A DNA stretch of 64,000 nt from Mesohalobacter halotolerans. GTDB lineage: Bacteria; Bacteroidota; Bacteroidia; Flavobacteriales; Flavobacteriaceae. Every line of letters begins with the position of its first letter. The stretch's first letter is position 1. The stretch spans positions 868,001-932,000 of the forward strand of contig NZ_SWMU01000001.1 of NCBI RefSeq assembly GCF_006120725.1, written 5' to 3'. The translations under genes were made by a program, and so were the position numbers. Under the pieces are notes generated by a model that did not search any database, was not told the origin of the DNA, and worked only from the letters and a program-made list of their open reading frames with translations. Shown here one piece after another: positions 1-64,000 of the stretch.

Positions 1-784
1 GTTCTTTTAAGATTTTGGCGACAAGATAACGCGCAGTAGGTTTGTCGTCGGCAGGAATATTATACCACGGCGCATGAGGTTTGGAAGTTGCATTAATGGC
101 TTTTTCGTAAGCCCTGATATACTTTGGCCAAAGCTGTCGTTCTTCAATATCTTCAGGAGCAAACTTCCAGTTTTTGTGTGGTTTATTGAGACGTCTGAGC
201 AATCGCCTTTTCTGTTCAGATTTTGAGATGTTGAGAAAAAACTTAAATATAATTGTCCCGTTCTCATGAATAATTTCTTCAAACTGATTGATTTGATTGA
301 GGCGCTTATCCCAAAATTTTTCTGTAATTTGATCAATGTTTTGAATGTGTGGTAGATTTTCTCCAAGAATTATTTTAGGATGCACCCTAGAAATAAGTAC
401 ATTTTCGTAATGTGATCGGTTAAATACAGCATATTTGCCCCGTGCCGGTAGCCTTTTGTAATGGCGCCACAAAAAATCTTGTTTAAGCTCTAAAAGTGTT
501 GGTTTTTTAAAGCTATAGCAGTTAACGCCTCTGACGTTAAAATCTTTAAAGACTTCTCGAATTAAACTATCCTTTCCAGAGGTGTCCATGCCCTGAATGC
601 AGACTAAAACACTGTATTTGCTATGGGCATACAATTTGTTTTGTAGGTCGCCTAGTGTTCTTCTGGTGTTGAGTAATTCTTTTTCAACTTTAGAACTTTT
701 AGAGCCTAAGTCAAAACTCGTGGGTAATTTTCTTAACTCAGTAAATGGTAATATTTTAAAACTCTCGATATCTATTTTTTCCAT
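1..784 (-). CDS. Polyphosphate kinase 2 family protein (3' end outside window)
   Basis: PPK2-family kinase, which moves phosphate between polyphosphate and nucleotides in the cytoplasm. About 261 residues are visible from the ATG at 784, and the C-terminus runs off the window. I translated it directly. A Walker A-like loop (GMDTSGKD, about residues 65-72) lies near the start of the core. It is followed by PARGKYAVFNRSHYE (about 113-127), the typical PPK2 Walker B region with its FNRS motif, and near the visible end by IPADDKPTARY. PPK2 proteins are usually 270-300 residues, so only a short tail is missing. It lies 6 bp after the phosphoesterase and probably belongs to the alaS transcript. Whether it prefers ADP, GDP or AMP cannot be told. 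Confidence 0.9.
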   Translation of the reverse strand, partial: MEKIDIESFKILPFTELRKLPTSFDLGSKSSKVEKELLNTRRTLGDLQNKLYAHSKYSVLVCIQGMDTSGKDSLIREVFKDFNVRGVNCYSFKKPTLLELKQDFLWRHYKRLPARGKYAVFNRSHYENVLISRVHPKIILGENLPHIQNIDQITEKFWDKRLNQINQFEEIIHENGTIIFKFFLNISKSEQKRRLLRRLNKPHKNWKFAPEDIEERQLWPKYIRAYEKAINATSKPHAPWYNIPADDKPTARYLVAKILKE

Positions 785-790
785 AGTTTA

Positions 791-1297
791 TTATTTAGTT
801 TTCACACCTCTTTTGCCAAAGTCTATCACTTCTAAATTCTCGATTTTAGAAGTATTAATTTCAAACCTCAACATGGTTCTTTTTAGATGAAAGCCATGTT
901 TGCCGATAGCTCCAGGATTCATATGTAATAAATTTAATTTTTTATCGGGCACAACTTTTAAGATATGAGAATGCCCGCAAATAAACAAATCTGGAGGATC
1001 TTGTTCTAATTCTTTTTTGATGTTTGGGTTATAGCGGTTAGGATAGCCGCCGATATGGGTTATCCAAACTTTTAACTTGTCTATATTGAAGTGTTGGTGC
1101 AGTAGAAAACAGGATCGAATGTCGTGGCTATCGATATTGCCGTAAACGGCCCGAAGTTTGGTGTGTTGTGCTATGGCGTCTGTGACTTTCAGATCACCTA
1201 TATCGCCTGCATGCCAGACTTCATCGGCATGTTTTGCATAGTCTAATATTTTATCATCAATATATGAATGCGTATCACTCAATAACAGTATCCGCAT
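791..1297 (-). CDS. YfcE/MJ0936-type metallophosphoesterase
   Basis: Small (168 aa) calcineurin-like phosphodiesterase. The five metal-binding blocks are present: SDTH (7-10), HAGDIGD (29-35), GNIDSHD (53-59), the histidine in ITHIGGYP (H81) and GHSH (108-111). The length fits the YfcE/MJ0936 group, which hydrolyses phosphodiester model substrates with two bound metal ions; the physiological substrate is unknown for most members. It lies 9 bp after alaS and 6 bp before the PPK2 gene, so the three are probably cotranscribed. No signal peptide is seen, so it should be cytoplasmic. Confidence 0.88.
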   Translation of the reverse strand: MRILLLSDTHSYIDDKILDYAKHADEVWHAGDIGDLKVTDAIAQHTKLRAVYGNIDSHDIRSCFLLHQHFNIDKLKVWITHIGGYPNRYNPNIKKELEQDPPDLFICGHSHILKVVPDKKLNLLHMNPGAIGKHGFHLKRTMLRFEINTSKIENLEVIDFGKRGVKTK

Positions 1298-1306
1298 GAT
1301 TTTGGT

Positions 1307-3934
1307 TTAAAGATAGTGTTTAGCCTCTTCTAGCGCTTTAGAAATACCTTCAGGATGTTTACCACCTGCTGTAGCAAAAAAGGCTTGTCCGCCACCTCCG
1401 CCATGAATGTGTTTTCCAAGTGACTTAATGATTTTTCCAGCGTTATAGTTCTGCTCTTCAGCTAAATCTTTTGAGATAAAACAACTTAAAATAGCTTTTC
1501 CGTTTTGTTTAGAACCTAAGATGAGAAACAAATTTTCTATTTCGCCACCGAGTTGAAAGGCGACATCTTTCATCGCTTTAGGGTCTAAATCGACTTGTTT
1601 AGCAATGAAATTGACACCGTTTATAGTTTCGGTCTTATGTTTTAATTCAGTTTTTATGGTTTTAACTTTTTCCTGAAGCAGTTTTCGATTTTCATTCTTG
1701 AGCACTTCAAATTCTTGAATTAATTTGTCTATATGTTCAACAGGCTTTTGATTAGATCCTACGAGTTCTGATATTTGTTGGATTTCATTATCTTTCTGCT
1801 TGAGGTATTGTCTTGCAGCCTCATTGGTTATGGCTTCTATCCGTCTTACACCTGAGGCCACAGAAGATTGACTTATGATTTTAAAATACCAAATGTCTGA
1901 GGTATTGTTGACGTGTGTTCCTCCACAAAGTTCAATAGATTCCCCAAATTTTATGGTGCGCACTTTATCACCGTATTTTTCGCCAAATAACGCCATAGCA
2001 CCCTGAGCTTTTGCTTCCTCAAAATCTGCTTTTCGATTTTCTTCTAAATGAATATGGTCAGCAATCATCGTGTTGACTGTGTTTTCAATTTTTGAAATTT
2101 CTTCCGGTTTGAGTTTTTCAAAGTGTGAAAAATCGAATCGCAAGTAGTTTTCATTGACCAAGGATCCTTTTTGCTCGACATGACTCCCCAGGATTTTTCG
2201 TAGAGCATAATGTAATAAATGGGTTGCAGAATGATTACACGCTGCAAAAAACCGTTTTTCAGAATCAACCCTGGCAATAAACTTTTGATCTATGTCAGAA
2301 GGGAGTTTTTTGGTAATGTGTATAATATCACCGTGCTCATTTTTGGTATCCAGAACTTCTATACTTTCATTTTCAAACTTAAGTATGCCGCGATCGCCTA
2401 CCTGTCCACCGCCTTCTGGATAAAAAGGGGTTTGGTCAAAGACCATTTGATAGCGTTGTCCCTCTTTTTTACTTTTCAGGCTACGATACTTAAGAATTTG
2501 TGATTGCGTTTCTAACTGGTCATAGCCCACAAACGTAGGGGTTGAGTCTGTTTTTACAATATTCCAATCACTCGTTTTACTTTCAGATGCATCTTGAGAG
2601 CGCTTTTTTTGTTGCTCTAAGGCCAACCTGAATTCTTCTTCATTATAGTTATAGCCTTTTTCGCTTAAGATTAAAGCCGTTAAATCAATTGGGAAACCGA
2701 AAGTATCAAAGAGTTCAAAAGCTTTGTAACCTGAAATAGTTTTAGATGAACTTTCTTTGATGATATCCTCAAGCCGTTTTAATCCTTGAGATAAAGTTTT
2801 AAGAAAACTATGTTCCTCTTCCTTGATGACTCGCTGGCATAGTATATTTTGCTTGGTTAATTCCGGATAATCTCCGCCAAGCTGCTGGGTTAAGACTTCA
2901 ACTAATTTAAACATAAAAGGCTCGTTCATGTCCAAAAACGTATAGGCATACCGCACGGCACGTCTTAATATACGTCTGACGACGTAGCCAGCGCCATTAC
3001 TGGAAGGCAACTGTCCGTCTGCTACACAAAACGTCACTGCTCTAATATGATCTGCAATCACTCTTATAGCAACATCTATATCTTCATTTTTACCGTAACC
3101 TTTGTTTGAAATACTTTCAATTTTTTTGATAATCGGCTGAAAAATATCGGTGTCGTAATTAGATGTTTTACTTTGAAGCAATCGACATAGTCGTTCAAAG
3201 CCCATGCCGGTGTCCACGTGTTTTTGGGGTAAGTTCTCTAAGCTCCCATCAGCTTTTCTGTTGAATTGAATAAAAACTAAATTCCATATTTCAATGACCT
3301 CAGGATGGTCCTTATTAATGAGGTCTTTTGCAGGGATTGCTTTTTTATCAGCTTCAGATCTTAAATCAATATGGATTTCAGACGAAGGCCCACAAGGCCC
3401 TTGATCGCCCATTTCCCAAAAATTATCTTTCTTATTACCGAGAACTATTTTTTCGTCATCTACCAAAGTTTTCCAATGCGTTATGGCTTCTTTATCTTTT
3501 TCTAAACCGTCTTCTGGATGACCTTCAAAAACAGTAGCGTATAGATTGTCAGGATTAATTTTATAAACTTCAGTTAAAAGCTCCCAAGCCCACTGAATAG
3601 CTTCACTTTTAAAGTACCCGCCTGCCGGATGGGCAGGATCGCCAAAGCTCCAATTGCCCATCATCTCAAACATCGTATGGTGGTAATGGTCTTTACCAAC
3701 TTCTTCAAGATCGTTGTGTTTGCCAGAAACCCTAAGACATTTTTGTGTATTATAAACCCTAGCGTGCTCAACTTTTTCAGTTCCTAAAAAAATAGACTTA
3801 AACTGATTCATCCCCGCATTAGTAAACATTAATGTTGGATCGTCTTTAAGAACAATTGGCGCTGATGCTACGAAATTGTGGTTTTTCTGCTTAAAAAAAT
3901 TAAAAAATTTAGCTTTGATTTCTTTTGAATTCAT
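1307..3934 (-). CDS. alaS: Alanine--tRNA ligase with a 7-residue in-frame insertion
   Basis: Charges tRNA-Ala with alanine. I start it at the ATG at 3934 (MNSKEIKAKFFNFF); a TTG six bases upstream in frame is less likely. At 875 aa it is full length: class II catalytic core with HHTMFEMMGNWSFGD, editing domain with HSATHLLH and the CGGTHV zinc/editing motif, and a C-Ala domain with a glycine-rich stretch ahead of FFATAGG. In the core, residues 100-106 (PAHPAGG) separate FGD from YFK. These are contiguous in E. coli AlaRS (FGDYFK), so this is an insertion in a highly conserved part of the enzyme; see the repeat at 3617-3637. It heads an operon with the phosphoesterase and PPK2. Confidence 0.97.
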   Translation of the reverse strand: MNSKEIKAKFFNFFKQKNHNFVASAPIVLKDDPTLMFTNAGMNQFKSIFLGTEKVEHARVYNTQKCLRVSGKHNDLEEVGKDHYHHTMFEMMGNWSFGDPAHPAGGYFKSEAIQWAWELLTEVYKINPDNLYATVFEGHPEDGLEKDKEAITHWKTLVDDEKIVLGNKKDNFWEMGDQGPCGPSSEIHIDLRSEADKKAIPAKDLINKDHPEVIEIWNLVFIQFNRKADGSLENLPQKHVDTGMGFERLCRLLQSKTSNYDTDIFQPIIKKIESISNKGYGKNEDIDVAIRVIADHIRAVTFCVADGQLPSSNGAGYVVRRILRRAVRYAYTFLDMNEPFMFKLVEVLTQQLGGDYPELTKQNILCQRVIKEEEHSFLKTLSQGLKRLEDIIKESSSKTISGYKAFELFDTFGFPIDLTALILSEKGYNYNEEEFRLALEQQKKRSQDASESKTSDWNIVKTDSTPTFVGYDQLETQSQILKYRSLKSKKEGQRYQMVFDQTPFYPEGGGQVGDRGILKFENESIEVLDTKNEHGDIIHITKKLPSDIDQKFIARVDSEKRFFAACNHSATHLLHYALRKILGSHVEQKGSLVNENYLRFDFSHFEKLKPEEISKIENTVNTMIADHIHLEENRKADFEEAKAQGAMALFGEKYGDKVRTIKFGESIELCGGTHVNNTSDIWYFKIISQSSVASGVRRIEAITNEAARQYLKQKDNEIQQISELVGSNQKPVEHIDKLIQEFEVLKNENRKLLQEKVKTIKTELKHKTETINGVNFIAKQVDLDPKAMKDVAFQLGGEIENLFLILGSKQNGKAILSCFISKDLAEEQNYNAGKIIKSLGKHIHGGGGGQAFFATAGGKHPEGISKALEEAKHYL
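3617..3637 (-). repeat. 21-bp palindromic insertion inside alaS
   Basis: On the plus strand the block contains CCTGCC, a 5-nt loop, then GGCAGG, a 6-bp perfect hairpin preceded by CCCG. It is exactly 21 bp, keeps the frame, and encodes PAHPAGG between the FGD and YFK of the AlaRS core. Both arms and the flanking GCCTGCCG also occur in the hairpin at 5704-5727, inside a broken tRNA copy. That points to a dispersed palindrome rather than normal protein drift. The exact borders are uncertain by a few bases because no empty site is available in this window. Confidence 0.7.
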
Positions 3935-3973
3935 GGACAAAAAGGCTTAAGCTGTGTAAGTATTGAATTTTAT

Positions 3974-3981
3974 TATATTTG
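3974..3981 (+). promoter_or_regulatory. Promoter -7 box of the M23 peptidase/MerR operon
   Basis: TATATTTG is a perfect TAnnTTTG match, 43 bp before the peptidase ATG. It diverges from the alaS -7 box at 4003-4010, and the two transcripts overlap at their 5' ends if both are used. No clear -33 match was found. Confidence 0.6.
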
Positions 3982-4002
3982 CAATGTTAATCAGCGATGA
4001 CG

Positions 4003-4010
4003 CAAAAGTA
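4003..4010 (-). promoter_or_regulatory. alaS promoter, -7 box
   Basis: Minus-strand TACTTTTG fits the Bacteroidota -7 consensus TAnnTTTG. It lies about 68 bp upstream of the alaS ATG and faces away from the promoter of the peptidase gene, so the two operons share a divergent intergenic region. No clear -33 match was found. Confidence 0.55.
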
Positions 4011-4024
4011 ATATAAATTTAATA

Positions 4025-5002
4025 ATGCGAAAGGTAAAATACTATTACGATACTGAAACGCTCTCCTATCGAAAAATAGAACGGAAGAAGGGAAAAGTCT
4101 TTGGCCTTACGTTGTTGTTCATTTTAGGAACTCTGGTCGCTAGCATTTTACTACTCATTGTATACCTTAATATTCCAGGTATAGAAACCCCAAAAGAGAA
4201 AGCTTACAAACGTGAGCTCGATCAAATGACATTTCAATACGAAATGATGAATCGGGAGATGGAAGAAATCACAAGCGTTGTTAAAGAACTCGAGGAGCGA
4301 GATAATAAAATATACAGGGTTTATTTTGAAGCAGACCCTATCTCTGAAGAACAAAGGAAATCAGGTTTTGGGGGTGTAAACCGTTATAAAGATCTTGAAG
4401 GTTATAATAACTCTGAAATTATCATCAAAACTAAAAAAAGACTTGACCAGCTCAAAAAACGAATTGTAGTTCAGTCTAAGTCCTTAGATGAAATAGTCGA
4501 ATACGCTTTAAATAAAGAAGAACTTCTAGCATCGATTCCTGCCATACAACCTGTTCAAAACGACGATCTGAAGCGAACCGCATCAGGATACGGTATGAGA
4601 ATGCACCCGATTTATAAAATCCGAAAAATGCATACCGGGATGGACTTTTCTGCTCCAGAGGGCACGCCAATATTTGCCACGGGTAATGCCAGAGTAAAAA
4701 AGGTCAAGAAATCCCGAAGAGGTTATGGTTATCATGTGGTCTTAGATCACGGGTTTAATTACGAAACGCTATACGCACACATGAGTAAAATCAGTGTATT
4801 CAGGGGTCAAAAAGTAAAACGCGGAGAGATTATTGGGTATGTTGGAGACACCGGTTCTTCAACAGCACCTCATTTACATTACGAAGTAATTAAAAATGGT
4901 CGTCATGTGAATCCAGTATATTTCTATTACAACGACCTGTCGGCTGAAGACTATGAAGCTATGATTAATAATTCTGCTTTAGAAAATCAATCTTTGGATT
5001 AA
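4025..5002 (+). CDS. Membrane-anchored M23 (LytM-type) metallopeptidase
   Basis: Peptidoglycan endopeptidase or regulator of that fold, 325 aa. A single transmembrane segment (about 27-49) anchors it with the catalytic part in the periplasm. A charged coiled-coil-like stretch follows (about 58-95 and 135-160), and the peptidase M23 domain fills about 185-305. The zinc ligands are visible: H203 and D207 (HTGMD) and the HLH pair (H283, H285), with H252 in YAHM. All catalytic positions are present, so it is likely an active enzyme and not only an EnvC-like activator. It is followed 4 bp later by the MerR gene, an arrangement I recall near alaS in other Bacteroidota. Confidence 0.92.
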   Translation: MRKVKYYYDTETLSYRKIERKKGKVFGLTLLFILGTLVASILLLIVYLNIPGIETPKEKAYKRELDQMTFQYEMMNREMEEITSVVKELEERDNKIYRVYFEADPISEEQRKSGFGGVNRYKDLEGYNNSEIIIKTKKRLDQLKKRIVVQSKSLDEIVEYALNKEELLASIPAIQPVQNDDLKRTASGYGMRMHPIYKIRKMHTGMDFSAPEGTPIFATGNARVKKVKKSRRGYGYHVVLDHGFNYETLYAHMSKISVFRGQKVKRGEIIGYVGDTGSSTAPHLHYEVIKNGRHVNPVYFYYNDLSAEDYEAMINNSALENQSLD

Positions 5003-5006
5003 ATCT

Positions 5007-5336
5007 ATGAAAGTCCATTTACCAGAAAAATTGTATTACAATATCGGTGAGGTAGCCAAAGCATTTGAGGTAAATACTTCCTTAATCCGATTTTGGGAAA
5101 AAGAATTTGACATCATCAAGCCAAAAAAAAATGCCAAAGGCAATAGAAAATTTACACCTGAAGATATCAAAAACTTTGAGTTGATATACCATTTGGTTAA
5201 GGAGCGTGGGTTTACCTTAGACGGGGCAAAACAGCATCTCAAAACGCATAAAGATGATACGCTTGACACCTATGATCTCATTAGAAAGTTAAAATATATT
5301 AAATCTGAACTTGAGGCTTTAAAATCTAATCTATAA
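5007..5336 (+). CDS. MerR family transcriptional regulator
   Basis: Small DNA-binding protein of 109 aa. The N-terminal winged helix (about 10-80) shows the MerR pattern YYNIGEVAKAF, then LIRFWEKEF, then KFTPEDIKNFELIYHLVKERGFTLDGAK. Only a short coiled-coil tail remains (about 85-109), with no effector domain and no metal-binding cysteines, so the signal it responds to cannot be predicted. It is cotranscribed with the M23 peptidase (4-bp gap). The next gene downstream is the initiator tRNA, which has its own promoter. Confidence 0.9.
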   Translation: MKVHLPEKLYYNIGEVAKAFEVNTSLIRFWEKEFDIIKPKKNAKGNRKFTPEDIKNFELIYHLVKERGFTLDGAKQHLKTHKDDTLDTYDLIRKLKYIKSELEALKSNL

Positions 5337-5350
5337 TATTGTTGATTAGT

Positions 5351-5382
5351 TTTGTACAAAATCAAAAGTATTTTTATATTTG
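5351..5382 (+). promoter_or_regulatory. Promoter of the initiator tRNA
   Basis: TTTG at 5351-5354, a 20-bp spacer, then TATATTTG at 5375-5382. This is a near-ideal Bacteroidota -33/-7 pair. The expected start lies some 30 bp ahead of the mature tRNA. Confidence 0.7.
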
Positions 5383-5418
5383 CAATCCGCTTTAGAAATA
5401 ATTTAGTTAAACATATAT

Positions 5419-5491
<73 letters not shown>

Positions 5492-5499
5492 CTACAAAG

Positions 5500-5524
5500 C
5501 CACTTCATTAAGAAGTGGTTTTTG
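5500..5524 (+). terminator. Terminator of the initiator tRNA
   Basis: CCACTTC, a 5-nt loop ATTAA, GAAGTGG, then a T-run. The 19-bp hairpin core is exactly the reverse complement of the core at 5746-5764, so the two hairpins differ only in loop orientation and bracket the broken tRNA copies. Confidence 0.8.
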
Positions 5525-5532
5525 TTTTACAT

Positions 5533-5575
5533 GGTCGCTGGTTCCCCCGATGCTTTGGGGCAGTCCCCGCTACTA
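5533..5575 (+). repeat. Broken tRNA-fMet 3' copy with hairpin insert
   Basis: GGTCGCTGGTTC (5533-5544) repeats the tRNA T-arm start, and CAGTCCCCGCTACTA (5561-5575) repeats its 3' end. Between them the five bases GAGTC of the T-loop are replaced by a 16-bp palindrome, CCCCGATGCTTTGGGG (5545-5560; 6-bp stem allowing one G-T pair). The 5' half of the tRNA is absent, so this cannot make a tRNA. Confidence 0.8.
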
Positions 5576-5578
5576 ATT

Positions 5579-5609
5579 AGCCATTAGCCTTTAGCTAGTG
5601 GCTTTTTTT
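5579..5609 (+). terminator. Terminator-like hairpin after the first broken tRNA copy
   Basis: A 10-bp stem (AGCCATTAGC with GCTAGTGGCT, one G-T pair), a 5-nt loop, then seven T. It suggests that the unit tRNA plus terminator was duplicated, with this hairpin changed in sequence. Confidence 0.6.
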
Positions 5610-5640
5610 ATTAGGTAAATTAAAAAAATATCTGTTAGGA

Positions 5641-5739
5641 CGAGTCCAGAAGTCTCGGGATATCCTGAGCGCAGCTTAACGAAGCCGAAGCAAGTCCAGC
5701 CAGCCTGCCGACTAGCAAGAAGGCAGGTCCCCGCTACTA
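5641..5739 (+). repeat. Second broken tRNA-fMet 3' copy with two inserts
   Basis: CGAGTCCAG (5641-5649) matches the tRNA T-loop. After it come 43 bp holding CTCGGGATATCCTGAG, a near-perfect palindrome, and GCTTAACGAAGC. AGTCCAG is then repeated (5693-5699), followed by a hairpin CCTGCC/GGCAGG (5704-5709 and 5722-5727) and TCCCCGCTACTA (5728-5739), the tRNA 3' end. The repeated AGTCCAG on both sides of the first insert looks like a target-site duplication. The second insert shares its arms with the insertion in alaS. Confidence 0.72.
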
Positions 5740-5740
5740 A

Positions 5741-5769
5741 AAAAACCACTTCTTAATGAAGTGGTTTTC
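5741..5769. terminator. Bidirectional terminator between tRNA remnants and transaldolase
   Basis: Hairpin CCACTTC-TTAAT-GAAGTGG with A-run before and T-run after, able to work on both strands. It can end the minus-strand transaldolase transcript (stop at 5799). Its core is the inverted copy of the hairpin at 5500-5518. Confidence 0.7.
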
Positions 5770-5798
5770 AGACACGTTCGGTTATAACGTTTTAGCCA

Positions 5799-6455
5799 TT
5801 AACCATTACTTTTCTTGTAGTCGGCTAAGAATTTTTCCAGTCCGCTATCCGTTAGAGGATGTTTGAGTAAACCTTCTATAGACGACAGTGGGCCAGTCAT
5901 GACATCTGCCCCAATTCGAGCACAATCTATCACGTGCATGGTGTGTCTCACTGAAGCGGCGAGTATTTCGGTTTCAAACCCATAATTGTCATAGACCTGA
6001 CGAATATCTGCAATTAGCGTCAGCCCATCGGATGAGATATCATCTAGCCTACCAATAAATGGAGAGACATAACTGGCACCGGCTTTGGCTGCTAAAAGGG
6101 CCTGACCCACAGAAAATACCAAGGTGCAATTGGTACGAATACCTTGATCTGAAAAATATTTAATGGCTTTTACGCCTTTTTTGATCATCGGGACTTTAAC
6201 TACGATCTGGTTGTGGAGTTTAGCCAAAGCTTCGCCTTCTTTTACAATACCTTCAAAATCGGTGGCAATAACTTCAGCACTGACATCACCATCAACAATT
6301 TCGCAAATATCGATATAGTGTTGTTTGATGTTAGCTTCTCCTGTAATTCCTTCTTTGGCCATGAGAGAAGGATTGGTGGTTACACCGTCGAGAACGCCGA
6401 GGTCTTGGGCTTCTCTGATTTGCTCTAGGTTTGCAGTATCAATAAAAAATTTCAT
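5799..6455 (-). CDS. Transaldolase / fructose-6-phosphate aldolase family
   Basis: 218 aa, the short (TalC/FSA-like) transaldolase subfamily, a TIM-barrel enzyme that moves a dihydroxyacetone unit in the non-oxidative pentose phosphate pathway or cleaves fructose 6-phosphate. Visible motifs are FIDTAN at the start, GVTTNPSL (24-31), the Schiff-base lysine in VVKVP (K87), TLVFS and SPFIGRLDD. The short subfamily contains both true transaldolases and aldolases, and the sequence alone does not settle which this is. It is preceded 10 bp upstream by the SDR gene on the same strand. Confidence 0.9.
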
Positions 6456-6465
6456 AAGTTTTATT

Positions 6466-7269
6466 TTAAAGTTTATAATGTTTTAAAAGAATTTTCTCAA
6501 AAAGGTTTTGAGGTAGAATGTGCTTTAAAGTTACAGAAAAACATTGTAAAAATGCTCCAGATCTGTAGTTGACTTTGGGTTGAGAATGTTGTATGATTTG
6601 ATGTACTTTTTTTGCCAATTTAATGGGGTTTTCGCCTTTATCGACATCTTCATCCATCAATTCTAGGGAGGATTTGTAATTGGTGTAATAAGGCGAATCT
6701 TTTTGTAATGGCGAGTGAAATCTGCCGCTTGCAATATTAGTCGCAAAATCACCGGGTGCAAGATTGACCATTTTGATGTTAAATTGCTTTAATTCCATGC
6801 GGTAAGCTTCAGTAGCTTTAGCCAAAGCACTTTTTGAAGCAGAATACATACCTCGAAACGGTAAACCCATGTGAGCGGCAATAGAGGTGATATTGATAAT
6901 TAAGCCTTGTTTGTCTTTTCGCATGAATGGTAAAACCGTATTGATAAGGTTTAAGGGCCCAAAAAAATTGGTATTAAAATGCGCTTTAGCCTCGTTTTGA
7001 GGAACTTCCTCCATTGGTCCCGTTATTCCAACACCAGCATTATTGATCAGGATGTCGAGATGTTTTTCTTTGGATATAATTTTATCGATGCAAGACTTAA
7101 TACTATCCGGCTCCGTAACGTCCAGACTTAAAAAGTGAACCCCATTAACCTCATCGGATTTGGGGTGTCTGGAAGTCCCGTAAACTGTATAGTTCTGTTT
7201 GACAAGATATTCAGCAATAGCCTGACCTAAACCCGAAGATGCGCCGGTGACCAATACAACCTTTGGCAT
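6466..7269 (-). CDS. SDR family oxidoreductase
   Basis: Classical short-chain dehydrogenase/reductase of 267 aa. The cofactor motif TGASSGLG (8-15) is followed by NNAG (76-79), a serine in the ITSIAAH region (about 129) and the catalytic YSASK (Y142, K146). The tail resembles the group that includes retinol-dehydrogenase-like and fatty-acyl reductases. The substrate cannot be assigned. It sits 10 bp upstream of the transaldolase and is probably cotranscribed with it. The SRP RNA gene lies just upstream on the same strand and ends in its own terminator. Confidence 0.9.
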
Positions 7270-7316
7270 GTTTTAATTTTTTGTAAATATCGGAAATATT
7301 GTTGACAAAAGCGCAT

Positions 7317-7418
7317 AAAAAAAGGCAAGCGACCTACATCACACCGCTACGACCATCTACCTTTGCTGCGTTCCCGCCCTGGAGGATTCGACAGGAGCTG
7401 GTTGTGTAGGACTTGCCT
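7317..7418 (-). ncRNA. ffs: Signal recognition particle RNA (4.5S type)
   Basis: About 100 nt on the minus strand. It begins GGCAAGTCC and ends GGTCGCTTGCC, which pair as the closing stem. At the hairpin tip it contains GGGCGGGAACGCAGCAAAGG, which corresponds to the conserved Ffh-binding loop region of the bacterial SRP RNA. Seven U follow the closing stem and act as terminator. The RNA joins Ffh for co-translational delivery of membrane and secreted proteins. The 5' end is inferred from the promoter at 7423-7452. Confidence 0.88.
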
Positions 7419-7422
7419 CGTG

Positions 7423-7452
7423 CAAATATACAACCTTTGTCAGGTTTTCCAA
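7423..7452 (-). promoter_or_regulatory. Promoter of the SRP RNA
   Basis: Read on the minus strand: TTGG (7452-7449), 18-bp spacer, TATATTTG (7430-7423), ending 5 bp before the predicted RNA start. The box is a perfect TAnnTTTG. It overlaps the short divergent region shared with the cyclotransferase gene. Confidence 0.75.
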
Positions 7453-7509
7453 GTTTTTTAAATTTAAAATTGTCTAAATTTGTATCAAATTCTTTTAAAG
7501 CTTTTACAA

Positions 7510-8538
7510 ATGCGAAAGTTAGTATTCTCCCTATTTGTGCTGTCAATAATCCTTTCATCATGTCAGGACCAGAAACACTTTAAAGTAGAATTCAACACAC
7601 CAGCAGACGATTTAAAACTCAATCAAAATTTAGAGGTTAATATTATACCATTAACAGATAAGAGTATTGATTCGGTCACATTTCAACTACAGCATAAAAC
7701 GGGGACAACTACAAAGCGTTTTCAAATGCCGCTCACAGACCTTTTATTAGGTCGCCATAATTTAAAATTCAAAATTTATACTAAAGCTGATGTTTTTGAA
7801 ATAAAAAAGCCACTTAAAATATTAAATCACAAACCTCCAAAAATTTTCAGTTATGAGGTTATTAACGCCTATCCTCATGATATAGATGCCTATACGCAAG
7901 GGCTGGAATTTTACAAGGATACCTTATATGAAAGCACAGGACACTATGGAGAGTCTACTTTACGTAAGGTCAATTATAAAACAGGGGAAATCTATAAATC
8001 ACACCAATTAAAAAATCATTATTTTGGAGAAGGTTTGACTGTTATAGACGATAAAATCTATCAATTGACTTGGCGTGAGGGCGAAGGTTTGGTTTATGAT
8101 ATCAATAGCTTTGAGGTGATAGACAAGTTTAGATATAATAAAAGTGAAGAAGGTTGGGGATTATGTCACGACGAAAATTACGTTTATAAAAGCGACGGTA
8201 CCGATAAAATCTGGCGTTTAGACCCTAAAACCTTACAAGAAATTGATTATATCCAACCTACCACTCATCAATCTATTTCTGAAAAGTTAAACGAATTAGA
8301 ATATGTCGATGGTAAAATCTACGCCAATACCTATCAAAAAGATGGTGTTGCTATTATTAACCCAAAAAATGGCGCAATTGAAGCTGTTGTTGATTTCAGA
8401 ACTTTAAAAAAACAAGTCAAACAACATTCTGATTTGGATGTATTGAACGGCATAGCTTATCATCCAAAAACCAAAAAACTTTACGTTACAGGAAAAAATT
8501 GGAACAAATTGTTTGAAGTGAAAGTCATTTCAAAATAA
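7510..8538 (+). CDS. Glutaminyl-peptide cyclotransferase (papaya type), lipoprotein
   Basis: Enzyme of the glutamine cyclotransferase family, which turns N-terminal glutamine into pyroglutamate. I start it at the ATG at 7510, which gives MRKLVFSLFVLSIILSSC, a clean lipoprotein signal with the lipid cysteine at 18; an upstream TTG would spoil it. The mature part has a short N-terminal Ig-like section (about 25-115), then the five-bladed propeller domain with the family signatures YTQGLEF, YESTGHYG, EGLT and ELEY. The length (342 aa) fits the bacterial envelope form. It should be membrane anchored in the periplasm or at the surface. Its targets are unknown. Confidence 0.88.
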   Translation: MRKLVFSLFVLSIILSSCQDQKHFKVEFNTPADDLKLNQNLEVNIIPLTDKSIDSVTFQLQHKTGTTTKRFQMPLTDLLLGRHNLKFKIYTKADVFEIKKPLKILNHKPPKIFSYEVINAYPHDIDAYTQGLEFYKDTLYESTGHYGESTLRKVNYKTGEIYKSHQLKNHYFGEGLTVIDDKIYQLTWREGEGLVYDINSFEVIDKFRYNKSEEGWGLCHDENYVYKSDGTDKIWRLDPKTLQEIDYIQPTTHQSISEKLNELEYVDGKIYANTYQKDGVAIINPKNGAIEAVVDFRTLKKQVKQHSDLDVLNGIAYHPKTKKLYVTGKNWNKLFEVKVISK

Positions 8539-8564
8539 TATTAAACTGCTGTCGTTTATTAACT

Positions 8565-10127
8565 ATGATAAAACTCTTAAAATCTTATTGTCCGTTTCTT
8601 TTAGTCATTATGGTTTTGGCTATGTCTTCCTGTAGAGAAGATTTTGAGTTTGAACCCAGCTCGGGAAATCTTGAATTTTCTACAGATACTTTATTTTTAG
8701 ATACGGTTTTTACCAACATAGGCTCAAGTACTTTTCAGTTTAAAGTTTATAACCGAAGTGATGACGACATATCTATACCAAGTGTGGGTTTAGCAGAAGG
8801 TGAAAGCTCTAAGTATCGCCTTAATGTTGATGGTGTGCCTGGTAAAACATTACAAAATGTTGAAATTTTGGCCAATGATAGCATTTTTGTTTTTGTTGAA
8901 GTTACCGCTGATATAGAAGAGGTTATAGCTCAGGACACTCAGTTTTTATTGACGGATGAAGTCGAGTTTGATAGTGGTGATCAACTTCAAAAAGTAGATT
9001 TGGTGACTTTAATCCAAGATGCAGTATTTCTCTTTCCAGAACGTTTTGAAGATGGCACAACCGAAACAATTTCACTTGGTATGAATGAAGAAGGTGACGA
9101 AGTACTTATAGATGGTTTTATTTTGGATGATTCTGAGTTGGTTTTTACAAATGAAAAGCCTTATGTAATATATGGTTACGCAGGTGTGCCAAGTGGGCAG
9201 ACTTTGCAAATACAGGCCGGTGCAAGACTCCATTTTCACGACAACAGTGGGATTATTGTAGCACAGGATGCATCACTTCACGTCAATGGTCAACTTAGCT
9301 CGGATCCTGAATCACTTGAAAATGAAGTCATTTTTGAAGGGGATAGATTAGAGCCCGAATTTTCTGAAGTTCCCGGGCAGTGGGGAACGATTTGGTTAAC
9401 AGCAGGCAGCACCGATAATCAATTCAATTATGCGACTATAAAAAATGCAACCGTAGGTATTTTAATGGATTCTAATGATGGGAGTAATACCCCAACTTTA
9501 ACACTTAAAAACACGCAGATTTACAATTCATCTAATGTAGGTTTATTGGCTAGAACTGCCTTTATTGAGGCTGAAAACTTCGTGGTAAATAACTCTGGTC
9601 AAGCTTCTGTAAATCTTTCATTAGGTGGACAGTATAGTTTTAAGCATTCAACGATTGCCAATTATTGGCAAAATTCCTTTAGGCAATTTCCTGCTTTATT
9701 AATAGAAAATCAATTAGAGACTCAGGATAATCTATTTCTAGCCGATTTGGTTGAAGCGACATTTTCAAATTGTATCATTTATGGCAATGAAAGGGTAGAG
9801 GTACTTTTCAATCGCGCAGAAGAGGCTGCATTTAATTTTAAATTTGAAAATAGTCTGTTGCGTATCGATCCTTTTAATACTCAGCTTTTAGATGAACCTG
9901 AATTTGATTTTGACAATACAGATTTATATGAAAATATATTGCTAAATGCTTCTCCGGAATTTTTAGATACCCAGCTTAATCAATTGAATATTAGCGATGA
10001 ATCTGCAGCCAATGGATTAGGTAACACTCAAAGCTCATCTGAGGTGCCTTTTGATATTTTGGGTATAAATCGTACCTCAAATCCTGATGCTGGGGCTTAT
10101 GAGAGTGTCGTTTTTGATGTGGAATAA
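8565..10127 (+). CDS. Lipoprotein with beta-helix-like region, function unknown
   Basis: 520 aa. The signal peptide ends at a lipobox, MSSC (Cys about 23), so it is a lipoprotein. An N-terminal part (about 30-160) looks like an Ig-like fold with LDTVFTNIGS. The rest is rich in short repeated strand patterns (KNTQIYNSSNVGLLAR, FVVNNSGQASVNLS) like a right-handed parallel beta-helix. It ends in ILGINRTSNPDAGAYE, a pattern seen at the end of pectate-lyase-like and choice-of-anchor proteins. No catalytic residues can be named. It follows the cyclotransferase by 26 bp on the same strand and is probably cotranscribed. Confidence 0.8.
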   Translation: MIKLLKSYCPFLLVIMVLAMSSCREDFEFEPSSGNLEFSTDTLFLDTVFTNIGSSTFQFKVYNRSDDDISIPSVGLAEGESSKYRLNVDGVPGKTLQNVEILANDSIFVFVEVTADIEEVIAQDTQFLLTDEVEFDSGDQLQKVDLVTLIQDAVFLFPERFEDGTTETISLGMNEEGDEVLIDGFILDDSELVFTNEKPYVIYGYAGVPSGQTLQIQAGARLHFHDNSGIIVAQDASLHVNGQLSSDPESLENEVIFEGDRLEPEFSEVPGQWGTIWLTAGSTDNQFNYATIKNATVGILMDSNDGSNTPTLTLKNTQIYNSSNVGLLARTAFIEAENFVVNNSGQASVNLSLGGQYSFKHSTIANYWQNSFRQFPALLIENQLETQDNLFLADLVEATFSNCIIYGNERVEVLFNRAEEAAFNFKFENSLLRIDPFNTQLLDEPEFDFDNTDLYENILLNASPEFLDTQLNQLNISDESAANGLGNTQSSSEVPFDILGINRTSNPDAGAYESVVFDVE

Positions 10128-10140
10128 GATATATAGCAAT

Positions 10141-10168
10141 AAAGCCGTTTCGATTTCGAAACGGCTTT
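10141..10168. terminator. Bidirectional terminator
   Basis: A 13-bp perfect stem starting AAAGCCGTTTCGA with a 2-nt loop, placed between convergent genes ending at 10127 (+) and 10192 (-). Rich in A at the left and T at the right, so it can serve both strands. Confidence 0.85.
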
Positions 10169-10191
10169 ATCTAAACTATTCTGAAATCAGT

Positions 10192-10599
10192 CTATTTTGA
10201 GTATTTCTGAATTAATGGCATTAACTTCATATTGAGTTCTTGAGCCATTCCCATTGTTTCTTTGGTCATTTTTTCTTGAACTTCGAGATTTTTTTGGCCT
10301 ATGTCGCTATTGTAAAAATCTAAAAGCTTTTTAATTTCATCATGCGAATAATATTCCATGCTTTTTTCTGCTAATTTCACATAGAAGTCTTCCATAACAG
10401 GTTTTAATTCTTTTTTGAACGCTTCTAAGTTGTCTTCTGGTATCATCGTGTAAACTTGACTCATGTTAGCTTCAACTGCACCAGAGGACATTTTGGTTAG
10501 TTTTAGTGCATCTTCTTTAAAGGCTTCGTCTTGGGCTTGAACAGAAATAAATGTTCCTAGACATAAAGCTACTGTTAGTAAAATCGTTTTTTTCATCAT
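10192..10599 (-). CDS. DUF2059 family secreted protein
   Basis: 135 aa with a signal peptide (MMKKTILLTVALCLGTFISVQAQ, cut near 22), so it is periplasmic or secreted. The remainder is helical and fits DUF2059: pairs of helices with LKPVMEDFYVKLAEKSMEYYSHDEI then LDFYNSDIGQKNLE. The family is common in Gram-negatives and has no established function. It lies 24 bp downstream of glyA on the same strand and may be partly read from it. Confidence 0.8.
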   Translation of the reverse strand: MMKKTILLTVALCLGTFISVQAQDEAFKEDALKLTKMSSGAVEANMSQVYTMIPEDNLEAFKKELKPVMEDFYVKLAEKSMEYYSHDEIKKLLDFYNSDIGQKNLEVQEKMTKETMGMAQELNMKLMPLIQKYSK

Positions 10600-10623
10600 A
10601 AAATATTTAAAGGTTAATAGTTA

Positions 10624-11910
10624 TTATACAATTTGAGTTTCTGCAAATAAAGGTTTTGATGAAATACTTCGCTCAATTTCCTGTTTTATATTTTCCAAAG
10701 CTATATCATCTTTGTGTTGAGTTATTACTTTATCAATAAGGCCAACTACCCAATGCATATCAGATTCGACAAATCCTCTAGTTGTTAACGCAGGTGTACC
10801 TACTCTAATTCCTGAGGTTACAAATGGCGATTGATCGTCGAAGGGCACCATATTTTTATTTACGGTAATGCCTGCCTTTCCAAGCGCCTCTTCAGCTGCT
10901 TTTCCTGTAATGCCTTTGTTTCTTAAGTCTATCAGCATCATATGATTATCAGTCCCACCTGATATAAGGTTGTAGCCTTTTTCAACGAAGATATTAGCCA
11001 TAGCTTCAGCATTGTTTTTGACTTGAATCATGTAATGTAAAAACTCATCAGTCAAAGCTTCGCCAAAGGCAACCGCTTTTGCTGCGATAATATGTTCTAA
11101 TGGGCCACCTTGATTTCCAGGGAAAACACCAGAATTCATTAGAGAAGACATTTTTTTAAGCTTACCGCTTCTAAATGTTTCACCAAATGGATTGTCGATA
11201 TCTTCTCCAACCAATATAATACCTCCGCGAGGCCCTCGAAGAGTCTTGTGTGTAGTCGAAGTTACGACATGACAGTGCGGAATAGGGTCTTTTAATAGTC
11301 CCTTAGCAATTAATCCTGCAGGATGTGCAATATCGGCGTGTAAGACTGCGCCAACTTTGTCGGCAATTACTCTAAAAGCTTTGTAATCTATTTCTCTAGA
11401 GTACGCAGAAGCACCAGCAATGATCATTTTTGGTTTTTCTTTTAGGGCAATACTTTCTATCTTATTATAATCTAATCGTCCAGTTTTTTCATCTACACCA
11501 TAAAAAACAGGTTGATATAGTTTACCAGAAAAATTAACAGGTGATCCATGAGTTAAATGTCCACCATGTGCTAAATCAAATCCTAAGATTTTGTCACCTG
11601 GTTTTAAACACATAGAAAAAACAGCTGTGTTGGCTTGAGAACCGGAGTGCGGTTGAACATTGGCATAACTTGCTCCAAAGAGGCTTTTTGCCCGATCAAT
11701 GGCGATAGTCTCAACCTCATCCACAATCTCACATCCGCCATAATACCGCTTGCCTGGATAGCCTTCAGCATATTTGTTGGTCAAAACTGAACCTGCAGCT
11801 TTGAGTACATTAGGACTTGCAAAATTTTCACTAGCTATAAGCTCTAATCCATTTTTTTGTCGCTCTTCCTCAGCTGAAATTAAACTAAAAATTGCTTTGT
11901 CTTCTGTCAT
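10624..11910 (-). CDS. glyA: Serine hydroxymethyltransferase
   Basis: PLP enzyme that interconverts serine and glycine with tetrahydrofolate, the main source of one-carbon units. At 428 aa it is full length. Visible marks are ELIASEN (23-29), [15 protein letters not shown] (47-61), PHSGSQAN (87-94), and [15 protein letters not shown] with the PLP lysine at 222. The C-terminal part with TPALTTRG is intact. It has its own promoter (11935-11942) diverging from the fumarylacetoacetase gene. Confidence 0.97.
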
Positions 11911-11934
11911 GATAATTTATCGTTAAAACTGATT

Positions 11935-11942
11935 CAAAAATA
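11935..11942 (-). promoter_or_regulatory. glyA promoter, -7 box
   Basis: Minus-strand TATTTTTG matches TAnnTTTG, 24 bp upstream of the glyA ATG. Divergent from the box at 11975-11982. Confidence 0.6.
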
Positions 11943-11974
11943 ATAAAAGCATTCGGTTAATTGACATAAAATAA

Positions 11975-11982
11975 TATATTTG
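11975..11982 (+). promoter_or_regulatory. Fumarylacetoacetase operon promoter, -7 box
   Basis: TATATTTG, a perfect -7 match, 39 bp ahead of the ATG at 12022. No convincing -33 match at the right distance. Confidence 0.6.
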
Positions 11983-12021
11983 AATGATGTTTAATTATTG
12001 TTTACATTAAAAAAATCTTAT

Positions 12022-13308
12022 ATGAGCCTATTAGCTAACGATCCAAAACGAAAAACTTGGCTAGATATACCTGACAATTCAGACTTCCCAATTCAAAATA
12101 TTCCATTTGGAGTTTTCTTGACTCGTGATGACATTATTACAATTGGTACTCGAATTGGTGATTATGCCATTGACCTCGGTGCTTTACATCAATTAGGGTA
12201 TTTTGAAGGCATCCCTTTGACAGATGATATATTTCTGCAAGATTCTTTGAATGATTTTATTGCCGATGGTCGAAAAACGTGGCGAAGCGTCAGAAATAGA
12301 ATTGCTGAAATATTTGACAAAAATAATTCCAAACTGAAAGACAACAAAGATCATCGGCAAACTGTGTTGTTTAAACTCGATGAGATAGAAATGCAAATGC
12401 CAGTTCAAGTTGGAGATTATACAGATTTTTACTCTAGCAAAGAACACGCTACTAACGTGGGTAAAATGTTCAGAGATCCAGATAATGCATTATTACCAAA
12501 CTGGCTCCATATTCCCGTTGGGTATCACGGCAGGAGTTCATCGATAATCCCAAGTGGTATTCCGGTGCATCGTCCTCAAGGCCAAAAAATGCCAAAGGGT
12601 GCAGACGCGCCAATTTTTGGTCCATCACGACTGGTTGATTTTGAATTGGAAATGGCTTTTGTAACCACTGCAGCAAATCCCTTAGGTCAGCCAATTCCTA
12701 TAGATGAAGCAGAAAATAATATTTTCGGAATGGTTATTTTTAATGATTGGAGTGCACGTGATATACAAAAATGGGAATACGTACCATTAGGCCCTTTTTT
12801 AGCTAAAAGTTTTGCGTCTTCTATTTCGCCCTGGATAGTTACTTTGGATGCTTTAGAGCCTTTTAGAACAGAAAGTCCTAAACCAATTAAGCCCCTGTTA
12901 CCTTATTTAAATTCTAAAGACCACAAAAAAAGTTTTGATATCAATCTGGAAGTTGGAATTACACCCAAAAATAGTACAGAAACCGTCGTATCTCGCACCA
13001 ATTTTAAATATATGTATTGGAATATGAGTCAACAGTTGGCTCATCACACCGTTAACGGTTGCCCGGTCAATAGTGGAGACATGATGGCCAGCGGTACGAT
13101 TTCAGGTCCAACACCAGACTCTTACGGGTCCATGTTAGAGTTGTCATGGCGTGGCGAAAAACCATTAAAACTTAAAGATGGTGCTGAGCGAAAATTTATA
13201 GAAGATCACGATACAGTCAAGATGAGAGGCTATTGCCAAAATCACGAAGTCCGTATCGGCTTTGGTGAAGTGAGTACAAAACTCTTGCCAGTTTTTAAAG
13301 ACAAGTAA
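12022..13308 (+). CDS. fahA: Fumarylacetoacetase
   Basis: Last enzyme of tyrosine/phenylalanine breakdown: splits fumarylacetoacetate into fumarate and acetoacetate. I start at the ATG at 12022 (MSLLANDPKRKTWLDIP); an in-frame TTG lies upstream. The 428-aa length and the N-terminal SH3-like part followed by the FAH barrel fit the eukaryote-like form. Landmarks are DYTDFYSSKEHATNVG, GYHGRSSSI, GPSRLVDFELEMAF (the metal-binding glutamates) and NDWSARDIQKWEYVPLGPF. The earlier pathway genes (hppD, hmgA) are not in the window. The acyl carrier protein gene starts 3 bp after its stop. Confidence 0.95.
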   Translation: MSLLANDPKRKTWLDIPDNSDFPIQNIPFGVFLTRDDIITIGTRIGDYAIDLGALHQLGYFEGIPLTDDIFLQDSLNDFIADGRKTWRSVRNRIAEIFDKNNSKLKDNKDHRQTVLFKLDEIEMQMPVQVGDYTDFYSSKEHATNVGKMFRDPDNALLPNWLHIPVGYHGRSSSIIPSGIPVHRPQGQKMPKGADAPIFGPSRLVDFELEMAFVTTAANPLGQPIPIDEAENNIFGMVIFNDWSARDIQKWEYVPLGPFLAKSFASSISPWIVTLDALEPFRTESPKPIKPLLPYLNSKDHKKSFDINLEVGITPKNSTETVVSRTNFKYMYWNMSQQLAHHTVNGCPVNSGDMMASGTISGPTPDSYGSMLELSWRGEKPLKLKDGAERKFIEDHDTVKMRGYCQNHEVRIGFGEVSTKLLPVFKDK

Positions 13309-13311
13309 TCT

Positions 13312-13566
13312 ATGAGTTTTACGGATAAAGAAATAATTGATAACTTAAAAACCATTATCAAACCCTACGTTAATGATAAAGAAAGATTAGAGAATATAAA
13401 TCCTGATACTGAATTTATCAAAGACTTAGAAATCAATTCTGCCAATTTAGTTGATGTGATATTGGATGTAGAAGATAAATTTGATATAAGAATTGAAAAT
13501 GATGAAATGGAAAAAATGCTTTCTGTCGGGGCTTCATTAGAAATAATTCAATCCAAAATTACATAA
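13312..13566 (+). CDS. Acyl carrier protein
   Basis: 84-aa carrier protein. The phosphopantetheine attachment serine is S43 in DLEINSANLVDVILDVEDKF; the family motif is normally D-S-L, and here it reads N-S-A-N-L, which is common in Bacteroidota accessory carriers. It is therefore not a typical fatty-acid AcpP. It starts 3 bp after the fumarylacetoacetase stop and is followed without a gap by the reading frame of a phosphopantetheinyl transferase, its likely activating enzyme. No ketosynthase or other assembly-line gene is nearby, so the acyl chain it carries is unknown. Confidence 0.9.
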   Translation: MSFTDKEIIDNLKTIIKPYVNDKERLENINPDTEFIKDLEINSANLVDVILDVEDKFDIRIENDEMEKMLSVGASLEIIQSKIT

Positions 13567-13569
13567 ACT

Positions 13570-14136
13570 ATTCAAGCCTTAGGTAATGATATTATTAATT
13601 GGCAGGTCGCTAGATGTCAAACTCAAAAACTTAGACAACGATGTCTAGTAAAATTATTTAATTCAGCAGAGTTAGATTACATTCATAATCATGACTCTTC
13701 AATTTTAGCCTTTTGGCATATGTGGTCCATCAAGGAAACAGCCTATAAAGCTTGGCAAAGGCTGGTTAAGGCTAGCCCCATTTTTAATCCATTAGCATTT
13801 CATTGTCAAATGATTTCAGATTCCGAATGTGTTGTGAGCATAGAAAATTTAAATTTTAAGGTCAATTCAACACTAAATTCAGAATTTATCTATTCGAGTA
13901 TCATTTCTAAAGAAAACACAATCTCTAAAGTATTTGATTCGAAGGTATTGTTTGAAGATTTTACTAATCAATTAGATTATTATGGCTGGTGTTTTAAAAA
14001 AGATAATAATGGGATTCCTAGCCTGTATTCTGAGCGGAGATCAACAGTCTTACCAATCAGTATATCACATGACCAGAATTGGTTTGCTGTACAGATTACA
14101 AAACAAATCGCTGAGATTATTTTTGAAAAAGCATAA
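13570..14136 (+). CDS. 4'-phosphopantetheinyl transferase superfamily, no normal start codon
   Basis: Transfers phosphopantetheine from CoA to a carrier protein. The open frame starts directly after the stop of the carrier gene and in the same frame. Codons from 13570 read I/M-QALGNDIINW, the usual N-terminal motif of this family (GNDIV), followed by FNSAEL and by WSIKETAYKAW, the acidic magnesium-binding motif. SISHD lies near the C-terminus. No ATG, GTG or TTG is in frame before 13720, and starting at 13720 would remove the GNDI motif. The best candidate start is ATT at 13570 (188 aa); stop-codon read-through or a lost start are alternatives. Confidence 0.72.
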   Translation: MQALGNDIINWQVARCQTQKLRQRCLVKLFNSAELDYIHNHDSSILAFWHMWSIKETAYKAWQRLVKASPIFNPLAFHCQMISDSECVVSIENLNFKVNSTLNSEFIYSSIISKENTISKVFDSKVLFEDFTNQLDYYGWCFKKDNNGIPSLYSERRSTVLPISISHDQNWFAVQITKQIAEIIFEKA

Positions 14137-14264
14137 CGACGTAAAGAAACAAATAAAGCAAACCTCCTGATCTTCCTAATAAGGCAAAAATGACAAATGC
14201 TATACGGATATTCTTTGCTTTAGTTCATTCTTAGACCTAAGCATTCACAAACGCCTAGAACCAT
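14117..14264 (-). pseudogene. PspC-domain remnant with a frameshift
   Basis: The frame from the ATG at 14264 reads MVLGVCECLGLRMN and then stops. The next frame continues with KNIRIAFVIFALLGRSGGLLYLFLYVVMLFQK to the stop at 14117. Joining them by dropping one base near 14224-14230 gives a continuous PspC-like protein of about 48 aa with one membrane helix; the GVCE and LRM-N parts match the family start. PspC proteins sit in the membrane and respond to envelope stress. It overlaps the 3' end of the transferase gene by 20 bp on the opposite strand. A sequencing error is possible. Confidence 0.5.
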
Positions 14265-14304
14265 AATTTAACTTTTAGCGAATTTAAATTCAAAGGTTTT
14301 ACCG

Positions 14305-14580
14305 TCAATTTAAGTATTTTTTCTCTACATAAAATGTTCCGAAGGGAATTACAGAAGCCAGAATAACGAATACTAAACGGCGTAATGTCCAGCTTAATTC
14401 AAAATACACCCAAATGGCCCATGCGACATACGCTACAAACAATATTCCATGTATCATCCCGACGACACGAACCCAAGAAGGGTCTTCCCAGATGTATTTC
14501 AATGGCATGGCGATAAACAACAAAACCAGTAATGAAATCCCTTCTCCGCGTGCAACCCACTTAAAACTTTTTAACATCAT
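14305..14580 (-). CDS. DUF3817 family membrane protein
   Basis: 91 aa, three transmembrane segments (about 13-32, 40-60, 68-85) with the family features [24 protein letters not shown], then [16 protein letters not shown]. The glycine/glutamate and the GxxHG-like motif are typical of DUF3817. It is an inner-membrane protein of unknown role. Its ATG overlaps the stop of the carboxyltransferase gene (ATGA), so it is translationally coupled to the carboxylase operon. Confidence 0.82.
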
Positions 14581-16118
14581 AAAGGAATATTACCGTGTTT
14601 TCTTTCAGGTGCTTTGACAGACTTGTGTTCAAAGGTTGCAAATGCTTTTATCAACTTTCGGCGGCTATCTTTTGGCATAATCACTTCATCTATAAACCCA
14701 CGTTGTGCTGCTCGCATAGGATTGGCAAACATGTCGGCATATTCTTTTTCTTTTTCAGCCAATTTATCTTCTGGATTCTCAGCAGATTTTATTTCTTTTC
14801 TAAAGATAATTTCACTCGCGCCTTTGGCTCCCATTACAGCAATTTCAGCAGTTGGCCAAGCGTAATTAAAATCTGCTCCAATGTGTTTTGAATTCATAAC
14901 GTCGTAGGCACCACCGTAGGCTTTTCGAGTGATTAAAGTGATTCTAGGCACTGTAGCTTCGCTTAGTGCATACAGCAGCTTAGCACCATGCAAAATGATT
15001 CCATTCCATTCCTGATCTGTACCGGGTAAAAACCCAGGAACATCTACGAGGACAAGCAAAGGAATATTGAAAGCGTCGCAAAATCTCACAAATCGTGCTG
15101 CTTTTTTTGATGCATCAACATCTAATACTCCGGCTAAACTCATGGGTTGGTTAGCAACAATACCAACACTTCTTCCACCTATTCTTGAAAATCCAACCAA
15201 AATATTATCTGCATAATCTTTGTGAATTTCAAAAAAGCTGTCTCTATCGATAATACCATCGATGACATCGTGCATATCGTAGGGTTTGTTGGCATTATCG
15301 GGAATAATGTCCTCAAGCTCAGGTCTTAGTTCATCGCCAAATTCCACCTCAAGTTTCTTTGGCTTGCTCTTAAAACTTTGGGGTAAATAGCTCAAGAGAG
15401 TTTTAATGTTTTCCAAACATTCTATATCATTAAAAGCAGTTAAATGCGTCACACCAGATTTTGATGAATGCGCTGAGGCTCCACCGAGTTCTTCTGCTGT
15501 GATATCTTCATTGGTAACGGTTTTGACCACGTGTGGACCGGTGACAAACATATAACTGGTGTCTTGGACCATAATCGTAAAATCAGTCATAGCCGGCGAA
15601 TAAACTGCACCACCAGCACAAGGTCCCATAATGGCAGAAATTTGTGGTACAACGCCGGAGGCTTGAACATTTCTGTAAAATATATCAGCGTAACCCCCAA
15701 GAGAGCGAACACCCTCTTGAATTCTGGCGCCACCAGAATCGTTTAAACCAATAATTGGCACGCCAATTTTTACAGCATGATCCATGATTTTGCATATTTT
15801 TTCGGCATGTGTTTCAGATAATGCGCCACCAAAAACAGTAAAATCTTGAGCATAAATACAAACTAATCTGCCATTTATTTGACCAAAACCTGTAACGACA
15901 CCATCGCCATAATAGATCTGTTTATCCATGCCAAAATCTGTGGTCCGATGTGTGACTAGCATACCAGACTCTTCGAAGCTGCCTTCATCAAGCAGGTATT
16001 CTACGCGCTCTCTAGCCGTTAGTTTTTTCTTGGCGTGCTGTTTTTTTATACGCTCTTCACCACCGCCAAGTTTAGCTTGTTTAATTTTTTCGTTTATATC
16101 ATATTTGTTTGTTGACAT
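14577..16118 (-). CDS. Acyl-CoA carboxylase, carboxyltransferase (beta) subunit
   Basis: 513 aa, propionyl/methylcrotonyl-type carboxyltransferase. It moves the carboxyl group from biotin to an acyl-CoA. Both crotonase-like halves are present. The N-half has the glycine-rich [14 protein letters not shown] and the C-half has [14 protein letters not shown] and [18 protein letters not shown], all usual in propionyl-CoA carboxylase beta. Propionyl-CoA is the likeliest substrate, but residues that would decide it cannot be judged here. Third gene in the operon with the biotin carrier and biotin carboxylase; the gap to the latter is 5 bp. Confidence 0.92.
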
Positions 16119-16123
16119 GGCAA

Positions 16124-17575
16124 TTAATTTTTATTAGCATCAGGTGTTTTTAAAATTTTACGGTCTTCTAAATAGGTTTTGATAGCTACAATTGATGCTA
16201 AATGGGCTTCATTTTTGTATTGTGACTCAAGTTTTTCTGGGGTATAATATTTTTTAACAAAATGCGTATCAAAATTTCCAGAACGAAAGGCCTCATGTTG
16301 ACATACAAATTTTCCAAAACTTAAAGTTGTTTCCACACCTTCAACTTCATATTGATCTATAGCTTCTATCATTTTTTGAATTGATGCTTCACGGCTGTTG
16401 CCGTAAGTTACGAGTTTTGACAACATTGGATCGTAATAGATAGGAACATCCATACCTTCTTCAAAACCGTTGTCTACTCTAATATTTTTTCCTTTAGGCA
16501 ACTTATAGCGATTGAGATGTCCAACACTTGGCATAAAATCTTGTGTGGGATCTTCAGCGTACACTCTGAGCTCTAATGCATGACCATTAATTTTGAGGTC
16601 GTCTTGTTGGATGTTTAATTTTTCGCCCCGAGCTATTTTAATTTGTTGTTCAACTAAATCTACACCGGTAATCCACTCGGTTACGGGATGTTCCACTTGA
16701 AGTCGGGTATTCATTTCAAGAAAATAGAAATTGAGGTCAGCATCCATCAAAAACTCAACGGTGCCGGCACCGATATAATCACAGGATTTAGCAACATTTA
16801 CGGCGGCTTTTCCCATTTGTTCTCTTAATTTAGGAGTAAGTAAGGCGGAAGGGGCTTCTTCGACCACTTTTTGATGACGACGTTGAACGCTACATTCTCT
16901 TTCAAATAAATGAATCACGTTACCATGTGTATCTGCTAGAACTTGGATTTCAATATGTCGAGGTGAGGTGACATATTTTTCAATAAACACAGAACCATCA
17001 CCAAACGCTGATTTGGCCTCGCTAATGGCACGTTTCATTTGCTCTTCTAAAGATTTTTCGTCTTCCACAATTCGCATGCCCTTGCCGCCACCACCCGCAG
17101 AGGCTTTTATCAAAATAGGAAAACCAATGTCTTTTGCAATATTTACAGCCTTTTTAATATCAGTAATGGCTTCATCGACGCCTGGTACCATAGGGATATC
17201 ATAAGCTTTAACAGTTTCTTTGGCGGCTAGTTTGTCACCCATTACCTTTATAGCATGTGGTTTAGGACCTATAAAAGTGATTCTTTCCTTTTCAACTTGA
17301 GCAGAAAAGTTTGCATTTTCACTTAAAAACCCATAGCCTGGATGTATACCGTCGACATTGAGATGTTTTGCAACATCTATAATTTTATCTGCTTTGAGGT
17401 AGGATTCCGATGACGCAGCTGGTCCAATACAAATCGCTTCATCTGCAAACTTGACGTGTGGTGCATGTCTATCGGCTTCAGAGAATACAGCTACGGTTTT
17501 TATTCCCATCTTCTGTATACTTTTCATTACCCTTAAGGCGATTTCGCCACGATTAGCAACTAGTATTTTTTTCAT
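16124..17575 (-). CDS. Biotin carboxylase subunit of acyl-CoA carboxylase
   Basis: 483 aa, ATP-grasp enzyme that carboxylates biotin using bicarbonate and ATP. Motifs: [14 protein letters not shown] (4-17), the glycine-rich ATP loop [29 protein letters not shown], and [18 protein letters not shown]. The three-part structure of the AccC family is complete. It lies 35 bp after the carrier gene and is followed by the carboxyltransferase, so this is a separate-subunit enzyme as in propionyl-CoA carboxylase of Bacteroidota. Confidence 0.94.
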
Positions 17576-17610
17576 ATGTCTTAAATTAAGTTATTGTTGT
17601 CAAAAAAAAT

Positions 17611-18096
17611 TTACTCTAACTCTATGAGAAGTTCATTTTTGGCAACGGTTTGTCCTTGAGTAACAGAGATACTTTTTATACTCGCATCATTTGAAGCTGT
17701 GATGGTGTTTTCCATCTTCATGGCTTCTAAAACTAAAAGGGATTCACCTGCTTTAACGTTTTGGCCTTCTTCTACATTAATTTCTAAAATCACTCCCGGC
17801 ATAGGGGCTTTAATTTCATTTTCCAAATGGGCTTTGCCAAGTGATAAGCCTAATTTTTTGATTAAAAGATCTAGCTGATTTGATATCTTGACCTCGTAAA
17901 TGTTTGAGTCAATTTTGACCTGATATGTTTTTTCTAATAAATCTTTTTTAACGACTTGAAGAAGATGGGATTGGTTTTTAAATATAAGATGACAATCATT
18001 TTGCGAAATATTTATGAGGTCTTGTTTTTGAATGTCTTCTTCTGAAAAATCAAACTCGAATTCGTCGTTGACTTTGGTTTGAAATGCTTTTGGCAT
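17611..18096 (-). CDS. Biotin carboxyl carrier protein of acyl-CoA carboxylase
   Basis: 161 aa. The C-terminal lipoyl/biotinyl fold (about 92-161) contains APMPGVI and the biotinylation motif EAMKMEN with the target lysine at 127. The N-terminal half (about 1-85) is a small beta-rich domain without a signature I recognise; it probably docks to the other subunits. First gene of the three-subunit carboxylase operon. Confidence 0.92.
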   Translation of the reverse strand: MPKAFQTKVNDEFEFDFSEEDIQKQDLINISQNDCHLIFKNQSHLLQVVKKDLLEKTYQVKIDSNIYEVKISNQLDLLIKKLGLSLGKAHLENEIKAPMPGVILEINVEEGQNVKAGESLLVLEAMKMENTITASNDASIKSISVTQGQTVAKNELLIELE

Positions 18097-18254
18097 AGCT
18101 TATTAATTTGTTGTGGTAAATATAAAAGGGATTGTCTGAAATTAAAAATTAATGTTCATAATTAATTATTTCACAAACCTTTTTTGAGTTTAGTTTTAAA
18201 TACTTACACCTGATTATATGGTTCTTTCTCCTTAGTAATTCTTAATAAATTTTG

Positions 18255-18262
18255 TAAGTTTG
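18255..18262 (+). promoter_or_regulatory. Promoter -7 box of the DUF302 lipoprotein gene
   Basis: TAAGTTTG, matching TAnnTTTG, 37 bp before the ATG at 18300. The -33 part is unclear. Confidence 0.55.
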
Positions 18263-18299
18263 ATCACTAATGTGTTACTAAACGTAAAACCTATATTCA

Positions 18300-19253
18300 A
18301 TGAAATCACTTTATATCTTACTCTTATTAATTGTATGTTTAAGTTGTAAAAATAACCCTTCTGAAACAAGTAAAGAAACCCAATCATCTAATTCTGAACA
18401 ACAGATTGATGATACGCGTAAAACAGCAACACAAAGTCAAGGTATTGTTGTTTACGATTCTATTGATGATTTAGATATAGCATACACTAACTTAAAAGCA
18501 ATCTTTGATAAAAACCCAAGTATAGGCATTGTTGCTGAAATTAATCACAGTCTGAATGCAAGGAAGGTTGATGTAGACTTACCAACCACTAAAGCGATTT
18601 TTTTTGGCAACCCTAATTTAGGAACATCACTGATGCAGGTAAACCCATTAACAGGTCTAGATTTACCACAAAAAGTGATTTATATTCAAGATAAAAATGG
18701 CAAAAATCAAATTATTTATAACGATGTTGAATATCTCAATCGAAGATATGCACTTGAAAATCACAAAAAACTCCCTGTAATATCTAATACACTTAAGGCC
18801 TTGATTGAAAGAACGAGTGGAAGTCAAAACTATCAATCTATAGAGCTTGAGGTTTCAAAACATCAGGGTATTGTGACAAAAGAAAGTAATTATAATTTTG
18901 CATCGACATTAGATAGGTTGATGACTATTCTAGAGAGAAAAAAAGGCTTAAAAGTTATAGCAACATTAGACCATCAGGCCAACGCAAAAAAGGCTGGTTT
19001 AGAATTAACACCAACTTATCTAGTGGTGTTTGGAAATCCTAAAATAGGGTCACCATTAATGGAAACACAACAAAGTTTAGCCTTAGATTTGCCACAGAAA
19101 ATGCTGGTTTGGGAAGATAAAACAGGACAAAGTTTTGTGTCTTATAACGATATTTACTTCCTTAAAGAACGCCATCAGATTGATGGACATGATAGGGCTT
19201 TTAAAAAAATTAATACGGTTTTAGATAAAATAAGTTCTGAAGCCGTTGAATAA
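18300..19253 (+). CDS. Lipoprotein with two tandem DUF302 domains
   Basis: 317 aa. Signal peptide ending in LIVCLSC (Cys 16) marks a lipoprotein. After an acidic Ser/Thr linker, two DUF302 domains follow (about 55-165 and 200-310). Each carries the same core: VVAEINHSLNARKV...KAIFFGNPNLGTSLM in the first and VIATLDHQANAKKAG...LVVFGNPKIGSPLM in the second, each followed by LDLPQK and YND. The duplication is clear from the protein alone. DUF302 has no settled biochemical role. It converges on parE with only 13 bp between stops and no hairpin there. Confidence 0.88.
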   Translation: MKSLYILLLLIVCLSCKNNPSETSKETQSSNSEQQIDDTRKTATQSQGIVVYDSIDDLDIAYTNLKAIFDKNPSIGIVAEINHSLNARKVDVDLPTTKAIFFGNPNLGTSLMQVNPLTGLDLPQKVIYIQDKNGKNQIIYNDVEYLNRRYALENHKKLPVISNTLKALIERTSGSQNYQSIELEVSKHQGIVTKESNYNFASTLDRLMTILERKKGLKVIATLDHQANAKKAGLELTPTYLVVFGNPKIGSPLMETQQSLALDLPQKMLVWEDKTGQSFVSYNDIYFLKERHQIDGHDRAFKKINTVLDKISSEAVE

Positions 19254-19266
19254 AGATTAGATAAGC

Positions 19267-21141
19267 TTACGCCTCAATTTCTTGTTCTAGCTCTTCCGCC
19301 AAATCAATTTCAAGTCTCAGATTGTCGATGATAAAATCTTGTCTATCAGGGGTGTTTTTGCCCATGTAGAATTTTAAAATTTCATCTATACTTTTTGTTT
19401 TGTCAAGCATTATAGGGTCAAGCCGGATATCATCACCTATAAAGTGTTTAAACTCATCCGGTGAAATTTCGCCAAGTCCTTTAAATCTGGTAATTTCTGG
19501 TTTTTTTCCTAGTATTTTAACCGCTTGTCTTCTTTCGTCTTCAGAGTAACAATAAATGGTTTCTTTTTTATTCCTCACTCTAAACAAAGGGGTTTGTAAA
19601 ATATACAAATGCCCCTCACGAATCACTTCAGGGAAAAATTGCAAAAAGAAAGTGATAATCAATAAACGGATATGCATTCCATCCACATCGGCATCTGTTG
19701 CAATTACAATGTTGTTGTAGCGTAAGTCTTCAAGAGAATCTTCAATGTTTAAAGCAGCTTGAAGTAAGTTGAATTCTTCATTTTCATAAACAATTTTCTT
19801 ACTCAAACCATAACTGTTTAAAGGTTTACCTTTAAGGCTAAATACCGCCTGGGTATTGACATCACGAGATTTTGTAATACTACCACTAGCCGAATCACCC
19901 TCTGTAATAAACAGTGTAGTTTCAAGATTGCGTTCTTTTTTGGTGTCTCCCAAATGAATACGGCAGTCTCTCAATTTTTTATTGTGTAAACTCGCTTTTT
20001 TTGCACGTTCACGTGCCAACTTTCTAATGCCAGATAAGTCTTTGCGTTCTTTCTCTGCCTGAAGAATCTTACGCTGAAGTTTTTCTGCAGTTTCAGGATT
20101 TTTGTGTAAATGGTTGTCCAGTTTTCTTTTGACAAAATCTAAAATATAAGTTCTAACTGTTGGTAAATCGCCACCCATATCTGTAGAACCGAGCTTAGTT
20201 TTGGTTTGACTTTCAAAAACAGGCTCCATGACCTTAATGCTAATAGCAGCAGCTATAGATTTTCTAATGTCACTAGGGTCATACTTTTTACCAAAAAACT
20301 CACGTATGGTTTTGACCACAGCTTCTTTAAAGGCAGTCAAATGTGTCCCGCCTTGAGTCGTGTTTTGACCGTTTACAAACGAATGGTATTCTTCACTATA
20401 TTGTGCTTTGCTATAGGTCATGGCCACTTCAATATCTTCACCTCTTAAATGGATGATTGGAAAAAGCCGATCTTCTTTTCTTATATTATCACTTAACAGA
20501 TCCTTTAAACCATCTTCAGAGTAAAACTTTTTACCATTAAAGACAATCGTTAAACCAGGGTTGAGATACACATAGTTTTTAAGCATTTTTTCCACATACT
20601 CACTGCGGTAATTATATTTTTTAAAAATCTCATTATCTGGTACAAAGCTCACTTTTGTACCACGTCGGCGCGAAGTCTCATCTAGCTTTTCCTCGTTTTT
20701 AAGCTCACCTAATTCAAACTCGGCCGCCACCGACTTGTTATCACGATTAGATTCTACTCTGAAATATTCAGACAAAGCATTTACAGCTTTGGTACCAACA
20801 CCATTAAGTCCAACCGATTTTTTGAATGCTTTTGTATCGTATTTTCCACCTGTATTCATTTTAGAGACTACATCTACAACTTTACCCAAAGGAATACCAC
20901 GTCCGTAGTCTCTTACGATAACACGATTATTTTGAATAGAAACCTCAATCGTTTTGCCGACACCCATGACGTATTCATCAATAGAATTATCCAGCACCTC
21001 TTTAAGTAAAATATAAATGCCGTCATCTCCACTTGAACCATCACCGAGCTTTCCAATATACATTCCGGGGCGCATACGGATATGCTCTTTCCAATCCAGA
21101 GATTTGATATTGTCTTCGGTATATGCAGTTTCTTTTGCCAT
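19267..21141 (-). CDS. parE: DNA topoisomerase IV subunit B
   Basis: ATPase subunit of the decatenating type IIA topoisomerase, 624 aa. I choose the ATG at 21141 ([14 protein letters not shown]), as the next upstream in-frame ATG adds only 7 residues. GHKL ATPase motifs: [11 protein letters not shown] (N), [38 protein letters not shown] and [11 protein letters not shown]. It lacks the extra region of longer GyrB and ends near the length usual for ParE. No topoisomerase subunit A gene lies next to it, whereas parE and parC are close neighbours in many Bacteroidota. Confidence 0.94.
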
Positions 21142-21464
21142 CTTATCAAATTTTAATGCCAAGATAAGACTTGTTTTTAAAACTACGAAATTTCATATCC
21201 TCAATTAGGGCTGTCGATACTCCAAAGTCGCATCGGCGGGCTTTAGGCAGTCGTCATGCCAAATGCGTAACTCCAATAAAGAATGGTGAGCAAAGTCGAA
21301 CCACAATCCCTATGCCAGGACTAGACTTATTGGCTGACATGAACAGTTGTCTTGACAGCCAATACAAGATTTGTTTTAAAGAAATACCAATAAATCATTA
21401 ATATCATTACAAAATTCTATAAAAACCTCTATTTTTAAACTTCAATTTAAAGATATCATAAACT
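21142..21464. other. Intergenic region between parE and the thiolase gene
   Basis: No gene is evident. From 21205 to 21320 the DNA is clearly more GC-rich than its surroundings, including GTCGCATCGGCGGGC and ATGCCAAATGCG. At 21328-21364 there is a hairpin with 9-bp perfect arms (TATTGGCTG and CAGCCAATA) around a 19-nt loop. There is no convincing promoter match. It may hold a decayed repeat or a regulatory RNA. Nothing else is seen. Confidence 0.4.
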
Positions 21465-22667
21465 ATGAATTCATATATTGTAGATGGAGTCAGAACGCCA
21501 ATTGGAAACTATAAAGGTACATTGTCACCGATCCGCACTGATGATTTAGGCGCTTTGGTGATTAATGAAATTGTAAATCGTAACAACAATATTCCTAAAG
21601 ACGCTTTTGACGATGTGATTTTAGGTTGTGCCAATCAAGCCGGTGAAGACAATCGAAATGTAGCTCGTATGTGCCTATTGTTGGCTGGATTGCCCTATTC
21701 TGTCCCTGGAGAAACTGTAAACCGTTTGTGCAGTAGTGGTCTCTCAGCAATAATTCATGCCCATCGCGCAATAAAAACTGGGGATGGCGATTTATTTATT
21801 TCTGGTGGGGTAGAGCATATGACCCGTGGTCCTTTTGCTATTTCAAAAACCTCAAGTGCTTATGGTAATGACGCCAAACTTTATGACACGAGCTTCGGTT
21901 GGCGTTTTGTCAACCCTAAAATGCATGAAATGTATGGCACAGACGGCATGGGTATGACCGCTGAAAATCTTGTTGATATTCATAAAATTTCTCGTGAAGA
22001 TCAAGACAGGTTTGCCTACAATAGTCAAAACAAAGCAGCTCAAGCTCAAAACACTGGGCGTTTGGCCAAAGAAATTGTTGAGGTTAAAATTCCTCAGCGT
22101 AAAAAAGACCCTATAATTTTTAAAGATGACGAGTTTATCAAGCCACAGACCAAACTAGAAATACTAGTCAAACTTCGACCCGCATTTCGAAAAAACGGCA
22201 GTGTTACTGCTGGAAACTCTTCAGGTTTAAATGATGGTGCAGTCGCAACAATCATAGCATCAGAAAATGCTGTAAAGCAATATGGCTTAAAACCTAAAGC
22301 TAAAATATTAAGTTCAGCTGTAGTCGGTGTTGAGCCCAGAGTTATGGGTATTGGTCCTGTTGAAGCCTCAAACAAAGCACTTAAAAAGGCTGGACTTAGC
22401 CTTGCAGATATGGATATTATTGAGTTAAATGAAGCATTTGCAGCTCAATCATTAGCCTGTATTCGTGCATGGGGCTTAAAAGACAATGACCCGAGAATCA
22501 ACCCCAACGGAGGCGCCATAGCCATCGGTCATCCACTTGGTGTTACTGGTGCAAGATTGGCCTACACCGCTGCTCTTGAACTGGAATTAACCAGTAAAAA
22601 ATACGCTCTAATAACCATGTGTGTAGGTGTTGGACAAGGATACGCCGCTGTGATAGAAAGATGTTGA
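21465..22667 (+). CDS. 3-oxoadipyl-CoA/acetyl-CoA thiolase (PaaJ/PcaF-like)
   Basis: Thiolase of 400 aa. The nucleophile cysteine is C89 in NRLCSSGL, the HPLG histidine lies in AIGHPLGVTGAR, and the second catalytic cysteine is in ITMCVGVGQG. The sequence opening YIVDGVRTPIGNYKGTLS and the EHMTRGPF region resemble 3-oxoadipyl-CoA thiolase. The gene precedes paaZ by about 70 bp on the same strand, supporting a role in the last step of phenylacetate breakdown: 3-oxoadipyl-CoA to succinyl-CoA and acetyl-CoA. Its exact substrate within the thiolase family is inferred from context. Confidence 0.88.
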   Translation: MNSYIVDGVRTPIGNYKGTLSPIRTDDLGALVINEIVNRNNNIPKDAFDDVILGCANQAGEDNRNVARMCLLLAGLPYSVPGETVNRLCSSGLSAIIHAHRAIKTGDGDLFISGGVEHMTRGPFAISKTSSAYGNDAKLYDTSFGWRFVNPKMHEMYGTDGMGMTAENLVDIHKISREDQDRFAYNSQNKAAQAQNTGRLAKEIVEVKIPQRKKDPIIFKDDEFIKPQTKLEILVKLRPAFRKNGSVTAGNSSGLNDGAVATIIASENAVKQYGLKPKAKILSSAVVGVEPRVMGIGPVEASNKALKKAGLSLADMDIIELNEAFAAQSLACIRAWGLKDNDPRINPNGGAIAIGHPLGVTGARLAYTAALELELTSKKYALITMCVGVGQGYAAVIERC

Positions 22668-22735
22668 GCGAACCGAAATCCACAGAGCGTAATCGATTAG
22701 ATCCTTGAGTTTAAAATACCACTAAAAAAAAAATT

Positions 22736-25246
22736 ATGAAAACCACACAAAGTTATATTAACGGAAAATGGACACAAGGCCAAGGTGAAAGCCAGCCGAT
22801 TTTTGATGCGGCAACAGGAGAACACTTTACCAATATCAATATTGATGGACTCGATATTCCTGAAGCTTTAGCTTTTGGTAGAAAGCATAACAAAAATCTT
22901 AGTCAGATGACATTTCAAGAGCGTGGATTGATGCTTAAAAAACTGGCTTATTATCTTCAAAAAAAGCGAAAAGATTTATATGAAGTAAGTTATAAAACAG
23001 GGGCAACCAAACGCGACTCATGGTTTGATATTGATGGTGGTATCGGCAATTTGTTTGCAAATGCTTCGCTGAGAAAACTTTTTCCAAACTCACCTTACGA
23101 TGTCGAAGGTGATCCAATTGATTTGTCTCGCGGAGGTAGATTTATGGCGCATCATATTCTAGTACCCAAAGAAGGCGTCGCTGTCCATATTAATGCGTTT
23201 AACTTCCCGGTTTGGGGAATGTTAGAAAAATGTGCTGTAAATTGGATGGCTGGTGTGCCAGCCGTAGTTTTACCCGCGCCACAATCGGCCTATTTAACAG
23301 AAGCTGCGGTAAAATATATCATTGCTTCAGGTATTTTGCCAGAAGGTGCATTGCAGCTTATAAGTGGTACGGCTAAAAATATTTTAGATAGCGTGCTGTC
23401 TCAAGATATTGTAACATTTACAGGTTCAGCTTCTACCGGAAAACAGTTAAAAAATCACCCGCAATTGATTAAAGAATCGGTACCGTTTACCATGGAAGCA
23501 GATTCACTAAATGCTAGCATTCTTGGTCAAGATGCTAAGCCGGGTACACCAGAATTTGATTTGTTTATCAAAGAAATTCGCAATGAAATGACGGTAAAGT
23601 GTGGTCAAAAATGTACAGCGATTCGACGTATAATAGTACCAGAAGATTTACTTGAAGATGTTCAAATTGCATTAGGGCAGGCGTTAAATAAAGTTACAAT
23701 AGGTAATCCTCGTGAAAAAGATGTGCGCATGGGGTGCTTGGTCGATAAAAAACAATTGGAAAATGTAAAAAGTCAAGTTAAGAAAATTACTAAAACTGCT
23801 GATATGGTCTATGGCGATTTTGAAAGCATGGAATTGCTCAATGCCGACTATGACAAAGGTGCATTTATAAAACCTATTGTTTTACGTGAAAATGAGCCAT
23901 TTAAAAATGAAGCCGTTCACATCACAGAAGCTTTTGGCCCGGTGAGCACGTTAATGCCATACAAAAGTCTCGATGAAGCTGTAGAACTTTCTAAAAAAGG
24001 AAAAGGCTCTTTGGTTAGCTCCATTTTTACTAATGATGATAAAATAGCAAGTGCATATACAATTCAAGCAGCCTCACATCATGGACGTATTTTAGCCATT
24101 AATAGAGAATCTGCTAAGCAAAGCACAGGTCACGGTTCACCATTACCAAATTTGGTTCACGGTGGCCCCGGGCGAGCTGGCGGTGGTGAAGAAATGGGTG
24201 GCAAGCGTGGTATTAAACATTTTATGCAACGTTGTGCTATTCAAGGTAGCCCGACAACATTGACTGAAATCACAGGGATTTATCAACCCAAATCTGCTTA
24301 TAAAGCAACAAAAAAGCACCCGTTTGCGTATCATTGGGAAGATATTGAACCAGGGATGTCGCTCGAAACTCATAAGCGGACATTAACAGATACCGATATC
24401 ATTAATTTTGGAAACCTTACTTGGGATCATTTTTATGCCCATACTGATATTACATCTCTAGAAGGCAGTATTTTTGAAAAACGAACAGCGCATGGCTATT
24501 TTATCATATCAGCAGCTGCCGGCTTATTTGTTTATCCTAATAAAGGACCTGTTGCAGCAAATTATGGCCTGGAGAACATTAGGTTTTTGAGACCGCTTTA
24601 CCATAACGACACAATTTACGTAAGATTGACGTGTAAACAAAAAGTTGACCGTGAACATAAAGGCAAAGAATTGCCAAGCGGTATCGTAAAATGGTATGTT
24701 GAGGTTTTTGATGCTGAAGAAAATGACCCTGAAGAACAATTGGTTGCTATTGCAACTATACTCACTATGGTGCAAAAAAGACAAGATGTTTTTCCAGAGA
24801 TTAATAAAACCAATCTCGAACAAAAATTAAACCAACTTGAGAGCAACAGCAAACCCAAATGGGGCATGATGACGGCTCAACATATGGTTGAACATTTAGA
24901 ATACGGTTTAAAAATTGCAAAAGGCGATATTCAAAATTTTGATATCGGTACACCAGAAGAGCATTTGGACAAAGTTCAAGAGACTTTATACAATTATGAA
25001 AAAATGCCAAAAAACTATAAGATGCCTTTGATGAAAGAGAACGAGCTTGAAGACTTACGTCATGATAATTTAGCAATCGCAATAAAAGCCTTTTTGAAGA
25101 CTTATGACGAATTTCATCATTTTTTTAAAGACAATCCAGAGGTAACCACAAAAAATGCAGTTTTTGGGATGCTTAATTATTTTGAATGGAAGCTCTTAAA
25201 CCGAAAGCATTTTTACCATCATTTTGATCAGTTTGACTTAATATAA
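22736..25246 (+). CDS. paaZ: PaaZ: oxepin-CoA hydrolase/aldehyde dehydrogenase with C-terminal DinB-like extension
   Basis: Ring-opening enzyme of the phenylacetate pathway: hydrolyses oxepin-CoA and oxidises the resulting semialdehyde. The aldehyde dehydrogenase half (about 1-510) has AHHILVPKEGVAVHINAFNFP, FTGSASTGKQL, the glutamate in FTMEADSLNAS and the catalytic cysteine region VKCGQKCTAIRR. A MaoC-type hydratase half (about 530-680) has FGNLTWDHFYAHTD and GYFIISAAAGLF. The usual protein is about 680 aa. Here about 150 residues follow (690-836) with WGMMTAQHMVEHLEYGLK and NYFEWKLLNRKHF, resembling a DinB/DUF1569-like domain. The fusion is visible without a frameshift. No other paa genes are in the window. 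Confidence 0.92.
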   Translation: MKTTQSYINGKWTQGQGESQPIFDAATGEHFTNINIDGLDIPEALAFGRKHNKNLSQMTFQERGLMLKKLAYYLQKKRKDLYEVSYKTGATKRDSWFDIDGGIGNLFANASLRKLFPNSPYDVEGDPIDLSRGGRFMAHHILVPKEGVAVHINAFNFPVWGMLEKCAVNWMAGVPAVVLPAPQSAYLTEAAVKYIIASGILPEGALQLISGTAKNILDSVLSQDIVTFTGSASTGKQLKNHPQLIKESVPFTMEADSLNASILGQDAKPGTPEFDLFIKEIRNEMTVKCGQKCTAIRRIIVPEDLLEDVQIALGQALNKVTIGNPREKDVRMGCLVDKKQLENVKSQVKKITKTADMVYGDFESMELLNADYDKGAFIKPIVLRENEPFKNEAVHITEAFGPVSTLMPYKSLDEAVELSKKGKGSLVSSIFTNDDKIASAYTIQAASHHGRILAINRESAKQSTGHGSPLPNLVHGGPGRAGGGEEMGGKRGIKHFMQRCAIQGSPTTLTEITGIYQPKSAYKATKKHPFAYHWEDIEPGMSLETHKRTLTDTDIINFGNLTWDHFYAHTDITSLEGSIFEKRTAHGYFIISAAAGLFVYPNKGPVAANYGLENIRFLRPLYHNDTIYVRLTCKQKVDREHKGKELPSGIVKWYVEVFDAEENDPEEQLVAIATILTMVQKRQDVFPEINKTNLEQKLNQLESNSKPKWGMMTAQHMVEHLEYGLKIAKGDIQNFDIGTPEEHLDKVQETLYNYEKMPKNYKMPLMKENELEDLRHDNLAIAIKAFLKTYDEFHHFFKDNPEVTTKNAVFGMLNYFEWKLLNRKHFYHHFDQFDLI

Positions 25247-25260
25247 TCAAACCCTACAAA

Positions 25261-25288
25261 AAAACCTTGTTCAGCTGAACAAGGTTTT
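25261..25288. terminator. Bidirectional terminator between paaZ and rpsT
   Basis: A perfect 28-bp palindrome: AAAACCTTGTTCAG followed by its exact reverse complement. It lies 15 bp after the paaZ stop and 28 bp past the convergent rpsT stop. Confidence 0.88.
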
Positions 25289-25316
25289 ATAATAAATAAG
25301 TAAGACTTAGCAATAA

Positions 25317-25568
25317 TTAAAGTGAAGCGACGTGCTTCGCTAATCTCGATTTGATACGAGCAGCTTTGTTGGCGTGAATGATATTTTTTTTAGCGAGTTT
25401 GTCCACTTTTGAAATTACATCGTCAAACATTTTTTCAGCTTCAGATTTTTTTGTGGTGCTTTCGAGTTTTCTAACAGCATTTCGAGCTGTCTTATGCTGA
25501 TAACGGTTGCGTAACCTTTTGGTTTCGCTGTTTCTAATTCTTTTTAAAGCAGATTTGTGATTTGCCAT
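25317..25568 (-). CDS. rpsT: 30S ribosomal protein S20
   Basis: 83 aa, lysine- and arginine-rich, starting [21 protein letters not shown], the usual S20 opening that binds 16S rRNA early in 30S assembly. Full length. It lies just downstream of two tRNA-Glu genes on the same strand and may be read from their promoter, giving a mixed tRNA and ribosomal protein transcript. Confidence 0.96.
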
Positions 25569-25601
25569 AATATTTATTTTAGTCTTACTTTGTTAACATT
25601 G

Positions 25602-25673
25602 TAGTCCGTAGGGGAATCGAACCCCTGTTACCAGGATGAAAACCTGGCGTCCTAACCACTAGACGAACGGACC
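25602..25673 (-). tRNA. tRNA-Glu (TTC)
   Basis: 72 nt; acceptor GGTCCGT with ACGGACT, discriminator A, anticodon loop TTTTCAT. Same sequence as the copy at 25699-25770. CCA is not encoded. Confidence 0.96.
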
Positions 25674-25698
25674 AGTTGATTATATTTTGAACATTTTG

Positions 25699-25770
25699 TA
25701 GTCCGTAGGGGAATCGAACCCCTGTTACCAGGATGAAAACCTGGCGTCCTAACCACTAGACGAACGGACC
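25699..25770 (-). tRNA. tRNA-Glu (TTC), second copy
   Basis: Identical cloverleaf to the tRNA at 25602-25673, separated by 25 bp, suggesting a recent tandem duplication or gene conversion. A third, broken copy lies upstream at 25826-25861. Confidence 0.96.
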
Positions 25771-25825
25771 TTATAATCTATTTAGGTACATGTTGTTCGA
25801 ATAGTGATATTCTTAAAAGAATTGT

Positions 25826-25861
25826 CCCGAATTTTCGGGCTAACCACTAGACGAACGGATC
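25826..25861 (-). pseudogene. Broken tRNA-Glu 5' copy joined to a palindrome
   Basis: Read on the minus strand, the tRNA 5' end (GGATCCGTTCGTCTAGTGGTTAG, one extra base versus the intact copies) covers positions 1 to about 21 and then stops in the D-arm. There CCCGAAAATTCGGG, a hairpin with 6-bp perfect arms, begins. The anticodon and T arms are missing. It lies just upstream of the two intact copies and just downstream of a promoter, so it was probably the first gene of a three-gene cluster. Confidence 0.75.
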
Positions 25862-25880
25862 CTGCAATAATTTGCGGGTG

Positions 25881-25888
25881 CAAAAATA
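25881..25888 (-). promoter_or_regulatory. Promoter of the tRNA-Glu cluster, -7 box
   Basis: Minus-strand TATTTTTG, with TTGC 18 bp further upstream as a possible -33 part. It precedes the broken copy by about 20 bp, so the transcript would start with the defective tRNA and continue into the intact ones. Confidence 0.6.
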
Positions 25889-25926
25889 CATTATTTTATT
25901 TATGTTGCAATATTAATTTTAAAAAT

Positions 25927-27405
25927 TTAGTAGGCTTTAGCATAAAGTACTTTAGAAACAGCTTTCTTTTGAGAAAATAAACACTTACTTCCTTCAGGTA
26001 TTTTTTCATCTATTATACATCGTATTGTCGCTTTAGTATCTTTTTTTATTTGCTCTTCTGTATTTGCAGAACCATCCCAATAAGCTTCAATAAAGCCACC
26101 ATCACCATTTGTAATGCTTTTAAATTCATCATATGACTCGACTTTGTGGGTATTTTTTCTCATAAAGTTTTGAGATTTTTTATACAGATTATTTTGAATA
26201 TCTTTTAATGTTTGTTTTACCTCAAGGATAAGACCATCTTGTTTGACAAATGACTTGTTTAAGGTATCTCTTCTTGCTAATTCAACCGTGTTATTTTCTA
26301 GGTCTTTCGGGCCAATACCTATCCTAAGGGGTACACCTTTCATTTCATATTCTGCAAATTTCCAACCTGGCTTATGTGTATCTCTATCATCAAACTTTAC
26401 ACTAATATGATGATCTTCTAGTTCATTTATAATTTCCTGTGCTTTTTCAGAAATCTGAGTGAATTGTTCATCATTTCTGTATATAGGGACAATAACAACT
26501 TGATATGGAGCAAGTTTAGGCGGTAAAACTAATCCACTGTCATCGCTATGTGACATGATTAGTGCTCCCATAAGTCTTGTAGAAACACCCCAGCTAGTAG
26601 CCCAGACGTATTCTTGCTTACCTTCCTTACTGGTATATTTTACATCAAAAGCTTTCGCAAAATTTTGGCCTAGAAAGTGAGATGTTCCTGCTTGTAATGC
26701 TTTACCATCTTGCATAAGGGCTTCAATACAATATGTCTTTACAGCACCAGCAAATTTTTCACTTTCTGATTTTGTGCCCTTTATAACAGGCATTGCCATA
26801 TACTTTTCAGCAAATTTTGCGTAAATATTATTCATCAGTTCAGCCTCTTCTATTGCTTCTTGTTTTGTAGCATGAGCTGTGTGGCCTTCTTGCCAAAGAA
26901 ATTCAGAAGTCCTTAAAAATAAACGGGTTCGCATTTCCCACCTCATAACGTTAGCCCATTGATTGATTTTTTTAGGTAAATCTCGATAAGATTGTATCCA
27001 ATTTTTGTATGTATTCCATATAATGGCTTCCGATGTTGGTCTGATGACTAATTCTTCCTCCAACTTTGCTTCTGGGTCAACAATAAGCTTTGACTTATCA
27101 TTTTTATCACTTTTTAGCCTATAATGTGTAACTACAGCACATTCTTTTGCAAAGCCTTCAGCGTTTTTTTCTTCAGCTTCAAAAAGATGTTTAGGAACTA
27201 AAAGCGGAAAGTATGCGTTTTCATGTCCAGTAGCTTTAAACATTTTATCAAGCTCTTTTTGCATTTTTTCCCAAATGGCATAACCGTAGGGTTTAATGAC
27301 CATGCAACCCCGAACTGCAGAATTTTCTGCTAAATCTGCCTGGACCACTAGTTCATTGTACCATTTTGAGTAGTTCTCTGAACGTTTTGTTAAGTGTTTT
27401 GACAT
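25927..27405 (-). CDS. proS: Proline--tRNA ligase (eukaryote/archaeon-like type)
   Basis: 492 aa, the shorter class II form without the YbaK-like editing insert. Visible are [17 protein letters not shown] at the start, the RPTSEAIIW motif 2 area, [10 protein letters not shown], the [15 protein letters not shown] region, the anticodon-binding domain with VVIVPIYRN and the C-terminal zinc-like region ending VLYAKAY. Full length. The upstream gene of the glycine-rich lipoprotein is divergent. Confidence 0.96.
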
Positions 27406-27458
27406 ATTTTGATTTTTGGCATAGAAGTTGTATCTATGTATAGTAATAAAAATAAAGG

Positions 27459-27466
27459 CAAATCTA
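27459..27466 (-). promoter_or_regulatory. proS promoter, -7 box
   Basis: Minus-strand TAGATTTG, matching TAnnTTTG, about 53 bp upstream of the proS start. The -33 part is weak. Confidence 0.5.
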
Positions 27467-27505
27467 AGGATTTTGCTCTATATATAATCTTTAAAACCAC
27501 AACTT

Positions 27506-28639
27506 ATGAGACCAAAACTAAATTTACTTAAATCTGCACAATTAGTCGCAGGATTATTGACGGTGGTTTTTGTATCTTCATGCGGGTCATCTTATGAAAA
27601 CGCAAGTGTTCAAAACGATGGTATTTACGCAACTGATGCTGTAGCCAATGAGGCAACTCAACAAAATAATAACGAGCAAACTCAAAATAATAATGATTAC
27701 TATCAGAATTACTTTGATGAACAGGATAAGTTGATTTCTCAAGCAAGACAACAAAATGATGTTTTTACAGATATAGACTCCTATTCATCTCAAGGTTCTG
27801 AAGAAGTTCCAGAAGAAGACATTATTGTAAATACTGATAATACAGAGTATAGTTCTTACGGAGGCTGGGGAACACAGCCAACTTCCGTAACATACAATTA
27901 TATTGATAATACTTTTCCCGCTTGGGGCTGGGGTGGCTTTGGCCTTTGGAATAGATGGGGCTGGGGCGGCTTTTACGGTCCAGGATTTGGCTGGGGCGGT
28001 GGCTTTTATGGTCCAGGCTGGGGCTGGGGTGGCTTTTACGGTCCGGCATGGGGCGGCTTCTACGGTCCAGGATTTGGCTGGGGTGGTGGCTTTTACGGTC
28101 CAGGCTGGGGCTGGGGCGGTTTTTATGGCCCAGCAGTAGGATTCTATAATCCATATAGTGGCTTTGCATATCACAGAAACTACAGAAACAATACTGTAGC
28201 TTTAAACCGAGGGCGATCAAATTTCAACACTAGTAGAAGAGGTGTAAGAAGTAATCAAAATATCAGAGGGAGATCATCAAATTCAAGAAGCAGGTTAAAC
28301 GCTGCAAGAAGTAATCGCAGTTTTGTTAATTCTGATGGTAGAAGAATAAGAAATTCTAGTAATATAAATGCTAGGACAAGAAGTGGGAGATCAAATGATA
28401 GAACTACCACTACAACACGAAGATCAAGATCTGGTTATTCTAACCAAAGCCTTTATCAAAATTCTTCACGTAGAAGTTCGGTCAGGTCTAGAACTACCAG
28501 GAATAATAGATCCTATTCACCTAGGACTAGATCTACAAGAAGTAGCTCAAGTGTAAGAAGCTCAAGTCGAAGTAGTAGCTCTAGATCATCTGGAAGCCGA
28601 AGCAGTGGTAGAAGCTCTAGAGGAGGTGGTAGAAGATAA
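27506..28639 (+). CDS. Repetitive lipoprotein rich in Gly/Trp and Arg/Ser
   Basis: 377 aa. A signal peptide ends in VFVSSC (Cys about 26), so it is a lipoprotein. An Asn/Gln-rich linker (about 35-110) follows, then a glycine, tryptophan and tyrosine repeat (about 150-215) built on FYGPG and GWGWGG, and a very basic tail rich in SR, SSR and RRS to the end. The repeat holds two 87-nt DNA copies. The composition suggests a disordered, surface- or membrane-associated structural protein; no enzyme motif is seen. It precedes the outer-membrane transport protein gene by about 80 bp. I do not know its function. Confidence 0.75.
   Translation: MRPKLNLLKSAQLVAGLLTVVFVSSCGSSYENASVQNDGIYATDAVANEATQQNNNEQTQNNNDYYQNYFDEQDKLISQARQQNDVFTDIDSYSSQGSEEVPEEDIIVNTDNTEYSSYGGWGTQPTSVTYNYIDNTFPAWGWGGFGLWNRWGWGGFYGPGFGWGGGFYGPGWGWGGFYGPAWGGFYGPGFGWGGGFYGPGWGWGGFYGPAVGFYNPYSGFAYHRNYRNNTVALNRGRSNFNTSRRGVRSNQNIRGRSSNSRSRLNAARSNRSFVNSDGRRIRNSSNINARTRSGRSNDRTTTTTRRSRSGYSNQSLYQNSSRRSSVRSRTTRNNRSYSPRTRSTRSSSSVRSSSRSSSSRSSGSRSSGRSSRGGGRR
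27968..28141 (+). repeat. Two tandem 87-bp coding repeats (29 residues each)
   Basis: Copies at 27968-28054 and 28055-28141 encode nearly the same unit, beginning GFYGPGFGWGGGFYGPG. Silent third-position differences and a Trp to Val change near the end of the second copy show some age. Within each unit FYGP recurs three times, so the basic motif is shorter still. Confidence 0.85.
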
Positions 28640-28718
28640 TAATCCTTTAATATTAAATTAACTGTCTGAATTATTGAAGATTTTAACCAATTTCAGGGAG
28701 TTTTTTATCTCAAAAAAC

Positions 28719-30221
28719 ATGAAATTTAAGATTCTAATAGCATTATTATTGATCCCAATGGGACTTATGTTTGCACAAGACCTTACTGATGCTGTAAGGT
28801 TTTCAAGACAGGACTTGATGGGTACTGCACGCTTTTCAGGCATGTCTGGAGCATTTAGTTCACTTGGTGGAGATTTATCTGCCCTAAAACTCAATCCATC
28901 TGGTTCATCAATCTTCCTGACTAACCATGCCTCAGGAACCTTAAATCTAAACATTAGAAGCAATGATGTAAACTTTACCGATGGTTTGACCAGTGATAAT
29001 GAAACAACTTTTGATTTAAACCAAGCAGGAATTGTTTTCGTTTTTGCCTCTAATAATGAAGACGCTACTTTGTCAAAATATGCTTATGGTTTTACTTATG
29101 AACAAATAGCTAATTACGACGATTCATATGTAGCAAGAGGTAATAACAGTCAATCCATAGATCAATTTTTTGTCGACAGCGCCAATGGACTACCTTTAGA
29201 CTTGTTAACACCTTTGGCAGGTGAATCTGTTTCAGATCTGTATGTCTTTTTGGGAGAAACTGAAGGAGTGTCTGCACAAAATGCATTGTTGGGTTTTCAA
29301 TCTTTCGTAATAGATCCCGTAGACCCAGACGATTTTAACAATACCATTTACACGTCAAATATGACTGCTGACAATGTTCTGCAGGATTATATCATACGGG
29401 AAGATGGGTATCACGGTAAATTTTCATTTAATGCTAGTGTAGAACTTAGTAAACGTTTTTATTTTGGTTTAAACCTCAATGCGCATTATATGGAGTATGA
29501 TAGATTTACCTCATTTTTAGAAACAAATTCTGACCCGACAAGTGATATCAACAGTATACGTTTTGATAATAGATTGAGAACAAGAGCAAACGCCTTTTCT
29601 TTTCAATTAGGGAGTATAGTTAAAATTACTGACCAACTACGAGCAGCTTTATCTTACGAATCGCCAACCTGGTTTAATGTGTCTGACGAAACCACTCAAT
29701 TTATAAGAACAGGAAGCGAGGAATTTGGTCCTGCAAGTGTCGATCCTAATGTGCTCAATATTTTTCCTAATTATAACTACAGAACAGCTAGTCAATGGAC
29801 CGCGGGTTTATCTTATATATTTGGAGGAAAAGGCTTACTCAGTGTTGATTATAATATACAGGATTATTCCAATGCTAAATTTACTTCAAATAGTCTTGAG
29901 TTTTTAAATGCAGAGATTGATCAAAACCTGACTTCTGCAGGAAATTTGAATATCGGTGGAGAATATGTTTATAAACAATTAAAATTTCGTGGAGGTTACT
30001 TTTTTCAAGAAACACCGTATGAAAATAATTTCTTTCAAGGTGATTTAGAAGGTTTTAGCTTAGGACTTGGCTACACTATCAATAATGTTAATATTGATTT
30101 GGCTTACAGTTTAGCTTCAATTGATCGGAATGACCGTTTATTTGAAACAGGCTTAGACCAAAGAGCACAGATAGCATCAGATATTACAAATTTGTTTCTA
30201 ACCGTATCTTTTGGATTTTAA
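28719..30221 (+). CDS. Outer-membrane transport protein, OmpP1/FadL family
   Basis: 500 aa from the ATG at 28719, which gives the signal peptide MKFKILIALLLIPMGLMFAQ; an ATT-adjacent upstream frame would add 15 non-signal residues. The family start is seen in ALRFSRQDLMGTARF-like residues (DAVRFSRQDLMGTARFSGMSG) and GGDLSALKLNPSG, the usual N-terminal plug region. The rest alternates as beta strands and ends in an aromatic residue (SFGF). FadL-family barrels import hydrophobic compounds. Cargo unknown. It is in an apparent operon with the glycine-rich lipoprotein and followed by the Omp85-like gene. Confidence 0.88.
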   Translation: MKFKILIALLLIPMGLMFAQDLTDAVRFSRQDLMGTARFSGMSGAFSSLGGDLSALKLNPSGSSIFLTNHASGTLNLNIRSNDVNFTDGLTSDNETTFDLNQAGIVFVFASNNEDATLSKYAYGFTYEQIANYDDSYVARGNNSQSIDQFFVDSANGLPLDLLTPLAGESVSDLYVFLGETEGVSAQNALLGFQSFVIDPVDPDDFNNTIYTSNMTADNVLQDYIIREDGYHGKFSFNASVELSKRFYFGLNLNAHYMEYDRFTSFLETNSDPTSDINSIRFDNRLRTRANAFSFQLGSIVKITDQLRAALSYESPTWFNVSDETTQFIRTGSEEFGPASVDPNVLNIFPNYNYRTASQWTAGLSYIFGGKGLLSVDYNIQDYSNAKFTSNSLEFLNAEIDQNLTSAGNLNIGGEYVYKQLKFRGGYFFQETPYENNFFQGDLEGFSLGLGYTINNVNIDLAYSLASIDRNDRLFETGLDQRAQIASDITNLFLTVSFGF

Positions 30222-30263
30222 AATATTTCATACCATTTTGCAGCTAAGAGCGTTAAAATATGT

Positions 30264-31919
30264 ATGAGGTCTTTTTTAGTCATTATATTGGGTTTATACT
30301 TGAATTCTGTTTCGTCTCAAAATCTATATTTGAGATTACATTCAGAAAACATCAAACAGGATAGCTTACTCAAGACATTTATACCAAATCAATCTTTTAC
30401 AGGTTTTAAAAATCTAGAAGCTGCATCTAAAGAAATAATAGCTGAGCTACAGCAAAAAGGATATTTGAACTTAAGAGCGTATCAACTTGAACCTGCAAAT
30501 GATTCAGTGTATCAACTTCAGCTTAATTTAAGAAAAAAGTATAATGTCGTTTATATTAAAAATCATTCCGCTTTTACTGATGTTTTTAACAATATGGAAC
30601 CTTATGTCAAGATTGAGGATTTGCCAGAAAGATTATTCGTTACATTAAATCAGCTGTCTAAAGAAGGTAAGCCTTTTAGTCAGGTTAAATTAAAAGAAAT
30701 TGAATTTAACGAGAGCGATACTGTATTTGCTAAAATAGACCTGAATGAATCTCCTAAAAGAACTTTAGATAAGATTGTAATCAGAGGTTATGATAAATTT
30801 CCCCAAGCCTTTTTAAAACACTATTGTAATGTAAAAATTGGTGCGGTATTCAATAGAGAGCAACTTCTAAAACAATCAGAACAACTGGATGCCTTGCGAT
30901 TTGTGAATCAAACCAAAACACCACAAGTTCAGTTTACAAAAGATTCGACAAATCTTTTCCTATATCTTGACCGTTCACAAGCTAATAGTTTTGATGGCTT
31001 TTTAGGCTTTAACAACTCAGATGAAAATGATTTCCAGCTTATTGGTAATATAGACTTATCGCTCGTTAATAATTTTAATGCTGGTGAAGAAATAAATTTG
31101 AATTATCGAAATGACGGTAATGCACAAGAGTGGTTTGATGTCGGTCTTAGATTACCTTATATATTTCAATCTCGTTTTTCAATTGAAGCAGGCTTAAATT
31201 TTTTCAAACAAGATTCTACGTTTTCTAATAATGCCCAGCGTTTAAAATTAGATTATCAGGTTACTCAAAACATCAATCTTGGTTTGAACACAAAAATTGA
31301 GTCATCAACAAATTTACTAGATGCTGAGAATCAAATTAATGATATACAAGATTTTGATAAAAGCAGATATGGGCTAGAAGCTGTTTACAATAAGCCCAAA
31401 CGCTTTTCTAGTCTTTTTTTAAGCACACAATACGTCAATCTCAATTTTGGAATAGCTCGGCGTCAAACGCAAACTCTAGAAGAAGATCAGCAATACATAA
31501 GCTTGAAAGCACGACAGATATTTAAAATCGATAAAAGACAGTATGTCTATTTAGGTTTAGATTCAGGTTTTTTGAGCTCAGAACAATATTTGAGCAATGA
31601 ACTGTATCGTCTTGGTGGGATTAATTCAATACGTGGTTTTGCTGAAAATCGCTTTTTTGCCAATTTATTTGGGACAATTCAGACAGAGTATCGCTATATT
31701 TTAGGCTCAAATCTATATATTCATAGTGTTTTAGACTATGGTTTTTATGAAAATGATATTGATAGGTTCAGTGAAAATCTATACAGTTTGGGCGTAGGTT
31801 TTGGGATTGAAACACGGGCTGGTGTTCTTCGGCTTATCTTTGCCAATGGTGGGTCTGACACACAAAACATAGAATTTAAAAACACACAAATTCATCTTAA
31901 ATTTTTAACGGTTTTCTAG
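30264..31919 (+). CDS. Omp85-family outer-membrane protein (BamA/TamA-like)
   Basis: 551 aa with a signal peptide (MRSFLVIILGLYLNSVSSQ). The N-terminal half (about 25-230) reads like POTRA domains; the C-terminal half (about 235-551) is a 16-strand-type barrel. The Omp85 signature is GGINSIRGF (about 455), the loop-6 RGF motif, and the protein ends in LTVF, a barrel-signal aromatic. It is shorter than BamA, so it is more like a TamA/two-partner relative. Whether it assembles proteins or exports a partner is not known. Confidence 0.78.
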   Translation: MRSFLVIILGLYLNSVSSQNLYLRLHSENIKQDSLLKTFIPNQSFTGFKNLEAASKEIIAELQQKGYLNLRAYQLEPANDSVYQLQLNLRKKYNVVYIKNHSAFTDVFNNMEPYVKIEDLPERLFVTLNQLSKEGKPFSQVKLKEIEFNESDTVFAKIDLNESPKRTLDKIVIRGYDKFPQAFLKHYCNVKIGAVFNREQLLKQSEQLDALRFVNQTKTPQVQFTKDSTNLFLYLDRSQANSFDGFLGFNNSDENDFQLIGNIDLSLVNNFNAGEEINLNYRNDGNAQEWFDVGLRLPYIFQSRFSIEAGLNFFKQDSTFSNNAQRLKLDYQVTQNINLGLNTKIESSTNLLDAENQINDIQDFDKSRYGLEAVYNKPKRFSSLFLSTQYVNLNFGIARRQTQTLEEDQQYISLKARQIFKIDKRQYVYLGLDSGFLSSEQYLSNELYRLGGINSIRGFAENRFFANLFGTIQTEYRYILGSNLYIHSVLDYGFYENDIDRFSENLYSLGVGFGIETRAGVLRLIFANGGSDTQNIEFKNTQIHLKFLTVF

Positions 31920-32039
31920 GCTTGAGATGACCTTAAGGTTAATTTTTAACACTGTTTTTTTAAATTAAAGTAAAAAAAATTTGTGTGATTAACTATTTAT
32001 TATGATTTTTGGCATTGGCTAATTCAAATAAATTTAAAA

Positions 32040-35000
32040 ATGAGAACAAAGTTTAGAGGAATTCTAACGCTACTTTTAGCGTTTGTTGTGCAACTCACGT
32101 TTGCACAAGAAAAAACAGTCACCGGTACGGTGGTTGACGGAGATGGTTTGCCTGTTCCCGGGGTAAACGTAATCATCAAAAACACATCTACGGGTACACA
32201 AACAGACTTTGATGGGAACTACAGCATAAGCGCTGCTTCCAATCAAGTTCTCCAATTTACCTATGTTGGTTTCAAGACCAAAGAAGTTCGGGTAGGTGCT
32301 AAGACAACTATAGATGTTACAATGGAACCTGACTTAGAAGAACTTGATGAGGTTGTTGTAACGTCTTATCAAGGTATTCTTAAAGAAAATGAGGTCGTCT
32401 CCGCATCATCGAATGTAAAATCTGAATCGATTGAGCAAGTTCCTATTGCTTCTATCGACCAAATTTTACAGGGTAATGTAGCTGGAGCAAACGTAAGACA
32501 AGCTTCAGGGCAACCTGGTCAATCTGCTACGGTAATCATAAGAGGTCGTACATCATTAAATGGTGATACTGAGCCTCTATATATAGTAGACGGTATGCCG
32601 GTAAATCAGGACAATTTTAGAAGTTTAAATTCAAATGATATCGAATCTATGCGTGTTCTTAAAGATGCTGCTGCAACAGCTATTTATGGAAATAGGGGTG
32701 CAGCTGGTGTGATTTTGATAACAACCAAAAACGCTAAACGAAATTCTAATTTATCTGTTCAGTATAGAGGATTATACGGTGTTTCGAATTTGCCTGAGAA
32801 AAATTTCAACATGATGAATGCTTTCCAGCTATTGAATTACCAGAAAAATTTATTGCCAGGATCACAGTTTGGTGATGGTCTTACAGATCAAGAAATTGCT
32901 GTGTTATCAAATCAAACCAATACCAATTGGGAAGACATTATATTAAGAGAAGGTACTACAGAATCTCACGACTTAGTTATTCAACAAGGTGGTGAAAATT
33001 TATCTTCATATACTTCACTTCAATATTTTGAACAGGAAGGTACAACCTTAAGGTCAAAATTACAGCGTTTCACGGTAAGAAACAACTTATCGGGTGGTGA
33101 CGATAAATTTAGATATGGTACAAATATTACCGCAGCATTTTCTAAGAGTGATTTTGTTGTTGATGCTACCAGAGATAATAATACAGGTGGACAGCTTGAT
33201 AATCCATTTATAGTTCCGTTTTTGGCATTACCTTATTTGAATGCTTTCAATCCTGATGGAAGCCTTAACACATTAGGGACTGTAGAATCAGGTGCTTTAA
33301 ATCCTGATGGGACAATAAGCGCAAATGGAGCTAATGGTTTTGTTAATACACCATTTATAGCTCTTAATACAGCAAGATTTAATACAGATAGGGAAAACGA
33401 ATTCCGTTTTACCGGAAGCGCAAATGCCGAATATGATATTCTTAAAAACATAACAATAGGTGGTAGAATAGGAGTTGATTACTTAAATATACAAAGGTTA
33501 TTTATTGATTCACCTAATAGTATTCGAGGTTTATTGAGTCCTAATGTTGATGCAGCTGCAGAGTTTTTTGGCGGTTCTCAATTTGAAAGTTTTAATAGAG
33601 ATTTTTCTTTTAACTCTAATGCTTTTGTTAGATACAGTAACGTATTTGATGACAAGCATTCCGTAACTGTTTCAGGTTATACAGAGTATTTCTTTAGAAA
33701 CATTCAAGGAGCTTCCTTTCAAGCTTTTGGTCTAAATCCAAAATTTCCAGGTTCTAGTGCCGGATTTGTTGATCCTTCAACCTTTTTTCCTGATTTAGAT
33801 GCCGAAACTCCAGCAGCTCCATTTATTCCATCTGTTTCATCAACAGAAATAGAAACTGCATTATTTTCATATTTTGGAAATGCAACTTATGATTATGATG
33901 GACGTTTTGGCTTAGATTTAACTATACGACGTGACGGCACATCAAGATTCCAAGAAGATCTAAGATGGGGTACATTTTTCTCCGTAGGTGGTCGCTGGAA
34001 TATAGACAAAGAAGCTTTTATGGATAATGCAAGTGGTATAAGTGCATTGAAACTTAGGGGAAGTTATGGCCAAACCGGTAATCAAAACATTGGTTTCTTT
34101 GCTGGTTTTCAAACCGTTGGTGGTGGAAACGGATTTCAAAACAGCCCGATTTTGAGCGTTAATAATCTTGCTGACACTAATGTTCAATGGGAGACAACTA
34201 CACAAGCAAATATTGGTGTCGATTTTGGTTTTTGGGACAATAAGTTGACAGGTTCTCTTGATGTTTACGACAAGCAAACAGAAGATTTATTCTTTGCAAG
34301 AAATGTTTCTCCATCTGGTACAGGTTTCTCAAACACACAATCAAATGTAGGAGACATGCAAAATCAAGGTGTTGAAGTTCAGTTGTCATACGATATCCTC
34401 AGAAAAACTTCGACCAATCCCTGGGGTGTAAGAGTATTCGGTAACTTCTCCTACAACGAAAATGAAGTTTTAGATATAAGAAATGAGCAAGGATTTACAG
34501 GTAACACACTAAGAATTCAAGAAGGACGAAGAGCCTTTACATGGTTTTATCAACGTTGGGCCGGAGTAGATCCATCCAATGGACAAGCCTTATATTTAGA
34601 CGCTGATGGAGAGTTAACAACCAATTATGATCCAGACACTAACGGTGTTTATGTAGATAAGCAATTTGACCCGGTTTTTACCGGAGGTTTTGGAACAGCC
34701 GTAACGTGGAAAGGCTTTAGTTTGAATGCATTATTTTCATATGCAGCTGATACATGGAGAAACAATGGAACATATGCAATTACAGAAGATGCATCACTTG
34801 CAGGTTTTGCCAATCAGAACGTTTCCATGCTTGACGCGTGGCAACAACCCGGAGATGTCACAGCTATACCAAGTTTAGCTTTTGGAGGCTTGAGATTTCA
34901 ATCTGGTGATCGTTACCTAGAAGATGCCTCTTTCTTAAGATTAAGAAATGTAACATTAGCTTACAATCTCGACGGGAAGACTTTAAATAAAATTGGTTTC

Positions 35001-35150
35001 TTATCTGCTTTGAGAATATATGCTCAAGGTACAAACCTTGTAACATGGAGTAAGTGGAGAGGATATGACCCTGAAACAAGTGAATCAGGAGATTTCTTTA
35101 ACTTTCCTTCTCCAAGAGTTGTTTCTTTTGGAGTTGATATAACATTTTAA
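32040..35150 (+). CDS. SusC/RagA family TonB-linked outer-membrane protein
   Basis: 1036 aa, a TonB-dependent transporter forming the base of a lidded nutrient importer. The signal peptide (1-22, ending FAQ) is followed by a carboxypeptidase D regulatory-like domain (about 25-105), the plug with the SusC hallmark DEVVVTSYQG, and IIRGRTSLNGDTEPLYIVDGMP. The barrel closes with SFGVDITF, with the aromatic end residue. The SusD partner begins 11 bp later. No glycoside hydrolase, peptidase, or sulfatase lies in the locus, so the cargo cannot be read from the neighbours. Confidence 0.95.
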   Translation: MRTKFRGILTLLLAFVVQLTFAQEKTVTGTVVDGDGLPVPGVNVIIKNTSTGTQTDFDGNYSISAASNQVLQFTYVGFKTKEVRVGAKTTIDVTMEPDLEELDEVVVTSYQGILKENEVVSASSNVKSESIEQVPIASIDQILQGNVAGANVRQASGQPGQSATVIIRGRTSLNGDTEPLYIVDGMPVNQDNFRSLNSNDIESMRVLKDAAATAIYGNRGAAGVILITTKNAKRNSNLSVQYRGLYGVSNLPEKNFNMMNAFQLLNYQKNLLPGSQFGDGLTDQEIAVLSNQTNTNWEDIILREGTTESHDLVIQQGGENLSSYTSLQYFEQEGTTLRSKLQRFTVRNNLSGGDDKFRYGTNITAAFSKSDFVVDATRDNNTGGQLDNPFIVPFLALPYLNAFNPDGSLNTLGTVESGALNPDGTISANGANGFVNTPFIALNTARFNTDRENEFRFTGSANAEYDILKNITIGGRIGVDYLNIQRLFIDSPNSIRGLLSPNVDAAAEFFGGSQFESFNRDFSFNSNAFVRYSNVFDDKHSVTVSGYTEYFFRNIQGASFQAFGLNPKFPGSSAGFVDPSTFFPDLDAETPAAPFIPSVSSTEIETALFSYFGNATYDYDGRFGLDLTIRRDGTSRFQEDLRWGTFFSVGGRWNIDKEAFMDNASGISALKLRGSYGQTGNQNIGFFAGFQTVGGGNGFQNSPILSVNNLADTNVQWETTTQANIGVDFGFWDNKLTGSLDVYDKQTEDLFFARNVSPSGTGFSNTQSNVGDMQNQGVEVQLSYDILRKTSTNPWGVRVFGNFSYNENEVLDIRNEQGFTGNTLRIQEGRRAFTWFYQRWAGVDPSNGQALYLDADGELTTNYDPDTNGVYVDKQFDPVFTGGFGTAVTWKGFSLNALFSYAADTWRNNGTYAITEDASLAGFANQNVSMLDAWQQPGDVTAIPSLAFGGLRFQSGDRYLEDASFLRLRNVTLAYNLDGKTLNKIGFLSALRIYAQGTNLVTWSKWRGYDPETSESGDFFNFPSPRVVSFGVDITF

Positions 35151-35161
35151 ATAAAAAAACA

Positions 35162-36568
35162 ATGAAAAAAATATTTTTAACATTACTTATTGCGACTCTA
35201 TTAACAAGTTGCGATGATCAACTGGACAGAGCACCGGTTGATGCGCTTATTAACTCTACAGCATTTGAAACTGTAGATGACATTGAAGCTGCAGTGAACG
35301 GAATTTATACAAATTATGATCCAAACAACGTATTGGATATCAATGAGATATTTACAGATAACTGTAGATTAGGAAAAGATAGCGGTGGACAAAAGGTCAA
35401 TGTTTTAAACCAAGTTGTGAATACACAATCTAACTCGGCTGCTATTTGGACTAACCGCTATAATACTGCAAACTTGTGTAATCGTGTATTTGCTGCATCA
35501 GAATTAGTGACTGTGGAGTCTGGTGAGCAAGATAAATTTGATAATCTCCTCGCGCAGACTTACGCTTTGAGAGCATTAATGCATTACGATTTGCTTCTTT
35601 ATTATGGTGAGGATACAACTGACCCTAACGCATTAGGCGTGCATTACCAAGAAGAGGTATCTGTAGATGATTCACCAACAAGATTAACAACTCAAGAAAC
35701 AGTAGCTAAAATCCTAGACGATTTAGATTCTTCGAGTGCTTTGTTAGATGACGATATCACTGATGTCAATACTATTACTGAAAGTTTTATAACATTTCTC
35801 AGAGCAAGAGTTGCCTTAATAACTAATGACTTTGATGGAGTAATTACGCATACGAATTCTATTATCAATGATTTTCCTTTAGCAAATCAATCACAGTATT
35901 CTGCTATGTTTAATGGTGATCAAGATGTAACTGAAGTTATATTCAAGTATAATAATGTTAATGGGTTCAATAGAAATATTGCAGGTGAATTTATCTTTAC
36001 CGGAACAGGTGGTAATTTCATTGGTATGTCCGATGGTCTTTTTGATCTTTTAGAGGAAGAATCTATTAATAACAATGACGTGAGATTTGAAACTTTCACC
36101 GATGATCTTAATGATGATCCAGAAGAAAATACTATAAATAAATACCCGCCGATCGCAGGTGTTTACATAAATGACTTTAAAATGTTCAGAGCTTCTGAAG
36201 CTTATTTAATGAGAGCTGAGGCCTACGCGAGAAACTCACAATTTCAACTTGCTGCTAATGACGTACAAGATGTAAGAAATGCCCGTAGAGCTACGACTTC
36301 CAGTGCATCGGCTTATTCAAGTCTTGAAGATGCAATAGAAGATATCGCTTTTGAAAGACGATTAGAGTTGTGTTTTGAAGGTCATAGATATATAGATTTA
36401 AAAAGATACAGAAACATACTCAATACTGGTATTCAAAGAGATCCTAGAGATTGTGATGGAAATATTCCATGTTCATTACCAGTAAATGATAGAAGATGGG
36501 TGCTGCCAATACCTCAAGTTGAGCTTAACGGTAACCCTAACATACAACAAAATCCACAATGGTTATAA
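35162..36568 (+). CDS. SusD/RagB family lipoprotein
   Basis: 468 aa. Lipobox LLTSC (Cys 17). It is the surface lid of the SusC transporter, with tetratricopeptide-like helices and a carbohydrate- or peptide-binding pocket. The family start is typical: DQLDRAPVDALINSTAFETVDDIEAAVNGIY. Near the end are RASEAYLMRAEAYAR and LCFEGHRYIDLKR, the usual SusD C-terminal signature. Full length. The two small lipoprotein genes follow directly. Confidence 0.94.
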   Translation: MKKIFLTLLIATLLTSCDDQLDRAPVDALINSTAFETVDDIEAAVNGIYTNYDPNNVLDINEIFTDNCRLGKDSGGQKVNVLNQVVNTQSNSAAIWTNRYNTANLCNRVFAASELVTVESGEQDKFDNLLAQTYALRALMHYDLLLYYGEDTTDPNALGVHYQEEVSVDDSPTRLTTQETVAKILDDLDSSSALLDDDITDVNTITESFITFLRARVALITNDFDGVITHTNSIINDFPLANQSQYSAMFNGDQDVTEVIFKYNNVNGFNRNIAGEFIFTGTGGNFIGMSDGLFDLLEEESINNNDVRFETFTDDLNDDPEENTINKYPPIAGVYINDFKMFRASEAYLMRAEAYARNSQFQLAANDVQDVRNARRATTSSASAYSSLEDAIEDIAFERRLELCFEGHRYIDLKRYRNILNTGIQRDPRDCDGNIPCSLPVNDRRWVLPIPQVELNGNPNIQQNPQWL

Positions 36569-36580
36569 AATAAAAAAATT

Positions 36581-37465
36581 ATGAAAAAAGTATTTTTAAT
36601 ATTAATTATTGCTGCAGGAACTTTAATTTCCTGCGATGATACAGAGCCAGTCGTATTTGACGGTTCTCAAACTCTCGTCTATTTTCCTGAAAATTCGGCA
36701 AATTTAGATGTTGTAATTGATGATACAGGTTCATTAGACGTGCAGATTAACACTACAAGCTTGTCTGATCAAGACCGAACAGTAGATATAGAAATTGTAG
36801 AAGGTGATGAAACGACTGTAGATTTTGAAAATATAGATATCCCTAGTTTGTCAACAACCATACCTGCTGGTGAATTTTTTGGTTTTTTGACCATTAATGG
36901 TATTGACAACAGTGTAGAGACATCACCAGAGCTTCTAACTTTACGCATTACAGATGCTGGAGACGCTACGGTAGATCCTTCTACTATAGAAGTTAGAGTT
37001 AGACAAATTTGTCCAATTGAAGAAGGCTTTTTTACTGGACCTTACCTACTTGAGCAAGTTACGCCAATACACCCTGAAAATGGTATACTTACATTTGAAA
37101 CTCAAATTGTCGATATAGTTCAAGGTTCAGGATCAACGGAAAGAAGTTTTGATGTTAATTATCTTGAGGGCTTTGATATAGGACAGCCCGATATGACTCT
37201 ACCTTTTGATTTATCATGTAACGATGTTGTTATATTAGGCGACAACGTGATTGATTCAAATTTAGGCTGTAATAATGATCAAGGAACTGATGATCCAGAT
37301 GATGATGTCTTTGAAACAATCTTTTTTGGCTCTGTTTCTACAACTGGTAGTTTTGATCCAACAGATGATACGTTTTTTAATCTTATTGTTGGTGAATATA
37401 TGCAGCCAGCATGTGGTGTTTCTGCACCTTTAACAACTGAATTTAACTTAACAAAACAACCTTAA
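36581..37465 (+). CDS. Lipoprotein of a SusC/SusD locus
   Basis: 294 aa. Lipobox TLISC (Cys about 18). The N-terminal half (about 40-140) looks like a Calx-beta or Ig-like fold (TVDIEIVEGDETTVDFENI, LRITDAGDATVDPS), a pattern usual for surface lipoproteins in these loci. A C-terminal domain with several cysteines (QICPIEEGFF, LSCNDVV, LGCNNDQ) begins with GFFTGPYLLEQVTP. Probable accessory ligand-binding protein of the importer. Specific ligand unknown. Confidence 0.75.
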   Translation: MKKVFLILIIAAGTLISCDDTEPVVFDGSQTLVYFPENSANLDVVIDDTGSLDVQINTTSLSDQDRTVDIEIVEGDETTVDFENIDIPSLSTTIPAGEFFGFLTINGIDNSVETSPELLTLRITDAGDATVDPSTIEVRVRQICPIEEGFFTGPYLLEQVTPIHPENGILTFETQIVDIVQGSGSTERSFDVNYLEGFDIGQPDMTLPFDLSCNDVVILGDNVIDSNLGCNNDQGTDDPDDDVFETIFFGSVSTTGSFDPTDDTFFNLIVGEYMQPACGVSAPLTTEFNLTKQP

Positions 37466-37468
37466 GAT

Positions 37469-38287
37469 ATGAAAAATATAATTAAAACAATAACAGTAGT
37501 CCTCGGCTTTATACTTATTGGCTGTAATGCTGTTGATGATACCAGATTTAAAAATGATCCACAATCAGGTTGGATTGAGTTTGAAAATGAATCTCAACAA
37601 GTTCTTAGCGATGCAGGATCGGTTGAAATACCAATAGAGTATAATGTACCTGTTAATAGACAAGATACTTCAATTTCATACGATGTTGAAATCGTAGAAG
37701 GAAGTGCACCAAGTGTTGAAACAGGTTCTTTTACTACTGTAGTACCTGCCGATACTAGAAACGCTAGTATTTTGTTTGACATTGATCCAAGTATATCAAC
37801 AAATTATACAGTTCAATTTACAATAACATCAACCAGTAATCCAGATGTTATTGTTGGTCTGGATGGTGATAACCCCGATGTTTTTACATTGGAAGTGTGC
37901 TCAGGAGTTCTTCCTCTTGAATGGACTGGCTCTTCTTTCATAGACGGTTCTGAAATCAATACATTCGATATGACCCTTACACCAACTGGTAACGAAGGAG
38001 AGTTTAACATTAGTTCAGCATGGGGTACTAATTTTGTAGCTGAGGCAACTGGAGATCCTAGTTTTGACGGACAGTTTATATATGATGGGGTATTGACTAT
38101 CAATCCAGATAATACTTTATCAATCGTAGGTAGTGACCCTGCATTATTCCCTGGTACAGTGTTACAAGAAGATGCACTTAATGGTAATCTTTTTGATCCA
38201 TGTTCTAATCAATTATTTTACACATTAGAACAAGGATTATTTACAGGTGATTTCGTTGTAGACGTTGTTTTAACTCCTACTCCTTAA
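37469..38287 (+). CDS. Lipoprotein of a SusC/SusD locus, second
   Basis: 272 aa. Lipobox LIGC (Cys about 19). It resembles the preceding protein in layout: an Ig-like N-terminal domain (VLSDAGSVEIPIEYNVPVNRQ, SYDVEIVEGSAPSVETG), a cysteine-containing link (LEVCSGVLPLEWTG) and a C-terminal domain with DPCSNQLFYTLEQG. The stop is followed by a strong terminator, which ends the four-gene operon. Probably a second accessory binding protein. Confidence 0.72.
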   Translation: MKNIIKTITVVLGFILIGCNAVDDTRFKNDPQSGWIEFENESQQVLSDAGSVEIPIEYNVPVNRQDTSISYDVEIVEGSAPSVETGSFTTVVPADTRNASILFDIDPSISTNYTVQFTITSTSNPDVIVGLDGDNPDVFTLEVCSGVLPLEWTGSSFIDGSEINTFDMTLTPTGNEGEFNISSAWGTNFVAEATGDPSFDGQFIYDGVLTINPDNTLSIVGSDPALFPGTVLQEDALNGNLFDPCSNQLFYTLEQGLFTGDFVVDVVLTPTP

Positions 38288-38310
38288 ATCATAATAAGTT
38301 ATCTAATTAA

Positions 38311-38336
38311 AATCCCGCTTTATGCGGGATTTTTTT
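38311..38336 (+). terminator. Terminator of the SusC/SusD operon
   Basis: AATCCCGC, loop TTTAT, GCGGGATT, then seven T. Lies 24 bp after the last lipoprotein stop and just before rlmB. Confidence 0.9.
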
Positions 38337-38347
38337 ATATTTAAAAC

Positions 38348-39067
38348 ATGCAAAAAAAAGATATAATTTTCGGCATACATCCTGTTATAGAAGGCCTGAA
38401 AAGCGGAAAGCCTATTGACAAAATACAAATTCTTAAAGAATCAGAAAACACTCAAGACATTATTCGCTTAGCCAATGAAAAGCAAGTTAAAGTGAGTTTT
38501 GTCCCTCATCAAAAATTCAGGAAATATCAATCTAAAAATCATCAAGGCGTTTTGGCCTTTATGTCTCCAGTCGATTTTGTCGATTTTGAAACTACTGTAG
38601 AAAATGTACTAAAAAACAACCCAGAGGCTGTGTTTTTATTACTTGATGGAATTACAGATGTCAGAAACTTTGGCAGCATATTAAGAACTGCAGAATCGTC
38701 AGGAGTTAGTGCTGTTATCGTACCTCAACAAGGGACTGCCAGAATAAATGAAGATATGGTTAAAACCTCTGCAGGAGCAATTTTTAATATACCACTTTGT
38801 AAAGTCAACCATCTCAAAGATGCTCTATATTTATTAAAAGCATATGATGTAACACTTGTAGGTGCTTCAGAAAAATCAAATCAATCTTTGTTTGATAATA
38901 CAATAAAAAAACCTGTGGCGCTTGTTTTAGGAAGTGAAGGACTTGGAATTCATCACAGTATTATTAAGATGCTAGACCATACTTATCATATCCCTATGAA
39001 AGGTCATACACAATCTTTAAATGTTGCTGTTGCTGCCGGTTTGTTTTTGTATGAGTTTGTAAGATAA
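38348..39067 (+). CDS. rlmB: TrmH/SpoU-family RNA 2'-O-methyltransferase (RlmB-like)
   Basis: 239 aa SPOUT-knot methyltransferase. The N-terminal substrate-binding domain (about 1-80) begins IFGIHPVIEGLKSGK. Motifs: LLDGITDVRNFGSILRTAE (motif 1, about 98-116), VLGSEGLGI (motif 2, about 191-199), IPMKGHTQSLNVAVAAG (motif 3, about 213-229). The length and opening fit RlmB, which modifies G2251 of 23S rRNA, but other SpoU members of similar size cannot be excluded. It has only a short space to the terminator upstream, so its promoter may lie in or near the hairpin. Confidence 0.9.
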   Translation: MQKKDIIFGIHPVIEGLKSGKPIDKIQILKESENTQDIIRLANEKQVKVSFVPHQKFRKYQSKNHQGVLAFMSPVDFVDFETTVENVLKNNPEAVFLLLDGITDVRNFGSILRTAESSGVSAVIVPQQGTARINEDMVKTSAGAIFNIPLCKVNHLKDALYLLKAYDVTLVGASEKSNQSLFDNTIKKPVALVLGSEGLGIHHSIIKMLDHTYHIPMKGHTQSLNVAVAAGLFLYEFVR

Positions 39068-39070
39068 CTC

Positions 39071-39814
39071 CTATTGTTTTTTATCTTTCTGTTCTTTCAT
39101 ATAGTATACAATCTCAGTCTCTTCATCATCCTTATTTTCATCATTGACTTCATTAGTCATATCAGGGATAAAATTACCATCTTCATCAAAGAGCTGCATG
39201 AATTCATCGTCTTTTGAATCGTAGTCTTTTTTTTCCCACTCGTATTTTGGTTTAACGATATGTTTTGTTTTATAGATTAATGCTAAAGCCAATCCAACTA
39301 TAAAACCGGAAAAATGCCCTTCCCAAGACATCCCAACTTTTCCTGGGAATAAACCCCAAACTAAGCTTCCATACACAAATACAACGCTAAGTGATAAAGC
39401 AACTAACCTGTAATATTTTGAAAAAATACCTTTAAAAAATAAAAAAGAGGCCAAAACATACACTAAACCACTAGCACCAATATGGTAACTTGGTCTGCCT
39501 ATCAACCATGTCAATGAGCCAGTAAGTAGTATTCCCCAAATGATAACTGGCTTACTGATGTTTTTGTAAAAGTAAAACAAAGCCATACTCAATAATAAGA
39601 GCGGTACAGAATTATTGAATAAGTGTTTTAAACTGCTATGTATAAAAGTCGAAAACAAGATGCCCTTTAAACCATCAATTTTTTGAGGATATACACCATA
39701 GTTATTAAAATTTAGATTGAATTTGATTTCTACCCAATACACAAACCATATCAACAGGACTAAACCTAATGGATAAAGCAGAACATCATGTGTATATTTA
39801 AATGTTTTTGACAT
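39071..39814 (-). CDS. Rhomboid family intramembrane serine protease
   Basis: 247 aa with six predicted membrane segments. The catalytic serine is S115 in HIGASG (GASG 113-116), and the histidine partner is H167 in SWEGHFSG. HLFNN (64-68) is the typical helix-2 motif. A charged cytoplasmic tail (about 195-247) rich in Asp/Glu/Lys follows. Rhomboids cut single-spanning membrane proteins within the membrane; no substrate can be named. It converges on rlmB with 3 bp between stops and no hairpin. Confidence 0.9.
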   Translation of the reverse strand: MSKTFKYTHDVLLYPLGLVLLIWFVYWVEIKFNLNFNNYGVYPQKIDGLKGILFSTFIHSSLKHLFNNSVPLLLLSMALFYFYKNISKPVIIWGILLTGSLTWLIGRPSYHIGASGLVYVLASFLFFKGIFSKYYRLVALSLSVVFVYGSLVWGLFPGKVGMSWEGHFSGFIVGLALALIYKTKHIVKPKYEWEKKDYDSKDDEFMQLFDEDGNFIPDMTNEVNDENKDDEETEIVYYMKEQKDKKQ

Positions 39815-39888
39815 AATATATATGAAATTATAAATATATCAATTTCGTTTCCAAGTTGGCAACACCTGTTATAATGTCATTAAAATTG

Positions 39889-39896
39889 TAAATTTG
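39889..39896 (+). promoter_or_regulatory. rarA promoter, -7 box overlapping a possible GTG
   Basis: TAAATTTG matches TAnnTTTG. It ends at 39896, six bases before the ATG of rarA at 39902, so the predicted transcript start lies on or next to the ATG (leaderless). The in-frame GTG at 39896 lies within the box and is probably not the start. Confidence 0.5.
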
Positions 39897-39901
39897 TGAA
39901 T

Positions 39902-41182
39902 ATGAAAGCACCTCTAGCAGAAAGACTTCGGCCTAAGCAATTATCAGATTATATCGGTCAAGACCATCTTGTTGGTAAAGATGGTTTAATTTCAAAAATT
40001 ATAAAGCAACAGAGCTTACCATCTCTAATTTTTTGGGGGCCACCAGGGATAGGAAAAACGACTTTAGCTCAAATTATTGCCAATGAAATCAATAGGCCTT
40101 TTTATAAATTGAGTGCTATCAATAGTGGAGTTAAAGATATCAGATCAGTAATACAAAAGGCTAAACAATCTCAAGGTATGTTCAGTCAAAATTCTCCAAT
40201 TTTGTTTATTGATGAAATTCATAGATTTAGTAAATCTCAACAAGACTCTCTTCTTGAGGCTGTTGAGAAAGCTTGGGTTACTTTAATAGGGGCAACTACT
40301 GAAAATCCTAGTTTTGAAGTCATCTCGGCTTTATTATCTCGATGTCAAATTTATACCTTGAAATCGTTTGGAAAAGAAGAACTTGAAACTTTACTTGACA
40401 AAGCACTTACTGAAGACAGCCTCTTGAAAAACTTAGACATTCAGATAAAAGAAAAAACAGCTTTGTTTAGAATGAGTGGCGGTGACGCTAGGAAATTACT
40501 TAATGTTTTAGAACTGATTGTTACTCAACAAAACCATAAGGATAAAATCATTATTAGGGATGAACTAGTTTACAAAGTTGTACAGGAAAAACCCTTAAAA
40601 TATGATAAGTCTGGTGAACAGCACTACGATATTATCTCTGCTTTTATAAAATCAATAAGAGGTAGTGATCCCAATGCAGCAGTATATTGGTTAGCTAGAA
40701 TGCTTGAAGGCGGTGAGGATATTAAATTCATCGCTAGAAGATTGATTATTCTAGCTTCAGAGGATATTGGCTTGGCAAATCCTACAGCATTAGTGATGGC
40801 CAACAACACATTTCAAGCCATAAATGTTATAGGAATGCCTGAAGCCAGGATTATATTAAGTCAGTGCGTGATCTATTTAGCTACATCGCCAAAAAGTAAT
40901 TCGGCTTATATGGCGATCAATAAAGCTATGGACTTGGTAACAAAAACTGGAGATTTAGAAGTTCCGCTTTCATTGAGGAATGCACCTACACAATTGATGA
41001 AAGATTTAGACTATGGAAAATCATATCCATATGCTCATGATTATGATGGAAATTTTGCATTTCACGACTTTATGCCTAAAGAGATTTCCTCTGAAAATCT
41101 ATATACTACCTCAGATAATAGTAGGGAAAAGCAGAATAAAGATTTTTTAAATAAGCGCTGGAAAGGCAAATATGAATTTTAA
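39902..41182 (+). CDS. rarA: Replication-associated recombination protein A (RarA/MgsA)
   Basis: AAA+ ATPase of the clamp-loader family that works at stalled replication forks. About 426 aa from the ATG at 39902 (MKAPLAERLRPKQLSDYIGQ). Walker A GPPGIGKTT, Walker B LFIDEIHRF, then GATTENPSFEV and the family C-terminal part with IRGSDPNAAVYWLARMLEGGEDI and SEDIGLANPTAL. Complete. The promoter places the start near the ATG, suggesting a leaderless transcript. Confidence 0.94.
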   Translation: MKAPLAERLRPKQLSDYIGQDHLVGKDGLISKIIKQQSLPSLIFWGPPGIGKTTLAQIIANEINRPFYKLSAINSGVKDIRSVIQKAKQSQGMFSQNSPILFIDEIHRFSKSQQDSLLEAVEKAWVTLIGATTENPSFEVISALLSRCQIYTLKSFGKEELETLLDKALTEDSLLKNLDIQIKEKTALFRMSGGDARKLLNVLELIVTQQNHKDKIIIRDELVYKVVQEKPLKYDKSGEQHYDIISAFIKSIRGSDPNAAVYWLARMLEGGEDIKFIARRLIILASEDIGLANPTALVMANNTFQAINVIGMPEARIILSQCVIYLATSPKSNSAYMAINKAMDLVTKTGDLEVPLSLRNAPTQLMKDLDYGKSYPYAHDYDGNFAFHDFMPKEISSENLYTTSDNSREKQNKDFLNKRWKGKYEF

Positions 41183-41186
41183 AGCA

Positions 41187-41939
41187 TCATTGTTTCTTAA
41201 ATATTAATTTTTGAACAGCATCTTTATCTTTGGCTAAGTATTCAACTATGAGGTTTCCTTCAGCATCAAAATAAGCAGCACCATCAATAGTAGAAGAATC
41301 AAACGAATAAGTTCCACGATCTGCTTGCTCTAAAGTAGCAAAGATAGTCTTACCTTGATCTTGATATAAGATATAATTGTTTTTTTCCTTTGTAAGCCAA
41401 TATGTCTTATTACCTTCTTTATATGTCTTAGCTCTTTCCTTAAAAGGGATGTTGCTATTTTTGTTATCAATATTTACTGACTCAGCAGGAGTTTCACTTT
41501 CTATGTTTTGCATGAAGTATTGAGATGAAACAACCTGAAAATCGCGAATAGCATTTTTCAAACATTCGTGATAAGCATCCTTGAACGGCTTTTTTCTACT
41601 CGTGCCTGTACTCTCGTAAATAGTGTTGCCAAAACAGTTTTTTAATTGAAATTTCAAAGTGGTTGTAAATAAACCGCCAACTTTAATCACATTTGCTTTT
41701 AAACCCAAACATTGGTCTTTTGCTAATTCATTAGGTAATTTTTCGCCTTCATTCATGTATACTTCAAAATTTGTTTCTTTTAACAATACACGAGTCAAAA
41801 CATTGATTTGAAACTGGTTAGGTTCGGAAGTGAAATTATATTGAACAGGTACAGTTATATATTTATATTTTTTTGGTGAAGTTTGACCTAATGCGCTAAT
41901 GCTTAATAGTAATAGCAGTAAAACAATGTTTTTTTTCAT
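41187..41939 (-). CDS. Secreted or periplasmic protein, function unknown
   Basis: 250 aa with a signal peptide (MKKNIVLLLLLLSISALGQ, cut near 19) and no lipobox. The mature part contains KYKYITVPVQYNF and NVLTRVLLKETNFEVYMNEGEKLPNELAKDQCLG, a pattern I recall from conserved flavobacterial proteins of unknown role. A second half (about 165-250) has TYWLTKEKNNYILYQDQGKTIF. It lies 12 bp after the nucleotidase gene on the same strand. No function can be stated. Confidence 0.6.
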   Translation of the reverse strand: MKKNIVLLLLLLSISALGQTSPKKYKYITVPVQYNFTSEPNQFQINVLTRVLLKETNFEVYMNEGEKLPNELAKDQCLGLKANVIKVGGLFTTTLKFQLKNCFGNTIYESTGTSRKKPFKDAYHECLKNAIRDFQVVSSQYFMQNIESETPAESVNIDNKNSNIPFKERAKTYKEGNKTYWLTKEKNNYILYQDQGKTIFATLEQADRGTYSFDSSTIDGAAYFDAEGNLIVEYLAKDKDAVQKLIFKKQ

Positions 41940-41951
41940 TTTAGAATATAT

Positions 41952-42632
41952 TTAAAGTACTGTTTTTAAATCTTTTAGATTTTCGACATAATCGATTTCA
42001 AAATTAGGTTTTTTGCCAAAATAAATAGCCTCCATTCCAAAATCTTTTGCCCCTTGAATATCGGCTTCCAGACTGTCGCCAATCATCAAACTGTTGTGCT
42101 GATGTGTTTTAGCTTTTTTCAATGCATGTTCAAATATACGTTGATCTGGCTTTTTAAATCCAGAACCTTCGGCTGTTGTTACCGTTTCGAAAAAATGATC
42201 AATTTTTGAAGATTTTATTTTCTTGTGCTGTATCTTCTCAAAACCATTAGTAATAATATGTAGTCGATACTTATTTGCTAGATAGTTTAAAGTCAGCTGG
42301 GCGTCAGGAAAAAGATGGATTTGATCAGATAAATAGTTTATATATTCCTCGGCAATCAAGTTAATAAGTTGTTTGTCACTCTTAATTTTTAGGGTTTCAA
42401 AAACTTCTTTAAGTCTATAAAATCTCAGGTTTTCAGAGTCGATTTGATTTCTTCGATACATATTCCAATATTTAAAATTTACCGGTCGGTAAACATTCAT
42501 AAATGAATTCAAGTCTATATTGATGCTATGTTTCTCAAAAATAAGGTTAAATGTAATTTCAGAATTCTTTTCAAAATCCCATAAGGTGTGGTCTAAATCA
42601 AAAAAAATATCTGTTAACTCCAACTGCGCCAT
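41952..42632 (-). CDS. HAD hydrolase, YjjG-type nucleotidase
   Basis: 226 aa. Motif I is FFDLDHTLWDFEKN (D12, D14), motif II is in ITNGFE, motif III is the lysine in GFKKPDQRIFE and motif IV is MIGDSLEADIQGAKD. The sequence and length fit the noncanonical pyrimidine nucleotidase YjjG, which removes phosphate from UMP, dUMP, and damaged pyrimidine nucleotides. It overlaps the preceding deacetylase gene by one base, so the two are probably cotranscribed. Confidence 0.9.
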   Translation of the reverse strand: MAQLELTDIFFDLDHTLWDFEKNSEITFNLIFEKHSINIDLNSFMNVYRPVNFKYWNMYRRNQIDSENLRFYRLKEVFETLKIKSDKQLINLIAEEYINYLSDQIHLFPDAQLTLNYLANKYRLHIITNGFEKIQHKKIKSSKIDHFFETVTTAEGSGFKKPDQRIFEHALKKAKTHQHNSLMIGDSLEADIQGAKDFGMEAIYFGKKPNFEIDYVENLKDLKTVL

Positions 42633-43903
42633 TATATCATTTGTTTAAAAATTTGAAAATAGCGTTTTCTCTCGTCTTCTTCTGCAAAATCTGAATTATT
42701 AAACAGTAAATTAAGATTGACTTTATAGGGTTTTAGTTCGTTTATAAATTGTTCTACTTCTTTATTATTCAAACGCTTTAGTACTTTAGAGCTTAAAAAA
42801 TAGGGGTTAATCTTTATAGGTGAAGCTTGTTCTAAATTTAGATCATAAAATAAAAATGAAGAACAGGTTCCAGCTCTAAATCCTATGTGGTTGGCATAAC
42901 CCATAGAGTAATCTTTTTGTATAATTGTTTTTTCAAGATTGACATAAAAATCCGGGAAATTAAGCTTGCGGTCTTTTATTAAGATACTCTCCAATTCCAA
43001 ATTAGATATATTTTCAAAACGCTTAATTTCTTTATGTAAAGTTTCAATATCTTCAATACCTTCATGACTTGCCAGTAAACCAATTTCGCAATAATCACCC
43101 ATAGATTTAATGAGTTTTTTATAAAGCCTTTTTCGATGATTTATGTTTTTGGTATGGATACTATAATCACCAAGCTGAAACATAAAAAGCATATTAATAT
43201 TCAACTGGTCTTTCAAGTCAATCAAATCGTCGTAAACATCAAATGGATCTAAGCTGGATTTAAACCACGTTTTAATTCTGGCATAAAGGTCTCTTATCTT
43301 AAGCTGAAAGACATCAGCTAAAAATCCACCGATACTTCTCGATATTCCGATTTTTCTAAATTGAAAAGCCCTTTCAACCGCAATGATTAAATTAAAATTA
43401 AATTGACTTTCCTTCTCTTGAACAGTATCAAATTTTTCTTTTAAGACTCCAGTAAAGTGAGTCAACCATATGTCTATAACAGGCAGATGCAAAAAATTAT
43501 TTTTATAAGCTAAACTTTCATTGGCGGGAAACTCGCCAAGCTCGTCTTTGACGTGCGGCAAGTATTCCTCATATCTGGATAATAAAAAAAAACTTGCGGC
43601 AAAAATATCATATGGGATATCGCTTTGAGAAGAAGTTTTAAAAAAATAGGGAACATCTCGCCACTTCGAGACTGTAATATCAACATCATTTACGCCCTGT
43701 TCAGAAAGCAAACCATGGGCTTGAATGAAAATTTCATTTCCTAACCTTTGATTGGCATAAGAAAATTTTACGCCCTTATAAGCAATAAAAGTTTCAATTT
43801 TGGTTGTAAAATTAATTTCAAACCCTAACATACGTTTACAGAGCTGCCTGAACGTATAATTGATACGAGAGGTGATTTTTGGAACATATATTAAAATTTC
43901 CAT
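42632..43903 (-). CDS. Polysaccharide deacetylase family protein
   Basis: 423 aa. The N-terminal part (about 1-150) has the pattern YVPKITSRINYTFRQLCKRMLG and RYEEYLP typical of a Bacteroidota domain found ahead of NodB-like deacetylases. The deacetylase half includes GLLASHEGIEDIETLHKEIKRFE and GYANHIGFRAGTCSSFLFYDL. The usual NodB metal motif is not seen in its standard form, so activity is uncertain. It lies 3 bp after radC and runs into the nucleotidase gene. Confidence 0.75.
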   Translation of the reverse strand: MEILIYVPKITSRINYTFRQLCKRMLGFEINFTTKIETFIAYKGVKFSYANQRLGNEIFIQAHGLLSEQGVNDVDITVSKWRDVPYFFKTSSQSDIPYDIFAASFFLLSRYEEYLPHVKDELGEFPANESLAYKNNFLHLPVIDIWLTHFTGVLKEKFDTVQEKESQFNFNLIIAVERAFQFRKIGISRSIGGFLADVFQLKIRDLYARIKTWFKSSLDPFDVYDDLIDLKDQLNINMLFMFQLGDYSIHTKNINHRKRLYKKLIKSMGDYCEIGLLASHEGIEDIETLHKEIKRFENISNLELESILIKDRKLNFPDFYVNLEKTIIQKDYSMGYANHIGFRAGTCSSFLFYDLNLEQASPIKINPYFLSSKVLKRLNNKEVEQFINELKPYKVNLNLLFNNSDFAEEDERKRYFQIFKQMI

Positions 43904-43906
43904 AGA

Positions 43907-44605
43907 CTAAAGCAACTCTTCATCGGCAAAGCTAAAATAAGATTTCTCTGTTACAATGATATGATCTAACAATTTAAAATCCATCAATTCAGCTGCATTT
44001 TTAATTTTTTCTGTCAATTTGATATCTAATCGACTGGGTTTTAAAGTACCTGAAGGATGATTGTGGGCTAAAATTATTGCCACCGCATTGCAAGACAATG
44101 CTTTTTTGAAAATTAAGCGCATATCGACAACTGTGCTTGTAATGCCGCCTTTGCTAACTTGATGTTTGTTGATGACTTTGTTGGAGTTATCTAGCAATAA
44201 TGCCCAAAATTCCTCGTGAGATAAATCTCCAATAATTGCATGTAACACACGATAAGCATCATGACTCGATGTAATTTTAGGAAAAATAGGAAAATCTGCA
44301 TTACCGTGGCGCTTGCCTAATTCTAAAGCAGCTACAATACTTATGGCTTTAGCCTCGCCAATACCTTTATACGTTTGAAGTTCTTCAACACTCATTTTGC
44401 TGAGTTGTTTCAATTGATGGTCTTTGTCTCTTAGAATACGTTTGCATAAGTCAACAGCACTTTCTATTTTATTACCCGAACCAATCAATATTGCCAAAAG
44501 TTCCGCATCACTTAAAGTTGATTTGCCTTTATGCAATAGTTTTTCTCGTGGTCTATCACCTTCAGCCCAAGATTTTATTGAAAAAGAATTTTGACGTTCA
44601 GACAT
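43907..44605 (-). CDS. radC: DNA repair protein RadC family
   Basis: 232 aa. Helix-hairpin-helix-like N-terminal region (GIGEAKAISIVAALELGKR, about 78-96) and C-terminal JAMM-like metalloprotease fold with LAHNHPSGTLKPSRLD (about 181-196). Old work linked RadC to repair, but its biochemical role in chromosome maintenance remains unclear. Complete. It starts a minus-strand run with the deacetylase and nucleotidase genes, and diverges from the ABC transporter gene. Confidence 0.9.
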   Translation of the reverse strand: MSERQNSFSIKSWAEGDRPREKLLHKGKSTLSDAELLAILIGSGNKIESAVDLCKRILRDKDHQLKQLSKMSVEELQTYKGIGEAKAISIVAALELGKRHGNADFPIFPKITSSHDAYRVLHAIIGDLSHEEFWALLLDNSNKVINKHQVSKGGITSTVVDMRLIFKKALSCNAVAIILAHNHPSGTLKPSRLDIKLTEKIKNAAELMDFKLLDHIIVTEKSYFSFADEELL

Positions 44606-44664
44606 GTTTTAAAAATACTAAAAAATCCCTATAAGCACTTAAAATTTTAGTGAACAAACCTAGA

Positions 44665-44697
44665 TTTGACCAATTCATTTAATAAAATGTATCTTTG
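44665..44697 (+). promoter_or_regulatory. Promoter of the ABC transporter operon
   Basis: TTTG at 44665-44668, a 21-bp spacer, TATCTTTG at 44690-44697. Good Bacteroidota -33/-7 pair, 41 bp before the ATG. Confidence 0.65.
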
Positions 44698-44738
44698 CAA
44701 ATTACGACTTAAGCCTGTCGGTAGACTGACTACATTTT

Positions 44739-46568
44739 ATGAATTATTTTAAAAAAATCATACGATTTGCTAAGCCTTACAAGGTATACGCAATTGGCAA
44801 CATCATAGCTAATATTTTTTACGCCTTGTTTAGTGCGTTGTCATTTATCGCCTTAATACCTATGCTAGATGTTTTGTTTAATGAAGAAGCCGAACCTATA
44901 ACAGATAAACCTGTTTATCAAGGTGTTGGAAAGGCTAAAGATTATTTTAAAGATAGCATGTCCTATTATATTCAGGATGTAGCTCAAGATGATATCTCTA
45001 CATCTTTGCTTATCGTGATTACGCTTGTCATAGTTTTGTTTTTTCTAAAAAATATATCAAACTACCTGGCACTATACTTCATGACGTTTTTAAGGAATGG
45101 TGTCCTTAAAGATTTAAGAAATGCACTTTATAAAAAAACCATTGAACTTCCCTTATCACATTATTCTGAGAAACGAAAGGGTGATACTATTGCAAGAATA
45201 ACAAGTGATGTACTAGAAATACAAAATTCGTTTTTATCTATTTTGGTCCTTATAGTCAGGGAACCACTCACAATTCTGTTTACTATTGGTGCAATGATGT
45301 TTCTAAGTTTGAAATTAACCATTTTTGTGTTTGTTTTTATACCTATTTCTGGGTTTATTATATCTTTAATAGGGAAATCATTAAAGCGAAAGTCTGACCT
45401 TGTCCAAAATGAACAGGGTTACTTTTTATCCATTCTTGAAGAAACCCTTGGCGGATTAAAAATTATAAAAGGCTTTAATGCAGAATCTATATTTTTTAAG
45501 AAATTCTCAGATTCTACAAAACGGTTTTTTAATTACTCAAACACCTTGCTTAACAGGCAGAATTTAGCATCACCAGCATCAGAATTTTTAGGTATTACAG
45601 TTATTGCCGTGTTGCTCTGGTATGGTGGTAGAATGGTAAAAATAGAAGGCGTTTTGGATGCTTCAGACTTTATTGCATTCATGGGGCTAGCCTATAATAT
45701 ATTAACACCGGCAAAGGGCATATCAAAGGCGTCTTATAATGTTAAAAAAGGGAATGCAGCTGCAGAACGGGTGTTGGAAATTCTGGAAACCGATAATAAC
45801 ATCAAGGACAAACCTAACGCCATAAAGAAGACAGATTTTGAAGATAGCTTAAAGATTGAAAATTTATATTTTAGGTATGAAGATGAATTTGTCCTGAAAA
45901 ACTTTTCAGCCCATTTACCTAAAGGCAAAACGCTGGCTTTGGTTGGACAGTCGGGTAGTGGCAAATCTACAATTGCTAATTTAATCACAAGGTTTTACGA
46001 CATAGAAAAAGGAGTTATCAAAATAGACGACATCAATATCAAAGATATCAGCCAGAATGATTTAAGAAACTTGATGGGATTAGTTACTCAAGATTCCATT
46101 TTATTTAACGATACTGTTGAAGAAAACCTAAAAATCGGTAAGCAGGATGCCACTCAAAATGAGTTGATACAGGCCTTAAAAGTCGCTAATGCTTACGATT
46201 TTGTAATGCAGCTCCCAAAAGGCTTGCAAACCAACATTGGTGATAGTGGTAATAAACTTAGTGGTGGTCAAAAACAGCGATTGTCTATTGCCAGAGCAGT
46301 GCTCAAAAATCCGCCGATTATGATTTTGGATGAAGCGACATCAGCGCTTGATACGGAAAGTGAAAAATTAGTACAAGAAGCTTTGGAAAACATGATGAAA
46401 AACAGAACTTCTGTAGTTATTGCACACCGTTTATCTACCATCCAAAGTGCAGATCAAATCATAGTTATGCAAGAGGGCGAAATTGTTGAGCAAGGCCAAC
46501 ATGCAGAATTGATGACCAAAAACGGCATGTACAAAAAATTGGTCGATATGCAGTCTTTTGAAGCGTAA
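44739..46568 (+). CDS. ABC exporter, fused membrane and ATPase domains (MsbA-like)
   Basis: 609 aa. Six transmembrane helices (about 20-330), then the nucleotide-binding domain (about 365-600) with Walker A VGQSGSGKST, signature LSGGQKQR and Walker B ILDEATSALD followed by HR LST switch. This is the lipid A/peptide/multidrug exporter architecture; which substrate it moves is unknown. It heads a likely operon with the sigma factor (6-bp gap), anti-sigma-like, and periplasmic genes. Confidence 0.92.
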   Translation: MNYFKKIIRFAKPYKVYAIGNIIANIFYALFSALSFIALIPMLDVLFNEEAEPITDKPVYQGVGKAKDYFKDSMSYYIQDVAQDDISTSLLIVITLVIVLFFLKNISNYLALYFMTFLRNGVLKDLRNALYKKTIELPLSHYSEKRKGDTIARITSDVLEIQNSFLSILVLIVREPLTILFTIGAMMFLSLKLTIFVFVFIPISGFIISLIGKSLKRKSDLVQNEQGYFLSILEETLGGLKIIKGFNAESIFFKKFSDSTKRFFNYSNTLLNRQNLASPASEFLGITVIAVLLWYGGRMVKIEGVLDASDFIAFMGLAYNILTPAKGISKASYNVKKGNAAAERVLEILETDNNIKDKPNAIKKTDFEDSLKIENLYFRYEDEFVLKNFSAHLPKGKTLALVGQSGSGKSTIANLITRFYDIEKGVIKIDDINIKDISQNDLRNLMGLVTQDSILFNDTVEENLKIGKQDATQNELIQALKVANAYDFVMQLPKGLQTNIGDSGNKLSGGQKQRLSIARAVLKNPPIMILDEATSALDTESEKLVQEALENMMKNRTSVVIAHRLSTIQSADQIIVMQEGEIVEQGQHAELMTKNGMYKKLVDMQSFEA

Positions 46569-46574
46569 TATCTT

Positions 46575-47123
46575 ATGGAAATTGAAGAAGAAAAAGATTT
46601 AATTAACCGGTTGTGTTCTGTTGATCATGCACACAAAGCTTTTGCAGAATTAGTTGATATTTACAAAGAACGCTTGTATTGGCACATCCGATATATGCTC
46701 AAAAACCATGAAGACACTGACGATGTTTTGCAAAATGTATTTATTAAAATCTATAAAAACATTCACAAGTTTAAAGGCGACAGTCGATTGTATTCATGGA
46801 TGTATCGTATAGCTAAAAATGAATCGCTGACGTTTCTAAAAAAGCGATCAAAAATATTAAAGATTAGCAACGAAGAGTTACAAACTCACATTGTAAATAA
46901 TTTAGAAAGTGATGTTTATTTTGAGGGTAATCAAATTCAACTTCAACTGCAGAAAGCTATTAGCACATTACCTGAAAAACAGCGTGAAGTTTTTCAATTA
47001 AGGTATTTTGAAGAAATGAAATACAAAGACATGGCAGAGTTGCTAGATACTTCTGAAAGTGCATTAAAATCTAATTATCACCACGCTTCAAAAAAAGTAG
47101 AAGATTACCTTAAATCACATTAA
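46575..47123 (+). CDS. ECF-type RNA polymerase sigma factor
   Basis: 182 aa with sigma-70 region 2 (about 20-90: LKNHEDTDDVLQNVFIKIYKNIHKFKGDSRLYSWMYRIAKNE) and region 4 (about 125-180: LPEKQREVFQLRYFEEMKYKDMAELLDTSESALKSNYHHA). No extra domains. It is 6 bp after the ABC exporter gene and followed by a likely anti-sigma and a periplasmic protein. This suggests an envelope-stress response unit. Confidence 0.93.
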   Translation: MEIEEEKDLINRLCSVDHAHKAFAELVDIYKERLYWHIRYMLKNHEDTDDVLQNVFIKIYKNIHKFKGDSRLYSWMYRIAKNESLTFLKKRSKILKISNEELQTHIVNNLESDVYFEGNQIQLQLQKAISTLPEKQREVFQLRYFEEMKYKDMAELLDTSESALKSNYHHASKKVEDYLKSH

Positions 47124-47155
47124 ACCTTTTTGAAAATCAGTTGTCTAAGTAATAA

Positions 47156-47626
47156 ATGAAATCGAATAAACACATATCAGACAAAAGCGGGTTTAAAGTT
47201 CCAAAGTCTTATTTTGAAGATTTTGAAATTAAGCGTTTTGACATTGAAAAGCACAAACAAAGCAGTGGCTTTTCAGTACCCGAAAATTACTTTGATGATT
47301 TTGAAGTTAAAATTCCTCAACAAAGAAAGCTTGTCAACCTCAATGAAAAGCAAAAGTCTTTTGCAATTGCAGCTTCCTTATTACTTCTATTAGGGTCTTT
47401 GCTTTTAGGTTTGATTTTAAAATCTAAACCTCAACAAGAGTTTAATTTCAGTAAGATAGACCAGTCTGTAATCGAAGATTATCTTGAATATGAAATGTTT
47501 ATGGAAAATGATTTGTACGTTGAAAATGAAGACTTTTTTTTCAAGTTTTCATCAAAAAATTTATCCCAAAACGAGATAATAGACAATATGGATGATAGTT
47601 CTTTAGAACAATTGATAGATTATTAA
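47156..47626 (+). CDS. Probable membrane anti-sigma factor
   Basis: 156 aa. The N-terminal half has two copies of a short motif: GFKVPKSYFEDFEIK (12-26) and GFSVPENYFDDFEVK (38-52). A single transmembrane helix (about 71-92) follows, then an acidic periplasmic tail. The VPxxYFxxFE motif is repeated in anti-sigma-like proteins next to ECF sigma genes in Bacteroidota. Function is inferred from the position directly after the sigma gene (32-bp gap). Confidence 0.7.
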   Translation: MKSNKHISDKSGFKVPKSYFEDFEIKRFDIEKHKQSSGFSVPENYFDDFEVKIPQQRKLVNLNEKQKSFAIAASLLLLLGSLLLGLILKSKPQQEFNFSKIDQSVIEDYLEYEMFMENDLYVENEDFFFKFSSKNLSQNEIIDNMDDSSLEQLIDY

Positions 47627-47660
47627 TTTATTTCTGTATTTATGTTTTAAACCACAAACC

Positions 47661-48077
47661 ATGAAAACACTGATAGTCGTATTAAGTCTCTTTTGTTTTG
47701 TGAATTTATATTGTCAAGAAGACGATGACATCACATCCTATAAAATTGCCTTTATCACAGATAGACTTGATTTAAGTTCAAAACAAGCGCAGGTGTTTTG
47801 GCCAATTTATAACAAGCATAACAGAATATACGAAGACCTCAAAAAAAATACCTGGGAACCTATAAGAGAAGGGTTAAATAAAATTGACAAATTGTCCAAT
47901 CAAGAAGCAGAAAAACTGCTTGATGATTACAGATCTTATAAGAAAAAACGCTACGAATACAGAGAGGCTTATATTAAAGAATTATTGACGGTTATTTCTC
48001 CAAAAAAAATTATGCAACTCAAAAAAGCAGACTATGACTTTAATCGTGAGTTGCTGAAACAATACCAGTCCAAGTAA
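47661..48077 (+). CDS. Periplasmic Spy/CpxP-like helical protein
   Basis: 138 aa with a signal peptide (about 1-19, ending LYC). The rest is helical and charged with LSSKQAQVFWPIYNKHNRIYEDLKK, then LDDYRSYKKKRYEYREAYIKELLTVISPKKIMQL. The pattern resembles the LTxxQ-type periplasmic stress chaperone or sensor class, placed after a sigma/anti-sigma pair. It may sense or buffer envelope damage and feed back on the sigma system. I cannot state a ligand. Confidence 0.6.
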   Translation: MKTLIVVLSLFCFVNLYCQEDDDITSYKIAFITDRLDLSSKQAQVFWPIYNKHNRIYEDLKKNTWEPIREGLNKIDKLSNQEAEKLLDDYRSYKKKRYEYREAYIKELLTVISPKKIMQLKKADYDFNRELLKQYQSK

Positions 48078-48098
48078 ATTCCAAACTCTTTTTTTACG

Positions 48099-48106
48099 TA
48101 TTTTTG
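48099..48106 (+). promoter_or_regulatory. Promoter -7 box of the RsmB-type methyltransferase gene
   Basis: TATTTTTG, matching TAnnTTTG, 17 bp before the ATG at 48124, giving a short leader. Confidence 0.5.
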
Positions 48107-48123
48107 CCGATTAAATCAGACGA

Positions 48124-49332
48124 ATGCGATTACACAGAAATCTAGTTTTTGCCGTTGTAGATTGTTTGCAGCTCATCTTCAATAAAGGCGAATATGCCGA
48201 TAAGCAATTACGGAAAACCCTGAAGCTCGATAAACGTTGGGGTTCACGTGATAGAGGCTTTATCGCGGAAACCGTTTATGATATCGTCCGATGGCAAAGG
48301 CTTTATGCTAAAATAGGTGACGCGCATAAGCCATATAAACAAGAAGATTTATTTAGGATGTTTGCCGTCTGGGCAACACTTAAAGGAATTAAGTTGGCGC
48401 AGTGGCCGCAATTTCACAACACACCAACCCGTCGCATCAAAGGTCGGTTTGACGAATTATCAAAAATCAGGAAATATAAAGCATCCATACCAGATTGGTT
48501 GGATGAATTGGGCCTAACAGAACTAGGTAATCTTTGGGAAGAAGAAATATACGCTCAAAATGAAACCGCTCCTGTCATACTCAGGGCAAACCAATTGCTT
48601 ACCAATAGAAGTGAACTGATCAAAAGTCTGGCTAATGAAAATATTTATGCACATCCGGTGAAAGGCTTACAGGATGCAGTTAGACTCAAGGAAAGAGCCG
48701 ATGTTTTTAAGACCGAGACCTTTAAAAAAGGATGGTTTGAAGTTCAAGACAGCTCTTCACAACAGGTCACCGAACTCTTAAGTCCAGAACCGGGTCAACG
48801 TATTGTTGACACCTGTGCCGGTGCAGGAGGCAAAACCCTTCACATCGCCTCATTGATGCAAAATAAAGGTCAAATTATTTCACTCGACATATACAAGAAA
48901 AAACTAGTCGAACTTAAAAGACGTGCCCGACGTGCCAAAGCATTTAATATTGAAACGCGACACATTGACAACAATAAAGTCATTAAAAAATTACACGGGT
49001 CTGCAGATGCTGTTCTCATTGATGCTCCATGTAGTGGGTTAGGAGTGTTGCGTCGAAACCCAGATGCGAAATGGAAATTAAAACCCGATTTTATAACTAA
49101 GATCCAACAAACGCAGCAAGAGCTTTTACAAGCCTATTCAAAACTATTGAAACCCAAAGGAACACTGGTTTACGCAACATGTTCCATCTTGCCTTCAGAA
49201 AACACCAAGCAGGTTCAAACTTTCTTAACTTCTGAAGCCGGACAGGGTTTTAAACTTATTGAGGATCGATCTATCTTAACGCATCAAACAGGGCAGGATG
49301 GGTTTTACATGGCAAAATTAAAAAAGGTATAA
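48124..49332 (+). CDS. RsmB/NOP2-family RNA cytosine methyltransferase
   Basis: 402 aa. An N-terminal NusB-like region (about 1-130) precedes the Rossmann methyltransferase domain. S-adenosylmethionine motif I is DTCAGAGGKTLH (about 230). The two family cysteines appear in DAPCSGLGVLRR (about 300) and YATCSILPSEN (about 350). It makes 5-methylcytosine in rRNA or tRNA; RsmB-type target is the best guess, but NOP-family members with other targets have similar sequences. Confidence 0.9.
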   Translation: MRLHRNLVFAVVDCLQLIFNKGEYADKQLRKTLKLDKRWGSRDRGFIAETVYDIVRWQRLYAKIGDAHKPYKQEDLFRMFAVWATLKGIKLAQWPQFHNTPTRRIKGRFDELSKIRKYKASIPDWLDELGLTELGNLWEEEIYAQNETAPVILRANQLLTNRSELIKSLANENIYAHPVKGLQDAVRLKERADVFKTETFKKGWFEVQDSSSQQVTELLSPEPGQRIVDTCAGAGGKTLHIASLMQNKGQIISLDIYKKKLVELKRRARRAKAFNIETRHIDNNKVIKKLHGSADAVLIDAPCSGLGVLRRNPDAKWKLKPDFITKIQQTQQELLQAYSKLLKPKGTLVYATCSILPSENTKQVQTFLTSEAGQGFKLIEDRSILTHQTGQDGFYMAKLKKV

Positions 49333-49426
49333 TATTTGCCTCATGAGTTAATGTAAAAATAGCACAGACCATTATCTAAACGGTCAATTTTCACCATATT
49401 TGCAAAACATAATATCATCTAGGACT

Positions 49427-50548
49427 ATGAAAGGAATTTTTACAACATTTTTTATATTAAGTTATATTTTGGCCTACGCTCAAGCACCTCAAGGCTATTA
49501 TGACAACGCTCAAGGTCTGACGGGATTTCAGCTTAAAACAGCTTTAAAAACGATCATTGACGATATTGATGATGGCAACGGTCAGCCTGTTCATAATCCT
49601 CAGCCTTATTCTGATTTAGATTTGGCTTACCCTATCCCTAATTCTGGTTTCATTGATACCTACGGCGATTATGATAACGATGGGTTTTTGTTAGATATTT
49701 ATTCAGAAAACCCGAACGGCTCAGACCCATACAATCACGAGATGGTTACAGACGAGTGTGGCAATTACAACGCCGAAGGGGTTTGTTACAATAAAGAACA
49801 CCTCCTGCCACAATCATTTTTCAATCAGCAATCGCCAATGCGTGGAGATATTCATTATGTTTTTCCAACAGATGGCCAGGTAAACGGTTACAGATCTAAC
49901 TTTCCTTTTGGTGAGGTGAATAATCCCAATCTTACAACCTTAAACGGCAGCAAACGAGGCCCCAATGTTTTTCCGGGCTATAGCGGTACTGTTTTTGAAC
50001 CCTTAGACGAGTTTAAAGGTGATATTGCAAGAGGCTTATTTTATTTCGCTACGCGCTACGAAGATCAGGTGAACTCAAGTGGCTGGGATGATCCCAGCGG
50101 CAATGTACTTAATTCAGACAGCAGTCAGTTTTATGATGATTGGTACATTGATTTATTGTTAAATTGGCATTTAAGCGATCCTGTATCTCAGGAAGAATTA
50201 GATAGAAATGAAAATGGATTTACCTTTCAAAACAACCGAAACCCCTTTATTGATAATCCAATTTGGGTTCAAGCCATATGGGATGAAAATTTCAGTAACG
50301 AAGAGTTTCAAAATTATGACATTCAACTTTATCCCAATCCTGTAAGAGGTCAATTTTTAAACATCAAAATAAAAGGAGTTTCCGATTTAAAAGTAGAGGT
50401 TTATAATATTTTTGGGAAAAAGATATTATCTAAAAAACTTAATGATTCTAATACTCAGATTTCAGTAGAGCAATGGTCTTCGGGAATTTACCTGCTGAAA
50501 TTGTCAAATAAAAATGTCAAAGAAACTTTTAAGGTTATTGTGCCTTAA
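49427..50548 (+). CDS. Secreted endonuclease I with type IX secretion sorting domain
   Basis: 373 aa from the ATG at 49427, which gives the signal peptide MKGIFTTFFILSYILAYAQ; an earlier in-frame ATG (49400) adds residues that weaken it. The endonuclease I domain (about 25-260) shows YNKEHLLPQSFF, GDIHYVFPTDGQVNGYRSNFPFG and KRGPNVF. The C-terminal about 75 residues (YPNPVRGQFLNI, EVYNIFGKKI, SGIYLLKLSNKN) are a Por-type sorting domain for surface or extracellular release by the type IX system. It probably degrades extracellular DNA for nutrients. Confidence 0.92.
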   Translation: MKGIFTTFFILSYILAYAQAPQGYYDNAQGLTGFQLKTALKTIIDDIDDGNGQPVHNPQPYSDLDLAYPIPNSGFIDTYGDYDNDGFLLDIYSENPNGSDPYNHEMVTDECGNYNAEGVCYNKEHLLPQSFFNQQSPMRGDIHYVFPTDGQVNGYRSNFPFGEVNNPNLTTLNGSKRGPNVFPGYSGTVFEPLDEFKGDIARGLFYFATRYEDQVNSSGWDDPSGNVLNSDSSQFYDDWYIDLLLNWHLSDPVSQEELDRNENGFTFQNNRNPFIDNPIWVQAIWDENFSNEEFQNYDIQLYPNPVRGQFLNIKIKGVSDLKVEVYNIFGKKILSKKLNDSNTQISVEQWSSGIYLLKLSNKNVKETFKVIVP

Positions 50549-50551
50549 AAA

Positions 50552-50579
50552 ACTCCAAGGAGCTTAAACCCCTTGGAGT
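50552..50579 (-). terminator. Terminator of the copper-type TonB receptor gene
   Basis: ACTCCAAGG, 10-nt loop, CCTTGGAGT. Only on the minus strand is the second arm followed by six T, so it ends the receptor transcript, whose stop is at 50589. It may also stop the convergent endonuclease transcript less efficiently. Confidence 0.7.
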
Positions 50580-50588
50580 AGTGTGATA

Positions 50589-52883
50589 TTAAAAATCATA
50601 TTTCACAAAAACACTGGCATTAATACCAGGATCACTCAATCTATCCATCATAGATAGACCGTTTGCGCCTTGATTTCTGAAGGCAAAATTCAAGTGATCA
50701 AAATAAAATTTGTCAAAAACATTCAGCATGGCCACTCCAATATTAAGTTTTTTGGTCAAATTGTAATTAGCCTTAAAATCTACTAAAGCATAACCCGGTG
50801 TTGATTGAAGTTCGTCAAACGACGATGCCAATTGGCGCTGTTTAGCAACGATTTTATAAAAAATACTAGCATAAAACTTATCATTCTGATAACTCAGTTC
50901 AAAATTACTTCGCAGTGGTGAAGTTAGCGGTAAACTCTCTTTTAAATCTTCGTTTCTTGTATAAACATAGGCAACATTAGAATTGAAGTGAAAATTATTG
51001 TAAAAATCAAACCCAAAACCAACTTCAAATCCTGTTTTATAAGCTTCATCAAGATTTCGAAACACTTTGGGATTGGTCGGCTCTACATTGGGCATAAACT
51101 TTCGGTCTTTGGTCTCATCGATAATGGCAACAATATAATTTTCAAATAGCGAATAATATGCTGATGCATTATAACTTATATTAGAGATAAAACCTTCTGT
51201 TTGTAAATTACCACGATAAGCCACTTCAATTTGGTTGTTCACTTCGGCATCTAAGTTTGGATTACCGACATATTCAAAGGGATCTTGACCCACTTGAAAG
51301 TGATTGATGGCGCGCTCAATCATATTGGCAGAGCGCACACCACGGCCAAAGGCGATTTCTAAGACATCTTGGTTTTCTAAGCGCTTTTTTAAGGATATTG
51401 TTCCGCTGATGTTGTGCTCATCCCGTTGATCTAAATTAGGGTAGTAGCCTAAAAAATCACTTTCAGGATCTTGTATGTCTGAAATTACCACGTCATACCG
51501 CAAGCCGGCATTGAAAGAGGTACTTTCATTCACTTGGTATGTTGTTTCTGCGAACAATCCAAAGTCATTGATATAACTGTCTTGCCAAATTTTATCTACA
51601 AATGCCATCGGTGGATCGAGTGGCATACCCATCATATTTCGTTTGACTAAGCGGTTTCTGACACCCTCTCTACTGATCAAAAGCGCATCAGCACCTGTGT
51701 AAGTTGTCCATTTGTCTGAAAATTTCCATTTCATTTCAAATCTGCCGCCAGCCGTGGTGGCCTCAACTGGCGAAACGGCCTCAACAGTTTGAAAATTAGC
51801 TCGTCGACTATTGCTCATTAAATGGTCAACAAAAGAGTAATATGCCTTTGCTTTGATATGTTCTAAAGCTTCGCTGATATTTTTCTTATGGTAATCTAAA
51901 GATAAAATACTGGAGTCATCAAAATCGGAATCCATAGGGAGTGATGCGTGTAAGACATCTCTACCAAATGATTGTCTCCAGTCAATTTTTAAGCGTTCTT
52001 GAGTAGAAAAATTATAACCCAAACGAATGCCATAATCAATGCTTCTAAAGGATGATGGAATTTCGGTTCCCTCACCATCTTCATAATTGCCGAAGTCACG
52101 ATAACCATAACTGCCTTTTAGATCAAACTTTTCATTTGAGTATTGTAATTGAGCTAAGTTTACGGAGTTGTTACCATTTGTTTCGAAACCAGATGAGACA
52201 CTACCGGAAAGACCATAATTTTCATATTCCGGTTTTTTAGATACCATATTAATGATGCCTCCAAAAGTTGCGCCATATCTCACAGAATAAGGTCCGCGGA
52301 TAACTTCAATTTTTTGAATGTCTTCGGGAATAACATGGGTTGTAATAGGGTCCATACGGTTTGGACAAGCATGCAAAACTTTTGTACCGCCATCGTATTG
52401 AATATTAAGCTGCTCGTATTGTGAAGCCCTAAAACTGGGGTCCATGGCATAATTCCCTCTTTTGATGATACCAAAACCTTCTACATTTTCAAAGAGATCG
52501 GCTACATTTTTGGGTTGTACGACATTTTTACTTAAATCTGGTGTAGTCACGCTCATGGCGGGATCTTCAAATAATAGTCCACTCACCATGACTTCACCGA
52601 GCTCATGCCGTATGGGTTGAAGTCTGATGATTTTATCTGAATTTGCAAGGACTGTAAATTCTATTTTTTCATAACCCATCCTTAAGATGAGGTAAGTCTC
52701 ATTGAGGACTAAATTTAGTTTTCCATTCTTTGAAAGGATGGTGTTTTGTGTTTCTGTATTTTGGGCATAGACCGATTCCAACGGTTCGCCGGTAGAATGA
52801 TTAATGACTTTATAGGTAATGGTTTGGGCATAATTTACCCCAAACCAAAGGCTTATACATAAAGCCAATAGTATTGATTTCAT
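50589..52883 (-). CDS. TonB-dependent receptor, OprC/NosA-like, probable copper uptake
   Basis: 764 aa with a signal peptide (1-19, ending YAQ). A carboxypeptidase-regulatory-like domain (about 22-100) is followed by the plug (about 105-215) and barrel, ending in FVKYDF. In the plug, HACPNRMDPIT (171-181) has C173 and M177, the CxxxM spacing that binds copper in OprC, followed by the family-like EDIQKIEVIRGPYSVRYG. The next gene upstream encodes a small Cys-rich membrane protein. Copper as cargo is inferred from this motif, not from regulation. Without that motif it would be just a TonB receptor of unknown cargo. Confidence 0.8.
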   Translation of the reverse strand: MKSILLALCISLWFGVNYAQTITYKVINHSTGEPLESVYAQNTETQNTILSKNGKLNLVLNETYLILRMGYEKIEFTVLANSDKIIRLQPIRHELGEVMVSGLLFEDPAMSVTTPDLSKNVVQPKNVADLFENVEGFGIIKRGNYAMDPSFRASQYEQLNIQYDGGTKVLHACPNRMDPITTHVIPEDIQKIEVIRGPYSVRYGATFGGIINMVSKKPEYENYGLSGSVSSGFETNGNNSVNLAQLQYSNEKFDLKGSYGYRDFGNYEDGEGTEIPSSFRSIDYGIRLGYNFSTQERLKIDWRQSFGRDVLHASLPMDSDFDDSSILSLDYHKKNISEALEHIKAKAYYSFVDHLMSNSRRANFQTVEAVSPVEATTAGGRFEMKWKFSDKWTTYTGADALLISREGVRNRLVKRNMMGMPLDPPMAFVDKIWQDSYINDFGLFAETTYQVNESTSFNAGLRYDVVISDIQDPESDFLGYYPNLDQRDEHNISGTISLKKRLENQDVLEIAFGRGVRSANMIERAINHFQVGQDPFEYVGNPNLDAEVNNQIEVAYRGNLQTEGFISNISYNASAYYSLFENYIVAIIDETKDRKFMPNVEPTNPKVFRNLDEAYKTGFEVGFGFDFYNNFHFNSNVAYVYTRNEDLKESLPLTSPLRSNFELSYQNDKFYASIFYKIVAKQRQLASSFDELQSTPGYALVDFKANYNLTKKLNIGVAMLNVFDKFYFDHLNFAFRNQGANGLSMMDRLSDPGINASVFVKYDF

Positions 52884-52930
52884 GATGTTTTCTTATCAAA
52901 TTAAACGTGAATTTTATTTTAACGATGAAG

Positions 52931-53323
52931 TCAAATTAAAAACTCAGGTGGTTTGATAAGTTCTTTTTGATAATCAAAAACATAGAGTTGTGGAGTGAAA
53001 CCAAAAGCGGATTGATTTTCCCTTAAATCCTTTGAAAGATTGAAGTGGTTGTCTGATTTACAAAGGTAAAAGACGATTTCTACAGAAGTCATTATCATTA
53101 CATCTTTTTGTTGATCCTGTTCAGATGAATTTCGTTCGAGTAATTTTGACAACTCACATTTTCCGTCACAGTTTAATTCGGGTCTGTCTTTATTGACGCA
53201 ATAGTTTCCGATAAATGTTTCGGTGAAGGTGATGTAATAAGTCATCACCAATGCTGATTTAAGCGTAAATAGGCTAATCACCAAGCTCAGGCAAATGCTG
53301 ATATATTGTCTTCTGAGTAACAC
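52931..53323 (-). CDS. Small membrane-anchored Cys-rich protein, GTG start
   Basis: 130 aa from GTG at 53323. A hydrophobic N-terminus (about 8-28) acts as anchor or signal. The most notable section is YCVNKDRPELNCDGKCELSKLLE (about 41-63), with three cysteines in a CX11CX3C spacing that could hold a metal ion; a fourth Cys is near 88 (LCKSD). It lies 47 bp upstream of the probable copper receptor gene on the same strand. The family is unknown to me. The promoter box ends 5 bp before the GTG, so the message would be leaderless, which favours this start. Confidence 0.65.
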   Translation of the reverse strand: MLLRRQYISICLSLVISLFTLKSALVMTYYITFTETFIGNYCVNKDRPELNCDGKCELSKLLERNSSEQDQQKDVMIMTSVEIVFYLCKSDNHFNLSKDLRENQSAFGFTPQLYVFDYQKELIKPPEFLI

Positions 53324-53327
53324 GCCA

Positions 53328-53335
53328 CAAAGATA
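53328..53335 (-). promoter_or_regulatory. Promoter -7 box of the Cys-rich protein/receptor operon
   Basis: Minus-strand TATCTTTG matches TAnnTTTG, ending 5 bp before the GTG at 53323. A leaderless message is predicted. Confidence 0.55.
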
Positions 53336-53488
53336 GTTTGAATTATAGAAACGAATGATGACCTTAATCAGTAATCCAAGATAAACTTACCAAGAACCTC
53401 AATTTCAAAAAAATCAAAGTCTTACCCAACAGCCGATACCGGCATTAAAAATTTTAACTTTTGTTATTTAAATTTAGTATAAATAAAA

Positions 53489-53519
53489 TTTGCGCAGTCT
53501 GCTCAGAACTTTATATTTG
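53489..53519 (+). promoter_or_regulatory. Promoter of the DUF4856/imelysin locus
   Basis: TTTG at 53489-53492, a 19-bp spacer, TATATTTG at 53512-53519. Near-ideal -33/-7 pair, 49 bp before the DUF4856 ATG. Confidence 0.75.
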
Positions 53520-53567
53520 CAGTGTATTTATAACAAATCTAAATAAAAAGATTAATAACAATTTATA

Positions 53568-54764
53568 ATGAGAAGATCAATTTTAAGTTTGTCGATTTTA
53601 GCTTTAATTTTTACATCCTGTAGTGATGATGATAGCGTAACCACTGTAAGTTCAGATGTAGAGGCGCCAGCATCCTATACATTTGAACGTGAGGGCCAAA
53701 GTACAGTAAGCTTTAGCGGTCAAACCACTCGAATTTTAATGGGAGACGAATTAAACACGTCATTATTAGACAATACGCAAACTGAAACGGAATTGCTTTC
53801 CATGTTTGCCCACCAACAGGGTGATTCTGATTTTTTAAATAATGAGCTCAATGCTTCCGATAAAAATATTAGAAGTAAAACTGCGGCCTCCAGAGATTTC
53901 TTTTTTACCAATTCTACAGCATCAAATGCGATCAAAACCCAATTTGAAACCTGGATTTCTGAACAAGTTAACGAAATTTTTACCGCTTGGGATGACACAG
54001 CCGCAGAAGGTGTTGCAGGACAAATCCAAGAAGCGGGTGGCGGCTCAATTCGGTATGTTAATGCTAAAGGCTTAGAATATAATCAAGCAATTATTAAAGG
54101 ACTTATTGGCGCTCTAATGACCGACCAAATGCTGAACAATTATTTGAGTCCAGCTGTTTTAGACCAAGCTGATAACATTGCCAATAACGACAACGACATT
54201 ACCGAAGAAGGGAAAAACTACACCACCATGGAGCACAAATGGGATGAGGCTTTTGGCTACCTTTATGGCACTGATAATCCTACAAACCCACAGCTTAATC
54301 AAGACAGTTTCTTGAACAAATATTTGTCTCGAGTTGAAAATGATGAAGACTTTGCAGGTATAGCTCAGGAAATTTATGATGCATTCAAACTCGGAAGAGC
54401 AGCAATAGTTGCCAAAGAGTACGAATTGAGAGATCAACAGGCTGAACTTATTAAAGAAAAGGTTTCTGAAATTATTGGTATTAGATCAGTTTATTATTTA
54501 CAACAAGGGAAAAATTTTCTAGCCAACGATAAAGGAGCTGCTTTTCACGATTTATCTGAAGGGTTTGGTTTTATTTACAGCCTAAAATTCACAAGACAAC
54601 CTAATTCTGATAGTCCATATTTTACAGCAAATGAAGTCGATACTATGCTAACATCTTTGTTAGAAGGCAATGGATTTTGGGATGTTTCTGAGCAAACCTT
54701 AGATGATTTTTCAGACCAAATTGCAGCTCGCTTCAACTTTACGGTTGAACAAGCTGCTGACTAA
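53568..54764 (+). CDS. DUF4856 family lipoprotein
   Basis: 398 aa, lipobox FTSC (Cys about 18). The mature part starts with VEAPASYTFEREGQSTVSFSGQTTRI and contains NAKGLEYNQAIIKGLIGALMTDQMLNNYL and KWDEAFGYLYG, family features of DUF4856. The family is known mainly from gene neighbourhoods with imelysin and TonB receptors in Bacteroidota, where iron uptake is suspected. It has its own strong promoter and is followed by the imelysin gene after about 70 bp. Confidence 0.85.
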   Translation: MRRSILSLSILALIFTSCSDDDSVTTVSSDVEAPASYTFEREGQSTVSFSGQTTRILMGDELNTSLLDNTQTETELLSMFAHQQGDSDFLNNELNASDKNIRSKTAASRDFFFTNSTASNAIKTQFETWISEQVNEIFTAWDDTAAEGVAGQIQEAGGGSIRYVNAKGLEYNQAIIKGLIGALMTDQMLNNYLSPAVLDQADNIANNDNDITEEGKNYTTMEHKWDEAFGYLYGTDNPTNPQLNQDSFLNKYLSRVENDEDFAGIAQEIYDAFKLGRAAIVAKEYELRDQQAELIKEKVSEIIGIRSVYYLQQGKNFLANDKGAAFHDLSEGFGFIYSLKFTRQPNSDSPYFTANEVDTMLTSLLEGNGFWDVSEQTLDDFSDQIAARFNFTVEQAAD

Positions 54765-54815
54765 TTTAAAATTAGTTTAAGATTAAATTAATGGGCTATT
54801 CGCTGCCTTAACTCA

Positions 54816-54823
54816 TATATTTG
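54816..54823 (+). promoter_or_regulatory. Second promoter, ahead of the imelysin gene, -7 box
   Basis: TATATTTG, ending 13 bp before the first ATG. The -33 part is weak. It allows independent expression of imelysin. Confidence 0.55.
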
Positions 54824-54836
54824 CAAAAATTAAAAA

Positions 54837-55964
54837 ATGATGATGAAACGTATTTTAATAACATTTTTTTCGGTTTGTCTTCTTCTGTCTTGTAGTTCAG
54901 ACGACGGTGGTACGGATATCAACAATAATCCAACGGATGGTTTTGACCGACAAGCCATGTTGACCAACTGGGCGGATAATATCATTATTCCAGTATATTC
55001 AGACCTTAATGCCAAACTCGGAAATATAGTCAATGCGAAAACAAATTTCATAGATCACCCAACTCAGGCAAAACTAGATAATTTACGAATGGCCTGGCAA
55101 GAAGCTTACAAAGTTTGGCAACATGCAGAAATGTTTAATGTTGGTCTTGCTGAAAGCACGAATTATATTTTTCAAATGAATGTGTATCCAACCAATGTCA
55201 ATGATATTGAAAGTAATATTCAATCTCAAAATTATGATTTAGGAAGCGTAAATAATAACGATGCTGTAGGGTTTCCGGCTGTTGAATATATGTTATATGG
55301 ATTGGCCGAAACCGACTCTGAAATTTTAAGCTTCTATACCTCATCTACAAATGCTGATAATTATAAAACCTATTTGTCAGACTTGGCAGACAGAATGAAA
55401 ACCCTAACCCAAAGTCTTTTAGATGATTGGAATAACGGATTTCGTGACAGTTTTGTTGCTAATACTGAAAACTCGGCAACAGGTTCTATCAATTTGATGG
55501 TTAACGATTATATTTTTTATTACGAAAAGGGTTTTCGAGCCAACAAATTTGGTATTCCAGCAGGTAATTTTTCGCCAAATCCACTGCCAGACCGTGTTGA
55601 AGCTTTTTATAAAACTGATTTTTCTAAAACCTTAGCTTTGGAAGGTATTGATGCTATTCAAAACTTCTTTAATGGTCGTGCATACAACAGCAGTGCTGAT
55701 GCCGAGGGTTTGAAAGACTACCTCGACTTTCTCAACACCATTAAAGAAGGTGAGGATTTAAGTTCACTCATCAACAATCAGTTTGATGAGGCTCGACAAA
55801 AAATCAATACTTTAAATGAAAGTTTTGCCCATCAGGTCGAAACCAGTAATGTTGCTATGACCGAAACCTTCGATGTCATTCAATTGGCTGTAGTTTTGCT
55901 AAAAGTTGATATGCTCCAAGCTTTAGATATTAGCGTAGATTTTGTTGATGCAGATGGCGACTAA
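54837..55964 (+). CDS. Imelysin-family lipoprotein
   Basis: 375 aa. Start with three tandem Met (MMMKR); lipobox LLSC (Cys about 19). Imelysin-like helical-bundle domain (about 35-360). Usual family motif GxHxxE is changed here to GFPAVEYMLYG (about 142-152), with proline for histidine, as in some Bacteroidota members. WQEAYKVWQHAEMF is also typical. The protein is expected in the envelope, and the family is linked to iron acquisition; the biochemical role is unproven. The stop is followed by a strong hairpin before the HTTM gene. Confidence 0.88.
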   Translation: MMMKRILITFFSVCLLLSCSSDDGGTDINNNPTDGFDRQAMLTNWADNIIIPVYSDLNAKLGNIVNAKTNFIDHPTQAKLDNLRMAWQEAYKVWQHAEMFNVGLAESTNYIFQMNVYPTNVNDIESNIQSQNYDLGSVNNNDAVGFPAVEYMLYGLAETDSEILSFYTSSTNADNYKTYLSDLADRMKTLTQSLLDDWNNGFRDSFVANTENSATGSINLMVNDYIFYYEKGFRANKFGIPAGNFSPNPLPDRVEAFYKTDFSKTLALEGIDAIQNFFNGRAYNSSADAEGLKDYLDFLNTIKEGEDLSSLINNQFDEARQKINTLNESFAHQVETSNVAMTETFDVIQLAVVLLKVDMLQALDISVDFVDADGD

Positions 55965-55995
55965 ACTTAAGTAAAATAAAATTGAATCAAATTTT

Positions 55996-56028
55996 AAAGG
56001 GATTTTCTATACATGAAAATCCCTTTTT
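55996..56028 (+). terminator. Terminator between imelysin and HTTM genes
   Basis: 12-bp stem AAAGGGATTTTC with GAAAATCCCTTT, 7-nt loop, then T. It lies only 15 bp before the HTTM gene start, so it may act as a partial terminator or attenuator within the locus. Confidence 0.75.
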
Positions 56029-56040
56029 AAAGTTTAAAGC

Positions 56041-57399
56041 ATGTCAATAAAAACCTATTTTGAGAAAACAACATCATCAGCACCATTGGCTGTGTTTCGA
56101 ATAGGTTTTGGTGTAATGATGCTCATCAGTATAATTCGATTTTGGAGTTATGGCTGGATCGAAAAACTATACCTTAAACCGCAATTTCATTTTTCTTATT
56201 ACGGTTTCGAGTGGGTCAAACCAATTGGAGATTGGACATACTTCATTTTTTTCATTTGCGGATTGACTGCGTTTTTTGTAGCCTTAGGCTTAAAATATCG
56301 CTTGTCCATCATCTTGTTTTTTTTGAGTTTTACCTATATCGAACTCATGGACAAAACCACTTATCTCAATCATTATTACTTCATTAGTATTCTCAGTTTT
56401 CTGATGATATTTCTACCCGCAAATGCTTATTTTTCATTAGACAATTATTTTAGACAAAAACAATACACCCAAATTCCAAAATGGACAATCGACAGCATTA
56501 AACTTTTACTTGGCATTGTGTATTTCTATGCAGGTTTGGCTAAAATTAATAGCGATTGGTTGTTTAAAGCTATGCCTTTAAAAATCTGGTTGCCCTCTAA
56601 ATATGATTTACCATTTATTGGCGAAAACCTCATGCAACAAGAATGGTTTCACTACGTCATGAGTTGGAGTGGAATGCTGTATGACTTGAGTATTCCGTTT
56701 TTATTGTTGTATAAAAAAACGCGCGTTTTTGCTTTTGTTCTGGTCGTGTTTTTTCATGTGTTTACGCGTGTGTTGTTTCCTATTGGTATGTTTCCTTACA
56801 TCATGATCGTCGGCAGTCTAGTATTTTTTGATGCTAAAGTTCATTTAAAAATTATCAATTTCATCCAATCACTGTTGAGATTATTCAAGATAAAAAGTCA
56901 AAATATACCGATTTCAAGTTTTCAATTCCCAAAACAAAAGATTGCAGTTGCTTTCTTAATGCTGTTTTTTGTTATTCAATTATTGATACCATTTAGGTAT
57001 GTGCTTTATCCAGGTGAATTATTTTGGCGGGAAGAAGGCTATAGGTTTTCTTGGCGTGTAATGTTGATGGAAAAGCGCGGTTATGCCAATTTTAAAGTGG
57101 TTAACCCAAAAGACAAGACCTATTTTTATGTGGACAATTCAGACTTTTTGTCTTCTTTTCAAGAAAAACAAATGAGCACCCAACCCGATTTTATTTTAGA
57201 ATATGCACATTTCTTAGGTAAATATTTTAAGTCACAAGGTCATGAACCAATAGAAATTTATGTTGAAAGTTATGTTGCCATCAATGGAAGACGAAGTCAA
57301 GCCTACATCGACCCAGATGTGGATTTATTAAAACAATATGAATCACTCCAACCAAAAAGTTGGATTTTAGCTTTTAAAGATGATATCAAAGGATTTTAG
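56041..57399 (+). CDS. HTTM domain membrane protein (gamma-carboxylase-like)
   Basis: 452 aa with multiple transmembrane segments (about 20-320), followed by an extracytoplasmic tail. The pattern KTTYLNHYYFISILSFLMIFLPANAYFSLD and YAGLAKINSDWLFKAMPLKIWL matches the HTTM domain, related to vitamin K-dependent gamma-carboxylase. Bacterial HTTM proteins have no proven activity. Its 3' end overlaps the TonB receptor gene by 20 bp, so both are translationally linked. The place in an imelysin/TonB locus suggests a role in processing or coupling in iron uptake. Confidence 0.88.
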   Translation: MSIKTYFEKTTSSAPLAVFRIGFGVMMLISIIRFWSYGWIEKLYLKPQFHFSYYGFEWVKPIGDWTYFIFFICGLTAFFVALGLKYRLSIILFFLSFTYIELMDKTTYLNHYYFISILSFLMIFLPANAYFSLDNYFRQKQYTQIPKWTIDSIKLLLGIVYFYAGLAKINSDWLFKAMPLKIWLPSKYDLPFIGENLMQQEWFHYVMSWSGMLYDLSIPFLLLYKKTRVFAFVLVVFFHVFTRVLFPIGMFPYIMIVGSLVFFDAKVHLKIINFIQSLLRLFKIKSQNIPISSFQFPKQKIAVAFLMLFFVIQLLIPFRYVLYPGELFWREEGYRFSWRVMLMEKRGYANFKVVNPKDKTYFYVDNSDFLSSFQEKQMSTQPDFILEYAHFLGKYFKSQGHEPIEIYVESYVAINGRRSQAYIDPDVDLLKQYESLQPKSWILAFKDDIKGF

Positions 57400-59806
57400 T
57401 TTATGTTTATTTATAGGTTTTTTATCGTTAAGCCTTTTTAGTCAACATAAAATTGAGGGTTATGTTATCGACCAAGCCAAGCAAGAGCCATTAAAAGCTG
57501 TCAAAGTTTACGATAAAACAGAAGGCTTTCTTTCTCAAACAAATGCTTCGGGGTTTTTTAGCTTTGAAACACAGAAACAAGATATCACATTGGTTTTTTA
57601 TGCTTTTGGCTATCAAATCCTTGAAAAAACAATTCAATCAAACGATACAGCGCGTTTAAATATTCAGCTCGAAACCCTTTCTGAGGAACTCACTGAAGTT
57701 GAAATCATTGCCCAAAACAATAAAGTTTTTGAATTACAGCGTCTAAAAGATGTGGAAGGCACAGCAATCTATGCAGGAAAAAAAACAGAGGTCATTCAAG
57801 TTGACCAATCCATGGCCAATTTGGCGACAAATAACGCAAGACAGATTTACAGTCAAGTGGCGGGTTTGAATATCTATCAAAACGACGATGCAGGCTTGCA
57901 ACTTAATATTGGTGGTCGTGGGTTAAACCCCAACCGGACGGCTAATTTTAACGTACGTCAAAACGGTTACGATATCAGCGCCGATGCTTTAGGCTATCCC
58001 GAAAGCTATTACACACCAGCATCTGAAGGTCTCGAGCAAATTCAAATCATTAGAGGTGCAGCGTCTTTGCAATATGGCACTCAATTTGGCGGATTGATCA
58101 ACTTTAAAATGAAACAACCCAACCCCAACAAGACACTAGAAATTATCACCAGAAATACTGCTGGAAGTTATGGGCTTTATACCAATTTTACAAGCCTGAG
58201 CGGCACCAAAGACAACTGGAGCTACTACACTTATGTCAATTACAAGCGCGGCGATGGATTTAGACCCAATTCTGAATATGAATCTATCAATATTTTCTCT
58301 CATGTCGGCTACAAGTTTAATGATAAAACTAAACTCACAGGCGAAGTGACTTATATGAATTACCTCGCACAACAAGCCGGTGGATTGACCGATGACATGT
58401 TTGCTGAAGATCCGTTTCAGAGTAACCGAGAACGCAATTGGTTTGAAGTAGATTGGCTTTTGTATAATTTAAAATTATCACACGAATTTTCAAAACAAAC
58501 CAATTTTACCTTTAGCTTTTTTGGTTTGAATGCCCGTCGAAGTGCACTCGGGTTTCGAACCAATCGCGTCAATCAAATTGATCCGCTTGAAGAAAGGGAT
58601 CTCATAGAAAGCGATTTCAATAATTTTGGATTTGAAGCCCGATTACTTAGTAAATATAAAATTGGAGAGAAGAACGCCACCTTCTTAATTGGCTCAAAAC
58701 TGTATAATTCAGACAATCAAGAACGTCAAGGACCAGGTTCAGATGGCTTTGGTGCTGATTTTAGTTTTAGAAACGAGGAATTTCCTAACTACCCCAATCA
58801 ATCTGAATTTGACTTACCAAACATAAATGTTGCGGTGTTTGGTGAAAATATTTTTTATCTCAGCGATAAGTTTTCAGTCACTCCGGGATTTAGGTTTGAA
58901 TATATTAAAACTGAAAGTGACGGCTTTTTTAAGCGCATTAATACCGATGCTGCGGGCAATGTAATAGACAATGAAACTATACAAGACCAAAGGGAGTTTG
59001 AGCGTTCGTTTGTGTTACTAGGTTTAGGCTTAAGTTATAAACCCAATGACAATCTTGAAGTTTACGGTAATATTTCTGAAAATTACCGTTCTGTAACCTT
59101 TTCAGATATTAATATTACAAATCCTGCTTTTGCTGTTAATCCTGACATTACAGATGAGGAAGGCTTTACAGCCGATATGGGGTTACGAGGAAATTACAAC
59201 AACTTTGTGTCTTACGATTTGGGTGTTTTTGCGCTGTCGTATGAAGGTCGTATTGGTTTTGTTCAAAAAGTTTTGGAAGACAACCGTATCATAAGTGAAC
59301 GTGGCAATGTAGGCGATGCCTTGATGTATGGCGTAGAATCTTTAGTTGATTTTAATTTTAAAAAACTTTTAAGTTTGAATTCAAATTATCAGTTTAATGT
59401 TTTTGTGAATACCTCTTTTATCAATTCAGAATATACCAGTTCTCAACAACTTGGTATAGAAGGCAATGAAGTGGAGTTTGTGCCAGACCTTAACCTTAAA
59501 GCTGGATTTAGGTTTGGTTATAAAGACTTTGCAGCAAGTATGCAATATACCTATTTATCTAGTCAATTTACAGATGCGAGTAACTCTGAGGAATCAAGCC
59601 TGAGTGGTGTGATAGGGGAATTACCTGAGTATGATGTTTTAGATATGTCATTGTCTTATCGCTATAAACAATTTAAATTAGAAACAGGAATCAATAACAT
59701 TTTAGATGAAAAATATTTTACCAGACGAGCTACGGGCTATCCGGGACCTGGTATTATTCCATCAGCACCACAAAATTGGTATGCGACTTTGGAAGTGAAG
59801 TTTTAA
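57380..59806 (+). CDS. TonB-dependent receptor, FecA-like
   Basis: 808 aa, starting within the end of the HTTM gene. Signal peptide (MISKDFSLCLFIGFLSLSLFSQ) then a carboxypeptidase-regulatory-like domain (about 25-105), plug (about 130-240: NARQIYSQVAGLNIYQND and IRGAASLQYGTQFGG) and barrel, ending LEVKF. The C-terminal FTRRATGYPGPGIIPSAPQNWYATLEVKF region is like FecA-type siderophore receptors. Last gene of the probable iron acquisition locus, with no sigma/anti-sigma partner in the window. Cargo uncertain. Confidence 0.9.
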   Translation: MISKDFSLCLFIGFLSLSLFSQHKIEGYVIDQAKQEPLKAVKVYDKTEGFLSQTNASGFFSFETQKQDITLVFYAFGYQILEKTIQSNDTARLNIQLETLSEELTEVEIIAQNNKVFELQRLKDVEGTAIYAGKKTEVIQVDQSMANLATNNARQIYSQVAGLNIYQNDDAGLQLNIGGRGLNPNRTANFNVRQNGYDISADALGYPESYYTPASEGLEQIQIIRGAASLQYGTQFGGLINFKMKQPNPNKTLEIITRNTAGSYGLYTNFTSLSGTKDNWSYYTYVNYKRGDGFRPNSEYESINIFSHVGYKFNDKTKLTGEVTYMNYLAQQAGGLTDDMFAEDPFQSNRERNWFEVDWLLYNLKLSHEFSKQTNFTFSFFGLNARRSALGFRTNRVNQIDPLEERDLIESDFNNFGFEARLLSKYKIGEKNATFLIGSKLYNSDNQERQGPGSDGFGADFSFRNEEFPNYPNQSEFDLPNINVAVFGENIFYLSDKFSVTPGFRFEYIKTESDGFFKRINTDAAGNVIDNETIQDQREFERSFVLLGLGLSYKPNDNLEVYGNISENYRSVTFSDINITNPAFAVNPDITDEEGFTADMGLRGNYNNFVSYDLGVFALSYEGRIGFVQKVLEDNRIISERGNVGDALMYGVESLVDFNFKKLLSLNSNYQFNVFVNTSFINSEYTSSQQLGIEGNEVEFVPDLNLKAGFRFGYKDFAASMQYTYLSSQFTDASNSEESSLSGVIGELPEYDVLDMSLSYRYKQFKLETGINNILDEKYFTRRATGYPGPGIIPSAPQNWYATLEVKF

Positions 59807-59830
59807 ATGAATTCTAAACTTAATAATAAT

Positions 59831-60256
59831 TCATTTTGAGTGTATCATTTTTAATGCATCTTCTAAGATGGTTTTATGGTCAAAAGCTAGATGTTCTAAG
59901 TCTTTGATATCTTTCCATTTTGCAGTTTCAGCATCGTCCTTTCCTTTGACGGTAACTTCATTTTCAATTATAGCTGTAAAAGCAAACGTGATGGTTCGTC
60001 CACGCGGATCTCGTTGAGGCTCATCGTAAAAGTTAACAAACTTCAACTCTTCAGTCTTGATGCTAAGACCTGTTTCTTCTGCCAGCTCTCGTTGACAAGC
60101 CTCAATCACCAATTCTCCCTGATCTACAAATCCACCCGGAAAAGCATAAACATTTTTAAAAGGTTCATTTTTACGTTTGATAAGCAAAACCTTAAACCCT
60201 TGTTTGTGTCTATAGAACACAATAGCATCTGCAGTAATATTGATCTGTTGTTTCAT
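59831..60256 (-). CDS. Nudix hydrolase
   Basis: 141 aa. Complete Nudix box GGFVDQGELVIEACQRELAEETGL (about 41-64) that binds Mg and cuts nucleoside diphosphate-linked compounds. The downstream sequence with VNFYDEPQRDPRGRTITFAFTA resembles the ADP-ribose pyrophosphatase-like/MutT group. Converges on the TonB receptor with 24 bp between the stops. Substrate unknown. Confidence 0.9.
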   Translation of the reverse strand: MKQQINITADAIVFYRHKQGFKVLLIKRKNEPFKNVYAFPGGFVDQGELVIEACQRELAEETGLSIKTEELKFVNFYDEPQRDPRGRTITFAFTAIIENEVTVKGKDDAETAKWKDIKDLEHLAFDHKTILEDALKMIHSK

Positions 60257-60341
60257 GTTTGCGATGTTAATGCGTATACGAAATTAACAATCTCGTTGAG
60301 TTCTCCATTTTAAAATCAATAACTTTGAATATATTTATAAA

Positions 60342-60794
60342 ATGCCTTTAAAACGACACGAAGCTTTAAAAAACCTTAGCCGAGAGCATCACGATGGCTT
60401 GGTGTTTGCACTGAGATTGCAAAAAGGAATCTCTAAAAAAGCTGACCTTAAAGCTCTTGAAGCCTATACTGATTGGTTTTGGAAAAATTACCTCCATCCG
60501 CATTTTCAATTGGAAGAACAACATTTATTTCCCATGTGTGTTGAGTCAAATGATTTGGTTTTAAAAGCCAAAGCACAACACGGTGACATAAAAAGTTTGA
60601 TAGACACCCAGCCCAAAACTTACCAGGTTTTGAAAAGTCTTTACCAACATATCCAAGCCCATATCCGGTTTGAAGAGCGGGTATTTTTTATGCGTATCCA
60701 AGACCAGCTCTCAGAAGAAGATTTAGCAAAGTTTCACAAAATACATTCAAAACAAAGCGAATGTGGACTTTGGCTAGATCGGTTTTGGGATTAA
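60342..60794 (+). CDS. Hemerythrin-like protein
   Basis: 150 aa helical bundle with candidate diiron ligands REHHDGL (15-21), HPHFQLEEQHLFP (about 52-64), a histidine near 80 (QHGDI), and HIRFEERVFF (about 107-116). It matches the hemerythrin HHE family, proteins that bind oxygen, nitric oxide, or iron. Function unknown. Divergent from the Nudix gene. Confidence 0.8.
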   Translation: MPLKRHEALKNLSREHHDGLVFALRLQKGISKKADLKALEAYTDWFWKNYLHPHFQLEEQHLFPMCVESNDLVLKAKAQHGDIKSLIDTQPKTYQVLKSLYQHIQAHIRFEERVFFMRIQDQLSEEDLAKFHKIHSKQSECGLWLDRFWD

Positions 60795-60823
60795 TTACTT
60801 TGCTTTTGTTTCTTAAAAACAAA

Positions 60824-60849
60824 AAAGACCATCTCAATTGATGGCCTTT
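60824..60849 (-). terminator. ftsZ terminator
   Basis: Minus-strand AAAGGCCATC with GATGGTCTTT (one G-U pair), a 6-nt loop and a run of T after the second arm. It lies about 30 bp past the ftsZ stop (60877). Confidence 0.7.
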
Positions 60850-60876
60850 AGAAAATTAAAAAAAATGAAGTTAAAA

Positions 60877-62787
60877 CTAATCTACATTATCGTGTAAGAA
60901 CGAGTTATTGTTTCGTAAGGTAATTTCATCATCATCATTGTGCAAAGTTGTTCTAGACAGCTTACCTTGCTTGTCTTTAGGGTCATCCAGCTCAACACCG
61001 GCGCGTTTGTATGCAGGTTGTTTTTCAATTTCATCAATGTTTTGATTTTGACTAAATCTGTAGTTAAACTGCTTCATTTTAGCTCGTCGCTCAGCAGCTC
61101 TCGCTTTCAACTCTGTGATAGAAGCATTTAAAGGATCTACTTGTTTTGGCTCCTCATCCTGAGTTGGAGTCTGTTGAGGTTTAGTTTTAGTTTCAAACTT
61201 TAAGTTTTCATCTTCATCAAATTTAGACTTATTTTGAGAATTCTCTGATTCAGGGTCTTCTAATTGATAGGTTTTTACTTTTTGGGTAGACTCAGGCTTA
61301 ACTTCTTCAGGTTCATTGACTTCAATCGATCTGATATCTTCATCCAGATCAAAAATAATTTTAGGATTTTGTGACTCTTTTTGAGGTTGTTGATTTGTTG
61401 ATGGAGATTGTTCTTCAAAAACATTTTTTGTGTCCTGCTGAAACAAATCAAAAGTCAAGTGCTGGTCATCATCATCTGGATTTTTTTCTGTTTTGTCTTC
61501 AGTTTTATCAGTGATCTCAAAATCATCAACCTCTAAGTATTCAGCTTCAACCTCAATATTTTCAATGGTTTCAGTAGTGTCTATTAAAGGATTTTCTTCA
61601 GCTTTAGAGTTTTGTTTGTCGTCTTCTTCAATATCTTCAAGCTGATGAACAATTTTGTTTTGTTTTTGAGGGCTTTCGTCATCTATACCCAAAGATCTGT
61701 CTTGAAAGTTTTCTTCATTCTCGGTTAAGTCAATTTCAGCTTTTTGCTCATCTTCAAGGGTGTGAATAATTTTTTTAGCTTCTGTATTGACAATATCGTC
61801 TTGCTGTTCAGAATTAAACCCTGTGGCAATAACAGTGACTGAAATAGCATCATCCAATTCTTCATCTTCACCAACCCCCATAATGATGTTTGCAGAATTA
61901 CCGGCTTCGTTTTGGATATGGTCATTGATTTCACCTATTTCATCAATGGTAATTTCATCTCTGCCCGAAACAATGAGTAACAATACATTTTGAGCACCTG
62001 TAATTTTATTGTCATTCAGTAAAGGAGAATCTAAGGCTTTTTCTATGGCCAATTTTGAGCGATTGGTGCCTGATGCACTGGCAGATCCCATAATCGCTGT
62101 TCCACTATTGCTTAAAACTGTTTTTGCATCGCGAAGGTCAATGTTTTGGGTGTAATGGTGGGTAATTACTTCGGCTATACCGCGTGAAGCTGTAGCCAGG
62201 ACTTCATCGGCTTTGGAAAACCCGGCTTTAAAGCCCAGATTTCCATAAACTTCTCTCAGCTTATTGTTATTGATAACAATCAGTGAATCTACATTTTCTC
62301 TTAACTTTTCAACGCCAGATTGCGCTTGTTCGTTTCGTGTTTTACCCTCAAATTGAAAAGGCACCGTTACAATACCGACGGTGAGGATATCCATTTCTCT
62401 AGCTTGCTTTGCAATAATTGGAGCAGCACCTGTTCCAGTACCACCGCCCATTCCTGCAGTAATGAAGACCATCTTGGTGTTTTTGCTTAACAAATCTTTG
62501 ATATCTTCAAAGCTTTCTACGGCAGCTTGTTCTCCAATCTCAGGATTGGCGCCAGCGCCGAGCCCTTCAGTAAGATTGACTCCCAATTGAATTTTGGTAG
62601 GTATTGGTGAATTTTCTAAGGCTTGGGCATCGGTATTGCATATGACAAAATCAACGCCATTGATCCCTTGTTTAAACATGTGATTGATGGCATTTGAACC
62701 ACCACCACCTACACCGATAACTTTGATGACGTTAGATTGATTTTTGGGTAAATCAAAAGAAATGTTGCTTAAATTTTCTGTGCTCAT
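60877..62787 (-). CDS. ftsZ: Cell division protein FtsZ
   Basis: Tubulin-like GTPase that forms the Z-ring. The GTPase core (about 20-330) contains the signature AGMGGGTGTGAAPI (about 100-113), ITAGMGGGTG and NTDAQAL. After it a very long acidic, Gln/Asn/Asp/Glu-rich linker (about 350-600) precedes the C-terminal tail IDEIEKQPAYKRAGVELDD and the final basic/acidic stretch. At 636 aa it is long, as in other Bacteroidota with big linkers. It follows ftsA by 19 bp and has its own terminator. Confidence 0.96.
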   Translation of the reverse strand: MSTENLSNISFDLPKNQSNVIKVIGVGGGGSNAINHMFKQGINGVDFVICNTDAQALENSPIPTKIQLGVNLTEGLGAGANPEIGEQAAVESFEDIKDLLSKNTKMVFITAGMGGGTGTGAAPIIAKQAREMDILTVGIVTVPFQFEGKTRNEQAQSGVEKLRENVDSLIVINNNKLREVYGNLGFKAGFSKADEVLATASRGIAEVITHHYTQNIDLRDAKTVLSNSGTAIMGSASASGTNRSKLAIEKALDSPLLNDNKITGAQNVLLLIVSGRDEITIDEIGEINDHIQNEAGNSANIIMGVGEDEELDDAISVTVIATGFNSEQQDDIVNTEAKKIIHTLEDEQKAEIDLTENEENFQDRSLGIDDESPQKQNKIVHQLEDIEEDDKQNSKAEENPLIDTTETIENIEVEAEYLEVDDFEITDKTEDKTEKNPDDDDQHLTFDLFQQDTKNVFEEQSPSTNQQPQKESQNPKIIFDLDEDIRSIEVNEPEEVKPESTQKVKTYQLEDPESENSQNKSKFDEDENLKFETKTKPQQTPTQDEEPKQVDPLNASITELKARAAERRAKMKQFNYRFSQNQNIDEIEKQPAYKRAGVELDDPKDKQGKLSRTTLHNDDDEITLRNNNSFLHDNVD

Positions 62788-62806
62788 AATATTCTATTTT
62801 GTGCGT

Positions 62807-64000
62807 TTATTCTGCGTTATCTAAAAAGTCTTTAAGTTTGTCTACAAACTTCTCCATAAATGATTTTCTGGGTTTATGGATGGTTTCTTTTTGTTGTGCT
62901 GTATTCTCTTGAGGTTGTTCTTCATTTTCATCGGTTTCTACTTGCTCTTCAATATCTTTTTCGTGTTGCTCCTGTTTATTAAGGCTGTTCATAACTAGCC
63001 CAACGGCTGTAGCATAAATCGGGCTTGCGGTTTCTTTATCCGTATCGCCTGCGAGATGCTCATTTGGAAAACCGACTCTTGTGTCCATGCCGGTAATATA
63101 TTCAACGAGTTGTTTAAGATGTTTAAGTTGAGCCCCACCACCAGTTAAGACAATACCAGCAATCAATTTTTTTCGCTTTTCTTCATGGCCGTAATTTTTA
63201 ATTTCTAAAAAGACCTGTTCGATGATTTCTACAGCTCTATAATGGATGATTTTAGCTAAGTTTTTAAGCGAAATTTCCTTAGGTTCACGACCGCGTAATC
63301 CAGGTATAGATACAATTTCATTTTCTTTGTTCTCTCCAGGCCAAGCAGAACCAAATTTAATTTTAAGCAATTCTGCTTGTTTTTCTATAATAGAACATCC
63401 GTCTTTGATATCTTCAGTAATAATGTTGCCACCAAAAGGAATCACTGCGGTATGGCGAATAATACCATCTTTAAAAATTGCCAAATCTGTTGTACCACCA
63501 CCGATATCGATTAAGGCAACACCAGCTTCTTTTTCTTCCTGGCTGAGTACTGCATTGGCAGAAGCTAAAGGTTCTAAAGTGACACCATTCAATTCTAGCC
63601 CGGCACTTTTGATACAGCGTCCAATATTTCTAATCGACGAAATTTGACCGACAACCACGTGAAAGTTGGCTTCTAGTCGACCACCGTACATACCTATGGG
63701 TTCTTTGATCTCTGCTTGACCGTCAACTTTATATTCTTGAGGCAGTACATGTATTATTTCTTCTCCGGGTAACATGACAAGTTTATGGACTTGATCACAT
63801 AAGGCATTGATATCATCTTCACTGATAACTTCGTCAGCATTTTGTCTTGTAATATAATCACTGTGTTGTAAACTTCTGATGTGTTGACCAGCAATACCAA
63901 CAGTAACTGCAGATACCTCCTTTGTTGCGTTTTCTTCAGCTTCTTTTATAGCCAGTTGAATAGATTGAATGGTTTGCGTAATGTTATTGACTACACCGCG
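62807..64000 (-). CDS. ftsA: Cell division protein FtsA (5' end outside window)
   Basis: Membrane-tethered actin-like protein that anchors FtsZ. 397 residues are visible, open to the window end, with the N-terminus missing. My translation of the edge continues with RGVVNNITQTIQSIQLAIKEAEENA then AVTVGIAGQHI, which is the typical FtsA 1C region. Further on DIGGGTTDLAIFKDG and GIVLTGGGAQLKHLKQLVEY are the ATP-binding motifs. A long charged linker (VETDENEEQPQEN) and a C-terminal amphipathic tail close the protein. In the usual ftsA-ftsZ order of the dcw cluster. Confidence 0.95.
   Translation of the reverse strand, partial: RGVVNNITQTIQSIQLAIKEAEENATKEVSAVTVGIAGQHIRSLQHSDYITRQNADEVISEDDINALCDQVHKLVMLPGEEIIHVLPQEYKVDGQAEIKEPIGMYGGRLEANFHVVVGQISSIRNIGRCIKSAGLELNGVTLEPLASANAVLSQEEKEAGVALIDIGGGTTDLAIFKDGIIRHTAVIPFGGNIITEDIKDGCSIIEKQAELLKIKFGSAWPGENKENEIVSIPGLRGREPKEISLKNLAKIIHYRAVEIIEQVFLEIKNYGHEEKRKKLIAGIVLTGGGAQLKHLKQLVEYITGMDTRVGFPNEHLAGDTDKETASPIYATAVGLVMNSLNKQEQHEKDIEEQVETDENEEQPQENTAQQKETIHKPRKSFMEKFVDKLKDFLDNAE

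Follow-up and report, generated by a model that had tools for sequence, protein, structure and literature searches.

The alanyl-tRNA synthetase gene (alaS) of Mesohalobacter halotolerans carries seven additional codons within the catalytic core of the enzyme, and these are very probably a pasted copy of a 21 bp palindromic repeat dispersed among genomes of the family, set between a GAT and a TAY codon. The insert is not a one-off: the same alaS junction has been filled in several separate lineages. In-frame palindromes are already known in Rickettsia and in REP-rich bacteria of other groups. The surprise here is the recurrence at one nucleotide, with a seven-codon unit placed in the catalytic core of a universal enzyme in several lineages, one of which holds it twice.

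The gene lies in the window, the whole stretch of 64,000 nucleotides that we analysed (Table 1). Its identity is supported by AlaRS matches in 59 of the 60 genomes searched, the window's own genome (G000) included, and its product also matches solved AlaRS chains. An ATG two codons inside the TTG is the likelier start. The translation reads FGD-PAHPAGG-YFK, with seven added codons in an open frame of 877 aa. The first-pass annotation had described these as 21 bp inserted in frame inside FGDYFK and containing a CCTGCC/GGCAGG hairpin, a description borne out by the sequence, by the translation and by comparison with shuffled sequences. The core of the insert is a 17 bp hairpin with 6 bp arms and a 5 nt loop. 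Its fold alone is not extreme, as 15 of 200 shuffles fold equally well. The pattern CCTGCCN5GGCAGG has a single occurrence in the window and was absent from all 100 shuffles. When the loop is allowed to span 3–14 nt, the window contains two such hairpins (3621–3637 and 5704–5727) against a shuffled mean of 0.01.

Table 1. Features of the window around alaS and the neighbouring tRNA-Met gene
Feature	Position	Strand	Basis or remark
alaS, alanyl-tRNA synthetase	1307..3940	minus	ORF list; 877 aa counted from TTG
21 bp palindromic insert in alaS	3617..3637	minus	Coding strand CCTGCCCATCCGGCAGGCGGG, translated PAHPAGG; plus strand CCCGCCTGCCGGATGGGCAGG
Hairpin arm CCTGCC	3621..3626	plus	Pattern search and folding
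Hairpin arm GGCAGG	3632..3637	plus	Pattern search and folding
tRNA-Met (CAT)	5419..5492	plus	ARAGORN
Partial 3′ tRNA-Met copy, T-arm palindrome CCCCGATGCTTTGGGG	5533..5574	plus	Direct repeat D6; boundaries by eye
Second partial 3′ tRNA-Met copy, broken by further palindromes	5640..5742	plus	Direct repeat D6; boundaries by eye
CCTGCC-N12-GGCAGG hairpin inside second tRNA-Met copy	5704..5727	plus	Pattern search

The seven residues are missing from the five solved AlaRS chains that were aligned (15 chains matched); in chain 1riq, FGD ends at residue 101 and YFK begins at 102. Judging from the position of motif 2 in the AlaRS structure, the insert would lie in the short connection just after the motif 2 strand and before the next helix. 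The assembly of the window's genome (2.65 Mb in 11 contigs) is 99.99% complete and a single alaS was found in it, so the enzyme with PAHPAGG presumably works. Four congeners of this genome have alaS loci that match Psychroflexus montanilacus, P. gondwanensis, P. lacisalsi and P. salarius in exact 60-base stretches.

Comparison with close relatives establishes that the seven residues are an insertion. A codon alignment of alaS from genomes G000, G013, G010 and G023 contains a clean gap, of 21 bp for G000 or 42 bp for G013, and in the two genes without the insert GAT (AAC in G023) is directly followed by TAY. No target duplication is visible at the site in this four-genome alignment. The sister gene lacking the insertion that the first-pass annotation had proposed to look for is that of G010, which has an empty site. 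On the AlaRS tree G013 and G010 are sisters, with G000 outside both, and the empty site of G010 beside the carrier G013 therefore implies precise loss, a short local exchange, or separate gains in G000 and G013. The alaS of G013 holds a 21 bp unit that differs by one base from that of G000 and is split after base 12 by a second unit, CCTGCCTCGCCGGCAGGCAGG, which recurs unchanged at four further places in G013, one of them inside the isoleucyl-tRNA synthetase (IleRS) gene. As the nested copy is unlike the interrupted copy in subtype, it did not arise by slippage of the latter.

Among 110 AlaRS loci, a set that includes five duplicates, eight had an insert exactly at the junction, 99 plainly lacked one and three were not matched by the motif; these three (L069, L082 and L005, the last at a contig end) also read FGDYFK. 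The residues are therefore not shared by all relatives. A 63-residue query spanning the site matched 387 of 397 genomes of the family, and at least 18, G000 included, had a longer span, with 7 extra residues in 15, 8 in two and 11 in one; the figure of 18 is a lower bound, taken from the best-scoring part of the 387 matches. A sample of 395 genomes of the class (367 with a match) added at least three carriers among the matches listed, again a lower bound: G521 and G735 with 7 residues and G450 with 10. G813, a congener of G521, had a span of 168 and no insert. All 27 inserts read at the site share one junction and 23 are exactly 7 residues long. In a few carriers H, Q, L, N or K takes the place of the D that precedes the insert.

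On an AlaRS tree of 161 rows, 27 of them with inserts, the distribution of carriers needs 15 changes, at least eight of which are forced by starred branches. This tree was built by a quick method with SH-aLRT support only, after the insert residues had been taken out and seven rows, duplicates or truncated ones, excluded. Carriers are clustered, as shuffled labels need a mean of 25.2 changes, and under midpoint rooting they form 19 insert-only groups.

Across 167 alaS loci (396,942 nt, five duplicates), matches to the repeat with at most three mismatches fell at the site in ten and elsewhere in none, and four matches with four mismatches lay at other places or in another register. In none of the ten does the reverse orientation fit better than the forward one, and all share one phase. 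The final four bases are CGGG in all five alaS copies with at most one mismatch versus 20 of 66 other copies, a set that actually includes the alaS copy of G195; this bias may reflect the protein (GG over GR) or the DNA.

Beyond alaS, the 21-mer CCTGCCNNNCCGNCAGGCRGG is a dispersed repeat. Allowing one mismatch, it is present in 96 of the 397 family genomes, whereas the reversed control gave 0 in each. A slightly stricter pattern with up to two mismatches gave 18 matches in G260, 11 in G195, eight in G013, six in G026 and three in G000, and none in G010, G023 or G124. G521, which belongs to another family of the class, has 14 repeat places besides its alaS insert, G813 has no match, and G613 and G758 have none and one, respectively. 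Whether the DNA of the insert would match anything else had been posed as a check by the first-pass annotation, and copies were found at other places in the window's own genome and in related genomes. Apart from alaS, the 21-mer occurs in 12 of 18 insert-carrying family genomes versus 84 of 379 others (Fisher P = 1e-4), the latter being genomes in which no alaS insert was seen among the matches listed, some of the 379 having fallen outside that listing. The six family carriers without any 21-mer at up to one mismatch are G124, G331, G247, G215, G391 and G151.

The units themselves also point to local origin. The alaS insert of G195, CCTGCCACGCCGGCAGACGGG, is an AC(G/A) variant, as are nine of the ten other copies listed for that genome and none of the 35 listed for other genomes in the same comparison; the variant is also present among the repeats of G378, from the same genus. 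Carrying its genome's own typical variant, the G195 insert must have been inserted locally. The alaS inserts of G260 and G521 are near-consensus units. Units listed without mismatch start with CCTGCC and finish with CRGG, both ends being fixed by the pattern searched; the bases beyond the ends were read as well. CCTGCC...GGCAGG hairpins were found in 20 of 27 genomes, with the reversed control present in three, but some resemble intrinsic terminators because T runs follow them; as the hairpin counts include such cases, we relied on the 21-mer instead. Overall, the repeat is multi-copy, has been gained relative to close relatives and is present in other genes, as is typical of dispersed palindromic repeats. 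Being open in all six frames was considered as a special property of the repeat and rejected: it applies to 30 of 53 variants, and to 64% of 21-mers drawn at random with a comparable G+C content.

The clearest copy in another gene is that of the G013 IleRS, which reads QFK-SPLKSPLT-PASPAGR-PKRGTN, with the 21 bp unit in frame within another palindromic repeat. In the IleRS gene of G010 this host palindrome is uninterrupted, SPIKSPLTPEGG, and thus represents an empty site for the 21 bp unit. The host palindrome is common to G013 and G010; neither palindrome is present in G000 or in the remainder of the 25 other IleRS genes (two of 30 loci were unreadable). The variable IleRS linker filled in G013:C96 (L304) and G010 (L305) carries yet another in-frame palindrome in G042 (L306), from another family.

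DUF6090 proteins offer a further set (L334, L335, L337 and L353 of G004, G024, G025 and G023, respectively), in which an N-terminal linker is longer than in paralogues by seven residues in G004, G025 and G023 and by 13 in G024. The inserts of G004 and G024 are in-frame hairpins with CCTGCC/GGCAGG arms, one hairpin being seemingly nested in another in G024; in G025 and G023 the inserts have changed too far to be assigned. A DUF5712 protein of G260 (L162) also contains the repeat in frame, but was set aside as its homologues are too diverged to give a clean empty site. The frame and strand of the repeat vary by gene, giving PASPAGR in IleRS (L178) and LPAGEAG in DUF5712 (L162), and are constant in alaS. 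Other palindromes, and the D-loops of tRNA copies, harbour several copies of the repeat. Landing in hairpin loops was considered as a rule and rejected, since effectively five of 47 sites have P≤0.05 after correction for a double count of L293. At L176 (G260:C23) and L170 (G013:C81), the 21 bp unit lies within CGTCATTGCGAG...CAATCT repeats, which we presume to resemble the CGTC REPs of other bacteria.

Many inserts at the alaS site are less recognizable. Measured against synonymous recodings drawn at random for their own peptides, the 27 inserts have a joint hairpin excess (combined P = 0.001), and two of the 27 reach P = 0.05 singly. The 17 inserts without a recognizable CCTGCC show no joint excess over what their peptides allow (combined P = 0.10), and for these the argument for a palindromic origin is their common position and, in most cases, common length. 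About ten inserts are the 21 bp repeat; the others probably began as palindromes as well, judging from their place and length. Two sister species, G009 (L022) and G011 (L024), have 21-base alaS inserts with arms other than CCTGCC that still form a 20 bp palindrome; between them the pair at positions 3 and 18 is changed on both sides, at synonymous positions.

We propose that a resident repeat would be copied into alaS at the GAT/TAY boundary, with no target duplication. Because the unit is 21 bp long the reading frame is kept, and a small Pro/Gly loop after the motif 2 strand would be tolerated. The insert would then be near-neutral, and may drift and decay into an ordinary seven-residue loop. 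Weighing against this reading are the 17 unrecognizable inserts, the six family carriers that lack the 21-mer, the missing Y1 transposase hit in the carriers G000 and G124, and the loss, exchange or double gain that the empty site of G010 demands. Copies may arrive or survive here more often, permitted by the conserved DNA, the protein loop or both; the reuse of one nucleotide position out of about 2,600 means that a DNA preference, a protein tolerance or both single out the spot. More tentatively, and as a possibility that we do not favour, the sequence GGNGAT^TAYTTYAAR of alaS could be an attachment-like target for 21 bp palindromic mobile repeats across Bacteroidia, used in one orientation and phase, favouring the CGGG-ended subtype and allowing self re-entry and precise exit. 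If so, the catalytic core of an essential enzyme would be a safe harbour for selfish DNA.

A single junction and a prevailing length of seven residues could also reflect shared ancestry. A single ancient insertion in AlaRS, lost many times and palindromic by chance or through later gene conversion from resident repeats, also agrees with the clustering of carriers on the tree (15 changes rather than 25.2) and with the similar diverged peptides of related carriers, for example PTDSSVG with PKDASVG and PAHPESG with PTNPESG. We nevertheless regard it as improbable: at least eight changes are forced and close sisters differ, the near-perfect repeats of G000, G260, G195 and G521 would not outlast long neutral decay, the G195 insert bears a local variant, and the insert of G521, from another family of the class, would demand an extremely ancient ancestor. 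One insertion could instead have spread between lineages by horizontal exchange of alaS segments, in keeping with the patchy distribution of inserts and with the insert-free gene of G010, whose eighth codon upstream of the junction is unlike that of both G000 and G013. The identity between G013 and G010, however, is even along alaS (0.84–0.93 across 15 windows of the gene), with no foreign tract at that scale, and the insert variants of G195 and G013 fit the local repeat family; exchange is thus a very remote explanation for the pattern.

Copying of a resident repeat, which we prefer, leaves room for different agents. REP-like mobilization, in which a Y1 transposase of the RAYT type works on hairpins in single-stranded DNA, would fit the clean insertion without target duplication, and a Y1 transposase domain match was found in eight of ten genomes examined. 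Such an agent is unlikely, though, given that the insert carriers G000 and G124 gave no Y1 transposase hit, that a repeat lies nearby at just two of 12 Y1 loci, that the ends of the listed units have no GTAG/CGTC tag and that hairpin-loop landing is weakly enriched (six of 48 sites with P≤0.05, one place being counted on both strands). The 21 bases might also be skipped in translation or cut from the mRNA, leaving an enzyme with an ordinary FGDYFK, and translational bypass of palindromes in mitochondrial genes of Magnusiomyces yeasts is cited in PMC6649704. We find this scarcely credible for alaS, as all 27 inserts are multiples of three and stop-free, albeit in a search that favoured open frames, and many older inserts retain a Pro/Gly-containing seven-residue loop.

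Short G+C-rich palindromes that lie in frame in an A+T-rich gene are familiar from the GC clusters of yeast mitochondrial VAR1, although these belong to an organelle and differ from the alaS repeat in sequence and length. The Rickettsia palindromic elements (RPEs), to whose behaviour the first-pass annotation had likened the insert, are described in PMC2229807 as palindromic repeats of about 105–146 bp with a long stem-loop, specific to Rickettsia, that are inserted in frame in genes encoding conserved proteins and also occur in intergenic DNA and RNA genes; the gmk product with an RPE insert remains active (same source). The likeness holds for the in-frame entry of a palindromic repeat into a conserved protein gene. 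It does not extend to size or host, nor is the alaS insert an isolated oddity: the repeat is 21 bp long with a 6 bp stem, occurs in the Psychroflexus group and relatives and uses one recurrent site. PMC3733652 names the smaller RPE-4 and RPE-6 as CGTC repeats, describes GTAG/CGTC REPs as 20–40 bp palindromes found inside ORFs, including tRNA synthetase genes of three species, and reports that the recB genes of two Xanthomonas species carry REPs in nearly the same position. REPs of these superfamilies bear the tetranucleotide at one end of the stem-loop and go with a RAYT gene, which GTAG-type repeats flank. The alaS repeat differs from them in its untagged ends (CGTC being only internal, in some units), in the missing Y1 hit of G000 and the scarcity of repeats near the 12 Y1 loci of other genomes, and in a same-site recurrence that extends over many genera. 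Nematomorph mitochondria, according to PMC6649704, have inverted repeats translated within coding genes, which are perfect, reach 142 bp per arm and are apparently maintained; repeats of the alaS type share the translation within genes, but are short, dispersed and in many cases decayed-looking. As regards the traits of MITEs, the alaS site has no target duplication, and the search for a parent transposon covered Y1 and GIY-YIG genes. Among the papers listed by a literature search, none reported this 21 bp repeat or an alaS palindrome.

Taken as a whole, the alaS site suggests that a vital protein can offer a preferred spot where tiny selfish repeats get in and are tolerated. It makes testable both the existence of a target sequence for the repeats and the manner in which a seven-residue loop is tolerated beside a class II motif, and it offers an explanation for patchy seven-residue indels that would otherwise pass for clade signatures in this group's conserved proteins.

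The first-pass annotation had also seen the same arms and flanking sequence again at 5704–5727, within a broken tRNA copy. The broken 3′ copy of tRNA-Met and the hairpin arms are indeed present there, but only the arms are shared, the loop is 12 nt long and the hairpin is not the 21 bp unit. Two broken 3′ copies come after tRNA-Met in the window (5480–5742), interrupted by different palindromes. In G010 (L257), such a copy is separated from tRNA-Met by a GIY-YIG ORF, at about 2.5 kb from alaS. Short stand-alone GIY-YIG ORFs were likewise seen at tRNA genes at L243 (G013:C6), L242 and L248 (G000:C5:17798 and 18093), L253 and L255, as well as at L257, and of the 22 short loci of this type that were examined, a few of which neighbour one another, 11 had a tRNA close by. 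G000 has 13 GIY-YIG hits, part of them in longer proteins. G026 has two alaS copies (G026:C26 and G026:C102), with 71% and 54% identity to that of the window, and the second is near GIY-YIG ORFs. The clearest unit is L243, in which a partial 5′ tRNA copy with a palindrome is followed by a GIY-YIG ORF and then by an intact tRNA.
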